A stretch of 64,000 nt of DNA, taken from contig CACHAX010000004.1 of NCBI GenBank assembly GCA_902577875.1, positions 1 to 64,000 on the forward strand, read 5' to 3'. This document shows positions 1-64,000 of this stretch, piece by piece. The position numbers and the translations under genes are program-made. This DNA comes from an uncultured Pelagibacteraceae bacterium. Lineage in GTDB: Bacteria; Pseudomonadota; Alphaproteobacteria; Pelagibacterales; Pelagibacteraceae. Below the pieces are notes generated by a model that made no database searches, was not told the DNA's origin, and was given only the letters and a program-made list of their open reading frames with translations. How positions within the stretch are numbered: position 1 is the first letter of the stretch; each line of letters starts with the position of its first letter.

Positions 1-180
1 ACCCATGTTAAAATAAGACTTGTTCCCGAGTCTAAACCTGATAGTCCTTTTTTTTATTATGTAAAAAAGCCAGCTGGTGGTGAGAAAGCTAAGGTAAAAT
101 TAAAAGCAAAAAAATACAACCCTGCAACTAGAAAACATGAAGTTTTTGTAGAAAAAAAATTACCACCTCATAGTAAATAA
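1..180 (+). CDS. rpmG: 50S ribosomal protein L33 (5' end outside window)
   Basis: Reading frame 1 is open from the window edge to TAA at 178-180, giving 59 residues; the start codon lies upstream. The sequence runs from a KIRLVPES strand through FFYYVKK to a YNPATRKH..F tail, which matches the L33 pattern (KIKL..., FFYVTKKN, KYDPVARKHV.F). L33 is a small protein of the large ribosomal subunit near the E site. The visible part has no cysteines, so it is the zinc-free (C-minus) form. The C-terminal extension EKKLPPHSK is longer than in E. coli. It was missed by the ORF track because it is truncated and short. Confidence 0.82.
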   Translation, partial: THVKIRLVPESKPDSPFFYYVKKPAGGEKAKVKLKAKKYNPATRKHEVFVEKKLPPHSK

Positions 181-181
181 T

Positions 182-472
182 TTATTTATTTTTAAAATTC
201 CTTCTTTCAAAATCAATATAAGACATAATCATATTTTTCCATATACGATTTGTTATCTTTGGATCAATTTTATTTTTAATTGATTTTTTTTTAATGTTTT
301 TTAAAATTATTGATATTCTTTTCTTGTCAACAATTTCATGCTTATAGGTTTTAAGTTTAAGAACTTTCTTGACTATATTAGTCCTAATTTTTATCAATTT
401 AATAAGCTTATTGTCAAGTAGATCTAATTTCTTTCTCAGGATATTTAATTTTTTTCTTTTATCAGGCGACAT
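182..472 (-). CDS. Chorismate mutase, AroQ type
   Basis: This 96-residue all-helical protein fits the monofunctional AroQ-fold chorismate mutases (about 90-100 aa). They convert chorismate to prephenate in phenylalanine and tyrosine synthesis. Helix 1 has the LRKKLDLLDNKLIKLIKIR pattern (the family's 'R..ID.id..ll.Ll..R') and is followed by a lysine-rich stretch and an EIVDKKR turn (family '...i.d..Re..il'). Helix 3 ends in a W..MI..YI..ER pattern typical of alphaproteobacterial members. Lysines are greatly enriched, as elsewhere in the window. Its stop lies 2 bp from the end of rpmG, tail to tail. It stands alone, divergent from ctaA across 43 bp. The fold call is by pattern, not by alignment. 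Confidence 0.75.
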   Translation of the reverse strand: MSPDKRKKLNILRKKLDLLDNKLIKLIKIRTNIVKKVLKLKTYKHEIVDKKRISIILKNIKKKSIKNKIDPKITNRIWKNMIMSYIDFERRNFKNK

Positions 473-515
473 TTGATCAATTGGATTTATTTATAAATAT
501 TATATTTAAACAACT

Positions 516-1532
516 ATGTATACTGAAATAAATACAAAATACAGAATATACATATCTAATTGGTTGTTAGTTATGTTCATTTTGATCTCAGCAATGATAG
601 TAGTTGGAGGTTTGACAAGACTTACAGATTCTGGACTATCAATTACTGAATGGGAATTTTTTAAAGGCTTTTTTCCACCAATCAATAATGAGTCATGGAT
701 AGCTTACTTTGATGCTTATAAGCAAATACCAGAATTTAAACTTCAAAATTATTCAATGACTTTAAGTGAATTTAAGGTAATATTTTGGTGGGAGTGGGCA
801 CACAGATTTTTTGGACGTGTAATTGGCTTGGCATTTCTGATTCCTTTAATTTTCTTTTCCATCAAATTAGGTTTTAAAAAATTTTATAATTTTTATTTTA
901 TTTTTTTTTTGATTTGTTTTCAGGGACTTTTAGGTTGGTACATGGTCCAGAGTGGTCTAGTAAATAATATAGATGTAAGTCATTTTAGGCTGTCAGTACA
1001 TCTTTTATTTGCATTTATTATTTTATCGTTAATTTATTGGAATTATTTAAGTTTATTAAATTTAAATAAAATGGATAAAAAAATTAATAATTATTTACCT
1101 GAATTTTTTTTAATATTAATTTTCTTACAAATTATTATTGGTGCTTTCGTTTCGGGCATGGATGCAGGAAAAATATATAACACTTGGCCACTAATGGGTA
1201 ATTCATATTTTCCAGATGATAATAACTTTATAAGTTTATTTAAATTATCTGCTTTTAGTGATCCATCACTAGTTCAATATTTACATCGAAATTTAGCTTA
1301 TTTAATATTCATTATATTCATAGTGATTTTATACATAACTTATCGGAATAAAATTTTTTATTTATTTAAAGCTGTAACTATTTTAGGTTTAATTATTTTA
1401 TTACAAATTATATTGGGAATTCTTACAGTTTTGTCTGGTGCTAGTATTTTAGTAGCATCTTTGCATCAATTTAGTTCAATATTATTAATAACATCATCAT
1501 TATATTTTTTATACAAGAATAGATTTAGTTGA
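516..1532 (+). CDS. ctaA: Heme A synthase (COX15/CtaA type 2)
   Basis: A 338-residue multispanning inner-membrane protein, about eight hydrophobic segments. It oxidises the C8 methyl of heme O to the formyl of heme A for cytochrome c oxidase. Near the N-terminus is VVGGLTRLTDSGLSITEW, the family signature after the first helix. The WWEWAHRFFGR segment and later QYLHRNLAY and SLHQFSS segments supply the conserved heme-ligand histidines. The middle FVSGMDAGKIYNTWPLMG stretch is also typical. Length matches alphaproteobacterial CtaA (about 340-360). Start ATG follows a short AT-rich leader. The stop abuts the next, oppositely transcribed gene with no spacer, so the two transcripts probably overlap at their 3' ends. 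Confidence 0.93.
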   Translation: MYTEINTKYRIYISNWLLVMFILISAMIVVGGLTRLTDSGLSITEWEFFKGFFPPINNESWIAYFDAYKQIPEFKLQNYSMTLSEFKVIFWWEWAHRFFGRVIGLAFLIPLIFFSIKLGFKKFYNFYFIFFLICFQGLLGWYMVQSGLVNNIDVSHFRLSVHLLFAFIILSLIYWNYLSLLNLNKMDKKINNYLPEFFLILIFLQIIIGAFVSGMDAGKIYNTWPLMGNSYFPDDNNFISLFKLSAFSDPSLVQYLHRNLAYLIFIIFIVILYITYRNKIFYLFKAVTILGLIILLQIILGILTVLSGASILVASLHQFSSILLITSSLYFLYKNRFS

Positions 1533-2642
1533 TTATTTTCTTTCAATTACAAATAGTTCATTCTTAAAATATAGTCCTTTATTTTTATTGACAATATCTT
1601 TTACAACTTTTTGGTAATATTTCTTTCTTTCTGCATTCATTATTTGCTCATCTGATATTTGGTTAACATAAACTGCAGCATTCCACGCTGAAAATATTAA
1701 TGAAGTAGCAATACCACCGCTAATTTCATTTGGTAATGCCCTCAATACATATTTGATATTTTGTTTTTTATTAAATTTTAAACTTTTCAAAATCTCAATG
1801 TTTGTATTTTTTTTTATATATTTAATTATTGATCCGTATAGTGAAGGAAATGGTTTTTCGTTTGGCCATATTTTCTTAATAATTTTATTTCCTGGATCAT
1901 TTCCACATGCATGTACTACCACTAACTTACCTTTCTTATCTAATGATTTTATCATTGGATCAATAACATACTTTACTTTTTTCTCTGCAGATATTCTTGA
2001 TCTATAAGGTTGAGATGCAATGATTAAATCGTAACTATTTTTTCCATTATTTTTTTTTGGAATAACATTTTTCAACGAAAATTCCTGATCTTTTCTATAA
2101 ATTACAATTACTGATGGTTCTTTGTATGTGGGATTTCCATTCTTAGGGTTTCTCTCTATTTGCCATTTTTTACTTAAAAATTCTTGATTAAGTTTTCTCA
2201 ATTGATTTGAAAAATCTAATGAAGAATTGCCTTTTAGTTTAACTATCTTCCAATTCATTTTTTTTTGTTTTTTTTTATCATTTGATTTGAGTGCGGTTGA
2301 TTCTACATAATTTAGATTTGATATTACAAATACTGTATTTTTATGTTCAACAAATCGGTCTGGAAGTTTTTCCAGTCCTAATCTTACATCTTCCATGCTT
2401 ATTTCCTTTGTACTTACTAGTAGAGGAATTTGAGGCATTTTTTGATGACATTGCCTCATTATGCTCATCAATAATGATCCATCACCCATACCTGCATCAA
2501 ATATTTTTAATGCTGGAAATTTAGGTTTTAATTTTTGTACAATAGGTTTTAAAGCATCAGCAATCTTATTTTTTTCATTAGTTGTTGTAACAAAAAGCAA
2601 ATATTTTTGCCTATTATCAAAAAATCTAAAATTCTTTTTCAT
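1533..2642 (-). CDS. SAM-dependent methyltransferase-like protein, substrate unknown
   Basis: A 369-residue soluble protein. Residues 48-56 read FDAGMGDGS, a class I methyltransferase motif I (acidic-x-G-x-G-x-G) expected to bind SAM. A YDLIIASQPYRSR segment in the second half and GKLVVVHACGNDPG after it resemble the motif II/III strands of a Rossmann fold. A Lys-rich insert (KSNDKKKQKKMNWK) separates the N-terminal motif from the rest. The final third (ALPNEISGGIATSLIFSAWNAAVYV) is well ordered and probably family specific. I do not recognise a named enzyme. It could modify a small molecule or a protein. The downstream neighbour is ctaA, tail to tail with no gap. Upstream on the same strand, 16 bp away, is the alpha/beta hydrolase, so it may belong to the metY operon. 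Confidence 0.6.
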   Translation of the reverse strand: MKKNFRFFDNRQKYLLFVTTTNEKNKIADALKPIVQKLKPKFPALKIFDAGMGDGSLLMSIMRQCHQKMPQIPLLVSTKEISMEDVRLGLEKLPDRFVEHKNTVFVISNLNYVESTALKSNDKKKQKKMNWKIVKLKGNSSLDFSNQLRKLNQEFLSKKWQIERNPKNGNPTYKEPSVIVIYRKDQEFSLKNVIPKKNNGKNSYDLIIASQPYRSRISAEKKVKYVIDPMIKSLDKKGKLVVVHACGNDPGNKIIKKIWPNEKPFPSLYGSIIKYIKKNTNIEILKSLKFNKKQNIKYVLRALPNEISGGIATSLIFSAWNAAVYVNQISDEQIMNAERKKYYQKVVKDIVNKNKGLYFKNELFVIERK

Positions 2643-2658
2643 AAGTGCTAAAATATAA

Positions 2659-3474
2659 TTATTTATTTACTGGATAATTAGTTGTTATGAATTTTTTCAA
2701 AACATTTAATACTCGATCAGCTTCCTCTAATAACATCATATGTCCACAATTATCTATTATATCTATTTGACTTCCTTCAATTAAGTTAGCTAGTTTTTTT
2801 CCTTCTTTAACTGGGCACATTTTATCGTCAGTAGCAAGTATAGAAAGGGTAGGTATTTTTATTTGTTTTGCAGCTTCAAAACCATTTTTGTAATTATCAC
2901 ATGCTCTAAAATCTACACCGAGGGTATTTTTTATTGTTCTAGTTTTTGCTAACATTGAACCTGTATTAATATGATATAGACCTGGCACAGGATGACCACC
3001 AAAGTGACCCGCAGGCCCATGAGCCCAGTCCATCATTAATTCAACAGCTTTAGGATCATTATTTTCTGCTAAAGATAATAATTCTGGGTTCATTGGAATT
3101 GCACCAGCACCACCCATTAAACTTAAAGTTTTTATTTTATCAGGATTCCTTGCTGTACACTCAACTGTAACTAAACATCCTTGAGAATGACCGACTAAAG
3201 AAGCTTCTTTATATCCAACTGCATCAATAACATCGCTTACCCAATCAGCCATATCCTCAATTGATTTTAAACTTTCACCCCCTGATAATCCATGACCAGG
3301 CATATCTAAAGCTAAAACACTATATCCATGGAATGCAAAGTATCTTGTTTGCAAAACCCATGTCATATGAGTTAGTCCACTACCATGTACAAATATTATT
3401 AATGGCTTATTTTTATCGAAAGGTCTACCTCCCGTAGAAGCATAAACCTCCTTATTATTTACCTGAAACTTCAT
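2659..3474 (-). CDS. Alpha/beta hydrolase
   Basis: A 271-residue alpha/beta-hydrolase-fold protein. The oxyanion strand is IIFVHGSGLTH (about 27-36), the nucleophile elbow GHSQG is at 95-99 (Ser97), an Asp candidate lies in LATDDKMCP (about 215) and the His in NCGHMMLLEE near the end, so the catalytic triad looks complete. A cap-like segment (AHGPAGHFGGHPVPGLYH) lies between. Its ATG overlaps the metY stop (ATGA), indicating translational coupling and probably a joint role in sulfur amino-acid metabolism. It is too short, and its elbow motif is wrong, for MetX homoserine acetyltransferase. The substrate cannot be told from sequence. Confidence 0.8.
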   Translation of the reverse strand: MKFQVNNKEVYASTGGRPFDKNKPLIIFVHGSGLTHMTWVLQTRYFAFHGYSVLALDMPGHGLSGGESLKSIEDMADWVSDVIDAVGYKEASLVGHSQGCLVTVECTARNPDKIKTLSLMGGAGAIPMNPELLSLAENNDPKAVELMMDWAHGPAGHFGGHPVPGLYHINTGSMLAKTRTIKNTLGVDFRACDNYKNGFEAAKQIKIPTLSILATDDKMCPVKEGKKLANLIEGSQIDIIDNCGHMMLLEEADRVLNVLKKFITTNYPVNK

Positions 3475-4799
3475 TGATTGGATACGAGTCTAGGTTTCCT
3501 AGCAGCTCTAAATCCATTTTCAAAGTCATTTTTAATATCATCTATATCTTCAATACCGACTGATAATCTGATCATATCATGGGATAAACCCGCAAATTTT
3601 AATGTAGCTTCATCCATTTGAGAATGTGTTGCTGATGCTGGATGAATTACCAATGTACGTGTATCCCCAACATTTGCTAAATGAGAAGCAAGTTTAACGT
3701 TATTAATAAATGCTTCACCTGCAGCTTTTCCTCCTTTAATACCAAACGCAATCATTGATCCTTTGCCATTTGGTAACAATTTACTTGCTAAATCATGATC
3801 TGGATGATCTGGTACACTTGGATGTGAAACCCAAGCAACACTTTCATGACCCAATAAATACTCGACCATTTTTTCAGCATTCTCACAATGTTTTTTCATT
3901 CTGACAGAAAGTGTTTCTATACCTTGTAACACATTCCATGCATTTTGAGGGCTTAGACAAGGACCAAAATCTCTCATACCTTCTGCTCTTGCTTTCATCG
4001 TAAATGCTGTTGGTCCAAATTCTTCAGCAAAAGATAATCCATGATAACCTTCATAAGGTTGAGTCATTGTTGGAAATTTATCATTTTGCATCCAGTCAAA
4101 CTTACCCCCTTCTACAATTATACCAGCCATTGAAGATCCATGTCCTGCCATCCATTTAGTAAGTGAATGAACTACGATATCAGCACCGTGTTCTATAGGT
4201 TTGCATAAATAAGGTGTTTGATAAGTTGCATCTACCATTAAAGGAATACCTGCGTCATGAGCTATTTTAGCAATCTCGGGCATATTCATTATTTCATTTC
4301 CTGGATTACCTACAAGTTCTCCAAAAATACCTTTTGTATTTTTTTGAATTGCTTTTTTAAATCCTTCTGTGTCTCTTGGTTTTACAAAAGTTGTTTTAAT
4401 TCCAAATTTTGGAAGTGTTAATCTAAATAAATTTACAGTTCCTCCATAAAGCTGTGATGATACAACTAAATGGTCACCTGCTTCACAAAGAGTCATAACT
4501 GCAAGAAATATTGCACTCATACCAGACGATGTAGCAAGTGCAGCTGTTCCACCCTCTAATGAAGCAACTCTCTCCTCTAAAACGGCAACTGTCGGGTTTG
4601 ATATCCTACTATAAATATGTCCACCCCTTTCTAAATTAAATAATGCTGCCGCATGATCTACATCATCAAATAGATATGAAGTTGTTTGGTATATTGGTAC
4701 TTGTCTCGAACCAGCATTTTTATGAGGTTGATAACCTGCGTGTAAACTAAGGGTATCAAATTTATATGTTTTGGGATCCATTCCTTTTTTGTCTGACAT
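3471..4799 (-). CDS. O-acetylhomoserine sulfhydrylase-like PLP enzyme (MetY / Cys-Met metabolism family)
   Basis: A 442-residue member of the Cys/Met-metabolism PLP family. Known members make homocysteine from O-acetylhomoserine and sulfide or methanethiol, or degrade methionine. Visible signatures are YSRISNPTVAVLEERVASLEGG (about 63-84), the SSGMSAIF loop, VDATYQTPYL with the PLP-ring Asp190, and HSLTKWMAGHG with Lys215 as the Schiff-base lysine. The ~440-aa length and the long insert after the lysine (MQNDKFPTMTQPYEGYHG) favour MetY over cystathionine gamma-synthase (~380-400). A clear AGGAG ribosome site lies about 8 bp before ATG. Downstream it is coupled to the hydrolase. Gamma-lyase activity cannot be excluded. 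Confidence 0.85.
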   Translation of the reverse strand: MSDKKGMDPKTYKFDTLSLHAGYQPHKNAGSRQVPIYQTTSYLFDDVDHAAALFNLERGGHIYSRISNPTVAVLEERVASLEGGTAALATSSGMSAIFLAVMTLCEAGDHLVVSSQLYGGTVNLFRLTLPKFGIKTTFVKPRDTEGFKKAIQKNTKGIFGELVGNPGNEIMNMPEIAKIAHDAGIPLMVDATYQTPYLCKPIEHGADIVVHSLTKWMAGHGSSMAGIIVEGGKFDWMQNDKFPTMTQPYEGYHGLSFAEEFGPTAFTMKARAEGMRDFGPCLSPQNAWNVLQGIETLSVRMKKHCENAEKMVEYLLGHESVAWVSHPSVPDHPDHDLASKLLPNGKGSMIAFGIKGGKAAGEAFINNVKLASHLANVGDTRTLVIHPASATHSQMDEATLKFAGLSHDMIRLSVGIEDIDDIKNDFENGFRAARKPRLVSNQ

Positions 4800-4914
4800 T
4801 TAGTTGCTCCTGTTTAAATTTTAAGATTTATTATAAACAAATATTATCGCTTATTTATAGCCTATTTATTAGTTAAAACTATCAAAAATGACTTAAGTTC
4901 TAACTGTATATCGT

Positions 4915-4943
4915 TTGACAATATATCGATTTATAAGTATTAA
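4915..4943 (+). promoter_or_regulatory. Probable sigma-70 promoter of rplM-rpsI
   Basis: A perfect -35 hexamer TTGACA (4915-4920) is followed after 17 bp by TATTAA (4938-4943) as a -10. This would start transcription only a few bases before the rplM ATG at 4954, so the mRNA would be nearly leaderless. The ORF track used this TTG as the rplM start; reading it as the -35 box explains both the start choice and the unusual 13-residue N-terminal extension. Confidence 0.45.
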
Positions 4944-4953
4944 TCCCGCAATT

Positions 4954-5412
4954 ATGACTAAATTTCTTAAAAAAGATGACATCAATAGTAAATGGTTTGA
5001 AATTGACGCAACCGGAGCTGTTGTTGGAAGACTAGCAACTGTTGTATCAAAAATTCTTAGAGGAAAAAATAAAGCAACATTTACTCCTCATATGGATAGT
5101 GGAGATTTTGTTGTTGTTAAAAACGTAGATCAATTAAAATTTACAGGGAATAAGTTTTCAAACAAAAAATATTATAGACATACTGGGCATCCTGGTGGAA
5201 TTAAAGAAACAACACCTGAATTATTACAATCTTCAAAACCAGGTGAAGTTTTAAAAATGGCAGTAAAAAGAATGTTACCTGGCGGTCCTTTAGCTAAAAA
5301 ACAACTAACTAAACTTAAGGTTTATTCAGGATCGGATCATCCTCATTCAGCACAAAATCCTGAAGTAATAGAAATTGGAAAACTTAATTCAAAAAATATT
5401 ATAAGAAATTAA
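4954..5412 (+). CDS. rplM: 50S ribosomal protein L13
   Basis: I start this at ATG 4954 (152 aa) rather than the TTG at 4915, because E. coli L13 (142 aa) begins at the equivalent place and the extra residues have no family counterpart. Diagnostic segments are WFEIDATGAVVGRLAT, TPHMDSGDFVVV, YYRHTGHPGGIK, MLPGGPLAKK and LKVYSGSDHPHSAQNPE. L13 is an early assembly protein of the 50S subunit. It is followed 1 bp later by rpsI, the conserved L13-S9 operon, and then argC, an order also seen in other alphaproteobacteria. It is divergent from metY across about 155 bp. Confidence 0.96.
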   Translation: MTKFLKKDDINSKWFEIDATGAVVGRLATVVSKILRGKNKATFTPHMDSGDFVVVKNVDQLKFTGNKFSNKKYYRHTGHPGGIKETTPELLQSSKPGEVLKMAVKRMLPGGPLAKKQLTKLKVYSGSDHPHSAQNPEVIEIGKLNSKNIIRN

Positions 5413-5413
5413 A

Positions 5414-5845
5414 ATGGAAACAAATCAATCTACATCTTCAAAACTAAAATTAGATTTTAAAGATGCAAAATATGCAACAGGTAGAAGAAAGACTTCAATT
5501 GCAAAAGTTTGGTTAAAAAAGGGGACTGGTAAAATTTACGTTAATGGTAAAAATTTAGATGATTATTTCACAAGAGCTACTCATAAAATGCAAATACTAA
5601 GACCTTTTGAAATTATCAATCAATCTACAGAATACGATGTTAGATCCCAAGTTGTTGGTGGTGGACACACAGGTCAAGCAGGAGCATTAGTACATGGTAT
5701 ATCAAGAGCACTATTACAATTTGATGAAAATCTAAAACCAACACTTAGAAAAGAAAAACTTACCACGAGAGATTCTAGATCAGTTGAGAGAAAAAAACCT
5801 GGTCGTGCAAAAGCTAGAAGAAGTTATCAATTCTCTAAAAGATAA
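5414..5845 (+). CDS. rpsI: 30S ribosomal protein S9
   Basis: 143 residues. An N-terminal extension of about 18 residues precedes the conserved core YATGRRKTSIAKVWLKKGTGKIYVNG. The family's VVGGGHTGQAGALVHGISRAL segment follows. It ends in RDSRSVERKKPGRAKARRSYQFSKR, the basic tail that reaches the P-site tRNA (usual ending '..QFSKR'). S9 sits in the head of the 30S subunit. ATG lies one base after the rplM stop, so the pair is co-translated. About 33 bp downstream argC begins, probably on the same transcript. Confidence 0.97.
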   Translation: METNQSTSSKLKLDFKDAKYATGRRKTSIAKVWLKKGTGKIYVNGKNLDDYFTRATHKMQILRPFEIINQSTEYDVRSQVVGGGHTGQAGALVHGISRALLQFDENLKPTLRKEKLTTRDSRSVERKKPGRAKARRSYQFSKR

Positions 5846-5878
5846 TATCATTTTATTAAACAACTGTTATATTACAAT

Positions 5879-6901
5879 ATGTCTAAGATTAATGCATTAG
5901 TTGCTGGAGCTACCGGATACATAGGTATTCAATTGGTCAAATTATTAACTAAACATAAAAGAGTTAAAATTAAATATCTTTGTGGTGATACCTCTGTAGG
6001 TAAGAAAATTAGCTCTTATGATAAATACTTTAATAAATATAAACTACCAAATATTGTTAAATTTAATAATGAGTTATTAAAAAATGTTGATGTTATATTT
6101 ACTGCATTACCTAATGGAGAGGCTCAAAAAATTTCAAAAAATTTACATAATAAAAATATCTTAATTGATTTAGCGGCAGATTTTAGACTTAAATCTGCCA
6201 GTGAATATTTGAAATGGTATAAAATCAAACACAATGCTCCTAAATTAATCAAACAGAGTATTTATTCTTTACCTGAGTTAAATAATAAAAATATTAAAAA
6301 ATATAAAATAATTTCTTGCCCAGGATGTTATCCAACATCAATTTTATTACCCCTAGTACCGTTAATTAAAAAAAATATTGTAAAATCAAACAATATCATA
6401 ATTGATTCTAAATCTGGTTATTCAGGTGCAGGCAGAAATATTCATAAAAAATATAATAACAAATTTTTAAATGAGACATTGAGTGCCTATGGTTTAGCCT
6501 TTCACAGACACAATTCAGAAATCGATCAGGAACTAAAAATAAATACTGGCAAAAAGGTAAAATTTCAATTTACACCTCATCTTTCACCAATGTTTAGAGG
6601 AATATTAACTACTATTTATTTAGATCTAAAAAGAAATGATTCTATTGAAAAAATTTATTCTTTTTTAAAAAAATATTACAAAAATAATAAATTTATTAAA
6701 ATTTTGAAACCAAATACTTTTTTAGGAACTAATGAAGTAATAAACACAAATAATTGTCATATTTCTGTGTGCGAGAGCAAATATAAAAATAAAATTATTA
6801 TATTGTCAGCAATAGATAATTTGATTAAGGGTGGTAGTGGACAAGCTGTTCAAAATATGAATATTTTATTTGGATATAAGTCTGATGAAGGATTAAATTG
6901 A
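5879..6901 (+). CDS. argC: N-acetyl-gamma-glutamyl-phosphate reductase
   Basis: 340 residues, third step of arginine synthesis: NADPH reduction of N-acetylglutamyl phosphate to the semialdehyde. The N-terminal Rossmann motif is VAGATGYIGIQL (about 8-19). The catalytic cysteine is Cys150 in SCPGCYPTS, the family signature (PGCYPT). Further on are SGYSGAGR and a FTPHLSPMFRGI segment with the active-site His. Length fits the long (type 1) ArgC, about 340-350 aa. It lies downstream of rplM-rpsI. Its stop overlaps the start of the small lipoprotein gene (TGATG), suggesting an argC-lipoprotein-hom amino-acid operon. Confidence 0.94.
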   Translation: MSKINALVAGATGYIGIQLVKLLTKHKRVKIKYLCGDTSVGKKISSYDKYFNKYKLPNIVKFNNELLKNVDVIFTALPNGEAQKISKNLHNKNILIDLAADFRLKSASEYLKWYKIKHNAPKLIKQSIYSLPELNNKNIKKYKIISCPGCYPTSILLPLVPLIKKNIVKSNNIIIDSKSGYSGAGRNIHKKYNNKFLNETLSAYGLAFHRHNSEIDQELKINTGKKVKFQFTPHLSPMFRGILTTIYLDLKRNDSIEKIYSFLKKYYKNNKFIKILKPNTFLGTNEVINTNNCHISVCESKYKNKIIILSAIDNLIKGGSGQAVQNMNILFGYKSDEGLN

Positions 6902-7104
6902 TGAAAATACTGATAATTTTATTAATTTTTTTATTTATAAATAATTGTTCTAATCAAAACTTTGGTTCTTTTTTTAAGAAAAAAAATGGTGATATGGTTG
7001 AAAATCCAAATTTAGATATTGATAAAAATATTTCTTTCGAGGATTTTAAAAATAAAATTATTAATTATGGAAAAAATAGTAGTTTTCCAAGTTTAGATGA
7101 ATGA
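6901..7104 (+). CDS. Small putative lipoprotein
   Basis: A 67-residue ORF. I start it at ATG 6901, which overlaps the argC stop, rather than the TTG one codon earlier. The N-terminus is a strongly hydrophobic segment ending in FINNCSNQ, a plausible though weak lipobox with Cys near position 16. The remaining ~50 residues are charged, without recognisable domains (NLDIDKNISFEDFKNKI...). It overlaps hom by 8 bp. The position between argC and hom resembles the small 'lipoprotein' genes found beside biosynthetic genes in alphaproteobacteria, but I know no function for it. Existence is supported by perfect coupling on both sides. Confidence 0.55.
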   Translation: MKILIILLIFLFINNCSNQNFGSFFKKKNGDMVENPNLDIDKNISFEDFKNKIINYGKNSSFPSLDE

Positions 7105-8395
7105 TATGACTAAAAAGCTTAATATAGCAATTGTTGGATTAGGGCAGATTGGAAATTATCTCTATAATGAATTAAATACAAAAAAAAAAGATATTCTAAA
7201 AAAAACTGGAAAAATTATCTCTGTTTCTGCAATTTCAGCTAAAAATATTAATAAAAAAAGAAAATTTAGAATTAATAAGAAAATATTTTATAAAGATCCA
7301 TTTAAAATTTTTAAAAATAATAAAATTGATATTTTAATTGAAGCCATTGGTCAATCTGATGGTATATCAAAAAAAATTGTAGAATTTGCACTTAAGAATA
7401 AAATTCATGTTGTAACTCCTAATAAGGCATTAATTTCTAAACACGGTAACAATCTTTCTAAACTTGCTGAAAAAAATAAAGTTAATTTAGAATTTGAAGC
7501 ATCAGTAGGAGGTGGAATCCCTGTATTAAGAACTATTAAAGAAGGGCTAGCAACTAATAAGATAAGTAAAGTATATGGAATATTAAATGGCACTTGTAAT
7601 TATATATTATCTGAAATGGAAGAGACTAAGTCTGGCTTTTCAACTGTATTGAAAAAAGCTCAACTACTAGGTTATGCTGAACCTGGTAATCCAAAATTAG
7701 ATTTAAATGGTTACGATGCTTTAGCTAAAGTTAAAATTCTTTCCGCTTTAGCATTTAATAATAAAGTATCAAATTCAAAATGTTTAATGGAGGGTATTGA
7801 AAATATAGAATATAAGGATTTAGAAATTGCAAATCAATTAAATTATAAAATTAAATTATTGGGAATAACAGAAATTGTTAATAATAAATTATTTGAAAGA
7901 GTTCATCCGTGTTTAATTAAAAAAAATACTTACATTGCAAATGTTAATGGTGTTATGAATGCTGTTATAATTGAAGGTAATCCAGTAGGGGAGAGTGTTT
8001 TGCAGGGAGAAGGTGCTGGGCCTGGTCCTACATCATCTGCTTTAATGTCTGATCTTTTGTCAATTTTACGTGGAAATATAAAATATCCTTTTGGGATTTC
8101 TGATAATAAAAGAAAATCTCCTTCAATATATAATACTGATAATTATTCAAATGCTTTATATATTAGGCTTGAAGTTAAAGATAAACCTGGTGTTCTATCT
8201 GAAATCACAAAAAAATTTGCTAAACACAAAATTTCTGTTCAAAGATTAATACAAATACCAAATAATAAAAATAAAACTGCTTCTATTGTGATTATAACTC
8301 ACAAATCCTTAGAAAAGGATTATCAGAAATGCATTAAATCTTTTAAATCAAATTTAAATATTATTAAAAACCCTGTATTATTAAGACTTTTTTAA
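7097..8395 (+). CDS. hom: Homoserine dehydrogenase
   Basis: 432 residues. It reduces aspartate semialdehyde to homoserine, the branch point to methionine and threonine. The NAD(P) motif is IAIVGLGQIGNYL at about 9-21. The catalytic domain has TPNKALISKHG, ASVGGGIPVLRTI, GILNGTCNYILSEM and AEPGNPKLDLNGYDALAKVKIL, all diagnostic. The C-terminus (LYIRLEVKDKPGVLSEITKKFA...) is an ACT domain, normally the allosteric site for threonine feedback. An internal ATG at 7106 (MTKKLNIAIVG) is an equally good start. It overlaps the preceding lipoprotein gene by 8 bp and the following permease by 1 bp (TAATG), so all are probably co-transcribed. Confidence 0.95.
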   Translation: MNDMTKKLNIAIVGLGQIGNYLYNELNTKKKDILKKTGKIISVSAISAKNINKKRKFRINKKIFYKDPFKIFKNNKIDILIEAIGQSDGISKKIVEFALKNKIHVVTPNKALISKHGNNLSKLAEKNKVNLEFEASVGGGIPVLRTIKEGLATNKISKVYGILNGTCNYILSEMEETKSGFSTVLKKAQLLGYAEPGNPKLDLNGYDALAKVKILSALAFNNKVSNSKCLMEGIENIEYKDLEIANQLNYKIKLLGITEIVNNKLFERVHPCLIKKNTYIANVNGVMNAVIIEGNPVGESVLQGEGAGPGPTSSALMSDLLSILRGNIKYPFGISDNKRKSPSIYNTDNYSNALYIRLEVKDKPGVLSEITKKFAKHKISVQRLIQIPNNKNKTASIVIITHKSLEKDYQKCIKSFKSNLNIIKNPVLLRLF

Positions 8396-9294
8396 TGGAA
8401 CTTTATTTAAAGCTCTTTGAAGTTCTATTCCCTGTATTTTTTATTGTTGGAATTGGTTTTTTATTAGGGAAAAAAAATCCAAATTTCGATACCTCGTTTA
8501 TAACATCTTATGCTGGAAATTTTGGAACTCCAGCTTTGGTAATTTTCTCTCTTACATCTACAGGTGTTACTTTTGATATATTTGCAGAATATTTTATTTA
8601 TGCATTAATATTACTCTCATCATTTGCTTTAATTGGTCTTGTTTTTTTAATTCTTATGAAAAAAGATTATATTAGAGAATTACCTACTTTTTTTTTACCT
8701 AATACAGGTAATATGGGTATACCAATATGTCTTTTTGCTTATGGTAAATTGGGTATGGGTGTAGCTGCAGCTATATCATCTTTGGTAATACTCTTACATT
8801 TTACTGCCAATATATTTCTTGCAAAAAGAAAATTTGATTTTTCAATAATCGCAAAAAGTCCTTCTTTCTATACAATTATTTTGACCGTTATTTTTTTATA
8901 CTACGACAAAGAAATGCCAGTTTTTGTGATTAATACAACAATGCTTTTATCTTATGCAATGATTGTAATGATTTTAATGTCTTTAGGTATTGCTTTAACC
9001 CAAATGAAAGTATTTTCTTTGAGAGACTCAATTATAACATCAATTGGTAGGGTAATCCTGGGTCCTATTGTAGGTTTTTTTATTATAAAATTTTTTAATT
9101 TATCTGGTTTTGCAGCTGGAGTTTTACTAATTCAATCCTCTATGCCAAGTGCGATATTATGTTATTTGGTTGCTTCAATGTATTCACCAAAAAAAAATGT
9201 AGATAATATTTCCAGCACAATTGTTGTTTCTACTTTAATGTCACTGGTTACAGTGCCAATTACAGTATTTATCGCCCTTAAATATTTCGCTTAA
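8395..9294 (+). CDS. AEC-family permease
   Basis: A 299-residue, roughly ten-helix membrane protein of the auxin-efflux-carrier/AEC (Mem_trans) family. Supporting features are the N-terminal LYLKLFEVLFPVFFIVGIGFLLGKKN, the central PNTGNMGIPICLFAYGKLGMG segment (the family's conserved 'N.gN.G.P' loop) and the C-terminal QSSMPSAILCYLVASMY. Bacterial members move malate, malonate or other organic acids, or are uncharacterised. Its ATG overlaps the hom stop by one base and its stop abuts the next permease gene (TAAATG), so the three genes are likely translated together. Substrate cannot be deduced. Confidence 0.8.
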   Translation: MELYLKLFEVLFPVFFIVGIGFLLGKKNPNFDTSFITSYAGNFGTPALVIFSLTSTGVTFDIFAEYFIYALILLSSFALIGLVFLILMKKDYIRELPTFFLPNTGNMGIPICLFAYGKLGMGVAAAISSLVILLHFTANIFLAKRKFDFSIIAKSPSFYTIILTVIFLYYDKEMPVFVINTTMLLSYAMIVMILMSLGIALTQMKVFSLRDSIITSIGRVILGPIVGFFIIKFFNLSGFAAGVLLIQSSMPSAILCYLVASMYSPKKNVDNISSTIVVSTLMSLVTVPITVFIALKYFA

Positions 9295-10143
9295 ATGAAA
9301 GCAATATTTTTAAATTTATCCGCATGGATGGTTTTGCCCTTTATGGATGCCATTGCTAAATACTTATCTTCGGATTTATCTTTTTTTCAAATAACGTGGG
9401 CTAGATATTTTTTTACAGTTGTATTCACAACTTTTTTTATGGTTTTATTTTATAGGAAGCAATTAAAGTTTTCACAAAATATCAAATTACAAATAATTAG
9501 AGGTTTGTCTTTATTTTTTGCAAATATATGTTTTTTTTACTCCATTTCTGTAATCTCAATGGCAAAAGCGTTAACATTGGCATTCGTTGCTCCATTAGTT
9601 ACAACTGCTCTTTCTCCATTTTTACTTAAAGAAAAAGTCGGATATAGACGGTGGACTGCTGTATTAGTCGGTTTTTTTGGTATTTTAGTTGTTATAAGAC
9701 CTGGTATTATAGAGATTAATCTTGCTAGTTTAGCAGCTGTTGGAACAGGCTGTTTTTATGGCTTTTATCTAATAATAACTCGAAAATTGCATTCAACAGA
9801 TAGTCCTTTATTAACATTACTAATTACGGGCGTAGTAGGGGCCATTATCGCATCTTTTTTTGTTCATATTGTTTGGATTAATCCTACTCCAATTCAATGG
9901 TCTTGGATGGCTCTGATGGGTATATTTGCCTGTTTAGGCCATATATTAATCATTTTATCTCTTCGTTACGCTGATGCTTCAAAATTAGCACCATTTGCTT
10001 ATTTCGAGATAATTACTAACCTTATTTTAGGTTATTATGTGTTTTCGGATTTTCCTGATAAATATACTTTTATAGGACTTTTCATAATCGTTTCTTCGGG
10101 TTTATATGTTTTTAAAAGGGAATATTATCATAAATATAAGTAA
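9295..10143 (+). CDS. DMT/EamA-family transporter
   Basis: 282 residues with about ten transmembrane helices in two EamA repeats. The first repeat is roughly 5-130 (GRRWTAVLVGFFGILVVIRPG closes it) and the second about 145-275 (ending YTFIGLFIIVSSGLYVFKREYY). Short hydrophilic loops and the inverted-repeat layout are typical of drug/metabolite transporters, which in marine alphaproteobacteria are mostly exporters or importers of amino acids or nucleotide-like metabolites. It starts directly after the AEC permease stop and is the last gene of this plus-strand run. A 520-bp gene-free stretch follows. No substrate is assignable. Confidence 0.8.
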   Translation: MKAIFLNLSAWMVLPFMDAIAKYLSSDLSFFQITWARYFFTVVFTTFFMVLFYRKQLKFSQNIKLQIIRGLSLFFANICFFYSISVISMAKALTLAFVAPLVTTALSPFLLKEKVGYRRWTAVLVGFFGILVVIRPGIIEINLASLAAVGTGCFYGFYLIITRKLHSTDSPLLTLLITGVVGAIIASFFVHIVWINPTPIQWSWMALMGIFACLGHILIILSLRYADASKLAPFAYFEIITNLILGYYVFSDFPDKYTFIGLFIIVSSGLYVFKREYYHKYK

Positions 10144-10665
10144 ATATTTATGTACTATATATTGATGTAATACTTTAAGTAATATATGTAAATTATTGTA
10201 ATTTATATATTTTACTACATATCTTAATAAATAAATATTTATATAAAATACAAAAAATGAAGTAAAATTATAAAATTTTCAATTAAATAAAAGCTGTTAG
10301 TTAAAAATAATCAATAAATATGGAGTTATTTGAATTAAAAAAAATAGACAATAAAATTTGATTATGAGATAGGGGCCAATAATTGAATAAAATCAACAAT
10401 TTTTAAGATATTTTAAAATAAATCTACTGATGATTAAACTATGTTTTAATTTGATATGGAAACTTCTTAATTTTAATTGATATAAATATACAAAAAAATA
10501 ATATTTTTCTTAATAATTTCACAAGTAATGCAATCTATGAATATAGCGTTTAATGCCCCAAATATAGGGCTAATTTAAAGATTTCAATTTATAAGCTGCA
10601 ACCATTAGGGGAATTTAAAATTGTATCACTAAATGTTGTTAAATTTAAAAAAAACGTTGGTATTG
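10144..10665. other. 520-bp AT-rich gene-free stretch
   Basis: Unusually long for this genome. I find no ORF of plausible quality, no tRNA and no tandem repeat. The sequence is overwhelmingly A/T with small islands such as GGGGCC near 10371 and GCCCCAAATATAGGGC near 10555-10569, which could form a weak 4-bp hairpin. The stretch separates the plus-strand hom-permease run from the minus-strand ogt gene, so it must contain the 3' ends of both transcripts. It may be decayed sequence at the left edge of the small accessory region that carries the recombinase. Confidence 0.6.
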
Positions 10666-10947
10666 CTAGCTTTTGAGCAAAATTCCTTCTGATTTGAGCA
10701 GTTTTTTTTTGGTTTTCATACCACCTTTTCCAGAATATCCTCCTAGAGATCCATCGGACCTGATTACTCTATGGCAAGGTATTTTAGGTGCATATGGGTT
10801 TTTTCCAATTGCATTAGCTACAGCTCTAACAGCTCTGGGCTTTTTAATACCCTTTGCGACGTCAGAATAGGTTAAAACACTACCTTTTTTAATTGTTTTT
10901 AAATATTTCCAGACTTTAATTTGAAATTTTGTGCCTTTAATGATCAT
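10666..10947 (-). CDS. ogt: Methylated-DNA--protein-cysteine methyltransferase, minimal domain
   Basis: I start at ATG 10947 (93 aa); the ORF-track start at 10989 would run back through the RNA hairpin described below and adds residues without family counterpart. The protein is just the Ogt/AGT C-terminal domain: GTKFQIKVWKYLKTIKKGSVLTYSDVA (winged helix), RAVANAIGKNP (with the DNA-flipping Arg region), the active-site IPCHRVIRSDG (Cys58) and GGYSGK. It repairs O6-alkylguanine by suicidal transfer to the cysteine. Full-length bacterial Ogt is about 160-180 aa, so the N-terminal domain is absent. PCHR rather than PWHR argues for a transferase and not an alkyltransferase-like protein. Confidence 0.85.
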   Translation of the reverse strand: MIIKGTKFQIKVWKYLKTIKKGSVLTYSDVAKGIKKPRAVRAVANAIGKNPYAPKIPCHRVIRSDGSLGGYSGKGGMKTKKKLLKSEGILLKS

Positions 10948-10953
10948 ATAAAG

Positions 10954-11157
10954 AAAAAACCCTGTATCTCTGTACCTTTTCAGGCACAAAGATCAGTAGT
11001 TTTTGGCACGTCGTTGTATGCGCTACCGCCATGCCTTCCACCCCGCAATTTTAGCGCTACTCTGCGTGGTTTTCTGCCCTCTGGGCTTGAATCTCTCGAT
11101 TTTTCCCCAGATGGTCAGTTAAGAGTTGCCTCTTAATTCAATTAAGAGATTATCACA
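10954..11157 (-). ncRNA. Candidate structured RNA, about 200 nt, class unknown
   Basis: The core (about 11005-11114) is roughly 55% G+C, far above its AT-rich surroundings; in AT-rich genomes that usually marks structural RNA. Read on the minus strand, I see five successive hairpins. They are a 9-bp palindrome (11130-11148); TCTGGG/CCCAGA with a 4x4 internal loop and an AATC-GAGA-GATT cap (11080-11111); CCA..CGCA/TGCG..TGG with a bulge (11038-11069); GGCATG/CGTGCC (11005-11035); and an 11-bp stem closed by GAAA (10967-10992). A T6 run at 10954-10959 follows, 8 bp before the ogt ATG. Both tetraloops are GNRA only on the minus strand, which fixes the orientation. A consensus promoter lies upstream. 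It could be an independent small RNA or an ogt leader. No tmRNA, SRP, RNase P or 6S hallmark found. Confidence 0.55.
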
Positions 11158-11163
11158 GTGCAA

Positions 11164-11193
11164 ATTATATTAGTATCACTTTATAGTTGATAA
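11164..11193 (-). promoter_or_regulatory. Promoter for the structured RNA candidate
   Basis: On the minus strand TTATCA (11188-11193) and a perfect TATAAT (11164-11169) are separated by 18 bp. Transcription would begin near 11157, just before the palindromic first hairpin. In AT-rich DNA TATAAT alone is weak evidence; the fit with the start of the GC-rich segment is what supports it. Confidence 0.45.
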
Positions 11194-11230
11194 TTATGGG
11201 TTTTTAACAGCTGTGAATAGCGTTAATAAG

Positions 11231-11437
11231 TTATCTAGGTCCAACAAATATAACAATAAAATATGATAAATAGAAAATTATTGTTAAGACTGATAAGAAA
11301 TATACTTCTAAAGATTTTCCATTTTTTTTGTAAACCAAATAACTAAGTATAGTTAAACCTATAGATATTATTAAAAAATAGCTTGTAGGAATTTCTCCAT
11401 CTAAAGTCATTAAATATTTGTTTATTTCATTTGACAT
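11231..11437 (-). CDS. Small two-helix membrane protein, hypothetical
   Basis: A 68-residue ORF with a polar N-terminus (MSNEINKYLMTLDGEIP), a first hydrophobic segment (FLIISIGLTILSYLVY), a KKNGKS turn and a second segment (FLSVLTIIFYLSYFIVIFVG) ending in PR. No family recognised. It is divergent from the tyrosine recombinase, start codons about 55 bp apart, and upstream of the RNA candidate on the same strand. No clear Shine-Dalgarno is visible. The composition is that of a real membrane peptide, but it could also be a chance ORF in AT-rich DNA. Confidence 0.42.
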   Translation of the reverse strand: MSNEINKYLMTLDGEIPTSYFLIISIGLTILSYLVYKKNGKSLEVYFLSVLTIIFYLSYFIVIFVGPR

Positions 11438-11492
11438 TTAAAATCACTTGATATATTACTAATGATAATTAATTGTTATCAATAGTAATTAT

Positions 11493-12446
11493 ATGAATGA
11501 GCTGACAACAGACCTAAAATCGCTTCATGAAGCAACTTTAAATAACCTTAAAAGCTCAAAGTCAAATAACACTCTAAGAGCTTATAAATCTGACTTTAAA
11601 GACTTCGGAGCTTTTTGTGCAAAGCACGGATTAAATTCATTACCAACAGAACCAAAAATAGTTTCCTTATACCTGACCCATCTCTCTAAAAAATCAAAAA
11701 TAAGCACTTTAAGACGAAGATTAGTATCAATTAGCATGGTTCATAGGCTAAAAGGGCATTATCTAGACACAAAACATCCAATAATTGTTGAAAATTTAAT
11801 GGGAATTAGAAGGATCAAAGGAAGTATTCAAAAAGGTAAAAAACCTATATTAATCAATCATTTAAAATTAATTATTAATGTAATAAATCAACAAAAAACT
11901 GAGGAAATAAAAAAACTTAGAGATAAATCGATAATCTTAATTGGCTTTGGAGGAGGTTTTAGAAGAACAGAGATAATTTCAATTGATTATGAGGATTTAG
12001 AATTTGTTCCTGAAGGTTTAAAAATCACTGTTAAAAAATCAAAAACTGACCAATTCGGAGAAGGAATGACTAAAGGACTGCCCTACTTCGAAAATGAAAT
12101 TTACTGTCCTGTTAAAAATCTAAAAAAATGGTTAGAAATTTCTAAAATTAAGTCTGGACCTATTTTTAGAAGATTTTCTAAAGGTTTATCATTAACAAAC
12201 AAAAGATTAACTGACCAATCTGTAGTTTTATTAATGAAAGAGTATTTAAATATTGCAGGTATCGAAAACAAAAATTTTGCAGGTCATAGTTTAAGGTCGG
12301 GTTTTGCTACTGTAGCTGCCGATTCAGGTGCTGATGAAAGAAGTATAATGGCTATGACAGGTCATAAAACAACACAAATGGTAAGAAGATATATTAGAGA
12401 GGCAAATATATTTAAAAATAATGCATTAAATAAAATTAAAATATAA
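11493..12446 (+). CDS. Tyrosine recombinase/integrase
   Basis: 317 residues. The N-terminal part (about 10-105) is a SAM-like core-binding domain (TLRAYKSDFKDFGAFCAKHG). The catalytic domain has Arg157 in GFRRTEI, a beta-hairpin lysine candidate in TVKKSKTDQ (181-185), H265-x-x-R268 in GHSLRSG, His291 in TGHKTTQMVRRY and the nucleophile Tyr300. All catalytic residues are present, so it should be active. It lacks the close resemblance and genomic setting of housekeeping XerC/XerD and looks like an element-borne integrase. It lies in the only loosely packed, accessory-looking part of the window, with tRNA-Glu 1.3 kb away. No excisionase or other phage genes are visible. Confidence 0.88.
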   Translation: MNELTTDLKSLHEATLNNLKSSKSNNTLRAYKSDFKDFGAFCAKHGLNSLPTEPKIVSLYLTHLSKKSKISTLRRRLVSISMVHRLKGHYLDTKHPIIVENLMGIRRIKGSIQKGKKPILINHLKLIINVINQQKTEEIKKLRDKSIILIGFGGGFRRTEIISIDYEDLEFVPEGLKITVKKSKTDQFGEGMTKGLPYFENEIYCPVKNLKKWLEISKIKSGPIFRRFSKGLSLTNKRLTDQSVVLLMKEYLNIAGIENKNFAGHSLRSGFATVAADSGADERSIMAMTGHKTTQMVRRYIREANIFKNNALNKIKI

Positions 12447-12451
12447 TAATC

Positions 12452-13489
12452 TTAAATTAGCTTATCTCTGTATCTATCAATTTTTTTTGAGATATAATTA
12501 TTAGTTAAGTAAAAATGTTTATAAATCCTTTTTTGTAATGATTTCTTTAAGGACTCATTTTTAATAAGTTTTTCGATTGAATTTTCAATATTTTTAACAG
12601 TTAAAGACTTTATTTTCATAGCTTTTGGAGATGCCTCACTAAGCCCACCTTTATCTGTAATAATTACAGCACATCCTGCACTTGAAGCTTCTAAAGCAGT
12701 TCTACCAAAGGGTTCGTCCCATCGAGAGCAGACAACTGAAATATCTGAGTTTACAAACCATTTTGTAACAGCCTTATATTTTTGAAAACCTAAAATTTTC
12801 AAATTTTTATGTTCAAAAATATGCTTTTCCCTTGGTTCATCACCAATAACTATAGATTTCCAATCAAGATTATTATTTAATACACTGATAATAGCCTTTC
12901 CAAATAAATCATAACCTTTAGAGGCATTTAATCTACCAACAAATAAAATTATTTTTTTTTTATTTTTAAAATTAATTTTTTTTTTACTAGTTGATTGATT
13001 AATAACTTCAAGTTTATCTGTATTGTATTTTTTATTTAAACCTTTCATAAATTTATTTAGAGTCCAATTACTATTAAATATTATTTTTTTTGTTTTGTTA
13101 AATATATCAATTCTTTCTTTCGCAGTTTTCGATGATTTCATTTCTAGTGGATTATTATGAAAATATAGCACAATATTACTATTTATCTCATAAATAGAAT
13201 TTATATAATCTGGTCTATTATGTATTTCTATTAAATTAGATTTTTTTATTTTTTCAATATCCAGAAATTTTCTTACATATTCTTTACTACTGCTTTTGAA
13301 GAATATTTTCAAAAAATTTAAATTAGTATAATTAGGTAATAATTTTTTTTTAAAAGAGGTATTTCCATACACTTGAATATTTTTTTTATATTTACTTAGT
13401 TTAATTGTGTCATTTAAAAAAAGAGAAACTGCACCTGCGTAATTTGGGGTAAAGTTTTCTTTGTAAGGAAGTAGAATTGATATTTTCAT
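12452..13489 (-). CDS. GT-B glycosyltransferase (family 4-like)
   Basis: 345 residues. The C-terminal half carries the GT4 nucleotide-sugar signature: IILFVGRLNASKGYDLFGKAI (about 179-199) and then SRWDEPFGRTALEASSAGCAVIITDKGGLSEA with the conserved E-x7-E-like pair. The N-terminal half is a diverged Rossmann domain beginning MKISILLPYKENFTPNYAGAVS. It transfers a sugar from an activated donor, probably in surface polysaccharide synthesis; the acceptor is unknown. Tail-to-tail with the recombinase (5 bp) and adjoining the GIY-YIG gene without a gap. A lone surface glycosyltransferase beside an integrase is common in variable regions. Confidence 0.82.
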   Translation of the reverse strand: MKISILLPYKENFTPNYAGAVSLFLNDTIKLSKYKKNIQVYGNTSFKKKLLPNYTNLNFLKIFFKSSSKEYVRKFLDIEKIKKSNLIEIHNRPDYINSIYEINSNIVLYFHNNPLEMKSSKTAKERIDIFNKTKKIIFNSNWTLNKFMKGLNKKYNTDKLEVINQSTSKKKINFKNKKKIILFVGRLNASKGYDLFGKAIISVLNNNLDWKSIVIGDEPREKHIFEHKNLKILGFQKYKAVTKWFVNSDISVVCSRWDEPFGRTALEASSAGCAVIITDKGGLSEASPKAMKIKSLTVKNIENSIEKLIKNESLKKSLQKRIYKHFYLTNNYISKKIDRYRDKLI

Positions 13490-13741
13490 TTATAAATAAT
13501 TTGATTTTATTTTATTTCTAAGTTTATAGTTTTTTTTAAGTTTGTATTCCTCACTCATAGCCTTAGATTTTGTATCATAACTCATACTATAGGCTAATAT
13601 CCATTTTCTACCTCTAGTAAATTTTGCTCCTTTCGAAGCATTATGTTTAGCCAATCTCTTCTTCAAATTATTTGTATATCCAACATAGCTAAGGTGTTTT
13701 TGCTTATTTTTAGACATTATTAAATAAACAAAATATTTCAT
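13490..13741 (-). CDS. GIY-YIG endonuclease-domain protein (UPF0213/YhbQ type)
   Basis: 83 residues, essentially one GIY-YIG domain. The YFVYLIMSKN start corresponds to the 'GIY' strand, SYVGYTNNLKKRLAKHN to the 'YIG' strand plus the catalytic Arg helix, and SEEYKLKK to the helix with the metal-binding Glu. The small stand-alone proteins of this class are thought to act in DNA structure processing; none is well understood. Its ATG lies only 2 bp from the encoded CCA end of tRNA-Glu on the same strand, so it may be transcribed from the tRNA promoter. Its stop abuts the glycosyltransferase start. Confidence 0.85.
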   Translation of the reverse strand: MKYFVYLIMSKNKQKHLSYVGYTNNLKKRLAKHNASKGAKFTRGRKWILAYSMSYDTKSKAMSEEYKLKKNYKLRNKIKSNYL

Positions 13742-13743
13742 TG

Positions 13744-13818
13744 TGGCGGTCCCTAGGGGAATCGAACCCCTCTTTCATGGATGAAAACCATGTGTCCTAA
13801 CCGATAGACGAAGGGACC
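13744..13818 (-). tRNA. tRNA-Glu (UUC)
   Basis: The minus strand reads as a complete 75-nt cloverleaf with acceptor GGTCCCT pairing AGGGACC, discriminator G and encoded CCA. The anticodon stem CATGG/CCATG has loop TTTTCAT, giving anticodon UUC, and the T arm contains GGTTCGATTCC. It lies between glpX upstream and the GIY-YIG gene downstream, at the right edge of the accessory region. Confidence 0.96.
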
Positions 13819-13853
13819 AGAATTGGAGTTTCTATTGCAATTATTAAAAATAA

Positions 13854-14798
13854 TCAAGCTATAGGTTCCTCACTTTTTATAATTTCTATTGTAGATTCTT
13901 TGTGTGTGACAAGAGTTTCTGTAATAAATTTTGTATTTTCTTTTTTTACAGCTCCAACTATTTCAGTACTGGTAATTCCTGTCGCACAAAAAATACTGTC
14001 CCCTTTAACTATTTCATTTAATTCATATTTTTTATTTAGTTCAGATATTCCCATTTTTGTAGCTCGTATTTTATCTTGATCAGTTTTAAATATAAATCTT
14101 CCTTGAAATTTACATCCATAAGCATCCAAAGCTGCTGCTGAGATTACTCCTTCAGGACCTCCTCCAATTCCTAAAAATAAGTCTATATTATACTTTTCAT
14201 CTGTAACTAAGAGAGCACCACAAATATCACCATCTGAAATTAATTTTAAATTTACTTTTAATGATTTTAATTCCTCAATAATCTCTTTATGCCTTGGTCT
14301 ATCAAGAATACAAACTGTAAGTTCATTAATATTTTTATTTTTCGCATCTGCAATATTGGAAATATTTTTTTTTATAGAATAATCTAAATCAGTCGCATCA
14401 TATGGAACATCTTTACCTACTGCAATTTTATCCATATAAGTTTCTGGAGCATTAAATAAATTTCCTTTTTCTGAAATCGCTAAAACCGATATGGCTCCTG
14501 GGATATTTTTTGCAGCAAAATTTGTTCCTTCAAGAGGATCTACGGCTATATCAAGTTTCGGACCATTACCATTTCCTAATTTTTCTCCTATATATAACAT
14601 TGGAGCTTCATCAAGTTCACCCTCACCTATCACTACTTCTCCGTTTATTTCTAGATTATTTAGATCATTTCTCATTGAATCTGTTGCCGCTTTATCAGCT
14701 ATTTTTTTATTTTCTTTGCCTAGAAATTGATAACAATTAATTGCAGCTCTAGAGGTAACTTTTACAAGCTTATTAATCAGATCTTTATCTAAAGACAT
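13854..14798 (-). CDS. glpX: Fructose-1,6-bisphosphatase class II
   Basis: 314 residues. It dephosphorylates fructose 1,6-bisphosphate in gluconeogenesis; some relatives also act on sedoheptulose bisphosphate. GlpX-specific motifs are the metal-binding GEGELDEAPMLYIGE, the AVDPLEGTNFAAKN (Li-sensitive phosphatase DP-x-D/E-G-T motif), FLGIGGGPEGVISAAAL and the ending FCATGITSTEIV. Length is typical (about 320). The start ATG overlaps the stop of the upstream SbmA-like gene by one base, so both are on one transcript with the NDUFS4-like gene further up. Confidence 0.94.
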   Translation of the reverse strand: MSLDKDLINKLVKVTSRAAINCYQFLGKENKKIADKAATDSMRNDLNNLEINGEVVIGEGELDEAPMLYIGEKLGNGNGPKLDIAVDPLEGTNFAAKNIPGAISVLAISEKGNLFNAPETYMDKIAVGKDVPYDATDLDYSIKKNISNIADAKNKNINELTVCILDRPRHKEIIEELKSLKVNLKLISDGDICGALLVTDEKYNIDLFLGIGGGPEGVISAAALDAYGCKFQGRFIFKTDQDKIRATKMGISELNKKYELNEIVKGDSIFCATGITSTEIVGAVKKENTKFITETLVTHKESTIEIIKSEEPIA

Positions 14799-15796
14799 TA
14801 AATATTTTCAACAGTGGATTCTTCTGAATTATATTTCAATCTTGCTTCAAATTCACTTAATCTTTTCCAAACTGAAATCAATTCCACAATAGTAGACCAG
14901 CTTCGAACTAAGTATTGTAATGAATTTTCAACCCTTCCAAATGCTCTGGTTATCTGTTGAACAAAACCTAATGTTATCGCACCTGATACTATAGTTGGTG
15001 CTAAAGCTAAATATGGAACAATTACCATTCCTTGAAAATAGCTCCATTTTACTGCATTGAAATACAAGTAGTGAAAATATGATTTATAATGAATACCTCT
15101 AACTCTATCATATAATTGACCAATTGTTGGTGGAGCTGCTCTTATTGGATCGTCTTCACCATGGACTAATTCTTTTCTATAACCTGCTTCTTCTTTTTGA
15201 ATATCATATTCAATACCAGGCAACTTTATTCCTACGGCAGCTAACAAAACTGTTCCACCAAGTGCAGATATTATTGCAACCCAAACTAAAGCATGATCAA
15301 CTTCTCCAATCCATGGAAGTACATCGACTTGTTTAGATAATCCCCATAATATTGGTAGGAAGGCTACTAGTGTCATTATACTATCTAAAAGTCCAACACC
15401 TAGACCTTCCATTATTCTTGCAAATTTTAAAGTGTCTTCTTGAACTCTCTGTGAAGCTCCTTCCGTTAAACGAGCTTTTAGCCATTGAGAGTGGTAATAC
15501 TCAGCCATTGAAGTTCTCCACCTAAAAACCCAATGAGATACAAAAAATCCTGTTATAATTGCAATTATAATCCAAAGTCCTGCAACTTTTGCAAATGTAA
15601 ACAAATATCCAATAAATTCAGTTTCTGTGACTGAACCAGGTTCTGTTAAAGCTTTTTGAAGAGTGTCATAAAATTCACCAAACCATTCATTAATTTTTAC
15701 ATCTAATTGTACTTGATACCAAGTTGAAACTAATATGAAGATTGATCCAAATATACTCCAGCCGTACCATCTTCTTTCTGTAAAAAATTTAAACAT
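14798..15796 (-). CDS. SbmA/BacA-like inner-membrane transporter
   Basis: 332 residues with about six to seven membrane helices and no ATPase domain. The sequence RRWYGWSIFGSIFILVSTWYQVQLDVKINEWFGEFYDTLQ and later WRTSMAEYYHSQWL is the SbmA/BacA N-terminal pattern, with ASQRVQEDTLKFA (the family 'N.DQRI..D...f' equivalent) after it. Characterised members import peptide antibiotics and other bulky peptides using the proton gradient. They are about 400 residues, so this one is somewhat short at the C-terminus. It is coupled to the upstream and downstream genes by one-base overlaps. The role in this organism is unknown. Confidence 0.83.
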   Translation of the reverse strand: MFKFFTERRWYGWSIFGSIFILVSTWYQVQLDVKINEWFGEFYDTLQKALTEPGSVTETEFIGYLFTFAKVAGLWIIIAIITGFFVSHWVFRWRTSMAEYYHSQWLKARLTEGASQRVQEDTLKFARIMEGLGVGLLDSIMTLVAFLPILWGLSKQVDVLPWIGEVDHALVWVAIISALGGTVLLAAVGIKLPGIEYDIQKEEAGYRKELVHGEDDPIRAAPPTIGQLYDRVRGIHYKSYFHYLYFNAVKWSYFQGMVIVPYLALAPTIVSGAITLGFVQQITRAFGRVENSLQYLVRSWSTIVELISVWKRLSEFEARLKYNSEESTVENI

Positions 15797-16077
15797 TATT
15801 TTGTAAAATTATCAGCATAAGATTTTAAAGTAATTTTTCTTTTATTTGGTTCTATTAATTCAAAATCAATATTATTTTTTTTTGCATACTCAATTGCTAA
15901 TTCTTTAGTAGAAAACTCTAACTTTAATTCGCCATAAGTATCAGTAGAACTCTCCCACCCCATCAAAGGATTGGTACCAGGATCATCAGTAATGTATTCG
16001 ATAATCCATTTATCAAATTTCTTTAATCCTGACTGCATTGCCGTCTTAGACGGTTTATATATTTTAGCTTTTTTCAT
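15796..16077 (-). CDS. Complex I accessory subunit, NDUFS4-like (ETC_C1_NDUFA4 family)
   Basis: I start at ATG 16077 (93 aa). The ORF-track start at 16125 reads through the tRNA-Pro gene and gives a meaningless N-terminus. The protein begins AKIYKPSKTAMQSG and contains NPLMGWESSTDTYGELKLEFSTKELAIEYAKKN and a KSYADNF ending, the hallmarks of the NDUFS4/AQDQ 18-kDa accessory subunit found in mitochondria and alphaproteobacteria. It stabilises the junction of the N-module of NADH dehydrogenase. It lies 4 bp from the tRNA-Pro 3' end, on the same strand, and heads the operon with the transporter and glpX. Confidence 0.92.
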   Translation of the reverse strand: MKKAKIYKPSKTAMQSGLKKFDKWIIEYITDDPGTNPLMGWESSTDTYGELKLEFSTKELAIEYAKKNNIDFELIEPNKRKITLKSYADNFTK

Positions 16078-16081
16078 AAAA

Positions 16082-16158
16082 TGGTCGGGGTGGTAGGATT
16101 CGAACCTACGGCCCCTTGGTCCCAAACCAAGTGCGCTACCAGGCTGCGCTACACCCCG
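16082..16158 (-). tRNA. tRNA-Pro (UGG)
   Basis: A 77-nt cloverleaf on the minus strand. The acceptor CGGGGTG pairs with the CACCCCG end, with discriminator A and encoded CCA. The anticodon stem CTTGG/CCAAG has loop TTTGGGA, giving UGG. The T arm reads GTAGGTTCGAATCCTAC. It is followed 4 bp later by the NDUFS4-like gene in the same direction. Confidence 0.97.
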
Positions 16159-16253
16159 AATGCAGTACTAATACAGTAGATAAAAAAAATTTCAAAGTAT
16201 ATTAATCACTATTTAAAAGGAAATTTTACAAAATTTGCTATATATAAGTATCT

Positions 16254-16748
16254 ATGATCATTGAATGTCCAGCTTGTTCTAAGAAGTTCAATATTGATGA
16301 AAAATTAATTCCAGATGATGGTAGGCTTTTAAAGTGCGGCAATTGCGATCATACATGGTTTTTTAAAAAGGAAGAAAATATAAAATTGGAGGCTGAAACT
16401 CAAAAAATAACTGAAATTGAAGAAAATGATTCAGAAATTAGTAAAGAGCCAGTTAAAGAAACTATAAAACAAACGAAACAAAAAAGAAAAAAAATTTCAA
16501 AAAAATCTCAAACAATTGAAAGCACATCAAAAGAATTAGTATCTATTGATAAAAGTTCAGTTTCAAGAGAAAATAAAATTATTAAAAAAATTTTTCTAAT
16601 AATTATTTCAATTATTGCATTTATATTGCTTATAGACACATTTAAAAATCAGATATCTGTTATATTTCCTGGCATATTAAAAATGTCAGATAGTTTATAT
16701 CTAGTAATAAATGACTTGAAATTATTTATTAAAGATTTAGTCAGGTAA
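16254..16748 (+). CDS. Zinc-ribbon membrane protein (MJ0042-type finger)
   Basis: 164 residues. Residues 1-40 form an MJ0042-like zinc ribbon, CPACSKKFNIDEKLIPDDGRLLKCGNCDHTW, with Cys5, Cys8, Cys28 and Cys31 as ligands. A long charged, low-complexity linker (about 45-112; KQTKQKRKKISKKS) follows, and then one membrane helix (IIKKIFLIIISIIAFILLIDTF). Such proteins are common near the start of alphaproteobacterial operons and are usually annotated only as zinc-ribbon domain proteins; a regulatory or envelope role is guessed. It precedes nhaA by 2 bp, so it is probably co-transcribed with it. Divergent from tRNA-Pro across about 95 bp. Confidence 0.8.
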   Translation: MIIECPACSKKFNIDEKLIPDDGRLLKCGNCDHTWFFKKEENIKLEAETQKITEIEENDSEISKEPVKETIKQTKQKRKKISKKSQTIESTSKELVSIDKSSVSRENKIIKKIFLIIISIIAFILLIDTFKNQISVIFPGILKMSDSLYLVINDLKLFIKDLVR

Positions 16749-16750
16749 AA

Positions 16751-17923
16751 ATGATTCAGATTATAACAAAACCATTTAGGTGGTTTTTCAAATTAGAGGC
16801 TGCTAGTGGTCTTGTTTTACTTTTTGCAGCAATAATTGCTTTAATAGTAAGTAATTCCAATTTATCTGAAATATATTTTTCTACGTTAAATAAATATTTA
16901 TTTTTAGGAATAAATAATTTTGGTTTAAAATTGTCTGTCTTACATTGGATAAATGATGCTTTGATGGCAATATTTTTCTTCTTTGTAACATTAGAAATTA
17001 AAAGAGAATTTTTACAAGGCGAACTTTCAAATATAAAACAAGCCCTTCTTCCAATTATCGCAGCTGTTGGTGGAATGTTAATACCTGCTTTATTTTATGT
17101 TTTTATTAATTTTGGAGATAGTGAAACAATGAATGGTTGGGCTATTCCATCAGCAACTGATATTGCATTTTCTTTAGGAGTACTTTCATTATTGGGTAAA
17201 AGAGTTCCATTATCATTAAAAGTTTTTTTAACTGCTTTAGCCATTATAGATGACCTAGGAGCTATAGTAATTATTGCATTATTCTATTCAGGAGACCTAA
17301 GTATTAAATATTTAAGCTTAATGCTTTTAGCATTTATTATTCTTCTAGTAATAAATAAATTCAATATAAAGAAATTTTTACCTTATTTAATTGTTGGAAT
17401 ATTTCTTTGGGACTTCACTCACAATTCGGGAATTCATGCAACAATTGCAGGTGTTTTGCTAGCAATGACTATACCTCATAGAAAAAAAGATAAAGATTTT
17501 TCACTGCTAATAAAAATCGAACATGCGATAAGTCCTTACGTTGCTTTTGGTATTATGCCACTATTTGCTTTTGCAAATGCTGGTGTTTCACTAGAAGGTT
17601 TATCTTTTGCATCTTTACTTGATAAGGTCCCATTAGGAATTTTATTAGGATTGTTTGTTGGTAAACAATTAGGAGTATTTGTATTTTCTTATGTCTCAAT
17701 AAAAATGAAAATTGCCCAGATGCCTAATAATTCTAACTGGTTTAACTTTTATGGCGTTGGTGTTTTAACGGGTATTGGTTTTACAATGAGCTTATTTGTG
17801 GGGAATTTAGCTTTTGTTGAAAATATGCAATACATGGATGGAGTTAAAATAGGAGTTTTAACTGGGTCATTATTATCCACTTTATTTGGGTACTTCTTAA
17901 TACTACTTACACCAAATAAGTAA
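16751..17923 (+). CDS. nhaA: Na+/H+ antiporter NhaA
   Basis: 390 residues, about twelve membrane helices. Supporting signatures are NDALMAIFFFFVTLEIKREFLQGEL, GWAIPSATDIAFSLGVL (unwound helix IV) and LTALAIIDDLGAIVIIALFY. The two adjacent aspartates in IDDLGA are the Na+/H+ binding pair (Asp163/164 in E. coli). Near the end are LTGIGFTMSLFVGNLAF and a final hydrophobic helix. NhaA exports Na+ in exchange for 2 H+, which fits a marine organism facing high sodium. It follows the zinc-ribbon gene by 2 bp and precedes the peroxidase by 7 bp. Confidence 0.96.
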   Translation: MIQIITKPFRWFFKLEAASGLVLLFAAIIALIVSNSNLSEIYFSTLNKYLFLGINNFGLKLSVLHWINDALMAIFFFFVTLEIKREFLQGELSNIKQALLPIIAAVGGMLIPALFYVFINFGDSETMNGWAIPSATDIAFSLGVLSLLGKRVPLSLKVFLTALAIIDDLGAIVIIALFYSGDLSIKYLSLMLLAFIILLVINKFNIKKFLPYLIVGIFLWDFTHNSGIHATIAGVLLAMTIPHRKKDKDFSLLIKIEHAISPYVAFGIMPLFAFANAGVSLEGLSFASLLDKVPLGILLGLFVGKQLGVFVFSYVSIKMKIAQMPNNSNWFNFYGVGVLTGIGFTMSLFVGNLAFVENMQYMDGVKIGVLTGSLLSTLFGYFLILLTPNK

Positions 17924-17930
17924 GTAGTTT

Positions 17931-18476
17931 ATGAAAAAATTAATAATAATAAGTTTAACAATAATAATGTTTTTTTTTAAAAATTCAGCAATGAGCAATA
18001 ATCAGAAAAGTTTTTATGATCTAGAAATAGAGAGTATTAATGGAGAAATCATTAAATTAAAAGATTATCGAGATAAAGTTATACTTATAGTTAACACTGC
18101 CAGCTATTGTGGTTTCACAAAACAGTATGAGGATCTGCAAGAATTATGGGATAAATTCAAATCTAAAGGTCTTATTGTCCTTGGAGTGCCCTCAGACTCT
18201 TTTAATCAAGAAAAAAAAACCAATACTGAAGTAAAAGAATTTTGTGAAGTTAATTTTGAAATAAATTTTCCATTAACAACTATTACAGAGGTAAAAGGAA
18301 GTGATGCTCATGAAATTTTTAAGTGGGCAGAAAATAATTTTGGTAAGTCTGCAATTCCTAAGTGGAATTTTCATAAAATATTAATCAATAAACAGGGAAA
18401 TGTAGAAGATACATATGCTTCTTTTACAAGACCTACATCAAATAAGATCGTTAATAAAATAGAAGAAATTCTATAG
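17931..18476 (+). CDS. Glutathione peroxidase family protein, probably exported
   Basis: 181 residues. An N-terminal hydrophobic segment (LIIISLTIIMFFFKNSAMS) suggests a signal peptide and periplasmic location. The thioredoxin-fold core has VILIVNTASYCGFTKQYEDLQ with peroxidatic Cys60 (selenocysteine in many animal homologues). The usual FPCNQF loop is altered to VPSDSFNQE, and KWNFHKILINKQG carries the conserved Trp-Asn of the active site. It reduces hydroperoxides, in bacteria generally with thioredoxin. It lies 7 bp after nhaA, and its 3' end overlaps the oppositely transcribed MBL gene by 6 bp. Confidence 0.88.
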   Translation: MKKLIIISLTIIMFFFKNSAMSNNQKSFYDLEIESINGEIIKLKDYRDKVILIVNTASYCGFTKQYEDLQELWDKFKSKGLIVLGVPSDSFNQEKKTNTEVKEFCEVNFEINFPLTTITEVKGSDAHEIFKWAENNFGKSAIPKWNFHKILINKQGNVEDTYASFTRPTSNKIVNKIEEIL

Positions 18477-19247
18477 TTCTATAGTTAAACCATCATGTGC
18501 TGGAATGACATTTTTTGGTATAACTTTTTTTAACTGGTTATAATCTAAGACTGGTGATAAATTTGAAAGAATAGCCTTATTTGGTTTAAATTTTTTGATG
18601 AAGTATAAAGATTTTTCTAGATTGAAGTGTGATGGATGAAAATTGTACCATAGGCAATCAATTATTAAATACTTCAAATTTTTAAAATAAGAATAATCTT
18701 TTTTGTATATTTCACTTACATCAGTAATGTATGCAAGTTTTTTACCAATTATAAAACAATTAGAATTGACCGAACCGTGTTTAACAACAATCGACTTTAA
18801 ATTTATATTTTTATTCTTATGTTTAATAAATGAATTTTTTTTTAATTTATTTAATTTTAAAGTAGCTGGATATTCTCTTGAGAAACTTTTAAAACAATAT
18901 GAAAAACTTTGTTTTAAATATTTTGATGTATCATTATCAGCATAAACATTAACTTGTTTTCTACTATTAATAAAAAAAGATCTTAAATCATTTATCCCAT
19001 GAGTTTGATCAGCATGCATATGAGAATAGAAAACTTTATCAATTTTCTTAATTTTATGACGTAATAACTGTTGTCTCAAGTCAGGAGATGTATCAATTAA
19101 AATATTTTCATCAGTTGTTTTAATAAGTGCAGAACATCTTGTTCTATAATTTTTCTTATTTTTGGGATCACAATTTCCAAAAAATCCATCGGGTCTTGGC
19201 ACACCCATTGAGCTTCCACAACCTAATATTAAAAATTTAATAGTCAT
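18471..19247 (-). CDS. MBL-fold metallo-hydrolase (PhnP-like)
   Basis: 258 residues. The start FLILGCGSSMGVPRPDGFFGNCDP followed by RCSALIKT and ILIDTSPDLRQQLL is characteristic of the PhnP/RNase Z-like branch. The metal motif is SHMHADQTHGINDLR (HxHxDH variant: HMHADQTHG), with later His ligands near KHGS and HPSHF. PhnP itself hydrolyses cyclic phosphodiesters; the housekeeping paralogue encoded after tatD in alphaproteobacteria has no proven substrate. Its ATG overlaps the tatD stop by one base; the metG-tatD-MBL order is the usual alphaproteobacterial one. No phn genes are nearby, so a C-P lyase role is unlikely. Confidence 0.86.
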   Translation of the reverse strand: MTIKFLILGCGSSMGVPRPDGFFGNCDPKNKKNYRTRCSALIKTTDENILIDTSPDLRQQLLRHKIKKIDKVFYSHMHADQTHGINDLRSFFINSRKQVNVYADNDTSKYLKQSFSYCFKSFSREYPATLKLNKLKKNSFIKHKNKNINLKSIVVKHGSVNSNCFIIGKKLAYITDVSEIYKKDYSYFKNLKYLIIDCLWYNFHPSHFNLEKSLYFIKKFKPNKAILSNLSPVLDYNQLKKVIPKNVIPAHDGLTIEL

Positions 19248-20008
19248 TATTGAAAAAACAATCTTTCAAAATTATCGTTTGTAATAATTTCTAATTCATC
19301 AAAGGTTTTTGATTTTAATTCTGAAAGTTTTTCTAATGTATATTTAATAAAAGAAGGTTCATTTTTTTTACCTCTCATTGGTATAGGTGCTAAAAAAGGA
19401 CTATCTGTTTCAATTAAAATTTTATCGTTTTCAATCATTTTAAATGTGTCTTGAAGATCAATACTATTTTTAAAAGTTATTATTCCACTTGCAGAAAAAT
19501 ATGCATTTAATGTCATCATTTTTTTTGCAAACTCTTTTGAACCTGTAAAACAGTGCATAAGTATTTTAATATCACTATTTTTATATCTATTTAAAATATC
19601 AAAAGTTTCTCTTTCAGCACTTCTAGAATGAACTATTAAAGGATAATTTAATTCAATAGAGGCTTCTATATGTTTCTCAAAACTTTCAATCTGATCATCT
19701 TTTTTGCTATTTTCATAATAAAAATCTAATCCAGTCTCTCCTACTCCAATTATTTTTTTGAATTTATTAGCATTTTCAACAATAAAATCTTTATCCATAT
19801 TATCATTGCTAGACTCATGAGGGTGAATACCTATACTTCCATAAATTATTTCATCAAGATTTATAATCTCTTTAATATTTTCAAAGCTTTTTGAATTGGT
19901 TGAAATAGTCAGAATTTTCTTTAATCCATTTTCCTTAGAACGTTTGATAACATCACTAATATTTGAATAAAGGGGTTCGTGATCAAGATGACAATGTGAG
20001 TCTATCAT
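19247..20008 (-). CDS. tatD: TatD-family metal-dependent hydrolase (DNase)
   Basis: 253 residues in a TIM-barrel hydrolase pattern. MIDSHCHLDHE gives the first metal ligands, IGVGETGLDFYY the catalytic Glu/Asp strand, PLIVHSRSAERET a further His, ILMHCFTGSKEFAKK another, and ILIETDSPFLAPIPMRGKKNEP the final Asp and RGK motif. TatD proteins are 3'-5' exonucleases active on DNA. The gene overlaps metG by 4 bp and the MBL gene by 1 bp. The name is historical; it is not part of the Tat export system encoded elsewhere in this window. Confidence 0.93.
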   Translation of the reverse strand: MIDSHCHLDHEPLYSNISDVIKRSKENGLKKILTISTNSKSFENIKEIINLDEIIYGSIGIHPHESSNDNMDKDFIVENANKFKKIIGVGETGLDFYYENSKKDDQIESFEKHIEASIELNYPLIVHSRSAERETFDILNRYKNSDIKILMHCFTGSKEFAKKMMTLNAYFSASGIITFKNSIDLQDTFKMIENDKILIETDSPFLAPIPMRGKKNEPSFIKYTLEKLSELKSKTFDELEIITNDNFERLFFQ

Positions 20009-21531
20009 TTTTCAATTTTTTTAAACAAAATATCTAATTTATTTATTTTTAAATCTTTTTTTAAAATTTCATTATTATCAATTGATGTAAAATCAATAGA
20101 ATTTTCTGTTTCATCAAAAACATTTAGCACTTTTAATGATGTTTCTGGCATTACTGGATAAAGCAAAATAGTAATTTTTCTAATTAATTCTAATGCCGTA
20201 TAAACAATCGTATTTAATCTTAATCTATCATCTTTCTTCTTCCAAGGTTCCTGATCATTAAAATATTTGTTTGCGGCAAACAATCTATCAACAATAAAAC
20301 TCATATATTGGTTTATGTCTTGATTATCTATAAATGATCTTATTTTATCTAGATTATTTAATGGTTTTAAAATTTCTAAATCATCTTCATTATATTTGTG
20401 ATCAGGTATTAAAGATGAACAATTTTTTTCAGCAAAAGAAAGTACTCTTTGACATAAGTTTCCAAAATTATTTGCTAAATCACTATTAATACAATTTTCT
20501 AGTTTTTCCTCTGAAATATTTCCATCATTACCAAAAGAAACTTCTTTAAGTAAATAATATCTTAATGGATCTAAACCATAAACATTTATTATTTCTAATG
20601 GATCTAAAATATTTCCTTTTGATTTTGACATTTTTTCATCACCAGAGAGTATCCATCCATGTCCGTATACCCTTTTTGGAGGTTCTATTTTTGCAGCCAA
20701 TAAGAATGCTGGCCAATAAATAGCATGAAATCTTAATATGTCTTTACCAATAATATGTAAATCTGCTGGCCAAAAACTTTTATATAATTCATTATTTTCA
20801 TCGGGATATTTTAAAGAACTTAAATAATTTGTTAATGCATCTAACCATACATAAACGACATGATTTTCATCACTTGGTACTTTTACACCCCAAGAAAATG
20901 TTTTTCTACTAACAGATAAATCTTTTAAGCCACTTTTGACAAAGCTGATTACCTCATTTCTTCTACTTTCAGGTAAAATAAAATTTTTATTTTTTTCATA
21001 AAATTCTAATAACGGTTTTTCCCATTCTGAAAGTTTAAAAAAAAAAGATTCTTCTTCAACCCACTCAACAGCAGAACCAGACGATTTAGAAATTTTTAAA
21101 CCGTCTTTTTCCTCAACTTCATCTTCATTATAAAAAGCCTCATCTGATACAGAATACCAACCAGAATATTTAGACAAAAAAATTTGGTTATTTTTTTCAA
21201 GTATATTCCATAAATTTTGCACAGATACTTTATGCCTTTCCTCTGTAGTTCTTATAAAATCAGTATTTGATAAGTTTAATGTTTTAGTTAAATCCTCGAA
21301 TGTTTTACTTATTTCATCACAAAAAGATTTTGGATCCTTATTTAACTTTTCAGCAGATCTTTGTATTTTTAAACCATGCTCATCTGTGCCTGTTAAAAAA
21401 TAGACACTAAAACCATCAATTTTTTTGAAACGTGCGAAAAAATCAGCAATTATACTTGAATATGCATGTCCCATATGAGGTTTAGCAGAAGGATAGTAAA
21501 TTGGTGTTGTTATATAATAATTTTTATTCAC
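20005..21531 (-). CDS. metG: Methionyl-tRNA synthetase
   Basis: 508 residues, class I synthetase. TTPIYYPSAKPHMGHAYSS is the HIGH-equivalent, KMSKSKGNILDP the KMSKS loop, and WPADLHIIGKDILRFHAIYWPAFLLA the connecting motif. The CP domain (SVSDEAFYNEDEVEEKDG) has no cysteines, so it is the zinc-free MetRS type. There is no C-terminal dimerisation/OB domain, consistent with the 508-aa length. The start is GTG at 21531, overlapping the holB end by 8 bp. It sits in the conserved tmk-holB-metG-tatD string. Confidence 0.96.
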   Translation of the reverse strand: MNKNYYITTPIYYPSAKPHMGHAYSSIIADFFARFKKIDGFSVYFLTGTDEHGLKIQRSAEKLNKDPKSFCDEISKTFEDLTKTLNLSNTDFIRTTEERHKVSVQNLWNILEKNNQIFLSKYSGWYSVSDEAFYNEDEVEEKDGLKISKSSGSAVEWVEEESFFFKLSEWEKPLLEFYEKNKNFILPESRRNEVISFVKSGLKDLSVSRKTFSWGVKVPSDENHVVYVWLDALTNYLSSLKYPDENNELYKSFWPADLHIIGKDILRFHAIYWPAFLLAAKIEPPKRVYGHGWILSGDEKMSKSKGNILDPLEIINVYGLDPLRYYLLKEVSFGNDGNISEEKLENCINSDLANNFGNLCQRVLSFAEKNCSSLIPDHKYNEDDLEILKPLNNLDKIRSFIDNQDINQYMSFIVDRLFAANKYFNDQEPWKKKDDRLRLNTIVYTALELIRKITILLYPVMPETSLKVLNVFDETENSIDFTSIDNNEILKKDLKINKLDILFKKIEK

Positions 21532-22393
21532 TTAATAATTTATCCTTAAATTCTAAAAAAAAAGTTTCATAATCAAGATTAAATCTTTTTACATTAGATA
21601 ATTTTGAATAATAATATTCTTTAACTTTATATGACAATTTTTTTGTTGTGTTTATATGTTTATAAAAAAATAATTCAATAATCATATTTAAATTATCTCT
21701 TATAAACTCTTGTTTAATATAGTGCTTATTATTAATTAAATTAACTAATAAATCATCAACTGTGGTTTCGGATACTGATAAATCAAATTCATTCATATAG
21801 TTTATTAAGGATATTAAAAAGAAAGGTGTTGAGTAATAATTTATCAAATTTGAATTTATTTGTTCACAAATATTTTCATTAAAGTAATTATTGACAATCA
21901 ATCTGGTATTTTCATTAGATAGACTTAATTTAAATTCTATGCAACGGGATTTTATTGTATCTATTAAAAACTTCTCTGAATTAAAAATTAAAATAAAAAA
22001 AACATTTTCATTTGGTTCTTCTAAATTTTTTAATAAAGCATTTGATGAATTAATATTTAAAAATTCAACATCGTCGAGGATTATAAATCTTGATTTATTG
22101 TTAAAGGAGGATTGATTTGTAAACTTTATGATTTCTCTAATTTGATCAATTTCTATATTTTTTTTATCATTATTTTTTTTTATATTTAATATATTAGGAT
22201 GGGATTTGTTTTTTATTAGTTCATTATCGTTATTAGAACTAAAAATTTTATATAAAAATTTTTCTGTAAGTAATGATTTTCCAATACCTTTTTTACCAGA
22301 TAATAAAATTTTATTTGGAAGTTCATTATTTTCGTAAAGTGTTACAAATTTTTCTAAATATGTTTCATGTCCTATTAATTTATATTCAGACAT
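21524..22393 (-). CDS. holB: DNA polymerase III delta' subunit
   Basis: 289 residues, AAA+-like clamp-loader subunit. It has a P-loop-like ILLSGKKGIGKSLLTEKFLY (about 28-47), a FIILDDVEFLNINSSNALLKNLEEP sensor/Walker B equivalent and a FFILIFNSEKFLIDTIKSRCIEFKL 'SRC' motif. The usual zinc module (four Cys) after the P-loop is missing; that stretch reads NNDNELIKNKSHPNILNIKKNND. The C-terminal domain is short and very AT-biased. It loads the beta clamp at the replication fork. It directly follows tmk (0-bp spacing), the standard order. Confidence 0.88.
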   Translation of the reverse strand: MSEYKLIGHETYLEKFVTLYENNELPNKILLSGKKGIGKSLLTEKFLYKIFSSNNDNELIKNKSHPNILNIKKNNDKKNIEIDQIREIIKFTNQSSFNNKSRFIILDDVEFLNINSSNALLKNLEEPNENVFFILIFNSEKFLIDTIKSRCIEFKLSLSNENTRLIVNNYFNENICEQINSNLINYYSTPFFLISLINYMNEFDLSVSETTVDDLLVNLINNKHYIKQEFIRDNLNMIIELFFYKHINTTKKLSYKVKEYYYSKLSNVKRFNLDYETFFLEFKDKLLSE

Positions 22394-23008
22394 TTATATT
22401 AATTTCTCAAGTTTATTTATTATGATTTTTTTTACTTCGTTAATTGTATTAGTGTTTGAATTAATTTTAATATATTTGCTCTTATTACTTGATATTTTTT
22501 CATAACCGTTCTGAACTTTGTTATAAAATTTAAGTTTAAATTTATCATATCTATTTAAGTTAGATCTATTTCTAAGCCTTTTTTTTAAATTTTTTGAATT
22601 TACAGTACTTAAAAAAACTATATCAGGATTAAAATTTCCAATTATAAACTTATTCAGCATTTTTATTAACTTTAAATCAATTTTCATTCCATAATGTTGA
22701 TACGCAATAGTAGAATCTGTGAAACGATCAATTAATATTATTTTTTTTTTATATTTTTTTTTAATAATTTTCTCAAAATTTTCTGATCTTCCAGCATAAA
22801 ATAGTAATAGATCGGTTTTATTATTTAAATTTAGTTTCTTATTTAAAATCAATTTTCTTATTTTTTCTGAAAAAATTGAACCACCAGGCTCTCTTAATTT
22901 TATAAAACTTTTTCTTCGCTTTTTTAAATAATTTGCAGCAATTTTAAAATTTGTAGTTTTTCCCGAGGCCTCAATGCCTTCAAATATAATAATTGGATAT
23001 TTAGACAT
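22394..23008 (-). CDS. tmk: Thymidylate kinase
   Basis: 204 residues. It phosphorylates dTMP to dTDP. The P-loop is IIFEGIEASGKTTNF (about 7-21), the DR(Y/H/F) motif is LIDRFTDSTIAYQHYG, and KLREPGGSIFSEKIRKLIL is the conserved substrate-binding 'REPGG' segment. A lid region follows NPDIVFLSTVNSKNLKKRL. The protein is unusually Lys/Asn-rich but motif-complete. It overlaps the carboxypeptidase gene by 8 bp and abuts holB, so the run from mltB to the MBL gene is probably one transcript. Confidence 0.93.
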   Translation of the reverse strand: MSKYPIIIFEGIEASGKTTNFKIAANYLKKRRKSFIKLREPGGSIFSEKIRKLILNKKLNLNNKTDLLLFYAGRSENFEKIIKKKYKKKIILIDRFTDSTIAYQHYGMKIDLKLIKMLNKFIIGNFNPDIVFLSTVNSKNLKKRLRNRSNLNRYDKFKLKFYNKVQNGYEKISSNKSKYIKINSNTNTINEVKKIIINKLEKLI

Positions 23009-24155
23009 CGCCCCATATCAAAAAATTGATAGATGTTATCAACCTTGATATTGAATTTTGCTGTTTGATATTTTCTGTAGAAAATAAGTCATGATTAGAT
23101 ATAACTTCATCTTTATATAATACTTTTATTTCTGCTAATTTTTCACCTTTTTTTATCGGTGCTTGTATAGGTCCTTCATAAACAATCTTCACTTTCATAT
23201 ATTTTTTTTTAGCTTTTGGAATAGTCTTATAAATTATATCTTTAGTATTAACTTTTACTTTTTTCTTACTACCCTGCCATACGTCTAGTTCATAAAGATA
23301 TTCGTTATCATTACTTATTTTTATTGTATCAAAATTTGTAATTCCCCAAGTTAACAATTTTTGTGATTGCTTTGATCTAGAATTTTTTGTTTCAAAACCA
23401 CTTGCAACAGCTATTAATCTTCGTTCTTTCCTTAATATAGAAGATGCAAGTGAATATTTTTCTGAACCAAGGTAGCCTGTTTTAATTCCATCTACACCCA
23501 TATTTTTATATAGTAATGGGTTCCTATTTCCTTGTGTAATGGGATCCCCGCCTGTCCTACTCCATGTAAATTCTTTAATTTTAAAATACTCATAATATTT
23601 AGGATGTTCTTTAATTAGATAATTAGACATAATTAAAATATCTCGAACTGTTGAATAATTATTATCATCATTAATCCCTGACGAATTTGAAAAATTAGTA
23701 TTTTCCATCCCAATTTCTTGAGCTTTCTCAGTCATTAGTAGAGCAAATTCGTCCTCGGTTCCTGCAATACCTTCAGCCAAAGCTACACAAGCATCATTAC
23801 CTGAAGCAACAATTATACCTAATAATAAATCTTCAACAGAAACTTCATCTCCAACCATTATAAACATAGATGAATAACCAGATGAGGATAGTCTCCAAGC
23901 ATTTTCAGAAACAATAAATTTTTCATCTAAAGTGATTTCGCCACTTTTCAATAAATCAAAAGCAACGATTGAAGTCATTATTTTTGTCATAGAAGCAGGA
24001 AATATTCTCTCATCAGGATTTTTTTCATATAAAATCTCACCAGATAAGTAGTCTTGTAAAATTGCAGTTCGTGCATTTATGTTAAATTTTGCATAAGAAA
24101 TATTAGTTATAACTAAAAATGATAGGACAAAACTTAATAGTGCTTTTATTTTCAT
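23001..24155 (-). CDS. D-alanyl-D-alanine carboxypeptidase (penicillin-binding protein 5/6 family)
   Basis: 384 residues with an N-terminal signal peptide (LLSFVLSFLVITNISYA). It trims the terminal D-Ala from peptidoglycan stem peptides. The serine active-site motifs are all visible: FPASMTKIMTS (SxxK), ASGNDACVA (SxN-type SGN) and VDGIKTGYLGSEKYSLASS (KTG). The C-terminal part (about 280-365) is the beta-rich PBP5 domain (KKGEKLAEIKVLYKD). The last residues (SINFLIWGDV) are hydrophobic and could be the membrane-anchoring helix. It overlaps the RlpA-like gene by 4 bp; the two plus mltB form a cell-wall remodelling set. The family is called DacC or DacA in other genomes. Confidence 0.93.
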   Translation of the reverse strand: MKIKALLSFVLSFLVITNISYAKFNINARTAILQDYLSGEILYEKNPDERIFPASMTKIMTSIVAFDLLKSGEITLDEKFIVSENAWRLSSSGYSSMFIMVGDEVSVEDLLLGIIVASGNDACVALAEGIAGTEDEFALLMTEKAQEIGMENTNFSNSSGINDDNNYSTVRDILIMSNYLIKEHPKYYEYFKIKEFTWSRTGGDPITQGNRNPLLYKNMGVDGIKTGYLGSEKYSLASSILRKERRLIAVASGFETKNSRSKQSQKLLTWGITNFDTIKISNDNEYLYELDVWQGSKKKVKVNTKDIIYKTIPKAKKKYMKVKIVYEGPIQAPIKKGEKLAEIKVLYKDEVISNHDLFSTENIKQQNSISRLITSINFLIWGDV

Positions 24156-24910
24156 AATTTTATTAATTCAATATTTTCAAAATTTATATCAGCAATCTCA
24201 TTATATACATTTTTAATTGATCCTAAATTATAAAAAGGACCCTTGTAAACCCTATATAAATTTTTAGACATTTTTTTGATATTTATGTCTTTTAAATTGT
24301 ATTCATCCTCAAGTCTTTTTTTCAATGTAATTGCAGATTCTTCAAAAAATAAATCAGCAAATTTAATTATAAATTCAAATTTTGTATTTTTCACCTTTTC
24401 AACTTTTGAATTATTATCTTTTTCAATTGATATATTTTGGATTGAAATGCTGTCTACTGGAGCTCTATTAGCTACTTTTTTTTCCTCATCAAACGTTTTT
24501 GCTTTATTTGCAACAAAAGTATTATTAGAATTTATTGTTTCTACACGCACATAAGGTTGATCAGGATCTATATCAAGTTCAGTTGCAATTCTTTCAGAAA
24601 TTACTGAATTATAAAATATTGGATATTTTGAACTTTTTCCTACTTTAGCAATCAAGTATTTTTCATTTAACAAATTTGTTATTTTTATATCTGTATCTTT
24701 TTTTAGTTTATTATTGAAAATAATTAATGATCTTTGGTCAATTTTTTTTGAAACTATTCGTTTTTTGAAAATATCATTATTAAATATTAGAGCAAAACCA
24801 TCATTTGAATAATTTTTGAAATCTTTATTGGTAATTACCTTTTTATTAGTAGTTTCACATGATGTTAAAATTATTGCTAAAAAAATTATTATCTTAAGTT
24901 TCATTTTCAA
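24152..24910 (-). CDS. RlpA-like lipoprotein with C-terminal SPOR domain (degenerate)
   Basis: 252 residues. The signal peptide ends in the lipobox IILTSCETT (Cys about 18), so it is probably an outer-membrane lipoprotein. The middle (IKITNLLNEKYLIAKVG...VISERIATELDID...YVRVETI) aligns by eye with the double-psi barrel of RlpA, but the family's NDRGP acid and AAH histidine are not there. Residues about 175-250 (FEFIIKFADLFFEESAITLKKRL...LYRVYKGPF) form a SPOR domain, which binds denuded glycan strands at septa. RlpA is a lytic transglycosylase in Pseudomonas; this copy probably is not catalytic. Placement between mltB and the carboxypeptidase is the usual alphaproteobacterial rlpA locus. Confidence 0.68.
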   Translation of the reverse strand: MKMKLKIIIFLAIILTSCETTNKKVITNKDFKNYSNDGFALIFNNDIFKKRIVSKKIDQRSLIIFNNKLKKDTDIKITNLLNEKYLIAKVGKSSKYPIFYNSVISERIATELDIDPDQPYVRVETINSNNTFVANKAKTFDEEKKVANRAPVDSISIQNISIEKDNNSKVEKVKNTKFEFIIKFADLFFEESAITLKKRLEDEYNLKDINIKKMSKNLYRVYKGPFYNLGSIKNVYNEIADINFENIELIKL

Positions 24911-25889
24911 AACTATTTTTTAATGTACATACCGCTAAACTAAATCTTAATGATCTATTCCATTTTAAGATTAGCTTATAATTATTAAAAATAATATATG
25001 CAGGTTTAAGTTTATTTGCGTTTTCAACTATTTCAGCATCTGGAGTAACTATTGCAGCTATCAAATTGTCATATTTATCCAAAAAAGATGAATTTTTTAT
25101 GTAATTTTTTAAATATTTCACTTTTCTCTCATTTTTAATTTTTTTTGCTGATGTATTTAAATATTTATCAGGAATATTTTCATTAAGATTAATTCTATAA
25201 AAACATGGTGTATTATCATTCCATCCAAGATTACTTAAATAGTTGGCTGCAGATGCAAAAGAATCTTCAATATTTTTTAGATCAATTGATCCATCTTTAT
25301 TATAGTCAATGGCATGATTTTTAATTGTGGATGGCATAAATTGAAAATTACCAAATGCACCTGCCCAAGATCCAAATAATGTGCTTGGATCTATAATTTT
25401 TGCGTCTACTAATTTTAAAAGAGTGATTAATTCTTTTGTAAAAAATTCACTTCTTCTTTGATCGAAGCTTAATGTTGCAAGTGAAGAAATAATATCCATT
25501 TTGCCTAAATAGTTTCCAAAATTAGTTTCAATTCCCATAAGAGCTAATAACAAATTTTTATCTACTTTGTATTCAGAAGATACTTTATTAATAATATTAT
25601 TTTCTTTATTTAATATAATTTTTCCTAATTTTACTTTTTTTGACGATGTTCTTTTTGAAATATATGTCTTTGTGTCTTCATAAAATTCTGGTTGGTATCT
25701 GTCATACTTTATTACATCAGGTAAAAACTTTGTTTTATCTATTAAATTATTAACTGTTGATTTACTAATACCTTCATTAATTGCTCTTTTTTTAAATTTA
25801 ATTTTCCAATTGTTAAAATCATCAGCGATTAGAGTTGAGGAATTTAAAATAATTAATATTGATATGATAAATAATTTAATTTTTTTCAT
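24894..25889 (-). CDS. mltB: Lytic murein transglycosylase (MltB family)
   Basis: 331 residues with a signal peptide (LFIISILIILNSSTLIA). It cleaves the MurNAc-GlcNAc bond and forms anhydro-MurNAc. The catalytic Glu is in LLALMGIETNFGNYLG (about residue 119), followed by the AFGNFQFMPSTIKNHAIDYNKDGSIDL segment and FASAANYLSNLGWN, all hallmarks of the MltB/SLT-2 family. No lipobox is visible, so the protein is probably soluble in the periplasm. It overlaps the RlpA-like gene by 17 bp and the RarD-like gene by 14 bp. Confidence 0.92.
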   Translation of the reverse strand: MKKIKLFIISILIILNSSTLIADDFNNWKIKFKKRAINEGISKSTVNNLIDKTKFLPDVIKYDRYQPEFYEDTKTYISKRTSSKKVKLGKIILNKENNIINKVSSEYKVDKNLLLALMGIETNFGNYLGKMDIISSLATLSFDQRRSEFFTKELITLLKLVDAKIIDPSTLFGSWAGAFGNFQFMPSTIKNHAIDYNKDGSIDLKNIEDSFASAANYLSNLGWNDNTPCFYRINLNENIPDKYLNTSAKKIKNERKVKYLKNYIKNSSFLDKYDNLIAAIVTPDAEIVENANKLKPAYIIFNNYKLILKWNRSLRFSLAVCTLKNSFENET

Positions 25890-26760
25890 ACAAATCTTTT
25901 AAGTATATCGATACAGCAATCCATATCAAAATAAAGCTGATTAATTTGTGTATATCTAATTCCTCATTATATAAGAAATAACCCAACAAGAATTGCAAAG
26001 TTGGAGTTATATAAAAAACCATACCCGTTGGACCTAAACCACATAATTCAACACCTCTAACATATAAATATAAAGGAATCACGGTCATAGGGCCTGCCAG
26101 CATGAATATTAACATTAGTTTTACATTCGATATATCAAAATCATTTAAATCATTTTGTACAATTAAATAAAAAGCAAATATTACCGCTGGAAAAATAAAT
26201 AAACTTTCAACTAATAAACCAATATCTGTGTCTACATCAATTTTTTTTCTTACTAAATTATAAAAACTCCAACTTAAAGCTACTATTAATCCAACCCATG
26301 GTATTGATTGGAAACTAGATATTACTAAATACAAAATTGATATAGTTACGATTAAAAGTGAAATTTTAGTTTTGAAACTTAATTCCTCTTTTAAAAAAAA
26401 ATAACCTAAAAAAACACTTATTATAGGCATTATAAAATATCCAAAACTAGCATCTATAACTTGATCATTCCCTATTGCATAAATCCAAACAGCCCAATTT
26501 GTAAAAATTAATAATCCAGACAAAAAAAGCATCATAATTTTTTTTTTATCTTTAAAAACTGAGCTAAATTTTTTCCACTTTGATAAAATGATTGTTGTTA
26601 AAATTAGCATAACAGTTGTCCATGCACTTCGATGTAAGACAACTTCAATATGACCAGCAAAAGCAATATATTTAAAATATATAACTCCAATAAAACCCCA
26701 CCAGAAAGAACCAAATGCTGTTAAAATTATACCTTTATTAAATTGATTTTTGCTTAACAT
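25876..26760 (-). CDS. rarD: RarD-type EamA-family permease
   Basis: 294 residues from ATG 26760; the ORF track begins four codons earlier at a TTG. About ten membrane helices. The N-terminus NKGIILTAFGSFWWGFIGVIYFKYIA with HIEVVLHRSAW (RarD 'E.l.hR..ws') and FFLKEELSFK, and the ending AGPMTVIPLYLYVRGVELCGLGPTGMVFYITPTLQFLLGYFLYNEEL, match the RarD (chloramphenicol-sensitive) branch of the DMT superfamily. Substrate unknown. First gene of the minus-strand cell-wall/tmk/metG run; its start is about 60 bp from tRNA-Ser, which is divergent. Confidence 0.82.
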   Translation of the reverse strand: MLSKNQFNKGIILTAFGSFWWGFIGVIYFKYIAFAGHIEVVLHRSAWTTVMLILTTIILSKWKKFSSVFKDKKKIMMLFLSGLLIFTNWAVWIYAIGNDQVIDASFGYFIMPIISVFLGYFFLKEELSFKTKISLLIVTISILYLVISSFQSIPWVGLIVALSWSFYNLVRKKIDVDTDIGLLVESLFIFPAVIFAFYLIVQNDLNDFDISNVKLMLIFMLAGPMTVIPLYLYVRGVELCGLGPTGMVFYITPTLQFLLGYFLYNEELDIHKLISFILIWIAVSIYLKDLYEKN

Positions 26761-26820
26761 TATATTGATCAATTAAACTATTTTGTTTATGAAATATAGA
26801 ATTTTAATTATTAGAAATTA

Positions 26821-26910
26821 GGAGAGATGGCTGAGCGGTTGAAAGCACCGGTCTTGAAAACCGGCAAAGGGGCAACTCTTTCCTGGGTTCGAATCCCAGT
26901 CTCTCCGCCA
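26821..26910 (+). tRNA. tRNA-Ser (UGA)
   Basis: A 90-nt class II tRNA. The acceptor GGAGAGA pairs with TCTCTCC, with discriminator G and encoded CCA. The anticodon stem CCGGT/ACCGG has loop CTTGAAA, giving UGA. A long variable arm (CAAAGGGGCAACTCTTT) and T arm CTGGGTTCGAATCCCAG are present. Its 3' CCA touches the stop of the oppositely transcribed sdhE. Confidence 0.97.
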
Positions 26911-27171
26911 CTAATATTTTTTTTTAAATTCTATAAGTTTTTGTAAGATGATTTTATCTTCAAAATCTTTTGAATTTTTACCTAAACTTAAGTTGGCTAA
27001 TGTTTCGTCATCAAAATTAATTAACCTATCTAAAGAAACTAATTCTTTATTATTGAGATTGTCAATAATTGAATTAACAAATTTAGAAACAAAGATATCC
27101 ATTTCTTTAGTTCCACGATATTGAGCTCTGTATAAAATTTTATTAATTAAATTTTGTTTATTTGAATCCAT
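26911..27171 (-). CDS. sdhE: Succinate dehydrogenase flavinylation factor SdhE
   Basis: 86 residues, the usual size (about 85-95). The family signature is YRAQYRGTKEMDIFVSKFV (RGxxExD, the motif that contacts the flavoprotein), with NFDDETLANL later corresponding to the conserved 'D.dl..w'. SdhE helps attach FAD covalently to SdhA. The order sdhE-recG-DUF502 around this point is conserved in alphaproteobacteria, here with sdhE divergent from recG and only 26 bp between start codons. Its 3' end touches tRNA-Ser. Confidence 0.88.
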   Translation of the reverse strand: MDSNKQNLINKILYRAQYRGTKEMDIFVSKFVNSIIDNLNNKELVSLDRLINFDDETLANLSLGKNSKDFEDKIILQKLIEFKKKY

Positions 27172-27197
27172 TAATTAAATCTTTATATATATAAATC

Positions 27198-29237
27198 ATG
27201 AATGATCACGACTATTTATTATCAAATATTCAGAATATTAAAGGTATAGGGAAAAAAACAAGCCAATTATTTAAAAGAAAAAATATAAATACAATTTTTG
27301 ATTTATTGTGGCATTTACCCACAAGTAAAATTGAAAATTCAAAAATAACAAATGTTGGTGATATACAGATAGGTAAGTTACAAACGATTAAATTAACACC
27401 ACTAAAATATAATTTTCCTAGAATAAGAAGATTGCCCAATAGAGTTGTGTGTCAAAGTAAAGATATAAAAATAGATTGCGTTTTTTTTAATTCATATGAA
27501 GGATATATAAAAAAAATCTTACCATTAAATACTGAAATAATAATAAGTGGAAAAATTAATTTTTTTAGAAATAAATATCAAATCACTAATCCTACTCAGG
27601 TTAAAGAAAGTAATGAAAATATCTTGGAGACTCAAAATAAATATAGTCTTACAGATGGTCTTACTATCAATAAATACAATATTATAATTAATGAAGTTTT
27701 AAAGGAATTACCAGATTTAGATGAGTGGTTAAATGACGATATAAAGAAAAAATTTAATAATATTAAGTGGAAAGACGCAATCTTAAAAATTCACAGTCTT
27801 GATACTAAAGAAATTTTAAAATCTAAGTATTATAAACGTTTAGTTTTTGACGAATTGTTTGCTCATTTTTTATTATCCTCAAAAATAAGAACAAAAATAA
27901 AAAAAATAAAGAAATCACAAAAAATTTTTAAAGATTGTAAGGAAAAATTGATACAAGATTTAAATTTTAAATTAACAAATGATCAAGAAGCAGCAATAAA
28001 ATTTATAAACGAAGATCTTAAATCAAAAAGTAGAATGTTTAGACTTTTACAAGGAGATGTTGGATCTGGTAAAACAATTGTATCAATGATAGCAGCGGTA
28101 AATTGTATAAATGCTGGATATCAAACAAGCTTTATGGTGCCTACTGAAATTCTAGCAAAGCAACATTTTTCTTTTGCTAAAAAATATCTACCGAAAAATG
28201 TAAAAATTGAAATGTTAACAGGTAAGTCAAAATATTCTGATAGAAAGAAAATTTTAGAAAATCTAAAACTTGGTAAAATAGACTTTCTGATAGGAACACA
28301 TGCGTTATTCCAAAAAAAAGTTGAATATAATAAATTGGGTTTAATAATTATTGATGAACAACATAAGTTTGGTGTTCGTCAGCGTAAAGAGTTATCAGAA
28401 AAAGGTGGAAATAACTGCGATGTTCTAGTCATGTCTGCAACTCCAATACCAAGAACAATGATGATGACGGTTTATGGTGATATGGATTTAACCTTAATTA
28501 AAGAAAAACCAAAAAATAGAAAAAAAATAGTCACTTACAGCAAGTTAGAAGGTAAAATATCTGAAATAATTAGATTTGTTAAAAAAGAAATTTCTAATAA
28601 AAATCAAATTTTCTGGGTTTGTCCTTTGATAGAAGAGTCAAAAAAAGTTGAACAACAATCTGTTGTAAATAAATTTAAGTATTTAGAAAAATATTTTAAG
28701 AATAGAATTGGGTTAATTCATGGTTCACTTGATAAGGATGAAAGGAACAAAATTTTAAATAATTTCTTAGATAGAAAGTTGGATATATTGGTTTCAACCA
28801 CTGTTATTGAGGTTGGAATTGATTTTCCTAATGCTAACGTAATTGTTATTGAAAATGCTGATAAGTATGGTTTATCCCAATTACATCAGTTACGAGGTCG
28901 TGTCGGACGTGGTAGTAAACAATCTTACTGTATATTGATGTTTAAATCCTCACTAAGTGAAAATGCAAAAAAAAGAATTAACATTCTCAAAAGTTCAGAT
29001 GACGGTTTTATAATTTCTGAGGAAGACATGAAATTACGTGGATATGGAGATTTGTTAGGATTTAAGCAAAGTGGAATTAAAAATTTTAGATTAGCTGATC
29101 CCATATTAAATGAAGATTTATTCTTACTTGCTGAGGCAGAAGTAAAAAAATTAGAGATGAAAGGTGATAATTTCAGTAAATATAATAAATTATTAAAATT
29201 ATACGATCGAGCCTCAATAATTAACGAAATTTCTTAA
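27198..29237 (+). CDS. recG: ATP-dependent DNA helicase RecG
   Basis: 679 residues. It remodels stalled replication forks and Holliday junctions. An N-terminal wedge/OB domain (about 1-190; IKGIGKKTSQLFKRKNI) precedes the SF2 helicase core: RLLQGDVGSGKTIVSM (Walker A), IIDEQHKFGVRQR (DExH-type DEQH), VMSATPIPRTMMMTVYGD (motif III), STTVIEVGIDFPNANVIVIENADKYGLSQLHQLRGRVGRG (motifs V-VI) and the RecG-specific ending LRGYGDLLGFKQSG. Length fits the family (about 690). Divergent start with sdhE; a second in-frame ATG lies four bases on in another frame only. It overlaps the DUF502 gene by 4 bp, tail to tail. Confidence 0.96.
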   Translation: MNDHDYLLSNIQNIKGIGKKTSQLFKRKNINTIFDLLWHLPTSKIENSKITNVGDIQIGKLQTIKLTPLKYNFPRIRRLPNRVVCQSKDIKIDCVFFNSYEGYIKKILPLNTEIIISGKINFFRNKYQITNPTQVKESNENILETQNKYSLTDGLTINKYNIIINEVLKELPDLDEWLNDDIKKKFNNIKWKDAILKIHSLDTKEILKSKYYKRLVFDELFAHFLLSSKIRTKIKKIKKSQKIFKDCKEKLIQDLNFKLTNDQEAAIKFINEDLKSKSRMFRLLQGDVGSGKTIVSMIAAVNCINAGYQTSFMVPTEILAKQHFSFAKKYLPKNVKIEMLTGKSKYSDRKKILENLKLGKIDFLIGTHALFQKKVEYNKLGLIIIDEQHKFGVRQRKELSEKGGNNCDVLVMSATPIPRTMMMTVYGDMDLTLIKEKPKNRKKIVTYSKLEGKISEIIRFVKKEISNKNQIFWVCPLIEESKKVEQQSVVNKFKYLEKYFKNRIGLIHGSLDKDERNKILNNFLDRKLDILVSTTVIEVGIDFPNANVIVIENADKYGLSQLHQLRGRVGRGSKQSYCILMFKSSLSENAKKRINILKSSDDGFIISEEDMKLRGYGDLLGFKQSGIKNFRLADPILNEDLFLLAEAEVKKLEMKGDNFSKYNKLLKLYDRASIINEIS

Positions 29238-29857
29238 ATTTTTTTTGGATCTGAAGTACCAGCTGAAACAATAAATTTAGACGCTTCTTCAAAAGTCATA
29301 TCTAAATAAATAACTTCATCTTTGGGAAACATTAATAAAAATCCACTTGTAGGATTTGGTGTTGTTGGAACAAATACATTAATAAGATTAGTATTTGTTT
29401 TTTTTGATATTTCACCATCGTTTTCTCTGGTCGCAAACCCTACTGCCCAACTACCTTTTCTCGGATACTCAACTAAGACTACACTTTTCTTTGATCCTTT
29501 TTTTGGTGCTAATGTTTCAGTCATTTGGCCAATTGCTGAATAAATTGTTCTAAGAATTGGTATTCTTTTTAATATATCATTAAATATTTTAAGTATTTTT
29601 TTTCCAATAAATGAAAGAGATAAACTTCCAATTATTGTAATAAAAATTATAGCTAATAATATTTCCAAACCTGGTATTGCAAAAGGCAAGTAACTATTTG
29701 GATTTAATTCGTTTGGTATTAATTTTGAAGATATAGATATAAAAAATCTAGTTAAATATAATGTGATACCTATTGGAACAAGAACAACTATTCCTGCTAT
29801 AAAATAGTTTCTAAGTCTTCCAAGGATTGAAATGCCTCTTCTCTTTAATTTTGCCAT
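29234..29857 (-). CDS. DUF502-family membrane protein
   Basis: 207 residues. Two membrane segments: about 14-34 (YFIAGIVVLVPIGITLYLT) and about 56-80 (IPGLEILLAIIFITIIGSLSLSFIG). Then comes a conserved soluble region: PILRTIYSAIGQMTETLAP, KKSVVLVEYPRKGSWAVGFATRE, NVFVPTTPNPTSGFLLMFPKDEVIYLDMTFEEASKFIVSAG. The last motifs are typical of DUF502 proteins, present in many bacteria and in plants (LCV-like). Function unknown. It follows recG in alphaproteobacteria, but is transcribed convergently here. Confidence 0.85.
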   Translation of the reverse strand: MAKLKRRGISILGRLRNYFIAGIVVLVPIGITLYLTRFFISISSKLIPNELNPNSYLPFAIPGLEILLAIIFITIIGSLSLSFIGKKILKIFNDILKRIPILRTIYSAIGQMTETLAPKKGSKKSVVLVEYPRKGSWAVGFATRENDGEISKKTNTNLINVFVPTTPNPTSGFLLMFPKDEVIYLDMTFEEASKFIVSAGTSDPKKI

Positions 29858-29860
29858 AAA

Positions 29861-29938
29861 TTAACTGTAACTTGCATATAAAACAAATACGACTGCCAGT
29901 ACAAATAGTACTATTAAAATTTTGTTATTAAGTATCAT
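29861..29938 (-). CDS. Tiny single-helix membrane peptide (25 aa), possible
   Basis: Too short for the ORF track. ATG at 29938 encodes MILNNKILIVLFVLAVVFVLYASYS and stops 3 bp before the DUF502 ATG, in the same direction. It reads as a short polar start followed by one clean membrane helix and a Tyr-Ser end. Tight spacing to the next gene and an uninterrupted hydrophobic stretch argue for a real small protein or a translated leader. Against it: hydrophobic runs arise easily in T-rich DNA, and no ribosome site is obvious. Confidence 0.33.
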   Translation of the reverse strand: MILNNKILIVLFVLAVVFVLYASYS

Positions 29939-29980
29939 ATAAATTATTATAAAAAAGGTGTAATATATTAAGTAAAAAAA

Positions 29981-30802
29981 GTGAATAGAAGAAATTTCAT
30001 ACATTTATTTGGTTGTAGTTGCTTATCTTTTGGCCTATCTGCATGTGGTAGTGCACCGATAACAGATCGAAAACAACTAAAATTAATTCCCGAATCTAAC
30101 CTCAATGCGAAAGCTGCTCAATTATATGAAAAGGTAAAAGAGAAAGAAACTTTAAGTGATGATACCAAAACATTAAATCAAATAAAAGAAATTGGATCCA
30201 AAATTGAATATTCAATATCAGAATACTTTGACCGCAATAATATACCTGACCCAACTATAAATTTTGATTGGGAATATATACTTATTGATAAAAAAAAAGT
30301 TAAAAATGCTTGGTGTATGCCTGGAGGTAAAATAGCTGTTTATACAGGTCTATTAGATATAACTAAAAATGAAGATGGATTGGCAGCTGTAATGGGTCAT
30401 GAAATTGCGCATGCTGTTGCAAAACATTCAGTAGAAAGAGCAAGTAGAGGTGTTTTGTTAAATACTGGTACAGCTATTTTAGATATAGCCACTAAAGGTA
30501 AAGTATCTCAGATAAATAGAACCACAGGGATGAATGCTGTCGGTTTATTATCACAAATAGGAATTATGAATCCCTTCAATAGAAAGCAAGAGAGTGAAGC
30601 TGATTATCTTGGTTTGATATTTGCATCATTATCTGGTTATGACATTAGGGAAACAATCAATGTTTGGGAAAGAATGAAAGAAGCTAAAAAAGGGAAAGAA
30701 CCACCAGAATTTATGTCTACTCACCCATCTTCAACAAATAGAATTAATAATATTACAAATTGGATAAACGAAATTATTATTAAATATCCGCCTATTGCTT
30801 AA
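29981..30802 (+). CDS. M48-family metallopeptidase lipoprotein
   Basis: 273 residues, GTG start. The N-terminus NRRNFIHLFGCSCLSFGLSACGSAP combines a twin-arginine-like RR and a lipobox LSAC (Cys about 22), so it is an envelope lipoprotein. The zinc site is MGHEIAHAVAKHSVERASRG (HExxH) with the third ligand in RKQESEADYLGLIFASLSGYD. It ends in the family MSTHPSSTNRINNI segment. This matches the LoiP/YcaL/YggG group of periplasmic M48 proteases, involved in envelope quality control. It stands alone between the tiny ORF and tRNA-Lys (tail to tail, 1 bp apart). Confidence 0.9.
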   Translation: MNRRNFIHLFGCSCLSFGLSACGSAPITDRKQLKLIPESNLNAKAAQLYEKVKEKETLSDDTKTLNQIKEIGSKIEYSISEYFDRNNIPDPTINFDWEYILIDKKKVKNAWCMPGGKIAVYTGLLDITKNEDGLAAVMGHEIAHAVAKHSVERASRGVLLNTGTAILDIATKGKVSQINRTTGMNAVGLLSQIGIMNPFNRKQESEADYLGLIFASLSGYDIRETINVWERMKEAKKGKEPPEFMSTHPSSTNRINNITNWINEIIIKYPPIA

Positions 30803-30803
30803 T

Positions 30804-30879
<76 letters not shown>

Positions 30880-30929
30880 CCAAGAAGCGTTTTTATATTG
30901 ATTTTTTTTTATTAATCAATGTTAAAAAT

Positions 30930-32042
30930 TTACAATTTATTGATGTACTTATCGTGAAATTGATCAAAAGTACCATGTTTTATATTGTCCCTGATGTTTC
31001 TCATTAAATCTTGATAAAAGTTGATGTTATTAAGGGTCAGAATCATTGAGGCCAACATTTCGTTAGTATTAAATAAATGATTTAAATAATTCTTAGAATA
31101 TTTATTTAAATTGAACTTTGTGACACTTCTGTCCAGTGGAGTATTATCATTTTTATATTTTGAGTTTCTAATTTGAATTTGTCCTTCCCATGTAAAAGCC
31201 AAACCAGTTCTCCCAGATCTCGTTGGCATTACACAGTCAAACATATCAACACCTCTCTTAACTGCACCGAGTATATCAGATGGAGTACCAACACCCATTA
31301 AATATCTTGGTTTTTCTTTAGGCATATGATCTTTTATTCCATCAAGAACATCAAACATTTCATCTTGTGTTTCCCCTACTGCCAATCCTCCTAGAGCATA
31401 TCCATTAAATCCAATATCGATAAGATTGTTTAAAGATTTGATTCTTAGATCATTAAATAATCCACCTTGTACAATTCCAAATAAACCTTTCTGTTCATTT
31501 ATTCCAAATGCATCTTTTGATCTTTTTGCCCACTCTGATGATAATTCCATTGATTTTTTAATTTTATCATAATCTTTAGTATTTTTAGGGCATTCATCCA
31601 TAACCATTACTATGTCTGAGTTCAAACCTTTTTGAATTCTTATGCTTTCTTCAGGGCTTAGAATAAAAGTTTTACCATCTATATGTGATTGAAAAATTGC
31701 ACCTTTATCTCTATCGATTTTATTTAATTTTGATAGAGACATAACTTGAAAACCACCTGAGTCCGTTAAAATTGGTAAATCACAATTCATGAATTCATGA
31801 AGTCCTCCAACACTTTCAATTCTTTCAACACCAGGCCTTATCATTAAATGATATGTATTTGATAAAATTATCTCACTACCTGTTTTTTTTATATCTTCTA
31901 AAAAAACACCTTTAACAGTTGCTTGAGTACCAACTGGCATAAATGCAGGAGTGTTTATATTGCCTCTATGGGTCTCTATTACTCCTACTCTTGCATAATT
32001 TTGAGTATGATGAACATTAAAATTGAAATCTTTTAATGACAT
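30930..32042 (-). CDS. tgt: Queuine tRNA-ribosyltransferase (Tgt), zinc-site residues lost
   Basis: 370 residues. It exchanges guanine-34 for preQ1 in tRNAs for Asp, Asn, His and Tyr. Visible are the catalytic LTDSGGFQVMSL (general acid/base Asp), GIVQGGLFNDLR, GYALGGLAVGE and GVDMFDCVMPTRSGRTGLAF (nucleophile Asp). The C-terminal zinc motif of the family (CxCxxC...His, in the 'CNFSRAYLHHL...NEILG..L.T.HN' region) reads VTKFNLNKYSKNYLNHLF...NEMLASMILTLNNINFYQ: the three Cys and the His are all replaced, though the surrounding fold residues are kept. It heads away from the cyclophilin-coaD-gyrA genes on the same strand. Confidence 0.94.
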   Translation of the reverse strand: MSLKDFNFNVHHTQNYARVGVIETHRGNINTPAFMPVGTQATVKGVFLEDIKKTGSEIILSNTYHLMIRPGVERIESVGGLHEFMNCDLPILTDSGGFQVMSLSKLNKIDRDKGAIFQSHIDGKTFILSPEESIRIQKGLNSDIVMVMDECPKNTKDYDKIKKSMELSSEWAKRSKDAFGINEQKGLFGIVQGGLFNDLRIKSLNNLIDIGFNGYALGGLAVGETQDEMFDVLDGIKDHMPKEKPRYLMGVGTPSDILGAVKRGVDMFDCVMPTRSGRTGLAFTWEGQIQIRNSKYKNDNTPLDRSVTKFNLNKYSKNYLNHLFNTNEMLASMILTLNNINFYQDLMRNIRDNIKHGTFDQFHDKYINKL

Positions 32043-32053
32043 TCATTATTTAA

Positions 32054-32611
32054 TTATTGAGATTTAAAACTAATAATTTTATCTGGATTTGAAACTGCTC
32101 CGTTATCACCGTCACCTTTTGTAATCATATCAACAAATTCCATTCCTTCTATTACTTTTCCAAAAACAGTATATTGTCTATCTAGGAAAGGTGCTGGTTT
32201 AAAACATATGAAAAATTGACTATTGGCGCTATTAGGATCTGAAGATCTTGCCATAGAAACAGTCCCTCTATCATGAGGAAGGTCATTAAATTCTTGATTT
32301 AAATCTGGTAAATCAGATCCACCAATACCTGCTCTTCTTAAATCGAAATCTTTAGAAGATGAATTTCCAAATTTTACATCACCTGTTTGTGCCATGAACC
32401 CATCAATAACTCTATGAAAAACAACATTATCATATTGTCCTGAATTTGCTAACTCTTGAATTCTTTTAACATGATTTGGGGCAACATCTGGATACATTTC
32501 AATTTTTACATCACCATCTTTTAATTTTAAAATCATTATATTCTCCTTTGCTATTAAATTTGTTGATAAAAAAATAAAAAAAATAATTAAAATATTTAAA
32601 AATTTATTCAT
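32054..32611 (-). CDS. Cyclophilin-type peptidyl-prolyl isomerase, periplasmic
   Basis: 185 residues with a signal peptide (LNILIIFFIFLSTNLIA). The cyclophilin core has VVFHRVIDGFMAQTGDV (catalytic Arg in FHRVI), DRGTVSMARSSDPNSANSQFFICFKPAPFLDRQYTVFGKVIEGMEFVDMI, and lacks inserts, like bacterial PpiA. It catalyses cis-trans proline isomerisation of exported proteins. It overlaps coaD by 8 bp. The coaD-ppi-(queA)-tgt arrangement is a common alphaproteobacterial cluster; queA is not between them here. Confidence 0.93.
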   Translation of the reverse strand: MNKFLNILIIFFIFLSTNLIAKENIMILKLKDGDVKIEMYPDVAPNHVKRIQELANSGQYDNVVFHRVIDGFMAQTGDVKFGNSSSKDFDLRRAGIGGSDLPDLNQEFNDLPHDRGTVSMARSSDPNSANSQFFICFKPAPFLDRQYTVFGKVIEGMEFVDMITKGDGDNGAVSNPDKIISFKSQ

Positions 32612-33098
32612 AAACCTCTTTCAATGATTTAATTGTACTTTTAGTTGTAAATTTTTTTAAATCACCATTATGTTGAGCGATTTCTTTAACAAATCTGGAT
32701 GATATTATTTGATTTTCAACATCTGACATTAAAAAAATCGTCTCAACTTGATTATTAAGCTTTCTATTCATTCCAGCAAGTTGAAATTCGTACTCAAAAT
32801 CAGAAACTGCTCTTAAGCCTCTTAGGATGATGTTTGATTTATATTTTTTACAAAGGTCTGTTGTTAAAGTATTAAATTTTATAACATCAACCTTATTCTT
32901 TTTAAATTTTAGATCTTTATAAAGGGCTCTCTTAACAATTTCTATTCTTTCATCTAATGAAAATAGAAAGTTTTTCTGATTTCCATCTGAAATACCTACA
33001 ATTACTTTATCTACTATCTTAAGTGATTTCTTAATGACATCTATATGGCCAAAAGTAATTGGATCAAAAGTTCCAGGATAGATAGCTATATTTTTCAT
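32604..33098 (-). CDS. coaD: Phosphopantetheine adenylyltransferase
   Basis: 164 residues (family about 160). It makes dephospho-CoA from phosphopantetheine and ATP. The nucleotidyltransferase motif is AIYPGTFDPITFGHIDVIKKS (T/HxGH, about 4-24), and ILRGLRAVSDFEYEFQLAGMNRKLN and SSRFVKEIAQHNGDL are diagnostic. It overlaps the gyrA stop by 1 bp and the cyclophilin by 8 bp, so the three are translationally linked. Confidence 0.95.
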   Translation of the reverse strand: MKNIAIYPGTFDPITFGHIDVIKKSLKIVDKVIVGISDGNQKNFLFSLDERIEIVKRALYKDLKFKKNKVDVIKFNTLTTDLCKKYKSNIILRGLRAVSDFEYEFQLAGMNRKLNNQVETIFLMSDVENQIISSRFVKEIAQHNGDLKKFTTKSTIKSLKEVYE

Positions 33099-35671
33099 TA
33101 GATGAGATTATCATCTAATTTAATAGCAGAAACTACTTTTTCATCACCAGTCAGTTTAATTATTCTAACACCTTGCGTATTACGACCAGCTATTCTTATT
33201 TCTTTAACAGCTGTTCTTATTACTCTACCTTTATTTGTTGAAATTAATATTTGATCTCCTTCAAAAACAGGAAAGGATGAAGAAACATTTCCGTTTCTTT
33301 GTGAATTTACGATACCAATAATTCCCTTTCCTCCTCTATTTGTAACTCTATAATCATAATGAGATGTTCTCTTACCATAACCATTTTCTGTGATTGATAA
33401 TATGAATTTTTCTTTAGCTTTAATTTCTGATTTTTGGTCTTTATTTTTTGCTTTCTTATTTGAATCATGATCAATAATAGACAGAGATACAATAGTATCA
33501 TTTTCCGCTAAATTGATACCTCTTATACCTTTTGATGATCTACCTTTGAAAACTCTAAGTTTTTTAGACTCAAACCTTATACATTTTCCTAATTTAGTGC
33601 TTAAAATTATATCCTGATCATCTCTACAAATTTTAACACCAATAATTTTATCATTACCGTCAAGTTTCATTGCAATTTTACCTGAAGCATTAATTGAGGT
33701 AAAATCTTCAAGATTATTCTTTCTAATTTTTCCTTCACTTGTTGCAAAAATGATATGCATGTCTTTTGTATCAACATCACTATCTGGAAATGGCATAATT
33801 GAACTAATTGATTGATGATTTTTTAGAGGAAGAATATTAAATAAAGACTTACCTTTTGATGCAGCCGATCCTTCTGGAATTTTCCAAGCTTTAACTTTGT
33901 ATGCCAATCCTTCTGTAGAGAAAAATAGAACAGATGTGTGAGTATTTACTGATAATGTTTGTACTACAGAATCTTCATCTCTTGTCTTAATCCCTGTTTT
34001 ACCCTTTCCACCTCTTTTCTGTTGTTTAACATTACTTAAGGCACCTCTTTTAATGTATCCTTGCAAAGTAATTGTAATAATTACAGACTCTTTTTGAATA
34101 GTTTCTTCAATATTATAGTTTAAAACAGCATCTATAATCTGTGTTCTTCTCGGAGATGAAAATTTCTCTTTAATTTGAGACAACTCATTACTTATTACTT
34201 TTAATAGTTCAGTTTTAGAATTTATTATTTTTTTATACTTTGTAATCAATTCAGATAATTTTTTTATTTCTTCTTCAATTTCATTAATTCCAAGAGCTGT
34301 TAATTTTTGTAATCTAAGTTCTAATATTGATATAACCTGAGTTTCAGATAAATTATATGATACTTTATAATTTTTACTATCAACTAATTTAATTAATTTT
34401 GCAGATTTTGTTATTTTCCATTTAGTTTTAAGAAGAGTATTTTTTGCTTCTTCTGGATTTTTTGAAGATCTAATAATTTTTATTACTTTATCAATATTTT
34501 CTACACTAACAGATAAACCAAGTAATATATGGACACGATCTTCAGCTTTTTTTAAATCATATTTAGTTTTTTTAATGACTACATCTTCTCTAAATTTTAA
34601 AAAGTTCTCTAAAAAATCTTTTAATGAACATGTTTTAGGTTTGTTATCAACAATTGCTAATGAATTAAATCCAAATGAAGTTTCAATGGATGTATATTTA
34701 TAAAGTTGTCTCTTTATTGTCTCGGGCTCGACACTTCTTCTTAAATCTATAGCAACTCTTATACCTTCTCTATTAGATTCATCTCTAATGTCACTTATAC
34801 CCTCGATTTTTTTGTCTCTAACTAATTCTGCAATTTTTTCATTTAAGTTGGATTTGTTTACTTGATAAGGTATTGAAGTAATTACTAATCTATCTTTACC
34901 ATTTTTAAGATTTTCAACATTTATTTCACCTCTAATTTTAAAAGAACCTCTGCCAGTTTTGTATCCTTCTCGAATAATATCTTTACCAATAATAACTCCT
35001 CCTGTTGGAAAATCAGGACCAGGTATATGCTTCATTAACTCTTTAACTTTAATATCTTTATTTTTAATAAGAGCTAAAGTTCCATCAATTATTTCACCAA
35101 GATTATGTGGTGGTATACTAGTTGCCATACCAACAGCGATACCTCCAGCTCCATTTACCAAAAGATTAGGATATTGGGCTGGCAACACTGTAGGTTCTTG
35201 CTCAGTTTCGTCGTAGTTACTTTTAAATGAAACGGTATTTTTTTCTATATCATCAATCAAAAATTGAGAAATTTTTGCAAGTTTGGTTTCTGTATACCTC
35301 ATTGCTGCTGGTGGATCTCCATCTATAGAACCAAAATTACCTTGACCATCAATTAGTGGAACACTCATTGAAAAATCTTGAACCATTCTAACCAGGGCAT
35401 CATACACGGCTTGATCACCATGCGGATGATATTTACCAATTACGTCTCCAACAATTCTTGCAGATTTTCTAAATTGTTTTGACCAATCAAAACCACCTTT
35501 GTGCATTGCATATAAAATTCTTCTGTGAACAGGTTTGAGTCCGTCTCTTATGTCGGGTAATGCCCTGCTAATTATTACGCTCATTGCGTAAGATAAATAT
35601 GATGAACTCATTTCATCATACATTGAAATTGGTTTAATATTTAAATCTTTAGTTACTTCGTTTTTTTGCAT
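33098..35671 (-). CDS. gyrA: DNA gyrase subunit A
   Basis: 857 residues. The N-terminal breakage-reunion domain has [33 protein letters not shown], the quinolone-resistance region [21 protein letters not shown] and the nucleophile Tyr in [15 protein letters not shown] (about 123). The coiled coil and DEEE-like region follow ([23 protein letters not shown]). The C-terminal beta-pinwheel includes the GyrA box [13 protein letters not shown], which is needed for negative supercoiling and distinguishes it from ParC. The residue after the GDQ motif is AV (serine to alanine at the usual quinolone position). It lies between ssb and coaD, the usual order. Confidence 0.97.
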
Positions 35672-35675
35672 TTAT

Positions 35676-36122
35676 TTAGAAAGGGATATCATCGTCTAAC
35701 TCGTTTTGAGCCATAGAACTATCATCAAAACTTTGTTTGTTGTCTTGAGATGGAATTGAATTTTGATTTCCTCCACCTAACATTGTTAATGATGAATTGT
35801 ATCCTTGAATTAAAATTTCAGTAGAATATTTATCCTGACCTGATTGTTCATCTTTCCATTTTCTAGTAGTCAGTTGTCCTTCAACGTATACTTGTGCTCC
35901 TTTTTTTAAATATTGTTGAACTACATTTACTAGTCCTTCATTGAAAACAACTACTCTATGCCATTCTGTTTTTTCCTTTTTTTCACCGGTATTTTTATCT
36001 TTCCATGATTGACTAGTAGCTAGGCTTAATCTTGCTACACTTTTACCGTTAACCATTTGTTTAACTTCTGGATCTGCGCCTAATCGACCGATTAAAAGTA
36101 CTTTATTTAAGCTTCCTGCCAT
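35676..36122 (-). CDS. ssb: Single-stranded DNA-binding protein
   Basis: 148 residues. The OB fold has [71 protein letters not shown] and [19 protein letters not shown] short Gly/Gln/Ser-rich linker leads to the acidic tip ELDDDIPF, the peptide that recruits replication and repair proteins. It is divergent from uvrA across 80 bp, the classic ssb-uvrA pair of the SOS regulon. I could not find a clear alphaproteobacterial LexA box (GTTC-N7-GTTC) in the gap. It precedes gyrA by 4 bp. Confidence 0.97.
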
Positions 36123-36202
36123 AATATTTATATATTTGAAATGTTATTTATAACATTAATAGGCTTGAATATTAATTTTATTAATCTAAAGCAACTAAAA
36201 TT

Positions 36203-39079
36203 ATGCTTAAAAAGATACTTATTAAGGGCGCAAAAGAGCACAATTTAAAGAATATTTCACTAGAGATTCCTAAAGACAAATTTGTTGTAATAACAGGTCT
36301 ATCTGGGTCAGGAAAATCATCATTAGCATTCGATACTGTCTATGCAGAAGGTCAAAGACGATATGTTGAAAGTTTATCTGCATACGCAAGACAGTTTTTA
36401 GATAAAATGAAAAAACCAAATGTTGATTTAATCGAAGGTTTAAGTCCAGCAATTTCAATAGAACAAAAAAATACTTCTAAAAATCCAAGATCAACAGTTG
36501 CAACCGTTACTGAAATATATGACTACATGAGAGTACTCTACGCGAGAGCAGGAATACCCTATTCTCCATTTACAGGCAAACCAATTACTTCTCAAACAAT
36601 TAGTCAAATTGTTGATAAGATTAAAGAATTACCGAAAAAGTCTACGATATATTTATATGCACCTGTTGTACGAGGACGTAAGGGTGAATACAAAAAAGAT
36701 ATATTGGGATACAAAAAAAGAGGGTTTAGAAAAATTAAAGTTGATGATCAATTATATGATATTGAAAGTGTTCCAGAATTAAATAAAAAACTTAAACATG
36801 ATATTTCAATTTTAGTTGATAGAATTGTAATAAATTCCTCATTAGGAAACAGATTGGCTGAAAGTGTTGAAACAGCTGTTAATTTAGCAAATGGATTACT
36901 TTTTGTTGAATATGAAAATGAAACACTTCCAAAAAAATACAGAAAAATTGAAAAACTAATTTTCTCTACTAAATTTGCTTGTCCTGAAAGTGGTTTTACT
37001 ATTGAAGAGATTGAACCAAGACTTTTCTCATTCAACAGTCCTTATGGAGCTTGTGAAGAATGTGAAGGTATTGGGATGAAATTAAATGTTGATCCAAATT
37101 TAGTTGTTCCAAATGAAAAAAAAACTATAGCAGATGGTGCTATTGAACCTTGGGCAAAATCTACATCAATGTATTACGCCCAAACATTGGCATCTTTATC
37201 TAAACATTATGGTTTTTCATTAGATGATAAATGGTCAAAACTACCAAAAAAAATTAAGGATGTAATTTTGTATGGATCTGATGATGAAGAAATTAAATTT
37301 ACTTATGACGATGGCTATGAGAAGTATTCGCATAAAAAAACCTTTGAAGGTGTTGTCAATAATCTAGAGAGAAGATATTTAGAAACCGATAGTGATTGGA
37401 AAAGAGAAGAAATTGCTCAATATCAATCTGATACAAAATGTGAAAGATGCAATGGTTATCGATTAAAAGATGAAGCTCTGTGTGTTAAAATAAATGAATT
37501 AAACATAAGCCAAGTTACAGAAAAATCAATTTTTGATGCTAAGGAATGGTTTAGATCTTTAGAAGTTAAATTAGACAAAAGACAAATTAAAATTGCTCAA
37601 CATATATTAAAAGAAATTAATGAACGTTTAGATTTTCTTTTAAATGTTGGTCTTGATTATTTAACTTTATCTAGAGAGTCTGGAACATTATCTGGTGGAG
37701 AAGCACAAAGGATTAGACTAGCTTCACAAATTGGATCAGGTTTAACTGGAGTTCTATACGTTTTAGATGAACCATCAATTGGTTTACATCAAAAAGATAA
37801 TGTTAAGCTTATAGATGCATTAAAAAGATTAAGAGACTTAGGTAATACTGTTATTGTTGTTGAACATGATACAGAAACAATGGAGAATGCAGATCATATA
37901 ATTGATTTAGGACCTGAAGCTGGAAATAAAGGTGGAGAAATTGTTGCTGAAGGCACATATGAGCAAATTTTAAAAAATGACAAAAGTATTACTGGAAGAT
38001 ATTTATCAAATAAGAGTTTCATACCTATTCCAAAAAATAGAAGACTTGCAAAAAATGGTAGATTTTTAGAAATCAATGGTGCATCTGGAAATAATTTAAA
38101 TAACGTAAATTTAAAAATACCTTTAGGTAGTTTCACTTGTGTTACTGGTGTATCTGGAAGTGGTAAATCTACTTTGATACTTCAAACTTTATACAATGCA
38201 TTAAATCTTACTTTGAATAATAATAAATCTAGAAAAATTCCTCAGCCATTTAGAGGATTTAAAGGAATAGAATTAATTGATAAAGTTATAGATATAGATC
38301 AATCACCTATTGGTAGAACTCCTAGATCAAATCCTGCTACATATACAGGAGCTTTTGGTCCTATAAGAGACTGGTTTACCAATTTACCTGAAGCAAAAAG
38401 TAGAGGCTATAAACCTGGAAGATTTTCCTTCAATGTAAAGGGTGGAAGATGTGAAGCATGTGAAGGAGATGGTGTAATTACTTACGAAATGCACTTTCTT
38501 CCTGATGTTTACATAACATGCGATGAATGCAAAGGCACTAGATACAACAGAGAAACATTAGAGATTAAATTCAAAGATAAGAGTATTGCAGATGTTTTAA
38601 ATATGACTGTTGATGAAGGATGTGAGTATTTTGAAAATATTTCAAACATCAAAACTAAACTTCTAACGTTGAAGAAAGTGGGTCTTGGCTACATAAAAAT
38701 TGGTCAGCAAGCTACAACTCTTTCTGGTGGAGAGGCTCAGCGTATCAAGCTTGCTAAAGAATTATCTAAAAGGTCTACAGGAAGAACAATGTATATATTA
38801 GATGAACCAACTACTGGATTGCATCAACATGATATAAAAAAACTTTTGGAAATTTTACACACATTTGTTGCAACAGGTAATTCAGTTGTAGTTATTGAGC
38901 ATAATTTAGATGTTATTAAAACTGCCGATTATATTGTAGATATGGGACCCGAGGGCGGTGTTAAAGGTGGAAATATTATTGCTGAAGGTAAACCCGAGGA
39001 AGTTGCAAAAGTGAAAGATAGCTATACAGGTAAATTTTTAAAGCCTTTATTAGATACAAAATTTAAAAAAACCGCTTAA
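36203..39079 (+). CDS. uvrA: UvrABC system subunit A
   Basis: 958 residues. Damage-recognition ATPase of nucleotide-excision repair. Two ABC modules are seen: Walker [13 protein letters not shown] (about 33) and [12 protein letters not shown]; signatures [16 protein letters not shown] and [16 protein letters not shown]; Walker [13 protein letters not shown] and [12 protein letters not shown]. Zinc modules are [16 protein letters not shown] in the first half and CEACEGDG...[10 protein letters not shown] in the second, so zinc sites are intact here. Length matches the family (about 950). Start ATG follows an AT-rich 80-bp divergent region shared with ssb. Confidence 0.98.
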
Positions 39080-39114
39080 TCTTTATAGAAAAATAATATA
39101 AAATCATTATATAG

Positions 39115-39717
39115 ATGACTTCGATATTACAATCATTATCAAAAACTGTTCATTTATCATTGGCTATTGCAATATTACTATTCATTGGTCTTTACATAGG
39201 TAATGGTGGATTTGATTTTGATGTTTTATTTTGGAGCTGGTTATTAAGATACGTACATGTAACTGTAAGTATTATGTGGATTGGTTTACTGTGGTATTTC
39301 AATTTTGTTCAAATTCCCAACATGGCTAAAATTCCAGACGAACAAAAACCTGCAATAGGCAAAGTTATAGCTCCTGCAGCATTATTTTGGTTTAGATGGG
39401 CAGCGCTATTTACAATCATATCAGGATTATTATTAGCCTATTTTAATGGATACGTTCATCAAGCAATGACATTAGGAATTGGATCAGGCGGTGGAAAAAA
39501 TACTGCAATAGGAATTGGAATGTGGTTAGGATTAATAATGGCATTCAATGTGTGGTTTGTTATTTGGCCAAATCAAAAAAGAGCTTTAGGTATGGTTGAG
39601 TGCGAACCAGAAGTTAAAGCTAAATCAGCAAAGACTGCAATGCTGTTTTCTAGAACAAATACACTTTTATCATTACCAATGTTGTTAACAATGGTAGCGG
39701 CACAAAATCTTTATTAA
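39115..39717 (+). CDS. PuuD-like membrane protein (urate hydroxylase N-terminal type)
   Basis: 200 residues with about five membrane helices. RYVHVTVSIMWIGLLWYFNFVQIPNMAKIPDEQKPAIGK, then FRWAALFTIISGLLLAYFNG and GIGMWLGLIMAFNVWFVIWPNQKRALG resemble the membrane domain of PuuD-type urate hydroxylases (PF06181). PuuD itself has an additional C-terminal cytochrome c domain, which is absent here. Histidines in helix 2 (YVHVTVS) and the first segment could bind heme. No purine-catabolism genes are nearby, so the urate role is doubtful; it may be an unrelated heme or electron-transfer membrane protein. It lies 35 bp after uvrA and abuts secF tail to tail. Confidence 0.6.
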   Translation: MTSILQSLSKTVHLSLAIAILLFIGLYIGNGGFDFDVLFWSWLLRYVHVTVSIMWIGLLWYFNFVQIPNMAKIPDEQKPAIGKVIAPAALFWFRWAALFTIISGLLLAYFNGYVHQAMTLGIGSGGGKNTAIGIGMWLGLIMAFNVWFVIWPNQKRALGMVECEPEVKAKSAKTAMLFSRTNTLLSLPMLLTMVAAQNLY

Positions 39718-40611
39718 TTATTCTTTTTCTTCCTTAACAATTGTTCTTTGGCTAACTTTTAAAGAGACTAGTACTGGGTTTGCAATATAAATTGATGAGT
39801 AAGTTCCAAAAATTACTCCTAATATCATTGCTAATGAAAATCCTTTTAATATTTCTCCACCAAAAATAAATATAGATAAAAGTGCCAACAATGTAGTCAC
39901 TGAAGTTATTATTGTTCGTGATAAAGTTTCATTTATTGAGATATTTGTTAGTTCAAATATTTTAACATCTGCATATTTACGCAAATTTTCTCTAACTCTA
40001 TCAAATATTACAACTGTATCATTCATTGAATATCCAACTATTGTTAAAACAGCTGCAACGATAGAAAGATTGATTTCTAATGAAAATACAGAAAATACTC
40101 CCAATGTAATTATAACGTCATGAAATAAAGCTAAAATAGCTCCAAGACTAAATTGCCACTCAAATCTGATCCATATATATAAAAGCATAGCTGCCAAAGA
40201 TAAAGCTATCGCTATTACACCTGATCTCAAAAGTTCTGCACTAACTTTTGGTCCAACATTTTCAACTCTTCTAAAATCTACTGAACCTATAGAATTTGAT
40301 AGCTTAGTTTTTATCTCTTCTATAAATTGTGGGTCATTTGAGTTTTGTTTTTCAAATTTAACTACAAAATCTGTTTCATTACCAAAATTTTTCACTGAAA
40401 CATCACCAAGATTCATTTGATTAAAACTATCTCTTATTTTTGTGATATTAGCAGAAGATTTGTCAGTCCTTAGCTCTATTAAAGTACCCCCTTTAAAATC
40501 AACACCAAAATTCAATCCTTTAAAAACTAAGAAAACTAAGGAAGCAATAATTAATATACCTGAAAGTATATTAAAACTTTTATAAAACTTATTAAAATAG
40601 ATTGTTTTCAT
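39718..40611 (-). CDS. secF: Protein translocase subunit SecF
   Basis: 297 residues, about six membrane helices. FKGLNFGVDFKGGTLIELRTDK is the D1 signature after the first helix; the P1 domain is short; VGYSMNDTVVIFDRVRENLRKYAD (D4) and NETLSRTIITSVTTLLALLSIFIFGG follow. SecDF uses the proton gradient to pull secreted proteins on the periplasmic side. It follows secD with a 1-bp overlap and ends the long minus-strand run begun by dgt. Confidence 0.96.
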   Translation of the reverse strand: MKTIYFNKFYKSFNILSGILIIASLVFLVFKGLNFGVDFKGGTLIELRTDKSSANITKIRDSFNQMNLGDVSVKNFGNETDFVVKFEKQNSNDPQFIEEIKTKLSNSIGSVDFRRVENVGPKVSAELLRSGVIAIALSLAAMLLYIWIRFEWQFSLGAILALFHDVIITLGVFSVFSLEINLSIVAAVLTIVGYSMNDTVVIFDRVRENLRKYADVKIFELTNISINETLSRTIITSVTTLLALLSIFIFGGEILKGFSLAMILGVIFGTYSSIYIANPVLVSLKVSQRTIVKEEKE

Positions 40612-42164
40612 TATATAAGTTTTTCCTTATGTTTATTTTTGATGACATAGTAAGCAGTAATCAAGCGAGCAATGAAATATACTGAAAATAGTGTTGTAAG
40701 TATTCCAACTCCAAGCGTTATAGAAAAGCCTTTGATTGGACCTGATCCCATGAAAAAAAGGATTACTGCAGCAATTAAAGTTGTAATATTGGCATCTAAA
40801 ATTGTTGTTCGTGATTTTGTATAACCAGAATCAAAAGCTACAATTGAATTATTTTCATTTTTTAATTCTTCTTTAATTCTCTCAAAAATTAAAACATTTG
40901 CATCAACTGCCATACCTACTGTTAAAATGATACCTGCAATTCCAGGGAGTGTAAGAGTTGCTTCAAATAATGTTAGAATACCGACTAATAAAAATAAATT
41001 AGAAATTAAGGCTAAGTTAGCAATTAAGCCAAAAAATCTATATTTATAAAACATAAAGGCAACGACTAAGATAAATCCAATTATCAATGACATAATTCCT
41101 GCATTAATTGAGTCTTTTCCAAGGTCGGGACCTACAGTTCTTTCTTCAATAATATTAAGTGGAGCCGGCAAAGCACCTGATCTTAATAGTAAAGCTAAAT
41201 CTGTTGCTGATTGAAAGGTGAAATTACCAGATATCTGTCCATTTCCTCCAATAATTGGTTCTCTGACTTCAGGAGCGCTAATAATTTTTCCATCCAAAAC
41301 AATTGCCAACCTTTTTCCAACACCATTTGAAGTCGCCTTACCAAACTTTTTTGCTCCTACTCTATCCAAGCTAAATGAAACAACCGTCTCATTAGTTTGA
41401 TTATTCATAGTTGGCTTGGCATCCATAAGATTATCACCACTTAAAACAATTCGTTTACTAACAATGGCTTCACTAGAGCCATCCTCAAAAGAAAGTTTTT
41501 CTGTTCCAAATGACTCTTCAGAACTACTGGATATAAATTGGAATGTTAAGTTTGCTGTTTTGCCTAATAGAGATTTAATTCTACCAGGATCGTCTAATCC
41601 TGGTAATTCAACAAGAATTCTATCATTACCTCTTTTTAAAATATTTGGCTCATTAGTTCCTACTTCATCAACTCTTCTTCTTACAATTTCAATTGCTTGA
41701 TCTAATGATGAATTTTTTAACAATACTAATCCATAGTCAGAAAATTCTAACTTGAATGAGGTATCCATGTTTTCAAAGTTAAATTGATGGGATTTATATT
41801 GTTGAAAATAAGGATTTATCTCACTTTTATCATCATCTAAAAGGGATTTAACATCCTCAATCTTAGAATTTTCAACATCGAATATAATTGACTTATCCTC
41901 AATTACAAAATTTCTAACCTTAATATCTTTATCTTTAAAAAATTTTTTAAACTCTAATACTTTACTTTGCAATCTTTGAGTAATGACTGGTTCGTTATCT
42001 ATCTCTAATAATAAATAAGAACCACCTTGTAAATCTAATCCTAATTTTATATTTTTTGAGAAAAATTCATCATCAACTTTTGTAAAGTTGGAAATAGTAA
42101 AATATGAAACAATAAGTGTAAAAATTAAAACACTAAAAACTCTTAATTTAGAAAAATATAACAC
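40611..42164 (-). CDS. secD: Protein translocase subunit SecD
   Basis: 517 residues. The first helix is followed by IKLGLDLQGGSYLLLEID (D1). The large periplasmic P1 domain spans about 60-345 and includes IEIVRRRVDEVGTNEPNILKRGNDRILVELPG. Membrane helices then carry GIILTVGMAVDANVLIFERIKEEL (D4, proton path) and RTTILDANITTLIAAVILFFMGSGPIKGF. Partner of SecF and YajC. yajC-secD-secF is the standard operon. Confidence 0.97.
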   Translation of the reverse strand: MLYFSKLRVFSVLIFTLIVSYFTISNFTKVDDEFFSKNIKLGLDLQGGSYLLLEIDNEPVITQRLQSKVLEFKKFFKDKDIKVRNFVIEDKSIIFDVENSKIEDVKSLLDDDKSEINPYFQQYKSHQFNFENMDTSFKLEFSDYGLVLLKNSSLDQAIEIVRRRVDEVGTNEPNILKRGNDRILVELPGLDDPGRIKSLLGKTANLTFQFISSSSEESFGTEKLSFEDGSSEAIVSKRIVLSGDNLMDAKPTMNNQTNETVVSFSLDRVGAKKFGKATSNGVGKRLAIVLDGKIISAPEVREPIIGGNGQISGNFTFQSATDLALLLRSGALPAPLNIIEERTVGPDLGKDSINAGIMSLIIGFILVVAFMFYKYRFFGLIANLALISNLFLLVGILTLFEATLTLPGIAGIILTVGMAVDANVLIFERIKEELKNENNSIVAFDSGYTKSRTTILDANITTLIAAVILFFMGSGPIKGFSITLGVGILTTLFSVYFIARLITAYYVIKNKHKEKLI

Positions 42165-42176
42165 TTTAAAAAGTTA

Positions 42177-42461
42177 TTATTTTTTTGGTTCAGCTTTAGT
42201 AACCAGTCCTTGTATTCCTGTAGCTCTAACAATTTCAACTTTAACATTATCAGCTATCATAACTTCTACTTTTTCATTATCGATAACTCGTTCTACAGTG
42301 CCAACGATACCACCAGAAGTAATAACTTTATCTCCACGCTTTAAAGCTTCAACCATAGCCTTATGTTCTTTAACTTTCTTTTGCTGGGGTCTAATTAAGA
42401 AAAAGTAAAATATTACGAATATTAAAATTAGGGGTATAAATTGTCCAATTCCTGCGTCCAT
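42177..42461 (-). CDS. yajC: Preprotein translocase accessory subunit YajC
   Basis: 94 residues. One N-terminal membrane helix (IPLILIFVIFYFFLIRPQQKK, with the family's conserved RPQQKK right after it), then KEHKAMVEALKRGDKVITSGGIVGTVERVIDNEKVEVMIADNVKVEIVRATGI, the small SH3-like domain. It associates with SecDF. 12 bp before secD. Confidence 0.96.
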   Translation of the reverse strand: MDAGIGQFIPLILIFVIFYFFLIRPQQKKVKEHKAMVEALKRGDKVITSGGIVGTVERVIDNEKVEVMIADNVKVEIVRATGIQGLVTKAEPKK

Positions 42462-42518
42462 GTTAAGTCCTTAAAAAGTTAACGATTATTTATACTATAT
42501 ACTTTTAGAAGACAACTC

Positions 42519-43778
42519 TTAATTGATACCTATTTTCTCCATATTGTTCATATATGGTCTTAGTTTTTCAGGAATAATTATTGAACCATCCTCAGTTTGA
42601 TAATTTTCTAATATCGCAATTAAAGTTCTACCAACGGCAAGTCCGCTCCCATTTAAAGTACCAACAAATTCATTTTCGTTTTTATTATTTTTATATCTAG
42701 CTTTCATTCTTTTAGCCTGAAATGTTCCACATGAAGAACAGCTTGATATTTCTCTATATTTATTTTCAGATGGAAGCCAAACCTCTATATCATAAGTTTT
42801 TTCTGCACTAAAACCCATATCACCAGTACTTAAAATAATTTTTCTGTAAGGTAATTGTAAATCATCCAAAATTTTAGTTGCACAATTAGTCATTCTCTCT
42901 AGTTCTTCAATGCACTTATTATTTTCTACAATACTGACTAGTTCAACTTTATAAAATTGATGTTGTCTAATCATGCCCTTTGTGTCTTTACCATAACTCC
43001 CTGCTTCTTTTCTAAAACAAGGTGTTGATGCAACTAATCTCATTGGCAAAGATTTTAGATTTAATATCTGATTTTTAACCATATTAGTTAATATCACTTC
43101 AGCGGTAGGGATTAAAAACTTTCTATCATTTTTATCATCAAACTTAATTTCGAATTGATCATTTTCAAATTTGGGCAATTGGCCAGTTCCAAACATAGTG
43201 TTTTCTGTAGCCATTAAAGGTGGAGAGATTTCAGTGTAGCCATTATTATTGACATGTGTATCAATCATAAAATTAGAAATTGCTCTTTCTAATGATGCTA
43301 ATTTGTCTTTAACAAAAACAAATCTTGATCCAGTTGTTTTTGTTGCTAAATCAAAATCTAACATATTCAGTTTTTCACCAATTTCATAATGAGATTTTGG
43401 TTTAAAACTCATTTCTTTAATTTCACCAGATTTTACAACCTCTTTATTGCTATTTTCATCCTTACCTACGGGGACATCATTCAATGGTAAATTAGGAATA
43501 TTACTTAATATCTGATCAAGTTGGTCTTTAACACTTTTTTGATTTTTACTTAAATCATCTATTTTATTTGAAATTTCTTTTGACTTTTCAAAAAGGGTTT
43601 CATCTTTAGATTTAGAAATAGATTTTTTTTCCATTTCTAAATTTTCTTTTTCTTGAATTAATTTTCTATTTTCTTCATCGAGATTTAGTATTTGATCAAA
43701 GTCTACATCAACGTTTCGATTTTTAATTGTATTCTTAAAATTATCGATATCTTTTCTAATATCCTTAATATTGTGCAT
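42519..43778 (-). CDS. serS: Seryl-tRNA synthetase
   Basis: 419 residues, class II. The N-terminal coiled coil (about 30-100; LIQEKENLEMEKKSISKSKDE) contacts the long variable arm of tRNA-Ser. The catalytic core has PTAEVILTNMV, motif 2 CFRKEAGSYGKDTKGMIRQHQFYKVELV, the serine-binding ISSCSSCGTFQAKRMKARYK and motif 3 LNGSGLAVGRTLIAILEN. Its start codon lies inside the 3' end of tatC (14-bp overlap), the same tatABC-serS order as in other alphaproteobacteria. Confidence 0.97.
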   Translation of the reverse strand: MHNIKDIRKDIDNFKNTIKNRNVDVDFDQILNLDEENRKLIQEKENLEMEKKSISKSKDETLFEKSKEISNKIDDLSKNQKSVKDQLDQILSNIPNLPLNDVPVGKDENSNKEVVKSGEIKEMSFKPKSHYEIGEKLNMLDFDLATKTTGSRFVFVKDKLASLERAISNFMIDTHVNNNGYTEISPPLMATENTMFGTGQLPKFENDQFEIKFDDKNDRKFLIPTAEVILTNMVKNQILNLKSLPMRLVASTPCFRKEAGSYGKDTKGMIRQHQFYKVELVSIVENNKCIEELERMTNCATKILDDLQLPYRKIILSTGDMGFSAEKTYDIEVWLPSENKYREISSCSSCGTFQAKRMKARYKNNKNENEFVGTLNGSGLAVGRTLIAILENYQTEDGSIIIPEKLRPYMNNMEKIGIN

Positions 43779-44538
43779 TTCTCTCTTGAGCTTTCTTTTC
43801 GATAATATTTACAGAAAAAATTGATAATTCATATAAAATTAACAAAGGTATTGCTAAACCTATTTGTGTAATTGGATCTGGTGGAGTTAATATTGCAGCA
43901 GCAGCAAATATTATTACAACAAAATATTTTCTTCTTTCTCTTAAATAAGTAGAATTTACAACTCCTATTCTTGCAAGCAAACTTAATACAACTGGTAGCT
44001 GAAAACTTAATCCAAATGCAAAAATTAACTTCATCACAAGAGATAAGTATTCATTAACTTTAGCTTCTAATTGAATCGGTAAGCTAGTCCCAAGTCCCGC
44101 ACTTTCAAATGATAAAAAGAATTTAAATGCTAGTGGCATAATTAGATAATAAACAAGCATACCTCCTAGTAAAAAAAGTATTGGTGTAATTACTAAGTAA
44201 GGCATAATTGCTTTCTTTTCATGGGTGTATAATCCTGGTGCAATAAATTTCCAAATTTGAATAAGGATATATGGACTGGTCACAAAGAAAGCAGCAAAAA
44301 AAGAAACTTTAAGATATGTTAAAAATGTTTCTTGAAGAGCGGTAAAGATTAATCTTCTATCAACATTATCATCCTTTACAGCATTAGCGTAAGGTTCAAC
44401 TAAAAATCCATATATGTATTCAGAAAAATAGTAACAAACTACAAATAATACTGCTAAGAAGATAAATGAATGTATTAGTCTTTGTCTTAATTCAGTAAGA
44501 TGACTTATAAAACCTGTTTCTTTTTTTTTAGCTGTCAT
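43765..44538 (-). CDS. tatC: Twin-arginine translocase subunit TatC
   Basis: 257 residues with six membrane helices. FISHLTELRQRLIHSFIFLAVLFVVCYYFSEYIYGFLVEPY contains the conserved HL.ELR.R motif that binds the twin-arginine signal peptide. FFVTSPYILIQIWKFIAPGLYTHEKKAI and FGLSFQLPVVLSLLARIGVV (conserved F-x-FG-x-x-F-x-x-P-type segment) follow. The C-terminus ILTPPDPITQIGLAIPLLILYE is also typical. It overlaps tatB by 11 bp. Together with TatA/B it exports folded proteins, possible clients including the RR-bearing M48 lipoprotein. Confidence 0.97.
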   Translation of the reverse strand: MTAKKKETGFISHLTELRQRLIHSFIFLAVLFVVCYYFSEYIYGFLVEPYANAVKDDNVDRRLIFTALQETFLTYLKVSFFAAFFVTSPYILIQIWKFIAPGLYTHEKKAIMPYLVITPILFLLGGMLVYYLIMPLAFKFFLSFESAGLGTSLPIQLEAKVNEYLSLVMKLIFAFGLSFQLPVVLSLLARIGVVNSTYLRERRKYFVVIIFAAAAILTPPDPITQIGLAIPLLILYELSIFSVNIIEKKAQERNAQY

Positions 44539-44764
44539 CTTTAGGCTTGTCCTCTTTCATAATTTCAGTGTTTTTTTTTAATTCTTCTTTGATTGAAACA
44601 TCTGTTATTTCTGTAACTTGATTTTGAACATCTGAAAAATATCTCTTAGCAGAACCTATCCATGATCCAACTTTTTTTAACATTACAGGAAAGTCTTTTG
44701 GTCCTACAACTATTATTGCAATAGATACTATTATTAATATTTCAAACCAGCCGATCTGTGGCAT
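44528..44764 (-). CDS. tatB: Twin-arginine translocase subunit TatB
   Basis: 78 residues: short N-terminal helix MPQIGWFEILIIVSIAIIVVGPKDFP, with the TatB-specific VGPKDFP (TatA has an FG motif at the hinge), followed by an amphipathic helix VMLKKVGSWIGSAKRYFSDVQNQV and an acidic tail. It forms the receptor with TatC. TatB proteins are usually 100-170 aa, so this is a shortened form; the tail after the amphipathic helix is only about 30 residues. 3 bp after tatA. Confidence 0.9.
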   Translation of the reverse strand: MPQIGWFEILIIVSIAIIVVGPKDFPVMLKKVGSWIGSAKRYFSDVQNQVTEITDVSIKEELKKNTEIMKEDKPKDDS

Positions 44765-44767
44765 TGA

Positions 44768-44965
44768 TTACTCTTTTTTGTCTGAGTCTTGATTTTCAGA
44801 TATATTTTTTGGTTGGCTATCTTCTGTAGCATCTGTAGCCATACCTTTTTTAAAACTTTTAATTCCTTTAGCAACATCACCCATTAAACTAGAGATTTTA
44901 CCTCTACCAAAAAGTAATACTACTAAAATTACTACAATTGCAATTTGCCAAAATCCTATACTCAT
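44768..44965 (-). CDS. tatA: Twin-arginine translocase subunit TatA
   Basis: 65 residues: [42 protein letters not shown] with the LFGRGK hinge and amphipathic helix of TatA, followed by a short charged tail ending in KKE. It forms the oligomeric pore element recruited by TatBC. The scpB-tatA-tatB-tatC order is standard. The gap of 42 bp to scpB may hold a ribosome site but no distinct promoter that I can support. Confidence 0.94.
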
Positions 44966-45007
44966 AATTACTTATAACCTTATAATTTTAGTTTTAAAAC
45001 TATTTTT

Positions 45008-45700
45008 TTATTTATCGTTATCGGTATTAAGAGTGCTATTAAGCATCTCATCTATATCAGAGTATATATTTTCCTTTTTATCCTCTTGTTTTTCTTTATA
45101 GAATTTGCCTGTTCCAAATATAGATGCATCTACACTAGATGTATCAATAAGACCTGCAGTACCTAATTCATCTACTGTTGGAAGATCTGACAATTTTTGG
45201 AGATTGAAATGACTTAAAAAGTCATCTGTTGTTCCATATTGAATAGGTTTACCAGGGGCATCTTTTCGACCTTGAGGTCTAACCCAGTTCAATTCCATCA
45301 ATATCTCAAGTGTATTATTCCCGAAAGCAACTCCACGAATTTCTTCTATTTCAGCTCTAGTGACTGGTTGATGATAAACAATAATTGCAAGTGTTTCTAT
45401 TGCAGCCTTTGATAATTTTTTTTCAACAGTTTTTTGTTGAGACATTAATGAGGATAAATTTGGTGAAGTTCTAAAAGACCACTTATTGGATATACAGACT
45501 AAATTTATTCCACGATCAGAATAAAAATTCTGAAGTTTTAGTAAAGATTTTTCAACATCTGTCTTTTTTGAAATTTTATTTTCAATAGTTTCAATATTTA
45601 AAGGCTCTGCTGCTGCAAAAACAATAGCTTCTATTTCTTTATCAACATCACTTAATTTAGATGGAAATGATACAACATTATTTTTTTTTAATTTATTCAT
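45008..45700 (-). CDS. scpB: Segregation and condensation protein B
   Basis: 230 residues. Two winged-helix domains: EIEAIVFAAAEPLNIETIENKI (about 23-44) and the conserved LSKAAIETLAIIVYHQPVTRAEIEEIRGV, followed by WVRPQGRKDAPGKPIQYGTTDDFLSHFNL, the ScpB signature. An acidic tail with little order follows. ScpB dimerises and regulates the SMC-ScpA condensin. Shares one base with scpA. Confidence 0.95.
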   Translation of the reverse strand: MNKLKKNNVVSFPSKLSDVDKEIEAIVFAAAEPLNIETIENKISKKTDVEKSLLKLQNFYSDRGINLVCISNKWSFRTSPNLSSLMSQQKTVEKKLSKAAIETLAIIVYHQPVTRAEIEEIRGVAFGNNTLEILMELNWVRPQGRKDAPGKPIQYGTTDDFLSHFNLQKLSDLPTVDELGTAGLIDTSSVDASIFGTGKFYKEKQEDKKENIYSDIDEMLNSTLNTDNDK

Positions 45701-46431
45701 TAGATTTTTTTAATATATATATCCTCAAATAAATTATCTTGTTTAATAGATATATTGCCTTCTTTTGCAAGCTCTAAAGATCCAGCAAAAATTCCTGCAT
45801 TACCTGTCTTACTTAAAGTTTTAGAATTTCTAAAATTTTTTGGTATTAGATCAGTCATATTTTTCCAATCATTTAAATTATTATAAAACTCTTTTATAAC
45901 TTTAATACCTTCTTCAGTAGTAAATACTGGGAGTTTCGGAATATTCATTCTCTGAAAATCTTTTGTCATTACGATATTTGAATACGTTTTTAATAATTCA
46001 AACAATGTTAATGAATATTGAGAATTATAAATTGATCTCATTCCACTTTTTGAACCTCTCATAAAAATATCTTTGCCTAATCTTTTTCTACTTAACATCT
46101 GAGAAGACAATAATCTTATTAATTCTAGTTTTTTAAGTTGGAGTTTTAATTTTTCTGCCACTTCAAGAGCTTTAAATTCCTCTTCTTCTGTTTCTGGTAA
46201 TAGTAGTTTAGATTTAAGATAAGTTAACCAAGTAGCCATAAGCAAATATTCTGAGGCTAATTCTAAATTTAAATTTTCAGTTTTTGTTATAAAATCATGA
46301 AATTGATCTGCTAATTTGGTGATTGATATATTTTCCAAATCAACTTTTTGTGATTTTGCTAAATCTAAAAGTATTTCTAATGATCCAGAGTAATTACTAA
46401 GATCAACATTAAATTCTAAAGAATCACTCAT
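45700..46431 (-). CDS. scpA: Segregation and condensation protein A
   Basis: 243 residues. The kleisin N-terminus is YSGSLEILLDLAKSQKVDLENISITKLADQF, then LELASEYLLMATWLTYLKSKLLLPE, both diagnostic. The C-terminal winged helix is less typical (SKTGNAGIFAGSLELAKEGNISIKQDNLFEDIYIKK) but matches the 'FlALLEL.k...i...Q...F.di.l' end of the family, with the usual F.A.LEL region modified to AGSLELAKEG. It bridges the SMC heads. Sits between nagZ (10 bp) and scpB (1-bp overlap). Confidence 0.93.
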   Translation of the reverse strand: MSDSLEFNVDLSNYSGSLEILLDLAKSQKVDLENISITKLADQFHDFITKTENLNLELASEYLLMATWLTYLKSKLLLPETEEEEFKALEVAEKLKLQLKKLELIRLLSSQMLSRKRLGKDIFMRGSKSGMRSIYNSQYSLTLFELLKTYSNIVMTKDFQRMNIPKLPVFTTEEGIKVIKEFYNNLNDWKNMTDLIPKNFRNSKTLSKTGNAGIFAGSLELAKEGNISIKQDNLFEDIYIKKI

Positions 46432-46441
46432 GGATTTAAAT

Positions 46442-47392
46442 TTAACTTATTATTTGAATTAATTTAGAAGTTTTTTTTACAATAAAATCATCGATATAAG
46501 GTGAATTTTGACCTACCACATTCATTTCGTTCATTTTTCCATTGCAATGAAGCACCAAATTACAACCTGCACGAAAAGATTTAATAACGTTATTTTTTAA
46601 ATTACCTTTAAGAGCACCCATAGAAATATCATCTGACATTAATATTCCCTTGAATGATATTTCTCTTCTAATCATTTTTATGATTTTTTTAGAATGTGAA
46701 ACGTTATTTATCGGATCAAGTTTCTTAAACAACAAGTGACCGGTCATACCTAAAACAGATTTTTTTTTGGTAAATGGAAAAAAATCATATTTTTTAAGAT
46801 ACTTTAGATCTTTGTCTATAACTGGTAATTTATAATGACTATCAACTTTAGCTAAACCATGACCTGGAAGATGTTTAATTACTGTGCCAACCCTATTTTC
46901 GTGAAATTTTTCGATAGATATATCGCCAATTTTAGACAGAGTTTTTTTATCATTTGAATAGGATCGATCACCTATAATTTTATGAGACTTTTTTCGTCTT
47001 AGATCCAATACAGGGACAGTATTAATGTTAATACCAATAAGTCTTAACAAATAAGATATTTGCTTCACATAAACATTGAAATAAATATCAAATTTTTTTC
47101 TATCTTTTGAATATAAATCACCAAAATATTTTGCACTAAAAATGGAATTATCTATAAATTTTCTTAATCTACTTACTCTACCGCCTTCTTCATCAATTAA
47201 AATTGGATAATTAGAATTTTTAAATATTTTTTTAATGGAACTAGTTAATTTTTGAACTTGATTGATAGATTTTATATTTCTAGAAAAAAGAATTATTCCC
47301 CATGGTTTATATTTTTTTAAGAAACTTACTTCACTTTTTTTTAAATTATATCCACTAATACCACATATAAAAGCTCTAGTTTTTTTAATCAT
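46442..47392 (-). CDS. nagZ: Beta-N-acetylhexosaminidase (NagZ, GH3)
   Basis: 316 residues. It removes GlcNAc from peptidoglycan-recycling muropeptides. GH3 features are WGIILFSRNIKSINQVQKLTSSIK, YPILIDEEGGRVSRLRKF, GTVIKHLPGHGLAKVDSHYKLPVID (the NagZ catalytic KH(F/L)PGHG..D.H loop) and GILMSDDISMGAL (nucleophile Asp). It acts in the cytosol. Position between argS and scpA is the conserved alphaproteobacterial order. It overlaps the preceding small gene by 8 bp. Confidence 0.93.
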   Translation of the reverse strand: MIKKTRAFICGISGYNLKKSEVSFLKKYKPWGIILFSRNIKSINQVQKLTSSIKKIFKNSNYPILIDEEGGRVSRLRKFIDNSIFSAKYFGDLYSKDRKKFDIYFNVYVKQISYLLRLIGININTVPVLDLRRKKSHKIIGDRSYSNDKKTLSKIGDISIEKFHENRVGTVIKHLPGHGLAKVDSHYKLPVIDKDLKYLKKYDFFPFTKKKSVLGMTGHLLFKKLDPINNVSHSKKIIKMIRREISFKGILMSDDISMGALKGNLKNNVIKSFRAGCNLVLHCNGKMNEMNVVGQNSPYIDDFIVKKTSKLIQIIS

Positions 47393-47642
47393 TATATAAC
47401 AATTCCCAAAAAGAATATTTTTTTGTGTTTTTATTTTTGTATTCTACATATTCAATAATGTTGTCCGTGTCATTTTTAAGAATAAATAGATTATTTTCGT
47501 TAGATGATATTTTTTCATCAATACTTGAAACTGCTCTATATGATTTCTTGTAATTATCGTCTGAAAAATAATATCTTAGAGTAAAAAATAGAAAGAAAAA
47601 TATAATTATTAAATAAAATAGATATTTGAGCTCTTTTAGCAT
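47385..47642 (-). CDS. Short membrane protein at the usual SPOR-protein locus
   Basis: 85 residues: one N-terminal membrane helix (LKELKYLFYLIIIFFFLFFTLRYYF) and about 55 polar residues (KKSYRAVSSIDEKISSNENNLFILKND...). In many alphaproteobacteria the gene between argS and nagZ encodes a long membrane-anchored SPOR-domain protein. Here the anchor seems to be kept and the SPOR domain is not there. It starts one base into the argS stop region and overlaps nagZ by 8 bp, so it is certainly within a translated operon. Function unknown; reduction of the SPOR protein is inference from synteny. Confidence 0.6.
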   Translation of the reverse strand: MLKELKYLFYLIIIFFFLFFTLRYYFSDDNYKKSYRAVSSIDEKISSNENNLFILKNDTDNIIEYVEYKNKNTKKYSFWELLYND

Positions 47643-49372
47643 TACATTTTTTCAGGTGTATCAACACCTATAATATCCATTCCAGTTTTAATTGTTTTTG
47701 CAATAGATTTTAAAAATATTAGTTTTTCTATATTTATTGTTTTATCATCATTGATAAATCTTTTTTCAACATCATCTTTTCCCATATTCCAATAGGAATG
47801 AAACTGTGATGATAACTCATATAAATATACTGGGATCCTATGAGGTTCTAGTTTTTTGGTGGAAATTTCTACACATTTAGGCCATTCAGATATTTTTTTA
47901 AAAATTTCAATTTCTTCATTATTAAATTGCATATTATTATTTTCATTATCAATCTTGTCATCAATGTTTTTATTTATGTTTCTAAAAACCGATGAAATTC
48001 TAGCATAACAATATTGAACATAATAAAGCGGATTGTCTTTAGATTTTTCTTTTACTTTTGTAAAATCAAAATCTAATTCAGCATCATTGCTTCTACTTAG
48101 CATAATAAATCTTGTTGCATCTTTTCCAACTTCAGAAATTAAATCTTCAACGGTAATGTAATCACCTTTTCTTTTAGACATTTTAAAAGGTTTGCCATCT
48201 TTTATTAACTTAACAAGTTGGCTTACTTTACAAATTAATTTATTTTTTTCTCCAGATAATGCTTCAACAACAGATGTAATTCTTTTTATATAACCCGCAT
48301 GATCCGCTCCTAAAATATTTATTAATTTATCAAAGTTTCTATTTAGTTTTGTATTATGATACGCAACATCTCCAGCAAAATAAGTCCATGTGTTGTCAGA
48401 TTTTTGTAATGCCCTATCTTTATCATCCCCAAAATCTGTTGATCTAAAAAGTAGCTGATCTCTTTCTACCCAATTAGTTGTATCTTCTCCTTCGGGTGCT
48501 TTGATTTTTCCGATATATACAAATTTATCTTTTTTAAGTTTCTCAATAACCTTATCAACCTCTTTATTTTCAACTATTTCAGTCTCACTCGCAAAATTAT
48601 CATGAATAATTCCCAAATTATTTAAATTAGTCTTAATGAGTTTAAGTGACTCTGTAATTGCTAGTTTAGTAAGTGTTAACTTAATTTTTTCATATTCATC
48701 AAATTGTAAATCTTTATTATTATCTATAATATGTTGGGCTATATCCTTGATGTATTCTCCTGGATATAAATCATCCTCATTTAGTGGAAAAGTTTGATTA
48801 TCTAATTTTTCTTTTATTCTCAAATATACAGATCTAGTAAAATGTAAAATTTGATTACCATGATCATTTACATAATATTCTTTTACAACTTCTTGATTGT
48901 TAAATTTTAGCAAATTAGAGATAACATCACCTAGAATAGCACCTCTACAATGACCAACGTGTAATGGTCCAGTGGGATTTGCAGACACGAATTCAATTAA
49001 ATGTTTCTTTTTAGAGCCCTTAAGTGCTGCGCCAAAATTATTAAGATTATTTATATTTAAAAGAAATGAAGTCCAAAACTCTTTTTTTAAAATAATATTT
49101 ATAAATCCAGGCTTTGCTATTTCTATCTTCTCAATATTATTATCGTCTTTAAAAATAATATCTTTTAATTTTTCAGCGATTTTAATTGGTGGTTCATTAT
49201 TTGTTTTAGATAAAACCATTGCAACATTAGTTGACAGATCGCATTTAAATTTTTTAGGAGGTATATCTACATTTATACCAGATAAACTTTCAGGTAATAA
49301 AATTAGCTTTTCTTCACTTGCTAATTTAATTTTATCTAAAATTTTATTTAAGTATTCCTCAAATATATTCAT
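47642..49372 (-). CDS. argS: Arginyl-tRNA synthetase
   Basis: 576 residues, class I. The N-terminal Add-1 domain (about 1-110) precedes EFVSANPTGPLHVGHCRGAILGD (HVGH as the HIGH motif). GADHAGYIKRITSVVEAL and the FKMSKRKGDYITVEDLI loop follow; the latter is a real KMSK, unlike many ArgRS. The C-terminal anticodon domain has DNPLYYVQYCYARISSVFRN and the final family motif GMDIIGVDTPEKM (usual '..lLGi..pe.M'). It overlaps dgt by 4 bp. Confidence 0.97.
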   Translation of the reverse strand: MNIFEEYLNKILDKIKLASEEKLILLPESLSGINVDIPPKKFKCDLSTNVAMVLSKTNNEPPIKIAEKLKDIIFKDDNNIEKIEIAKPGFINIILKKEFWTSFLLNINNLNNFGAALKGSKKKHLIEFVSANPTGPLHVGHCRGAILGDVISNLLKFNNQEVVKEYYVNDHGNQILHFTRSVYLRIKEKLDNQTFPLNEDDLYPGEYIKDIAQHIIDNNKDLQFDEYEKIKLTLTKLAITESLKLIKTNLNNLGIIHDNFASETEIVENKEVDKVIEKLKKDKFVYIGKIKAPEGEDTTNWVERDQLLFRSTDFGDDKDRALQKSDNTWTYFAGDVAYHNTKLNRNFDKLINILGADHAGYIKRITSVVEALSGEKNKLICKVSQLVKLIKDGKPFKMSKRKGDYITVEDLISEVGKDATRFIMLSRSNDAELDFDFTKVKEKSKDNPLYYVQYCYARISSVFRNINKNIDDKIDNENNNMQFNNEEIEIFKKISEWPKCVEISTKKLEPHRIPVYLYELSSQFHSYWNMGKDDVEKRFINDDKTINIEKLIFLKSIAKTIKTGMDIIGVDTPEKM

Positions 49373-50487
49373 TTTGATGCTCTATATAATTGTATGGCGT
49401 ACCTATCTGTCATGCCAGAAATATAATCGGATATAGCTCTCTCTTTGTTAGTTTTTAAATATTTAGTTTTAATATACTTTTTTGGATTTTTGCTAATTAC
49501 ATTAAAAAGCTTTTTAATTATCTTTTTTCCTTCGTTATTTTTTTTTAGTACATCTTTATTATTGTACATAGTTATTCTAAGGAAATCTCTAATCTCATTT
49601 ATAGTTATTTTTAATTTGTTGGAAAAATCAACAATTTGATTTTTTTTATTCGATACATCTTTTTTTGTAGATATTTTGTTCATTAAAATATTTCTTGTCG
49701 TTGTTTTTATTAAGTCTTGAACCATTAAATTTATAGAGTCTCTTATAGTTTGATATACAAGAATATCATTATTTTCACTCTTTAATTTATTTTTATATGA
49801 TTTTAAAATTTCATCAAAAAAAGAGATTTGTTTAAGATCGTTTAACTTAAACAATTTAGCTTTTATTCCATCTTGAATATCATGGTTATTGTATGCAACG
49901 TCATCGGATATAGATGCAATTTGAGCCTCCAGTGAGGAGTTTTTTGAAAAATTAATTTTATTTTTTAAATTTTTCAAACCAATTAAATTATTTATTTTGA
50001 CTAGCTTTGTTACCGGACCATTATGTTTAATAAGTCCATCTAATGTTTCTAATGTTAAATTAAGACCTTCAAATTTAAAATATTTATTTTCAATGAACAT
50101 TACTATCCTAAGTGTTTGAAGGTTGTGGTCAAATCCCCCATATTCATACATACATTCATTTAAGGACTCTTCTCCCGCATGACCAAAAGGGGTATGACCT
50201 AAATCATGAGCTAAGCTTAATGTTTCAGCTAAATCATCATTTAAACCTAAGTATTTAGCAATTGTTCTGGCAATTTGTGAAACTTCAATGGAATGCGTGA
50301 TTCTGGTTCTATAATGATCTCCCTCAGTATTCACAAATACCTGAGTTTTGTGCTTCAATCTTCTAAAAGAGGTAGAATGAATTATTCTATCTCTATCTCT
50401 TTGGAAAGGTGATCTGAAAGGATTGCTCGCTTCTTTGAACAGTCTACCTTTTGAAGCAAATGTTCCTAATTTTGAGTAATTTTTCAT
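49369..50487 (-). CDS. dgt: Deoxyguanosinetriphosphate triphosphohydrolase-like protein
   Basis: 372 residues. HD-domain dNTPase that splits dNTPs to nucleoside and triphosphate. Motifs are the N-terminal NPFRSPFQRDRDRIIHSTSFRRLKHKTQVFVNTEGDHYRTRITHSIEVSQIARTIA, the HD pair in SLAHDLGHTPFGHAGEESLNECM and GGFDHNLQTLRIV. YNNHDIQDGIKAKLF gives the last metal ligand, and SDYISGMTDRYAIQLY the ending. It is the first gene of the run to secF, divergent from the A-type carrier gene across 50 bp. Confidence 0.94.
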   Translation of the reverse strand: MKNYSKLGTFASKGRLFKEASNPFRSPFQRDRDRIIHSTSFRRLKHKTQVFVNTEGDHYRTRITHSIEVSQIARTIAKYLGLNDDLAETLSLAHDLGHTPFGHAGEESLNECMYEYGGFDHNLQTLRIVMFIENKYFKFEGLNLTLETLDGLIKHNGPVTKLVKINNLIGLKNLKNKINFSKNSSLEAQIASISDDVAYNNHDIQDGIKAKLFKLNDLKQISFFDEILKSYKNKLKSENNDILVYQTIRDSINLMVQDLIKTTTRNILMNKISTKKDVSNKKNQIVDFSNKLKITINEIRDFLRITMYNNKDVLKKNNEGKKIIKKLFNVISKNPKKYIKTKYLKTNKERAISDYISGMTDRYAIQLYRASK

Positions 50488-50537
50488 TCTTTAAAAATGG
50501 CAAAATATTATTATATTGTTTTTATCAATGTTTAATT

Positions 50538-50855
50538 ATGATTAAAGAAATTAAATTTACAGATAATGCTATAAAGCAGATAAACCATCTTCTATCATCA
50601 AAAGATAAAGGGTCATTTTTTAGAATCGCTATTAAAGGTGGTGGATGCTCTGGATTTCAATATGATTTCTCATTTGATAACTCTGCTAATGATGATGATC
50701 TACAACAAGACAATATTCTTATCGACAAAACATCGGCTGATTTACTAAAAGGATCTGAAGTTGATTTTGTAAAAGAATTGATCGGAGATTCTTTTAAAAT
50801 AAACAACCCACAAAGTAAATCTTCTTGTGGTTGTGGCGTATCTTTCTCGCTTTAA
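50538..50855 (+). CDS. A-type iron-sulfur carrier (ErpA/IscA family)
   Basis: I start at ATG 50538 (105 aa), because the ORF-track start at 50451 lies within dgt and gives a non-family N-terminus. The fold begins IKFTDNAIKQINHLL and has the three conserved cysteines in GGGCSGFQYDF and SCGCGVSF. A-type carriers hand Fe-S clusters to apo-enzymes. ErpA and IscA cannot be separated from this alone; stand-alone genes like this are usually ErpA. Its TAA overlaps the xth ATG (TAATG). Confidence 0.93.
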   Translation: MIKEIKFTDNAIKQINHLLSSKDKGSFFRIAIKGGGCSGFQYDFSFDNSANDDDLQQDNILIDKTSADLLKGSEVDFVKELIGDSFKINNPQSKSSCGCGVSFSL

Positions 50856-51631
50856 TGATAATTAGTTCCTGGAATGTTAACTCTGTAAGAGCAAGAATTG
50901 AAAATATTAAAGAGTATCTAAAAAAATATTCACCAGATATTTTAATGATGCAAGAGATCAAAGCTCAAGATGAAAACTATCCTTACGAAGACATTGAAAA
51001 ATCAAATTACCAAAATTATGTATTTGGTCAAAAATCATATAATGGGGTTGCAATAATTTCTAAAAAAAAATTGGACAAAATTGAAAAAGATATTTTTAAA
51101 GATAAAAATAAACAATCAAGAATTATTACAGCAGATCTAAAACATAAATCAAAAACAATTAAATTAATAAATATATATACACCTAATGGAAATCCAGTTG
51201 ATACAGAAAAATATACTTATAAATTATATTGGCTAGAAAGTTTAATTAAAAAATTAAAAGCTTATTTAAAAAAAAAAGAAAATATAATTATTGGTGGTGA
51301 TTTTAATATAATTCCATCAGCTGAGGATGTTCATAATCCTAAAGGATATGAAAATGATGCATTGTTTAGACTAGAGATAAGAAAAAAATTAAGAGAATTA
51401 TTAAGTTTAGGTTTTCATGATGCATATAGATATATTCATCCTGACAAAGAGGGATATACGTTTTGGGATTATACAAGCGGTGCATGGCAAAAAAATAATG
51501 GCATGAGAATTGATCATTTCTTAGTTTCAAACTCAATTATAAATCTTGTGAAAGATGTAAAAATTAATAAATTTCCTCGTGGAAGACAAAAACCTTCAGA
51601 TCATACACCAATTGAAATTGAATTAACTTAA
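50855..51631 (+). CDS. xth: Exodeoxyribonuclease III
   Basis: 258 residues from ATG 50855, which overlaps the previous stop; the ORF track began ten codons upstream. AP endonuclease/3'-phosphatase of base-excision repair. Motifs: SWNVNSVRARI, LMMQEIKAQDENYP (metal Glu), GVAIISK, IYTPNGNPVDTEKYTYK, GGDFNIIPSAEDVHNP, MRIDHFLVS and SDHTPIEIEL (catalytic His). Length and order match XthA. Its 3' end overlaps the Ldh-family gene by 9 bp, tail to tail. Confidence 0.96.
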   Translation: MIISSWNVNSVRARIENIKEYLKKYSPDILMMQEIKAQDENYPYEDIEKSNYQNYVFGQKSYNGVAIISKKKLDKIEKDIFKDKNKQSRIITADLKHKSKTIKLINIYTPNGNPVDTEKYTYKLYWLESLIKKLKAYLKKKENIIIGGDFNIIPSAEDVHNPKGYENDALFRLEIRKKLRELLSLGFHDAYRYIHPDKEGYTFWDYTSGAWQKNNGMRIDHFLVSNSIINLVKDVKINKFPRGRQKPSDHTPIEIELT

Positions 51632-52621
51632 AGATTTTATTTTATTTACAAGTTCCTCATTAATATTTCTAGGTCCAGTATCTAATCTGTTTTTGTGACG
51701 TCTTTCACCAGGCAACCTAACCTCTCCCATTGATTTCATTTTCTCAAAGAATTTATTTGAATGACTATCCCAATCAGAATTTGTTAATTTGTCAGGAGAT
51801 ATAGCTAAAATAAACTCCCCACCACTAGGTGGCCCACCATCATCTGTATCCTTCTCAGCTGTCTCATAACTAAAATTATCTCCAACTAAGGCTCCAGCAA
51901 GTAATTCAACCATCATTGCTATTCCTGAGCCTTTATAGCCGCCAAATGGCAACAAAACTCCACCATCTGCTATTTCACCAGGATCTGTTGTTTCTTTTCC
52001 ATCTTTAGTTAAACCAGTTCCTATTGGGACCTTGTGCCCTTCTCTTTTTGCAACTTGAACCTCTCCCATGGCCATCGATGCAGTAGCCATATCATAAACT
52101 ACAGGTGGTTTATTTTTTCTTGGCCAAGCAAATGAAATTGGGTTTGTTCCAAATAAAGGTTTAATTGCTCCTGCTGGAGCAACTGCTGGCTTGTATGATG
52201 TACAGGCAAAAGCAACAAGTCCTTGCTCTGCTATTGCTTCAGTCTCAGGCCACATAGCAGCCATATGATGAGAATTAGTGATTGCTAAAACTGCAACTCC
52301 ATTTTCTTTTGCAGCTTTTACGAGTTCTGGTATTCCATATTTTAAAACCATTGGGGCAAGACTATTTTTCCCATCTGCTTTAACAACACTTGGGGTTAAT
52401 TTTGAAATCACTGGTCTAGCCTTACCATTAATTTTTCCGCTTTTTAAACCAGATACATAAGCGGGTAATCTAAATAGACCATGAGATAATGATCCATCTC
52501 TTTCAGCATTTTTGATTAAAGTAGATAAAGTATCTGCTGTTTCTTCATCGCATCCATTAGATATTAAAGTTTTTTTAGCTAAATGGAAAATTTCTTCTAA
52601 TGTTAAAGGAACAGTTGACAT
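51623..52621 (-). CDS. Ldh-family (malate/lactate/imino-acid) oxidoreductase
   Basis: 332 residues of the Ldh_2 superfamily (type 2 malate/L-lactate dehydrogenases and Delta1-piperideine-2-carboxylate/pyrroline-2-carboxylate reductases). Signatures: SHGLFRLPAYVSGLKSGKINGKARP (His/Arg region), VAVLAITNSHHMAAMWPETEAIAEQGL with the catalytic His, GTNPISFAWPR, YDMATASMAMGEV and LLPFGGYKGSGIAMMVELLAGAL. Composition is visibly less Lys/Asn-rich than its neighbours. The SHHMAAMW form suggests the imino-acid-reductase subgroup, but malate or lactate activity is possible. Single gene facing xth, upstream of and codirectional with znuA's 3' end. Confidence 0.82.
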   Translation of the reverse strand: MSTVPLTLEEIFHLAKKTLISNGCDEETADTLSTLIKNAERDGSLSHGLFRLPAYVSGLKSGKINGKARPVISKLTPSVVKADGKNSLAPMVLKYGIPELVKAAKENGVAVLAITNSHHMAAMWPETEAIAEQGLVAFACTSYKPAVAPAGAIKPLFGTNPISFAWPRKNKPPVVYDMATASMAMGEVQVAKREGHKVPIGTGLTKDGKETTDPGEIADGGVLLPFGGYKGSGIAMMVELLAGALVGDNFSYETAEKDTDDGGPPSGGEFILAISPDKLTNSDWDSHSNKFFEKMKSMGEVRLPGERRHKNRLDTGPRNINEELVNKIKSLS

Positions 52622-52664
52622 AAATAATATTAGATATTATTTACGACAAAAGTTCAATTTTTAA

Positions 52665-53807
52665 TTAACAACCTTTAAAAGATTTAGACATATTTCTGAT
52701 TAAATCAAAATATAAGTCTTTTCCAGGATCCAAAGTAGCTCCTAATGGGTCTACAACACCAGTTTTAATATTCATATCTTTTGCTACAGCTTTAATGATA
52801 TTTGGATTAAACTGTGGTTCAGAAAATACACAAGCTACTTTATCATGCTCAATTATTTCTCTGATTTCAGCCAATTGTTCTGCTCCTGGCATTACATCTG
52901 TATTAACTGTAAAAGCACCCAATATATTAACATTAAATCTTTTCTCAAAATATTGGTAAGCATCATGGAAAACAATTGATGCAACACTCTGATTTAATTC
53001 AGAAGAGACGTCACTAACAAGTTTATCAATATCTTTTAGTGCTTTCTTTAAATTGCTTTTATATTTTGATGCGTTCTTAGAATCATTTTCAATTAAATGC
53101 TGTGCCATTTCATTTAATATAACTTTAGCATTCATTGGATCTAACCAAATATGTGGGTCATGCTCACCGTGGTGGTGACCTTCATGTCCTGCATGATCAT
53201 CGTGGTCATCATGGTCATCTTTCTTTTTATGTCCATGGTCATCATGATCGTCATGCCCATCTTTCTTTTTATGGTCATGATCATCGTGGTCGTCTTCTTT
53301 ATGACCGTCTTTTTTTTTGTGGTCGTGATCATCGTGGTCGTCATGTCCATCTTTCTTTTTATGGTCATGATCATCGTGATCATCTTCTTTATGGCCATCT
53401 TCTTTATGTCCGTGATCGTCATGATCATCATGATCACCAAAAATATTTCGTTCTCTGAATTTTAATTTATTAAGACCTTTAATTCCCATTAATTCAATTT
53501 TTTCAGCTTTTTTTGCAATTGAATCTAATGGTTTTTCCATGAAGTTTTCTAGATCTTCACCTACCCAAAAAATAAGATCAGCTTCTTGTAACATCTTTGC
53601 ATGAGATGGTTTTAACGGAAATCCATGTGGTGAAGAATATCCATCGACTATTAGGTCTGGTTTAGCAACTCCATCCATCAGATAGCTAGCTAAAGAGTGT
53701 ATAGGCTTAATTGAAGCTACAACTTTTATTTCTGCTTTTGCTGATGTAAAAAGAGCTAAAAAAGATAATATTGTAATTATTAATGTTGATTTTTTTAAGT
53801 TTTTCAT
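52665..53807 (-). CDS. znuA: Zinc ABC transporter substrate-binding protein ZnuA
   Basis: 380 residues with a signal peptide (AlaLysAla cleavage near 25). Cluster A-I/A9 binding protein: VVASIKPIHSLASYLMDGV, first zinc His61 in SSPHGFPLKPSHAKM, a His/Asp-rich loop at 125-218, second His in HDPHIWLDPMNAK, third in VFHDAYQYFEKRF and the CVFSEPQFNP segment. The mobile acidic-His loop and HDPHIWLDP make zinc (not manganese) the likely cargo. The loop is about 95 residues, much longer than in E. coli ZnuA, and internally duplicated. It is divergent from znuC, with two Zur-box-like palindromes between. Confidence 0.96.
   Translation of the reverse strand: MKNLKKSTLIITILSFLALFTSAKAEIKVVASIKPIHSLASYLMDGVAKPDLIVDGYSSPHGFPLKPSHAKMLQEADLIFWVGEDLENFMEKPLDSIAKKAEKIELMGIKGLNKLKFRERNIFGDHDDHDDHGHKEDGHKEDDHDDHDHKKKDGHDDHDDHDHKKKDGHKEDDHDDHDHKKKDGHDDHDDHGHKKKDDHDDHDDHAGHEGHHHGEHDPHIWLDPMNAKVILNEMAQHLIENDSKNASKYKSNLKKALKDIDKLVSDVSSELNQSVASIVFHDAYQYFEKRFNVNILGAFTVNTDVMPGAEQLAEIREIIEHDKVACVFSEPQFNPNIIKAVAKDMNIKTGVVDPLGATLDPGKDLYFDLIRNMSKSFKGC
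53211..53390 (-). repeat. Two 90-bp tandem repeats in the znuA His/Asp loop
   Basis: Residues 140-169 and 170-199 of ZnuA are a 30-residue unit repeated in tandem (28 of 30 identical). Inside each unit are two shorter DH.DHDHKKKDG-type elements, so the whole metal loop is built of four HKKKD blocks. The DNA remains highly similar between the copies, which suggests recent duplication or slippage. The repeat also generates long shadow ORFs in three other frames. Confidence 0.85.
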
Positions 53808-53826
53808 AATTTAATTTAGTGTTAAT

Positions 53827-53841
53827 TGTTATAATATAACA
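53827..53841. promoter_or_regulatory. Zur box 1 (perfect palindrome)
   Basis: TGTTATAATATAACA is a 7-bp inverted repeat around one base and matches the alphaproteobacterial Zur operator core (GTTATA-N-TATAAC). It lies 19 bp upstream of the znuA start (53807) in the intergenic region with znuC, and the zur gene is 1.6 kb away in the same locus. It should repress both directions when zinc is sufficient. Confidence 0.8.
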
Positions 53842-53844
53842 TTG

Positions 53845-53859
53845 TGTAATAATATAACA
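53845..53859. promoter_or_regulatory. Zur box 2 (imperfect palindrome)
   Basis: TGTAATAATATAACA differs from box 1 at a single position and is centred 18 bp from it, 20 bp before the znuC ATG. Two tandem dimer sites nearly two helical turns apart would allow cooperative control of znuA and znuCB-zur. Confidence 0.7.
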
Positions 53860-53879
53860 TTAATAAGTCAAGGTAATAA

Positions 53880-54626
53880 ATGACAATTGAGAACAATGTA
53901 TTAGTAAAATTAACTGAAGTTGGATTAAAACAACGGAATAAATGGCTTGTAAAAGGCGTTTCTTTAATTGTTGAAAGAAGAAAGATAGTAACATTAATTG
54001 GGCCAAATGGTTCTGGCAAAAGCACAACTGCAAAAATTGCGATAGGACTTCATAAGAATATAGAAGGCAATGTAGAAAAATTTACTGATAAAATTGGATA
54101 TGTTCCTCAAAAGATTTCAATTGACTGGACATTGCCACTTAAAGTGAGTGATTTTATGGTTTTAACAGATGAACTCGATGAAGAAAAAATAAATGAAGCT
54201 TTAAAATTAACGGGTGCAGATCATCTTAAAAACCAGAATTTAGGAAATTTATCTGGTGGAGAATTTCAAAGAGTGCTTCTTGCAAGAGCAGTTTCAAAAA
54301 AACCTGATCTTTTAGTATTGGATGAGCCGGTTCAAGGAGTTGATTTTACTGGGGAGATTGCATTGTATAAATTAATAAAAGAAATAGCAGATAAATTAAA
54401 TTGTGGAATTTTATTAATTTCTCATGATTTGCATACTGTTATGACAGCAACAGATCATGTTATTTGTTTAAATGGCCACGTGTGTTGTTCAGGAACACCA
54501 AAAGACGTTGCGATGAATAATGAGTATAAACTGTTATTTGGCGAACAAGCTTCACAAACTCTTTCTATATATGAACATAAGCATGATCATGTTCATTCAA
54601 ATGATGGAGATATAAAAAAAAATTAA
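53880..54626 (+). CDS. znuC: Zinc ABC transporter ATP-binding protein ZnuC
   Basis: 248 residues. ABC ATPase: Walker A LIGPNGSGKSTTAKIAIG (about 39-56), Q-loop GYVPQKISIDWTLPLKV, signature NLSGGEFQRVLLARAV, Walker B LLVLDEPVQGVDFTGE, and the switch histidine in LISHDLHTVM. The WTLPLKVSDFM and HVCCSGTPKDV segments are typical of the ZnuC branch. The C-terminus (EHKHDHVHSNDGD) is His-rich, as in alphaproteobacterial ZnuC, and may sense zinc. Starts right after the Zur boxes; znuB follows without a gap. Confidence 0.96.
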   Translation: MTIENNVLVKLTEVGLKQRNKWLVKGVSLIVERRKIVTLIGPNGSGKSTTAKIAIGLHKNIEGNVEKFTDKIGYVPQKISIDWTLPLKVSDFMVLTDELDEEKINEALKLTGADHLKNQNLGNLSGGEFQRVLLARAVSKKPDLLVLDEPVQGVDFTGEIALYKLIKEIADKLNCGILLISHDLHTVMTATDHVICLNGHVCCSGTPKDVAMNNEYKLLFGEQASQTLSIYEHKHDHVHSNDGDIKKN

Positions 54627-55430
54627 ATGTTTGATGATTTTTTTATAAGAGCTTTAATTGCTGGTATAGGTGTTGCTTTTGTAACAGGTCCTTTGGGCTG
54701 CTTTGTAGTTTGGAGAAGATTATCTTATTTCGGAGATACATTAGCACATTCAGCATTACTTGGTGTTACAATGGCATTGGCATTCGAAATTAATATAGCA
54801 ATTTCGATATTTATCATTTCATCAGTAATAGCAATCATATTAGTTAAACTTGAAAAAAATACTAATTTGCCCGGTGATGCTTTACTTGGTCTTTTAGCTC
54901 ACTCAGCATTAGCAGTTGGCTTAGTGGTAATTGGTTTTCTCTCATTTATAAGATTTGATGTCATGGGACTATTATTTGGAGACATATTAGCTGTTAATGT
55001 TGATGATTTGATAATTATATGGGGAGGAGGAGCAATAATTTTAATTGTATTAAAAATAATTTGGAAACCTTTATTTGCTTCAACAGTAAATTATGAACTT
55101 GCAGAAGCAGAAGGATTAAATCCTGATAGAGCAAAAGCAATATTTACTATTTTAATGGCAGCAATAATTGCAATTTCTATAAAAATTGTAGGACTTTTAT
55201 TAATAACTGGGATGTTAATTATACCAACGGCTATGGCTCGTAACATATCAGATACTCCCAAAAAGATGGTAATTTTTTCTATATGTGGAGGATTATTATC
55301 AGTAATCATGGGTTTATTTTCTTCATTGCAATTCAATACTCCTTCGGGTCCATCAATCATTGCTGCAGCGTTATTATTATTTGTAATATCTCTATTTAAA
55401 ATTAAACAGACGATACAATTGAAAAACTAA
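54627..55430 (+). CDS. znuB: Zinc ABC transporter permease ZnuB
   Basis: 267 residues, about eight membrane helices (ABC-3 family). GPLGCFVVWRRLSYFGDTLAHSALLGVTMAL is the family signature with the conserved His. MGLLFGDILAVNVDDL and AEAEGLNPDRAKAIFTILMAAIIAISIKIVGLLLITGMLIIPTAMARNIS (EAA-like coupling region and following helices) complete it. Its ATG follows the znuC stop directly. zur follows 24 bp later. Confidence 0.96.
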   Translation: MFDDFFIRALIAGIGVAFVTGPLGCFVVWRRLSYFGDTLAHSALLGVTMALAFEINIAISIFIISSVIAIILVKLEKNTNLPGDALLGLLAHSALAVGLVVIGFLSFIRFDVMGLLFGDILAVNVDDLIIIWGGGAIILIVLKIIWKPLFASTVNYELAEAEGLNPDRAKAIFTILMAAIIAISIKIVGLLLITGMLIIPTAMARNISDTPKKMVIFSICGGLLSVIMGLFSSLQFNTPSGPSIIAAALLLFVISLFKIKQTIQLKN

Positions 55431-55454
55431 TGGGAAATTGATAAAAGAAAAACT

Positions 55455-55853
55455 ATGCTTAAACAGGAAACACTATCAAAAAATCAACAAATAGTTCTTG
55501 ATTACATTGAAAAAGTAAATGAGCCCATAAAAGCTTATTCAATTTTACATAATGTACAAAAAAAAGGTATTAAAGCCCCTCTTCAAGTTTATAGAGCGCT
55601 TGATAAATTGGTAGAAATTGGAAAAATTCACAAAATTGAAAGTAGAAATGCTTTCGTTGCATGTAAAAATTCAAATTGTCAGATTTCAAAGGCAACAGCA
55701 TTTTCAATATGTGAAAGCTGTGAAGAAGTAAGTGAAATTAGTGACAGCAAACTTTCAAAATATTTAAAAAATTTTCAAGACAAAGCGGGTATGAAATTCA
55801 ATAAATATAATCTTGAATTCTTTGGGCTTTGTAAAAAATGCTCTATCAAATGA
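55455..55853 (+). CDS. zur: Zinc uptake regulator Zur (Fur family)
   Basis: 132 residues. N-terminal winged helix (LSKNQQIVLDYIEKVNEPIKAYSILHNVQKKGIKAPLQVYRALDKLVEIGKIHKIESRNAFVAC), with VYRALDKL as the recognition helix of Fur proteins. The dimerisation part has cysteines CKNSNC, CESCEE and CKKC, the latter two being the structural CxxC pair. Context (znuA-znuCB and Zur palindromes) makes it Zur and not Fur. Being downstream of the boxes it is probably autoregulated. Confidence 0.93.
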   Translation: MLKQETLSKNQQIVLDYIEKVNEPIKAYSILHNVQKKGIKAPLQVYRALDKLVEIGKIHKIESRNAFVACKNSNCQISKATAFSICESCEEVSEISDSKLSKYLKNFQDKAGMKFNKYNLEFFGLCKKCSIK

Positions 55854-56389
55854 AGATCTCCAAAGGAGATAAAATAGAAGAAATTACACTTCCAAGAGAT
55901 GACGGGTCTACATTTAATTTATCAGAAACACATGGAAAGAAAGTTCTTTTAACTTTTTACAGAATAGCTGGGTGTAGTTTTTGCAATCTTAGATTAAACG
56001 AAATTAATAAAAGATTTAATGAGTTAGGAAATAATTTTACACATGTTGCAATATTTCACTCGCCGGTTGATAATTTAAGGTCATATATGAAAAAACATAA
56101 CAATTTACCTTTTACTGTACTGGCCGATGAAGATTTTAAATATTTTCAAAAATATGAAATTGAAAGATCAATTATGAAAACATTATCTGCAATGCTATTT
56201 AAATCTCATAAAATAATACCTGCAATGTTAAAGGGATATATTCCTTTAAAAATTAAAGGTCATTTTGATATAGCTGTTACAGATGTTTTGATAAACGAAC
56301 AAGGCACAGTTGATGAAGTATACTACGCCAAGAAAGATATAGCCGATCACTTCAGTTTTGAGAAAATTAAAGAATTTGCAACAAGCTAA
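55850..56389 (+). CDS. Peroxiredoxin-like protein (AhpC/TSA-type thioredoxin fold)
   Basis: 179 residues from ATG 55850, which overlaps the zur stop (ATGA). EEITLPRDDGSTFNLSETHGKKVLLTFYRIAGCSFCNLRLNEINKRFNELG is the peroxiredoxin-like entry with a CxxC (GCSFC) where Prx enzymes have the peroxidatic cysteine; FTHVAIFHSPVDNLRSYM and FTVLADEDFKYF follow. The PRX-like2 group is usually annotated as thiol peroxidase or 'redoxin'. Substrate unknown. Translational coupling to zur hints that it is zinc-regulated too, perhaps protecting thiols when zinc is low. Confidence 0.8.
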   Translation: MKISKGDKIEEITLPRDDGSTFNLSETHGKKVLLTFYRIAGCSFCNLRLNEINKRFNELGNNFTHVAIFHSPVDNLRSYMKKHNNLPFTVLADEDFKYFQKYEIERSIMKTLSAMLFKSHKIIPAMLKGYIPLKIKGHFDIAVTDVLINEQGTVDEVYYAKKDIADHFSFEKIKEFATS

Positions 56390-56395
56390 AAACAG

Positions 56396-56734
56396 ATGTT
56401 ATTTTTTATTTTTAAAGTTGTAGCAGCAGGTTTAATTGTTGCTTTTTCAAGTTGGTTGGCTGGTCAAAATCCTAAGCTCGCTGGATTTATTATTGCATTA
56501 CCGTTGGTATCACTAATAGCGATACTATTTTCGTATTATGAACACAATGATACAGAGAAAACAGTAATGTTTACAAAAAGTATATTTATTGCAGTACCAG
56601 CAAGTTATTTATTTTTTGTACCCTTCTTTTTTGCAAAATCATTGAATATGAATTTTTTCATAATTTATATTGCAGGTTTAATATTGCTAATCGGAGGATA
56701 TTTTATCCATAGATACATAATCAATTTAATATAA
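56396..56734 (+). CDS. Small membrane protein (DUF3147-like)
   Basis: 112 residues, four membrane helices. LFFIFKVVAAGLIVAFSSWLAGQNPKLAGFIIALPLVSLIAILFSYYEHND resembles the DUF3147 pattern of short integral membrane proteins ('...P.laG.i.alP..s...l...y.e...'). No function known. Start is 6 bp after the preceding stop; co-transcription is likely. It ends about 58 bp before the next gene, which has its own strong ribosome site. Confidence 0.65.
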   Translation: MLFFIFKVVAAGLIVAFSSWLAGQNPKLAGFIIALPLVSLIAILFSYYEHNDTEKTVMFTKSIFIAVPASYLFFVPFFFAKSLNMNFFIIYIAGLILLIGGYFIHRYIINLI

Positions 56735-56792
56735 AATAATAATTTTAATAAATCTTTAACATAACTGTCATAAGTATAGAGAAAGGAGTTTT

Positions 56793-57014
56793 ATGTTTTT
56801 AAAAAAATATCTCAAATGGATAAGTACGTTTTTAGTCTTAACCGGAATATTGCTTACAAATTTAAATATATATCCAATTAATATATATTTTCATGGTCTT
56901 GGTGTAGTTGGATGGACAATATCGGGTTTTTTATTAAAAGATAAAGCCATATTAACTAATTTTGGATTACAAATTCCATTATTTGTAATTGGTATTTATA
57001 AAATTATTTTTTAA
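56793..57014 (+). CDS. Small hydrophobic protein, hypothetical
   Basis: 73 residues, two membrane helices (ISTFLVLTGILLTNLNIYPINIYFHGLGVVGWTISGFLLKD). Preceded by a very good Shine-Dalgarno, GAAAGGAG 6-8 bp before the ATG, one of the clearest in this window, so translation seems certain. ATG of arsC overlaps its stop region by one base. No named family recognised; similar small membrane proteins occur in marine alphaproteobacteria. Confidence 0.7.
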   Translation: MFLKKYLKWISTFLVLTGILLTNLNIYPINIYFHGLGVVGWTISGFLLKDKAILTNFGLQIPLFVIGIYKIIF

Positions 57015-57445
57015 TGAAAAATATTTTATTTGTATGCACAGGAAATTCAGCGAGAAGCATTATCGCTGAGAGTATTATTAATAACGAATACTCAAATAAA
57101 TTTAATGCTTTCAGTGCTGGTAGTAATCCATCTGGAAAAATCAATGAAGATGTTAAAAGTTTTTTAGAAAAAAATAAAAGTTATGATCTAACTAATTATA
57201 GTTCTAAAAACTTTGAAGAATTTATCAATAAAGAATTAAAAATGGATCATGTAATAACAGTATGCAACAACGCAAATAATGAGGTATGTCCTATTTGGCC
57301 TGATAAAAACCAAATTATACATTGGGATATAGAAGATCCGGTAGCTAAACTTCAAAATGCAAATGACGAAGAAAAGCAAATAATCATTAGAAAAACTTTC
57401 AATATTATAAGTAATAAAATTAAAGATTGGATAGATGAAAAATAA
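57014..57445 (+). CDS. arsC: Arsenate reductase, LMW-PTP/ArsC type
   Basis: 143 residues. The P-loop is FVCTGNSARSIIAESIIN (CTGNSARS, the catalytic C-x5-R with arsenate reductase preference over protein phosphatases). The later MDHVITVCNNANNEVCPIWP carries two cysteines for the intramolecular disulfide relay, and IHWDIEDPVAK is the general-acid Asp loop. It reduces As(V) to As(III). Coupled to the preceding small gene and overlapping the aquaglyceroporin gene by 11 bp, so the pair forms a detoxification unit. Confidence 0.9.
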   Translation: MKNILFVCTGNSARSIIAESIINNEYSNKFNAFSAGSNPSGKINEDVKSFLEKNKSYDLTNYSSKNFEEFINKELKMDHVITVCNNANNEVCPIWPDKNQIIHWDIEDPVAKLQNANDEEKQIIIRKTFNIISNKIKDWIDEK

Positions 57446-58094
57446 AAATAGATATTTTCTTTCAGAGTTCATTGGAAGTTGCTTTCTGGTCATGATCATA
57501 GTTGGATCAGGTTTAATGGCAGAAAATCTAACTAATGATATAGCAGTAATGCTAATAGCAAACACATTGGCAACCGGAGCTGGATTATTTGTGCTAATAA
57601 CAGTATTTGCTGATGTATCTGGGGCTCATTTCAATCCATTTGTAAGTATTGCTATGACAATTACAGGAAAGTTAAAAAAAAACCTTCTACCCTTTTATAT
57701 TTCTGCTCAGATACTTGGATGTTTGCTAGGTGTAGCATTAGCTAATTTCTTTTTTGAACATCAGGTTTTTGAATTATCAACAAAGTCAAGGAGTGGGATT
57801 TATATTTTTACTTCTGAAATAGTTGCTACATTGGGTCTTATTTTAATTATTTTTGGTTCAATGAAATCAGGTAAAATAGCTGTTGCTGGATCAGTTGGTT
57901 TATATATCACTGCTGGTTATTGGTTTACCTCGTCAACTTCTTTTGCAAATCCTGCTGTAACAATAGCAAGAACATTCACAGAGTCGTTTACTGGTATAAG
58001 TTATTTAAACACTCCTTTTTATATAATTGCAGAATTAATTGGTATGTTAATTGCTGTTTATATCGCAAAAAAATTATTCTTAGAAAAAGATTGA
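57435..58094 (+). CDS. Aquaglyceroporin-family channel (AqpS-like)
   Basis: 219 residues, six membrane helices and two half-helices: first NPx box HFNPFVS (NPF rather than NPA), second FANPAVTIARTFT. The MIP fold is clear: FLSEFIGSCFLVMIIVGSGLMAENL to the end. Alphaproteobacterial arsC-linked channels (AqpS in Sinorhizobium) let As(III) leave the cell after ArsC reduces it, replacing ArsB/Acr3 pumps, which are absent here. The substrate is inferred from the linkage. Stop TGA overlaps the next start (TTGA). Confidence 0.85.
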   Translation: MKNKNRYFLSEFIGSCFLVMIIVGSGLMAENLTNDIAVMLIANTLATGAGLFVLITVFADVSGAHFNPFVSIAMTITGKLKKNLLPFYISAQILGCLLGVALANFFFEHQVFELSTKSRSGIYIFTSEIVATLGLILIIFGSMKSGKIAVAGSVGLYITAGYWFTSSTSFANPAVTIARTFTESFTGISYLNTPFYIIAELIGMLIAVYIAKKLFLEKD

Positions 58095-58579
58095 AAAATT
58101 TAAAACTAACAAACAATATTAAATTAATTAATAAAAAATTTAAAAAAAAAGAATTTTATCATTTTTTAAAAACCTCAAACCTTTCAATAGTAATACCCAA
58201 AATTAAGAACAAGTATATTTTGGTTTCACAAAAAAGAATTCCTATAAATCAAATTAATTTTGAGTTTCCATCTGGTATAATTGAAAAACATGAAACAGCT
58301 TTAATATCTGCTAAAAAAGAATTAATTGAAGAAACAGGATATAAATCAAGAAATAAATTAAGAAAAATTACTTCATTTTATTCTGAACCAGGTCGACTCA
58401 CCACTAAAATTACTGGTTTTTTTTGTAATAATCTTATTAAAATTTCTAAGCCTGAAAAAGGAATTAAAATCCACATAGTTTCAGATCATCAAATAATTAA
58501 ATTAATTGAGAATGGTAAATTTAACAATGCATCTCATATAGGAATGTATTTGTTTTATAAAAAGAAATACGCTCAATAA
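58091..58579 (+). CDS. NUDIX hydrolase
   Basis: 162 residues if started at TTG 58091, which overlaps the channel stop; the ORF-track start at 57920 lies deep inside the aquaporin gene. The NUDIX box is GIIEKHETALISAKKELIEETGY (Gx5Ex7KExxEExG), with Lys for the usual Arg. The sequence after it, FYSEPGRLTTKITGFFCNNL, matches the ADP-ribose/ADP-sugar pyrophosphatase branch ('y.sPG..ser...f.a.'). It would hydrolyse nucleotide sugars or ADP-ribose. A TTG start without obvious ribosome site relies on coupling. Confidence 0.75.
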   Translation: MKNLKLTNNIKLINKKFKKKEFYHFLKTSNLSIVIPKIKNKYILVSQKRIPINQINFEFPSGIIEKHETALISAKKELIEETGYKSRNKLRKITSFYSEPGRLTTKITGFFCNNLIKISKPEKGIKIHIVSDHQIIKLIENGKFNNASHIGMYLFYKKKYAQ

Positions 58580-58596
58580 TAATACCGAGCGTATTT
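58565..58596 (+). terminator. Hairpin at the end of the ars/NUDIX run
   Basis: AAATACGCTC and GAGCGTATTT form a perfect 10-bp stem around a 12-nt loop, spanning the NUDIX stop codon. There is only a short T stretch after it, so a classical intrinsic terminator is not proven. Being symmetric, it may end transcripts or stabilise 3' ends from both sides; ppx is convergent, 130 bp away. Confidence 0.5.
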
Positions 58597-58729
58597 CAGG
58601 GGTTTAATGTTTACAATTTAATCACAGAATAATATTACATTTGGATTAAAGATATGTTTCAATAAAATTAAAAATATATTAAAGAAGAAAAATCACTAAC
58701 CTGTAAGTTGTAATAAATTAAATTATATA

Positions 58730-60241
58730 TTAATTATTTGAATAAATTACTCTTGGTTCTAAAAATAATTCTCTCGCCAGAGCTTTAAATCTTTTTGTAA
58801 CTTGTTTAGAAATTATTTCTTGGTGTTGTGCTGGAATTTTTAAAAATACAGAGTTACCTCTTTTATACAATTTAAATTCCTCTAAGAAGATAGTTGAAAT
58901 AGATGTAAGTGAATGTGCAAATCTTAAGGCTGCACCAACTTGTTTACTAGAAAAAATTTCATTATTATTTAAAAAAGTTAAATATTCTATTTTAGGGTTG
59001 TATTTAATGCTGCAGTACCTCCAATAACATGAAAGAGCTATTTGAATTCTTTCTTTATGTGAAAGTCTCAATAATGGAGTATTTAATGTTTCTTGAAAAA
59101 CTAATTCTGCTTTTTGAAAAGCACCAAGTCCCCAATCCATATGACTTAAAACACAAGCTAAATTAAGCAATTTTTCATCAAAATGTTCATTACCATCAAA
59201 TACAGGTTTGATAAATTCATGATACTTTTTGTAGGTTAATCCCAAATCACCTCTCTTCTTCGAAATATATTCTAATGATTTTTCAAAAACTTGAGAGTTA
59301 TCAATATTTTTAAAGTAATCTTTTGCTAGAGATCCCTCTCTAATACCGCTTATGGAACATATTATGTTTTTTGGATTTGTTGCTCTCATGATCTCATCTA
59401 AAATTATAGAGCTATATGGTAGATAAGGTGTTCTAGATTTAGATATATATTCAACTGTTTTTAGTTTTGCTTTATTGAACGATGCTATTTTTTCTATAAA
59501 TGTTGATAAAGTTTCATAATTTACTGAATACTGATGGATTATGTGGACAGGGTGTTTATTTTGAAAAAGATGAAGTTTAAATAAAGCTCTCCATGTTCCG
59601 CCAACTAAATAAAGATTTTCAAATTTTTTTTTAGATAACCATTTTTCATCTCTCAAAAGTTTTTTTATATATTTAGAAAGGTTTCTCTTTTTTACAATTG
59701 GATTATTAATTAATCTTAAAACACCTAAGGGTAAAGATGTTTTATTAGTGATCAAACCATTTTCAACTCGAGCTAATTCTAAACTACCTCCACCAAGATC
59801 AGCAACTAACCCATCTACATTATCAAATCCAATTTTTACACCTTCTGCTGAACAAATTGCTTCTTCCTCTCCACTTAAGATTTCTATTTTTTTCTTAAAA
59901 AGATTTTCTACGTATTCAACAAATGGTTTTGCATCAGTTGCTTCTCTTAAAACTGCAGTTGCTATTATTTTTAAATTAGAAATTTTAGAAACATTTAAAA
60001 TCTCTGAAAATCTCTTCAATACTTTTTGAGCATAATCAACACCAGACTTATGAAGTTTTCTTGACTTATCTAAATTTTTACCAAGTTCACAAACAGCTTT
60101 TTCATTGAAAAAAGGCACACGAGAAGAGCTAAAATCTTCATAAATTAGCATCCTAATAGAATTAGAGCCTATATCAATAACTGCTAATTTAGCAGGTTTT
60201 AATTTTAAATTTTGTTTATTTTTAAAAACTTTAATTTCCAC
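58730..60241 (-). CDS. ppx: Exopolyphosphatase (Ppx/GppA family)
   Basis: 503 residues. AVIDIGSNSIRMLIYED (phosphate-1 loop, about 19-35) and GLVADLGGGSLELARVENG (phosphate-2) mark the actin-like ASKHA fold. EILSGEEEAICSAEG is the conserved catalytic Glu segment. The C-terminal HD-like domain (about 320-500; KRIQIALSCYWRYCSI) is of the long Ppx type. It cuts terminal phosphates from polyphosphate or acts on pppGpp. Its start overlaps the end of ppk1 by 11 bp, so synthesis and degradation enzymes are co-expressed. Confidence 0.92.
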   Translation of the reverse strand: MEIKVFKNKQNLKLKPAKLAVIDIGSNSIRMLIYEDFSSSRVPFFNEKAVCELGKNLDKSRKLHKSGVDYAQKVLKRFSEILNVSKISNLKIIATAVLREATDAKPFVEYVENLFKKKIEILSGEEEAICSAEGVKIGFDNVDGLVADLGGGSLELARVENGLITNKTSLPLGVLRLINNPIVKKRNLSKYIKKLLRDEKWLSKKKFENLYLVGGTWRALFKLHLFQNKHPVHIIHQYSVNYETLSTFIEKIASFNKAKLKTVEYISKSRTPYLPYSSIILDEIMRATNPKNIICSISGIREGSLAKDYFKNIDNSQVFEKSLEYISKKRGDLGLTYKKYHEFIKPVFDGNEHFDEKLLNLACVLSHMDWGLGAFQKAELVFQETLNTPLLRLSHKERIQIALSCYWRYCSIKYNPKIEYLTFLNNNEIFSSKQVGAALRFAHSLTSISTIFLEEFKLYKRGNSVFLKIPAQHQEIISKQVTKRFKALARELFLEPRVIYSNN

Positions 60242-62381
60242 TTTTAATAAGTCTTAAGTTTAATTTTTTCGGTTTCATTTTTAATTTAGCTTTACCTCTT
60301 CCAGATAAACTAGGATTATTCATAAAATAATCATGGGCTGAAAAAGAATCATTTTCACTATATTTAATTTTTGTATAATTTCCACTAGCATCAAGTTCCC
60401 AACTTTGTTTTTTATCTAAATAATTAGCTAACATAATTTGATCAAGAACTTGTTCGTGGACTGTTTGGTTTTCAATTGGAACTAGAAGTTCTACTCTTCG
60501 ATTTAAATTTCTTGGCATTAAATCTGCTGATGAAATAAAAACTTTTGCATCTCTACTAGGCATTGTTTTTCCATTTGCAAAACAATAAATTCTTGAGTGT
60601 TCCAAAAATCTTCCAATCATGCTTTTAACTATTATATTTTCAGATTTATCTTTAACTCCAGGTCTTAAACAACAAACACCTCTTACAAATAAAAATATCT
60701 TTACTCCAGCATTTGAAGCTTCGTAAAATTTATCAATTATCGCTGGGTCTACTAAGGAATTCATTTTGGCCCATATTTCACCTTTTTTACCTTTTTTGAC
60801 ATTTGTTATCTCGTTAGCAATACATTTGTTCAAACTTTCCCTAAGATTAATTGGTGATATAGATATTTTACTAAGATTTCGTGGTTTTGAATAACCAGTT
60901 ACATAATTAAAAAATTTTTCCACATCAGTTGCTATTTTTTTATCAGAGCTAAATAAAGATAAGTCAGTATAAATTTTTGCATTAACTGGGTGATAATTAC
61001 CAGTTCCCAGATGTATATAAGTTTGAATTTTTCCCTGCTCTTTTCTTAATATTAAAGATGATTTTGCATGTGTTTTATATTTTGCAAAACCATAAACTAT
61101 TTGAATTCCTGCATTTTCTAAACTTCTTGAAAGTTGAATGTTTGCTTCTTCATCAAATCTTGCTTTGATCTCTATTAAAGCGGTTACTGTCTTTCCATTT
61201 TCAGCTGCTGTTATTAAGGCTTTAACAATTGGAGAATCTAGCGTTGTTCTGTATAGAGTTTGTTTAATTGCTATAACTTTTTTATCATATGCAGCTTGAT
61301 TTAAAAACTCAACGACAGCATCAAATGTTTCAAAAGGGTGATGAATTATTAAATCTTTTTTTTTTATAGTATCAAAAAAATTATTATTAAACTCCTTTAA
61401 TCTCTCAACCTCCCTGGGATTAAAATTTTTAAATCTTAATTTAGAATTTTTAATTTTACAAACTTGGTCTATATCTTGAATTCCAACAATGCCTTCAATT
61501 TCATAGATGTATTCAGATTTTACGTTTAACTTATTGGTTATAAACTTAATTAAGTCATTATTACTATTTTTTAAAATTTCTAAACGTACTATGTCACCTG
61601 TTCTTCTTCTTTTTAAAGCCAATTCAAAAGATCTTACTAAATCTTCAGCCTCCTCTTGAATTTCTACATCACTATCTCTTATAACTCTAAATAACATTTT
61701 TTTATCTAAATCATGATCAGGAAATATTTCAGAGGCAAAAAAACTTATAACATCATCTATAATTAAAAATTTTTTAAAACTTTTATTTCCATCTATTTCA
61801 ATAAATCTTGATAAAGCTTTTGGAATTACTATTATTGCATTTAAAGTCCTTTTTTTATTTTTCTTATTTAATCTCATAACTAATGCTCTTCCTTGATTTG
61901 CAATAAATGGAAAGGGATGAGCTGGGTCTATTGCTGATGGGGTTAGCAGAGGGTAAATTTCTTCATTAAAAATTTTAAATAATCTTTTTTGTTCAGTTTT
62001 ACTTAAATTTTCAGGTTTAACTATACTTATATTTGCTTTTTTTAATTGAAGAATTAAATCTCTAAATATTTTATTTTGTTTATTAAGAAGATTATTTGTT
62101 TCCAAAATAACTTCACTCATTTGTTCATCAGGAGTAAGACCATCAGAACTAAGTGAATCTACATCTTGTTTGATTTGACTATATAAACCTGCAACACGAA
62201 CCATGAAAAATTCATCTAAATTTGATCCAGCTATAGATAAAAATTTAATTCTTTCATAAAGAGGATTTTCAAAATTTTGGGCCTCAAGAAGAACTCTGTC
62301 GTTGAATTTTAGCCAAGACAGCTCTCTATTTATGTATTTAGATTTTAGTGTTTCTTTATCTTGTTTTTTTAATGCAGTCAT
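60231..62381 (-). CDS. ppk1: Polyphosphate kinase 1
   Basis: 716 residues. YINRELSWLKFNDRVLLEAQN (N-domain), HPFPFIANQGRALVMRL (head domain), HPFETFDAVVEFLNQAA and KQTLYRTTLDSPIVKALITAAENGKTVTALIEIKARFDEEANIQLSRSLENAGIQIVYGFAKYKTHAKSSL. The His in YKTHAK is the phosphorylated residue. The second His-containing region is in FLEHSRIYCFANG. It makes polyphosphate from ATP. Length is the usual ~690-720. Start ATG is only 13 bp from the divergent sixA ATG. Confidence 0.97.
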   Translation of the reverse strand: MTALKKQDKETLKSKYINRELSWLKFNDRVLLEAQNFENPLYERIKFLSIAGSNLDEFFMVRVAGLYSQIKQDVDSLSSDGLTPDEQMSEVILETNNLLNKQNKIFRDLILQLKKANISIVKPENLSKTEQKRLFKIFNEEIYPLLTPSAIDPAHPFPFIANQGRALVMRLNKKNKKRTLNAIIVIPKALSRFIEIDGNKSFKKFLIIDDVISFFASEIFPDHDLDKKMLFRVIRDSDVEIQEEAEDLVRSFELALKRRRTGDIVRLEILKNSNNDLIKFITNKLNVKSEYIYEIEGIVGIQDIDQVCKIKNSKLRFKNFNPREVERLKEFNNNFFDTIKKKDLIIHHPFETFDAVVEFLNQAAYDKKVIAIKQTLYRTTLDSPIVKALITAAENGKTVTALIEIKARFDEEANIQLSRSLENAGIQIVYGFAKYKTHAKSSLILRKEQGKIQTYIHLGTGNYHPVNAKIYTDLSLFSSDKKIATDVEKFFNYVTGYSKPRNLSKISISPINLRESLNKCIANEITNVKKGKKGEIWAKMNSLVDPAIIDKFYEASNAGVKIFLFVRGVCCLRPGVKDKSENIIVKSMIGRFLEHSRIYCFANGKTMPSRDAKVFISSADLMPRNLNRRVELLVPIENQTVHEQVLDQIMLANYLDKKQSWELDASGNYTKIKYSENDSFSAHDYFMNNPSLSGRGKAKLKMKPKKLNLRLIKSGN

Positions 62382-62394
62382 ATATTTAAAATTT

Positions 62395-62919
62395 ATGCTT
62401 AAATTATACGTTATGCGTCATGCAAAATCTAGCTGGGACCACCCAAATCTTGATGATCATGAAAGACCATTAAGTAAGCGTGGCGAGAAAAATGCAAAAA
62501 AGATTTGTGAATTTTTTGTTAAAAACAATTATAAGTTTGATTACATATTACTTTCATCATCAAAAAGAACAAAGAAAACCCTAAAAATTTTATTAAAAAA
62601 AATAGATAAACCAAAAAAAATTATTTCTTCAAAAAAATTATACTTATCAAGTGAAGATAAAATTATAGATATAATAAAAAAAATACCAAAAAAATATAAA
62701 TCAGTGCTTTTAATTAACCATGAACCTACTGTTAGAAATCTAATACGATCACTGACAAAAAATCACAACAACAACCATTTTAAATTATTAAACTACAAAT
62801 TTCCGACATCGGCATTTGCAAAAATTTATTTTGATTTTAATGAATGGAATAAATTAGATGGAAATGGTTTAATTAAAGAATTTACTAGACCTAAAGACCT
62901 TCAAGATTCTAAAGAATAA
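62395..62919 (+). CDS. sixA: SixA-type phosphohistidine phosphatase
   Basis: 174 residues from ATG 62395; the ORF-track start at 62302 is inside ppk1. KLYVMRHAKSSWDHPNLDDHERPLSKRGEKNAKKI has the RHA(K) catalytic motif (RHG-type) and the Arg of PLSKRG; VLLINHEPTVRNLI provides the second His. Histidine-phosphatase superfamily, SixA branch, thought to dephosphorylate phosphohistidine in signalling proteins. Divergent from ppk1 and tail to tail with phoB (19-bp overlap). Confidence 0.9.
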   Translation: MLKLYVMRHAKSSWDHPNLDDHERPLSKRGEKNAKKICEFFVKNNYKFDYILLSSSKRTKKTLKILLKKIDKPKKIISSKKLYLSSEDKIIDIIKKIPKKYKSVLLINHEPTVRNLIRSLTKNHNNNHFKLLNYKFPTSAFAKIYFDFNEWNKLDGNGLIKEFTRPKDLQDSKE

Positions 62920-63584
62920 CCTGCTGATCTTACAGTTCTAATTAAAGGCTTAGTATTATCTATATTAATAGCCTGTCTTAATCTTCTGATATGCACATCG
63001 ACAGTTCTAGTTTCAACGTAAATATTTTCTCCCCAAACATTGTTTAAGAGTTGTTCTCTTGAATATACCCTTTTTGGATTTTTGATAAAAAAATCTAATA
63101 ATTTAAATTCTGTAGGTCCTAGAGATATTTCAATGTTATTTCTATAAACTCTTTTTGTTATTCTATCTATTTTTAGATCTGTAAACTCAACAACATCAAA
63201 GGTGGATTGTGGTTTTGATCTTCTGAGTAAAGATTTAATTCTTGCATTAAGTTCTTTTTGACTAAATGGTTTTGTTACATAATCATCTGCACCTGTATCA
63301 AAAGCTCTTAATTTGTCCTCCTCCTCGCCTTTTGCTGTTAACATTATTACTGGTATGTCATTATGCTTTTTGTCTTTTTTTAAATTTTTACATATTTCAA
63401 CGCCTGACAAATCGGGCAACATCCAATCCATTAATATTAAGTCAGGAAGCTTATCTTTAATTTGTTTAAGCGCATCTTCACCATTTTCACAGAAACTTAC
63501 TTTGTAACCTTCTTTTTCAAGGTTATACTTTAGTAGAGTTATTATAGCAGCCTCGTCCTCAGCTATAAAAATGTGAGCCGACAT
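62901..63584 (-). CDS. phoB: Phosphate regulon response regulator PhoB
   Basis: 227 residues. Receiver domain: acidic pocket IFIAEDEAAI, phosphoacceptor Asp53 in LILMDWMLPDLSGVEI, then VIMLTAKGEEEDKLRAFDTGADDYVTKPF with the switch Thr/Lys. The DNA-binding OmpR/PhoB domain has LGPTEFKLLDFFIKNPKRVYSREQLLNNVWG and VDVHIRRLRQAI. MDWMLPD..G is the PhoB signature, and phoU lies immediately upstream (3 bp). It activates phosphate-starvation genes; PhoR should be upstream, outside the window. Confidence 0.95.
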   Translation of the reverse strand: MSAHIFIAEDEAAIITLLKYNLEKEGYKVSFCENGEDALKQIKDKLPDLILMDWMLPDLSGVEICKNLKKDKKHNDIPVIMLTAKGEEEDKLRAFDTGADDYVTKPFSQKELNARIKSLLRRSKPQSTFDVVEFTDLKIDRITKRVYRNNIEISLGPTEFKLLDFFIKNPKRVYSREQLLNNVWGENIYVETRTVDVHIRRLRQAINIDNTKPLIRTVRSAGYSLES

Positions 63585-63587
63585 ATT

Positions 63588-64000
63588 TTACTTTTCTCCA
63601 GTAACAATAGGTTCTGTGCCTTTTGGTCGATCACCCTCTAGATATTCTCCCTTAACTAAATAATATACTTGCTCAGCAATGTTGGTTGTATGATCACCTA
63701 TTCTCTCTATATTTTTAGTTACAAATAATAAGTGGGTTCCATCACTTAAGTTATTTTCGTTATCTTTTAAATATCTAATCACTTCTTGCATGCATAAATT
63801 TGTTAAATCATCAATTTGTTCGTCGCTTTCCCATACATTAATTGCCATACTCGAAGATCTTTCTAAATATGCATCTAATATTGATTTCAATTGTTTTTGA
63901 GCATCCGAAGATACTCTTATAATAGCATCTACTAAATTTTTTGGTAAATTTTCATTTAACAAAAGAGTTCTTTTAGAAATATTTTTTGCTAAATCACCTA
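63588..64000 (-). CDS. phoU: Phosphate-signalling protein PhoU (N-terminal part outside window)
   Basis: About 137 C-terminal residues are visible. The reading frame is open to the window edge: before the ORF-track TTG start it continues as GDLAKNISKRTLL, the PhoU 'igDl..Ni..r' repeat. The second repeat is visible later in FVTKNIERIGDHTTNIAEQVYYLVKGEYLEGD (E/DxxxD metal cluster). PhoU holds PhoR in check when phosphate is plentiful and acts with the Pst transporter. 3 bp before phoB, so they are co-transcribed. Confidence 0.95.
   Translation of the reverse strand, partial: GDLAKNISKRTLLLNENLPKNLVDAIIRVSSDAQKQLKSILDAYLERSSSMAINVWESDEQIDDLTNLCMQEVIRYLKDNENNLSDGTHLLFVTKNIERIGDHTTNIAEQVYYLVKGEYLEGDRPKGTEPIVTGEK

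Follow-up and report, generated by a model that had tools for sequence, protein, structure and literature searches.

An IMES-2 RNA gene in a Pelagibacteraceae genome: covarying hairpins joined by a loop-loop contact, a conserved upstream region and empty sites in close relatives

Few cells on Earth are as numerous as SAR11 bacteria. In the genome of one of them, an uncultured member of the Pelagibacteraceae, a short GC-rich island lies directly upstream of an ogt-like gene, which raises the question of what RNA is encoded there and what it could do in the cell. We analyzed the complete stretch of 64,000 nucleotides containing this island, referred to here as the window. The island had been described as a GC-rich core of about 110 bp in AT-rich DNA, and it is indeed conspicuous: the best 110-nt stretch starts at 11005 and has 55.5% GC, compared to 27.8% for the whole window. 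Only one other 110-nt stretch comes near this value (start at 16067, 52.7%), and it overlaps a tRNA. The predicted fold has an energy of -70.7 kcal/mol versus -44.8 +/- 4.1 kcal/mol for shuffled sequences (z = -6.35), and none of 200 shuffles was as good. The five ordered minus-strand hairpins of the original prediction are present, including the one with a 4x4 internal loop and a GAGA tetraloop, and so is the long stem adjoining a T6 run at 10959-10954.

The same prediction could not match this RNA to any class. Comparing the 64-kb window with Rfam (cmscan) refutes the idea of an unassigned class: IMES-2 (RF02035) matches the minus strand at 11143-11003 with a score of 162.7 bits (cut-off 54.7; E-value 6.7e-43). 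The match covers the full length of the model (positions 1-141 of 141) and is the sole non-tRNA match above cut-off in the window. The locus is an IMES-2 gene from a SAR11 (Pelagibacteraceae) bacterium, and the RNA family itself is already known and catalogued in Rfam; object and hairpins had been recognized correctly, but not the family. IMES-2 was reportedly found in ocean DNA in a study from 2009, with its function given as unknown. Going by that description we take it to be one of the most abundant SAR11 RNAs, present in marine metatranscriptomes. To our knowledge its job is still not known. The window copy resembles the Rfam family in its full-length sequence, its four-hairpin structure and its marine SAR11-type source, and nothing distinguishes it: promoter, loop-loop contact and empty sites are all features of the family or the genus. 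The comparisons add three things: two hairpins are in kissing contact, the promoter is conserved and comes with a DnaA-box-like pair, and several SAR11 lineages have cleanly lost the gene.

We predict an RNA of about 190 nt composed of four hairpins and an intrinsic terminator. Its core, equivalent to RF02035 positions 1-141, occupies 11003-11143 on the minus strand, on which all elements of the RNA and its promoter region are located. Hairpin 1 (11119-11136) has a 7-bp stem and a GNRA tetraloop, which reads GCAA in the window and GUAA, GCGA or GUGA in relatives; 100% of its cells are paired and changes on both sides of the stem are found in 4 of 7 pairs. Hairpin 2 (11074-11118) consists of two stems separated by the 4x4 internal loop GAAA/CAAG. 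Its inner stem is capped by GAGA, or by UUCG in genus g7 (g1 denotes the window's own genus, g2, g3 and so on other genera of the same family). Pairing amounts to 95.6% of cells in helix 2 and 96.6% in helix 3, and 12 of 15 pairs show both-sided changes. An invariant AAA linker (11071-11073; conservation of at least 97% in 111 distinct sequences) leads to hairpin 3 (11040-11070), whose 8-bp stem shows both-sided changes in all 8 pairs and carries a 15-nt loop with the sequence GCGCUA. Hairpin 4 (11005-11035) has a stem with a G-A mismatch (98.1% of cells paired, both-sided changes in 7 of 8 pairs) and a 13-nt loop with the sequence UAGCGC. Since none of the 111 IMES-2 sequences has an open sense frame, the region is considered non-coding.

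That this structure is not a product of chance is concluded from covariation among relatives rather than from fold energy. Covariation of the stems had been proposed as a check, and it was found: in the four-hairpin consensus of 54 distinct relatives the covariation score is 0.490, compared to 0.195 for shuffled and approximately 0.07-0.11 for slid controls. Altogether 96.2% of cells are paired, a percentage biased towards structure, as the hairpins derive from the Rfam consensus and the contact between the loops was identified in the same 54 sequences. Both-sided changes occur in 33 of 44 pairs, and this bias alone does not produce them.

Covariation also shows that hairpins 3 and 4 are joined by a 6-bp loop-loop contact, in which GCGCUA of loop 3 (11052-11057) is the kissing partner of UAGCGC of loop 4 (11020-11025), with 97.8% of cells paired. 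Both loops are drawn unpaired in the cmscan alignment of the RF02035 model. The middle pairs of the contact are CG in 40, UA in 13 and AU in 1 sequence, and GC in 38, AU in 14 and UA in 2 sequences, respectively. The commonest type of contact is GCGC/GCGC (79 sequences), followed by GCAC/GUGC (10), GUAC/GUAC (8) and GUGC/GCAC (4), the rarer types being GUUC/GAAC (2) and GAAC/GUUC (1); one end pair is lost in the types UCGC/GCGC (4) and GCGC/GCGA (2). On a tree of the RNA calculated without the contact columns, the loop type has to change at least 13 times. The contact could in principle link two molecules; formation within a single molecule is the simpler arrangement.

The region upstream of the core is conserved as well. 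In 125 of 126 relatives a promoter box, which reads CAACTATAAAGTGATA in the window (11174-11189), is located 27-30 nt ahead of the core, and in the 864 kb searched the full motif occurs only at IMES-2. It is accompanied by the -10 element TGTGAT (11152-11157), whose position and 15-16 nt spacer are largely conserved and whose commonest forms among relatives are TATGAT, TGTGAT and TATGTT. The promoter proposed originally, TTATCA-18-TATAAT, is present in its letters but is not conserved: where the window has TATAAT, relatives have CATATT. Conservation is seen in the CAACTATAAAGTGATA box and in TGTGAT. These elements place the start of the transcript nearer to 11143 than to 11157, probably within about 2 nt of 11143. 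At the other end the predicted intrinsic terminator (10954-11000; -21.2 kcal/mol) forms a long hairpin with a GAAA-containing loop and a CUG/CAG base, ending in the T6 run. By a simple test, i.e. a hairpin with a T-run no more than 130 nt from the core, 99 of 127 relatives have a terminator, and its sequence varies between genera.

Further upstream we noticed a tandem of DnaA-box-like 9-mers, TTATTAACG-CTATTCACA (11212-11229), with the family consensus TTATCCACA-YAATTMACA. A match to TTATCCACA with no more than one mismatch was found in 92 of 123 relatives versus 0.9% of control windows, an enrichment that is inflated by kinship. The exact sequence is rare genome-wide, with 8 occurrences in 1.18 Mb. 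Four unrelated gene neighbourhoods share the pair; at loci next to mnmA it partly overlaps the end of that gene, where its conservation could be partly coding. The distance between the pair and the promoter box is mostly 31-33 or 40-43 bp, two values about one helical turn apart. DnaA itself is present, and its DNA-binding signature GRDHTTVIHA was found in both g9 genomes read.

The original prediction left the choice between a trans-acting RNA and a cis-acting leader of ogt. In g1 the ogt-like gene (PF01035; 10666-10947, minus strand) is the downstream neighbour of IMES-2, and a tyrosine recombinase (PF00589; 11493-12446, plus strand) the upstream neighbour. Ogt occupies this position in g1 only: IMES-2 is flanked by SNase and SRAP in g9, and by selO and rmuC in g7; in g2, g3, g4, g6 and others its neighbours are mnmA and, in most cases, a convergent membrane-protein-like ORF. 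Judged by these four unrelated neighbourhoods, IMES-2 is a free-standing gene with its own predicted promoter and terminator, and because of them it is not regarded as a leader of ogt. A leader or riboswitch would fit the arrangement in g1, where ogt follows on the same strand with its ATG 7 nt past the T-run, so that read-through could feed the gene. However, most of the other genera have a convergent gene facing the RNA, and ogt stands without IMES-2 in 18 genomes of the window's own genus. The changed neighbourhoods refute this role for the family as a whole and leave it very improbable overall, while some expression of ogt by read-through in g1 is possible as a local matter. The other half of the proposal, a structured and independently transcribed RNA of the trans type with promoter and terminator, agrees with the comparisons.

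Some further features of the neighbourhoods were observed. Between the T-run and the ATG in the window (10959-10945) there is no room for a separate ogt promoter. In many IMES-2-free genomes ogt comes immediately after a small ORF, whose stop codon often overlaps the ogt start codon. At the g1 loci examined, the genes beyond the far side of the recombinase vary strongly, a pattern resembling an integration hotspot. Genes of DNA repair or recombination adjoin IMES-2 in three of the four neighbourhoods (ogt in the window, g1; SRAP and SNase at L031, g9; rmuC at L035, g7).

IMES-2 is a single-copy gene. Among the genomes sampled, many of which are incomplete, it was found in 134 of 197 from the window's family, representing 12 of 14 genera. 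Samples from the order and the class contained it in 108 of 247 and 3 of 385 genomes, respectively, and the three from the class are members of the window's own family. Where genomes with the core pattern carry a name, it is that of Pelagibacteraceae or Pelagibacterales; the two exceptions are hits that fail the model. These named genomes are the basis for equating the window's family with SAR11/Pelagibacteraceae. The hosts are of the marine SAR11 type, with model matches confined to the window's family among the genomes searched. Carriage by viruses was considered and rejected: four pattern hits in IMG/VR are chance hits lacking a model match, and phage records gave no IMES-2 match.

Twenty near-complete genomes of g1 have no IMES-2, even when searched with a model that includes divergent members. 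Hidden divergent copies were rejected as an explanation; the model R1 gave four hits of 14-17 bits in these genomes, all to one recurring region that we take to be rpoA/rplQ coding sequence. The promoter box occurs in them at approximately chance level, and the occurrences inspected have neither an adjoining DnaA-like pair nor IMES-2. In 18 of the 20 genomes we found ogt, with the flanking recombinase and a transporter kept (the transporter was not seen in L335). At these 18 empty sites the stretch reaching from the DnaA-like pair through promoter, RNA and terminator is missing, and at some of them an unrelated ORF of about 145 codons is found in its place. On a tree of ogt and the transporter, presence and absence of IMES-2 require at least 5 changes, 2 of which are forced by well supported branches. 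Because IMES-2 is widespread in the family we read this pattern as repeated loss, with repeated gain as the alternative. Its function is not essential everywhere, since several lineages lack the RNA, and related genomes with and without IMES-2 at the same site amount to natural knock-outs.

We then considered how IMES-2 might act. Profile searches that detected their positive controls found Hfq in 0 of 24, CsrA in 0 of 20 and ProQ in 0 of 20 genomes of the family, the window's own genome included, a result covering recognizable homologues, as an unrelated or highly diverged chaperone would escape such profiles. Canonical 6S RNA (RF00013) was found in 0 of 30 genomes. Bacteria of this family therefore seem to live without the usual small-RNA machinery of Hfq, CsrA, ProQ and 6S, which weakens the usual explanations for an RNA such as IMES-2. 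We favor a trans-acting role in which IMES-2, as a compact structural RNA, would bind a protein and serve as scaffold or decoy, and assign a probability of roughly 45% to IMES-2 being a protein-binding rather than a base-pairing antisense RNA. This preference is based on the loop contact, which consumes the long loops and leaves conserved unpaired runs of just 3-5 nt, and on the failure to detect the usual helpers. Small independent transcripts that have a promoter and a Rho-independent terminator, as predicted here, are typical of antisense RNAs pairing with mRNAs. On the other hand, no conserved unpaired stretch of seed length is left once the loop contact is counted, the loops covary with each other instead of staying fixed for a target, and neither Hfq nor ProQ was detected in the 24 and 20 genomes, respectively, so that we consider antisense pairing unlikely.

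Somewhat less likely still is a functional stand-in for 6S RNA that binds RNA polymerase and dampens transcription. Both are free-standing small structured bacterial RNAs, and the absence of canonical 6S from all 30 genomes and the reported abundance of IMES-2 in marine metatranscriptomes would suit this role. IMES-2, however, consists of several short hairpins and lacks the hallmark of 6S, a long helix opened by a large central bubble, and the IMES-2-free genomes are also without 6S, so neither RNA takes the place of the other. With CsrB/RsmY-type sponge RNAs, which titrate CsrA, IMES-2 shares a string of consecutive hairpins and a terminator, but it has no conserved GGA in its hairpin loops and CsrA went undetected in 20 genomes; unless an unrecognised CsrA exists, this role is refuted, and we give it hardly any credit. 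For the question of what IMES-2 does, the comparisons provide features that can be tested, namely the loop-loop contact, the promoter with DnaA-box-like sites, the natural knock-outs and the apparent lack of Hfq, CsrA, ProQ and 6S RNA.

The DnaA-box-like pair suggests, more weakly, that transcription of IMES-2 may be tied to DnaA, the pair keeping to the same face of the DNA helix with respect to the promoter. We rate binding of DnaA to the pair at about even odds. A complete model, in which DnaA controls IMES-2 through helically phased boxes and the level of an abundant protein-binding RNA would be coupled to the replication cycle, is rather doubtful as a whole. The conserved tandem boxes just upstream might instead belong to oriC and make IMES-2 a replication-origin transcript. 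We rejected this explanation, which has next to no probability: in the genome G009, which is complete or nearly so, a cluster of DnaA-like boxes and the minimum of the skew are found near 141 kb, with IMES-2 at 303 kb, and in G043, where IMES-2 is at 1.34 Mb, the sampled cumulative skew reaches its lowest values near 0.35-0.41 Mb. The boxes of the likely origin read TTATAAACA/TTATGAACA, unlike TTATCCACA upstream of IMES-2. In G009, which belongs to g9, this likely origin is an AT-rich gap at C1:141322-141680 near the skew minimum, between a PPSR-maf-aroE-coaE-dnaQ-like block and rho, and contains the two box sequences repeatedly.
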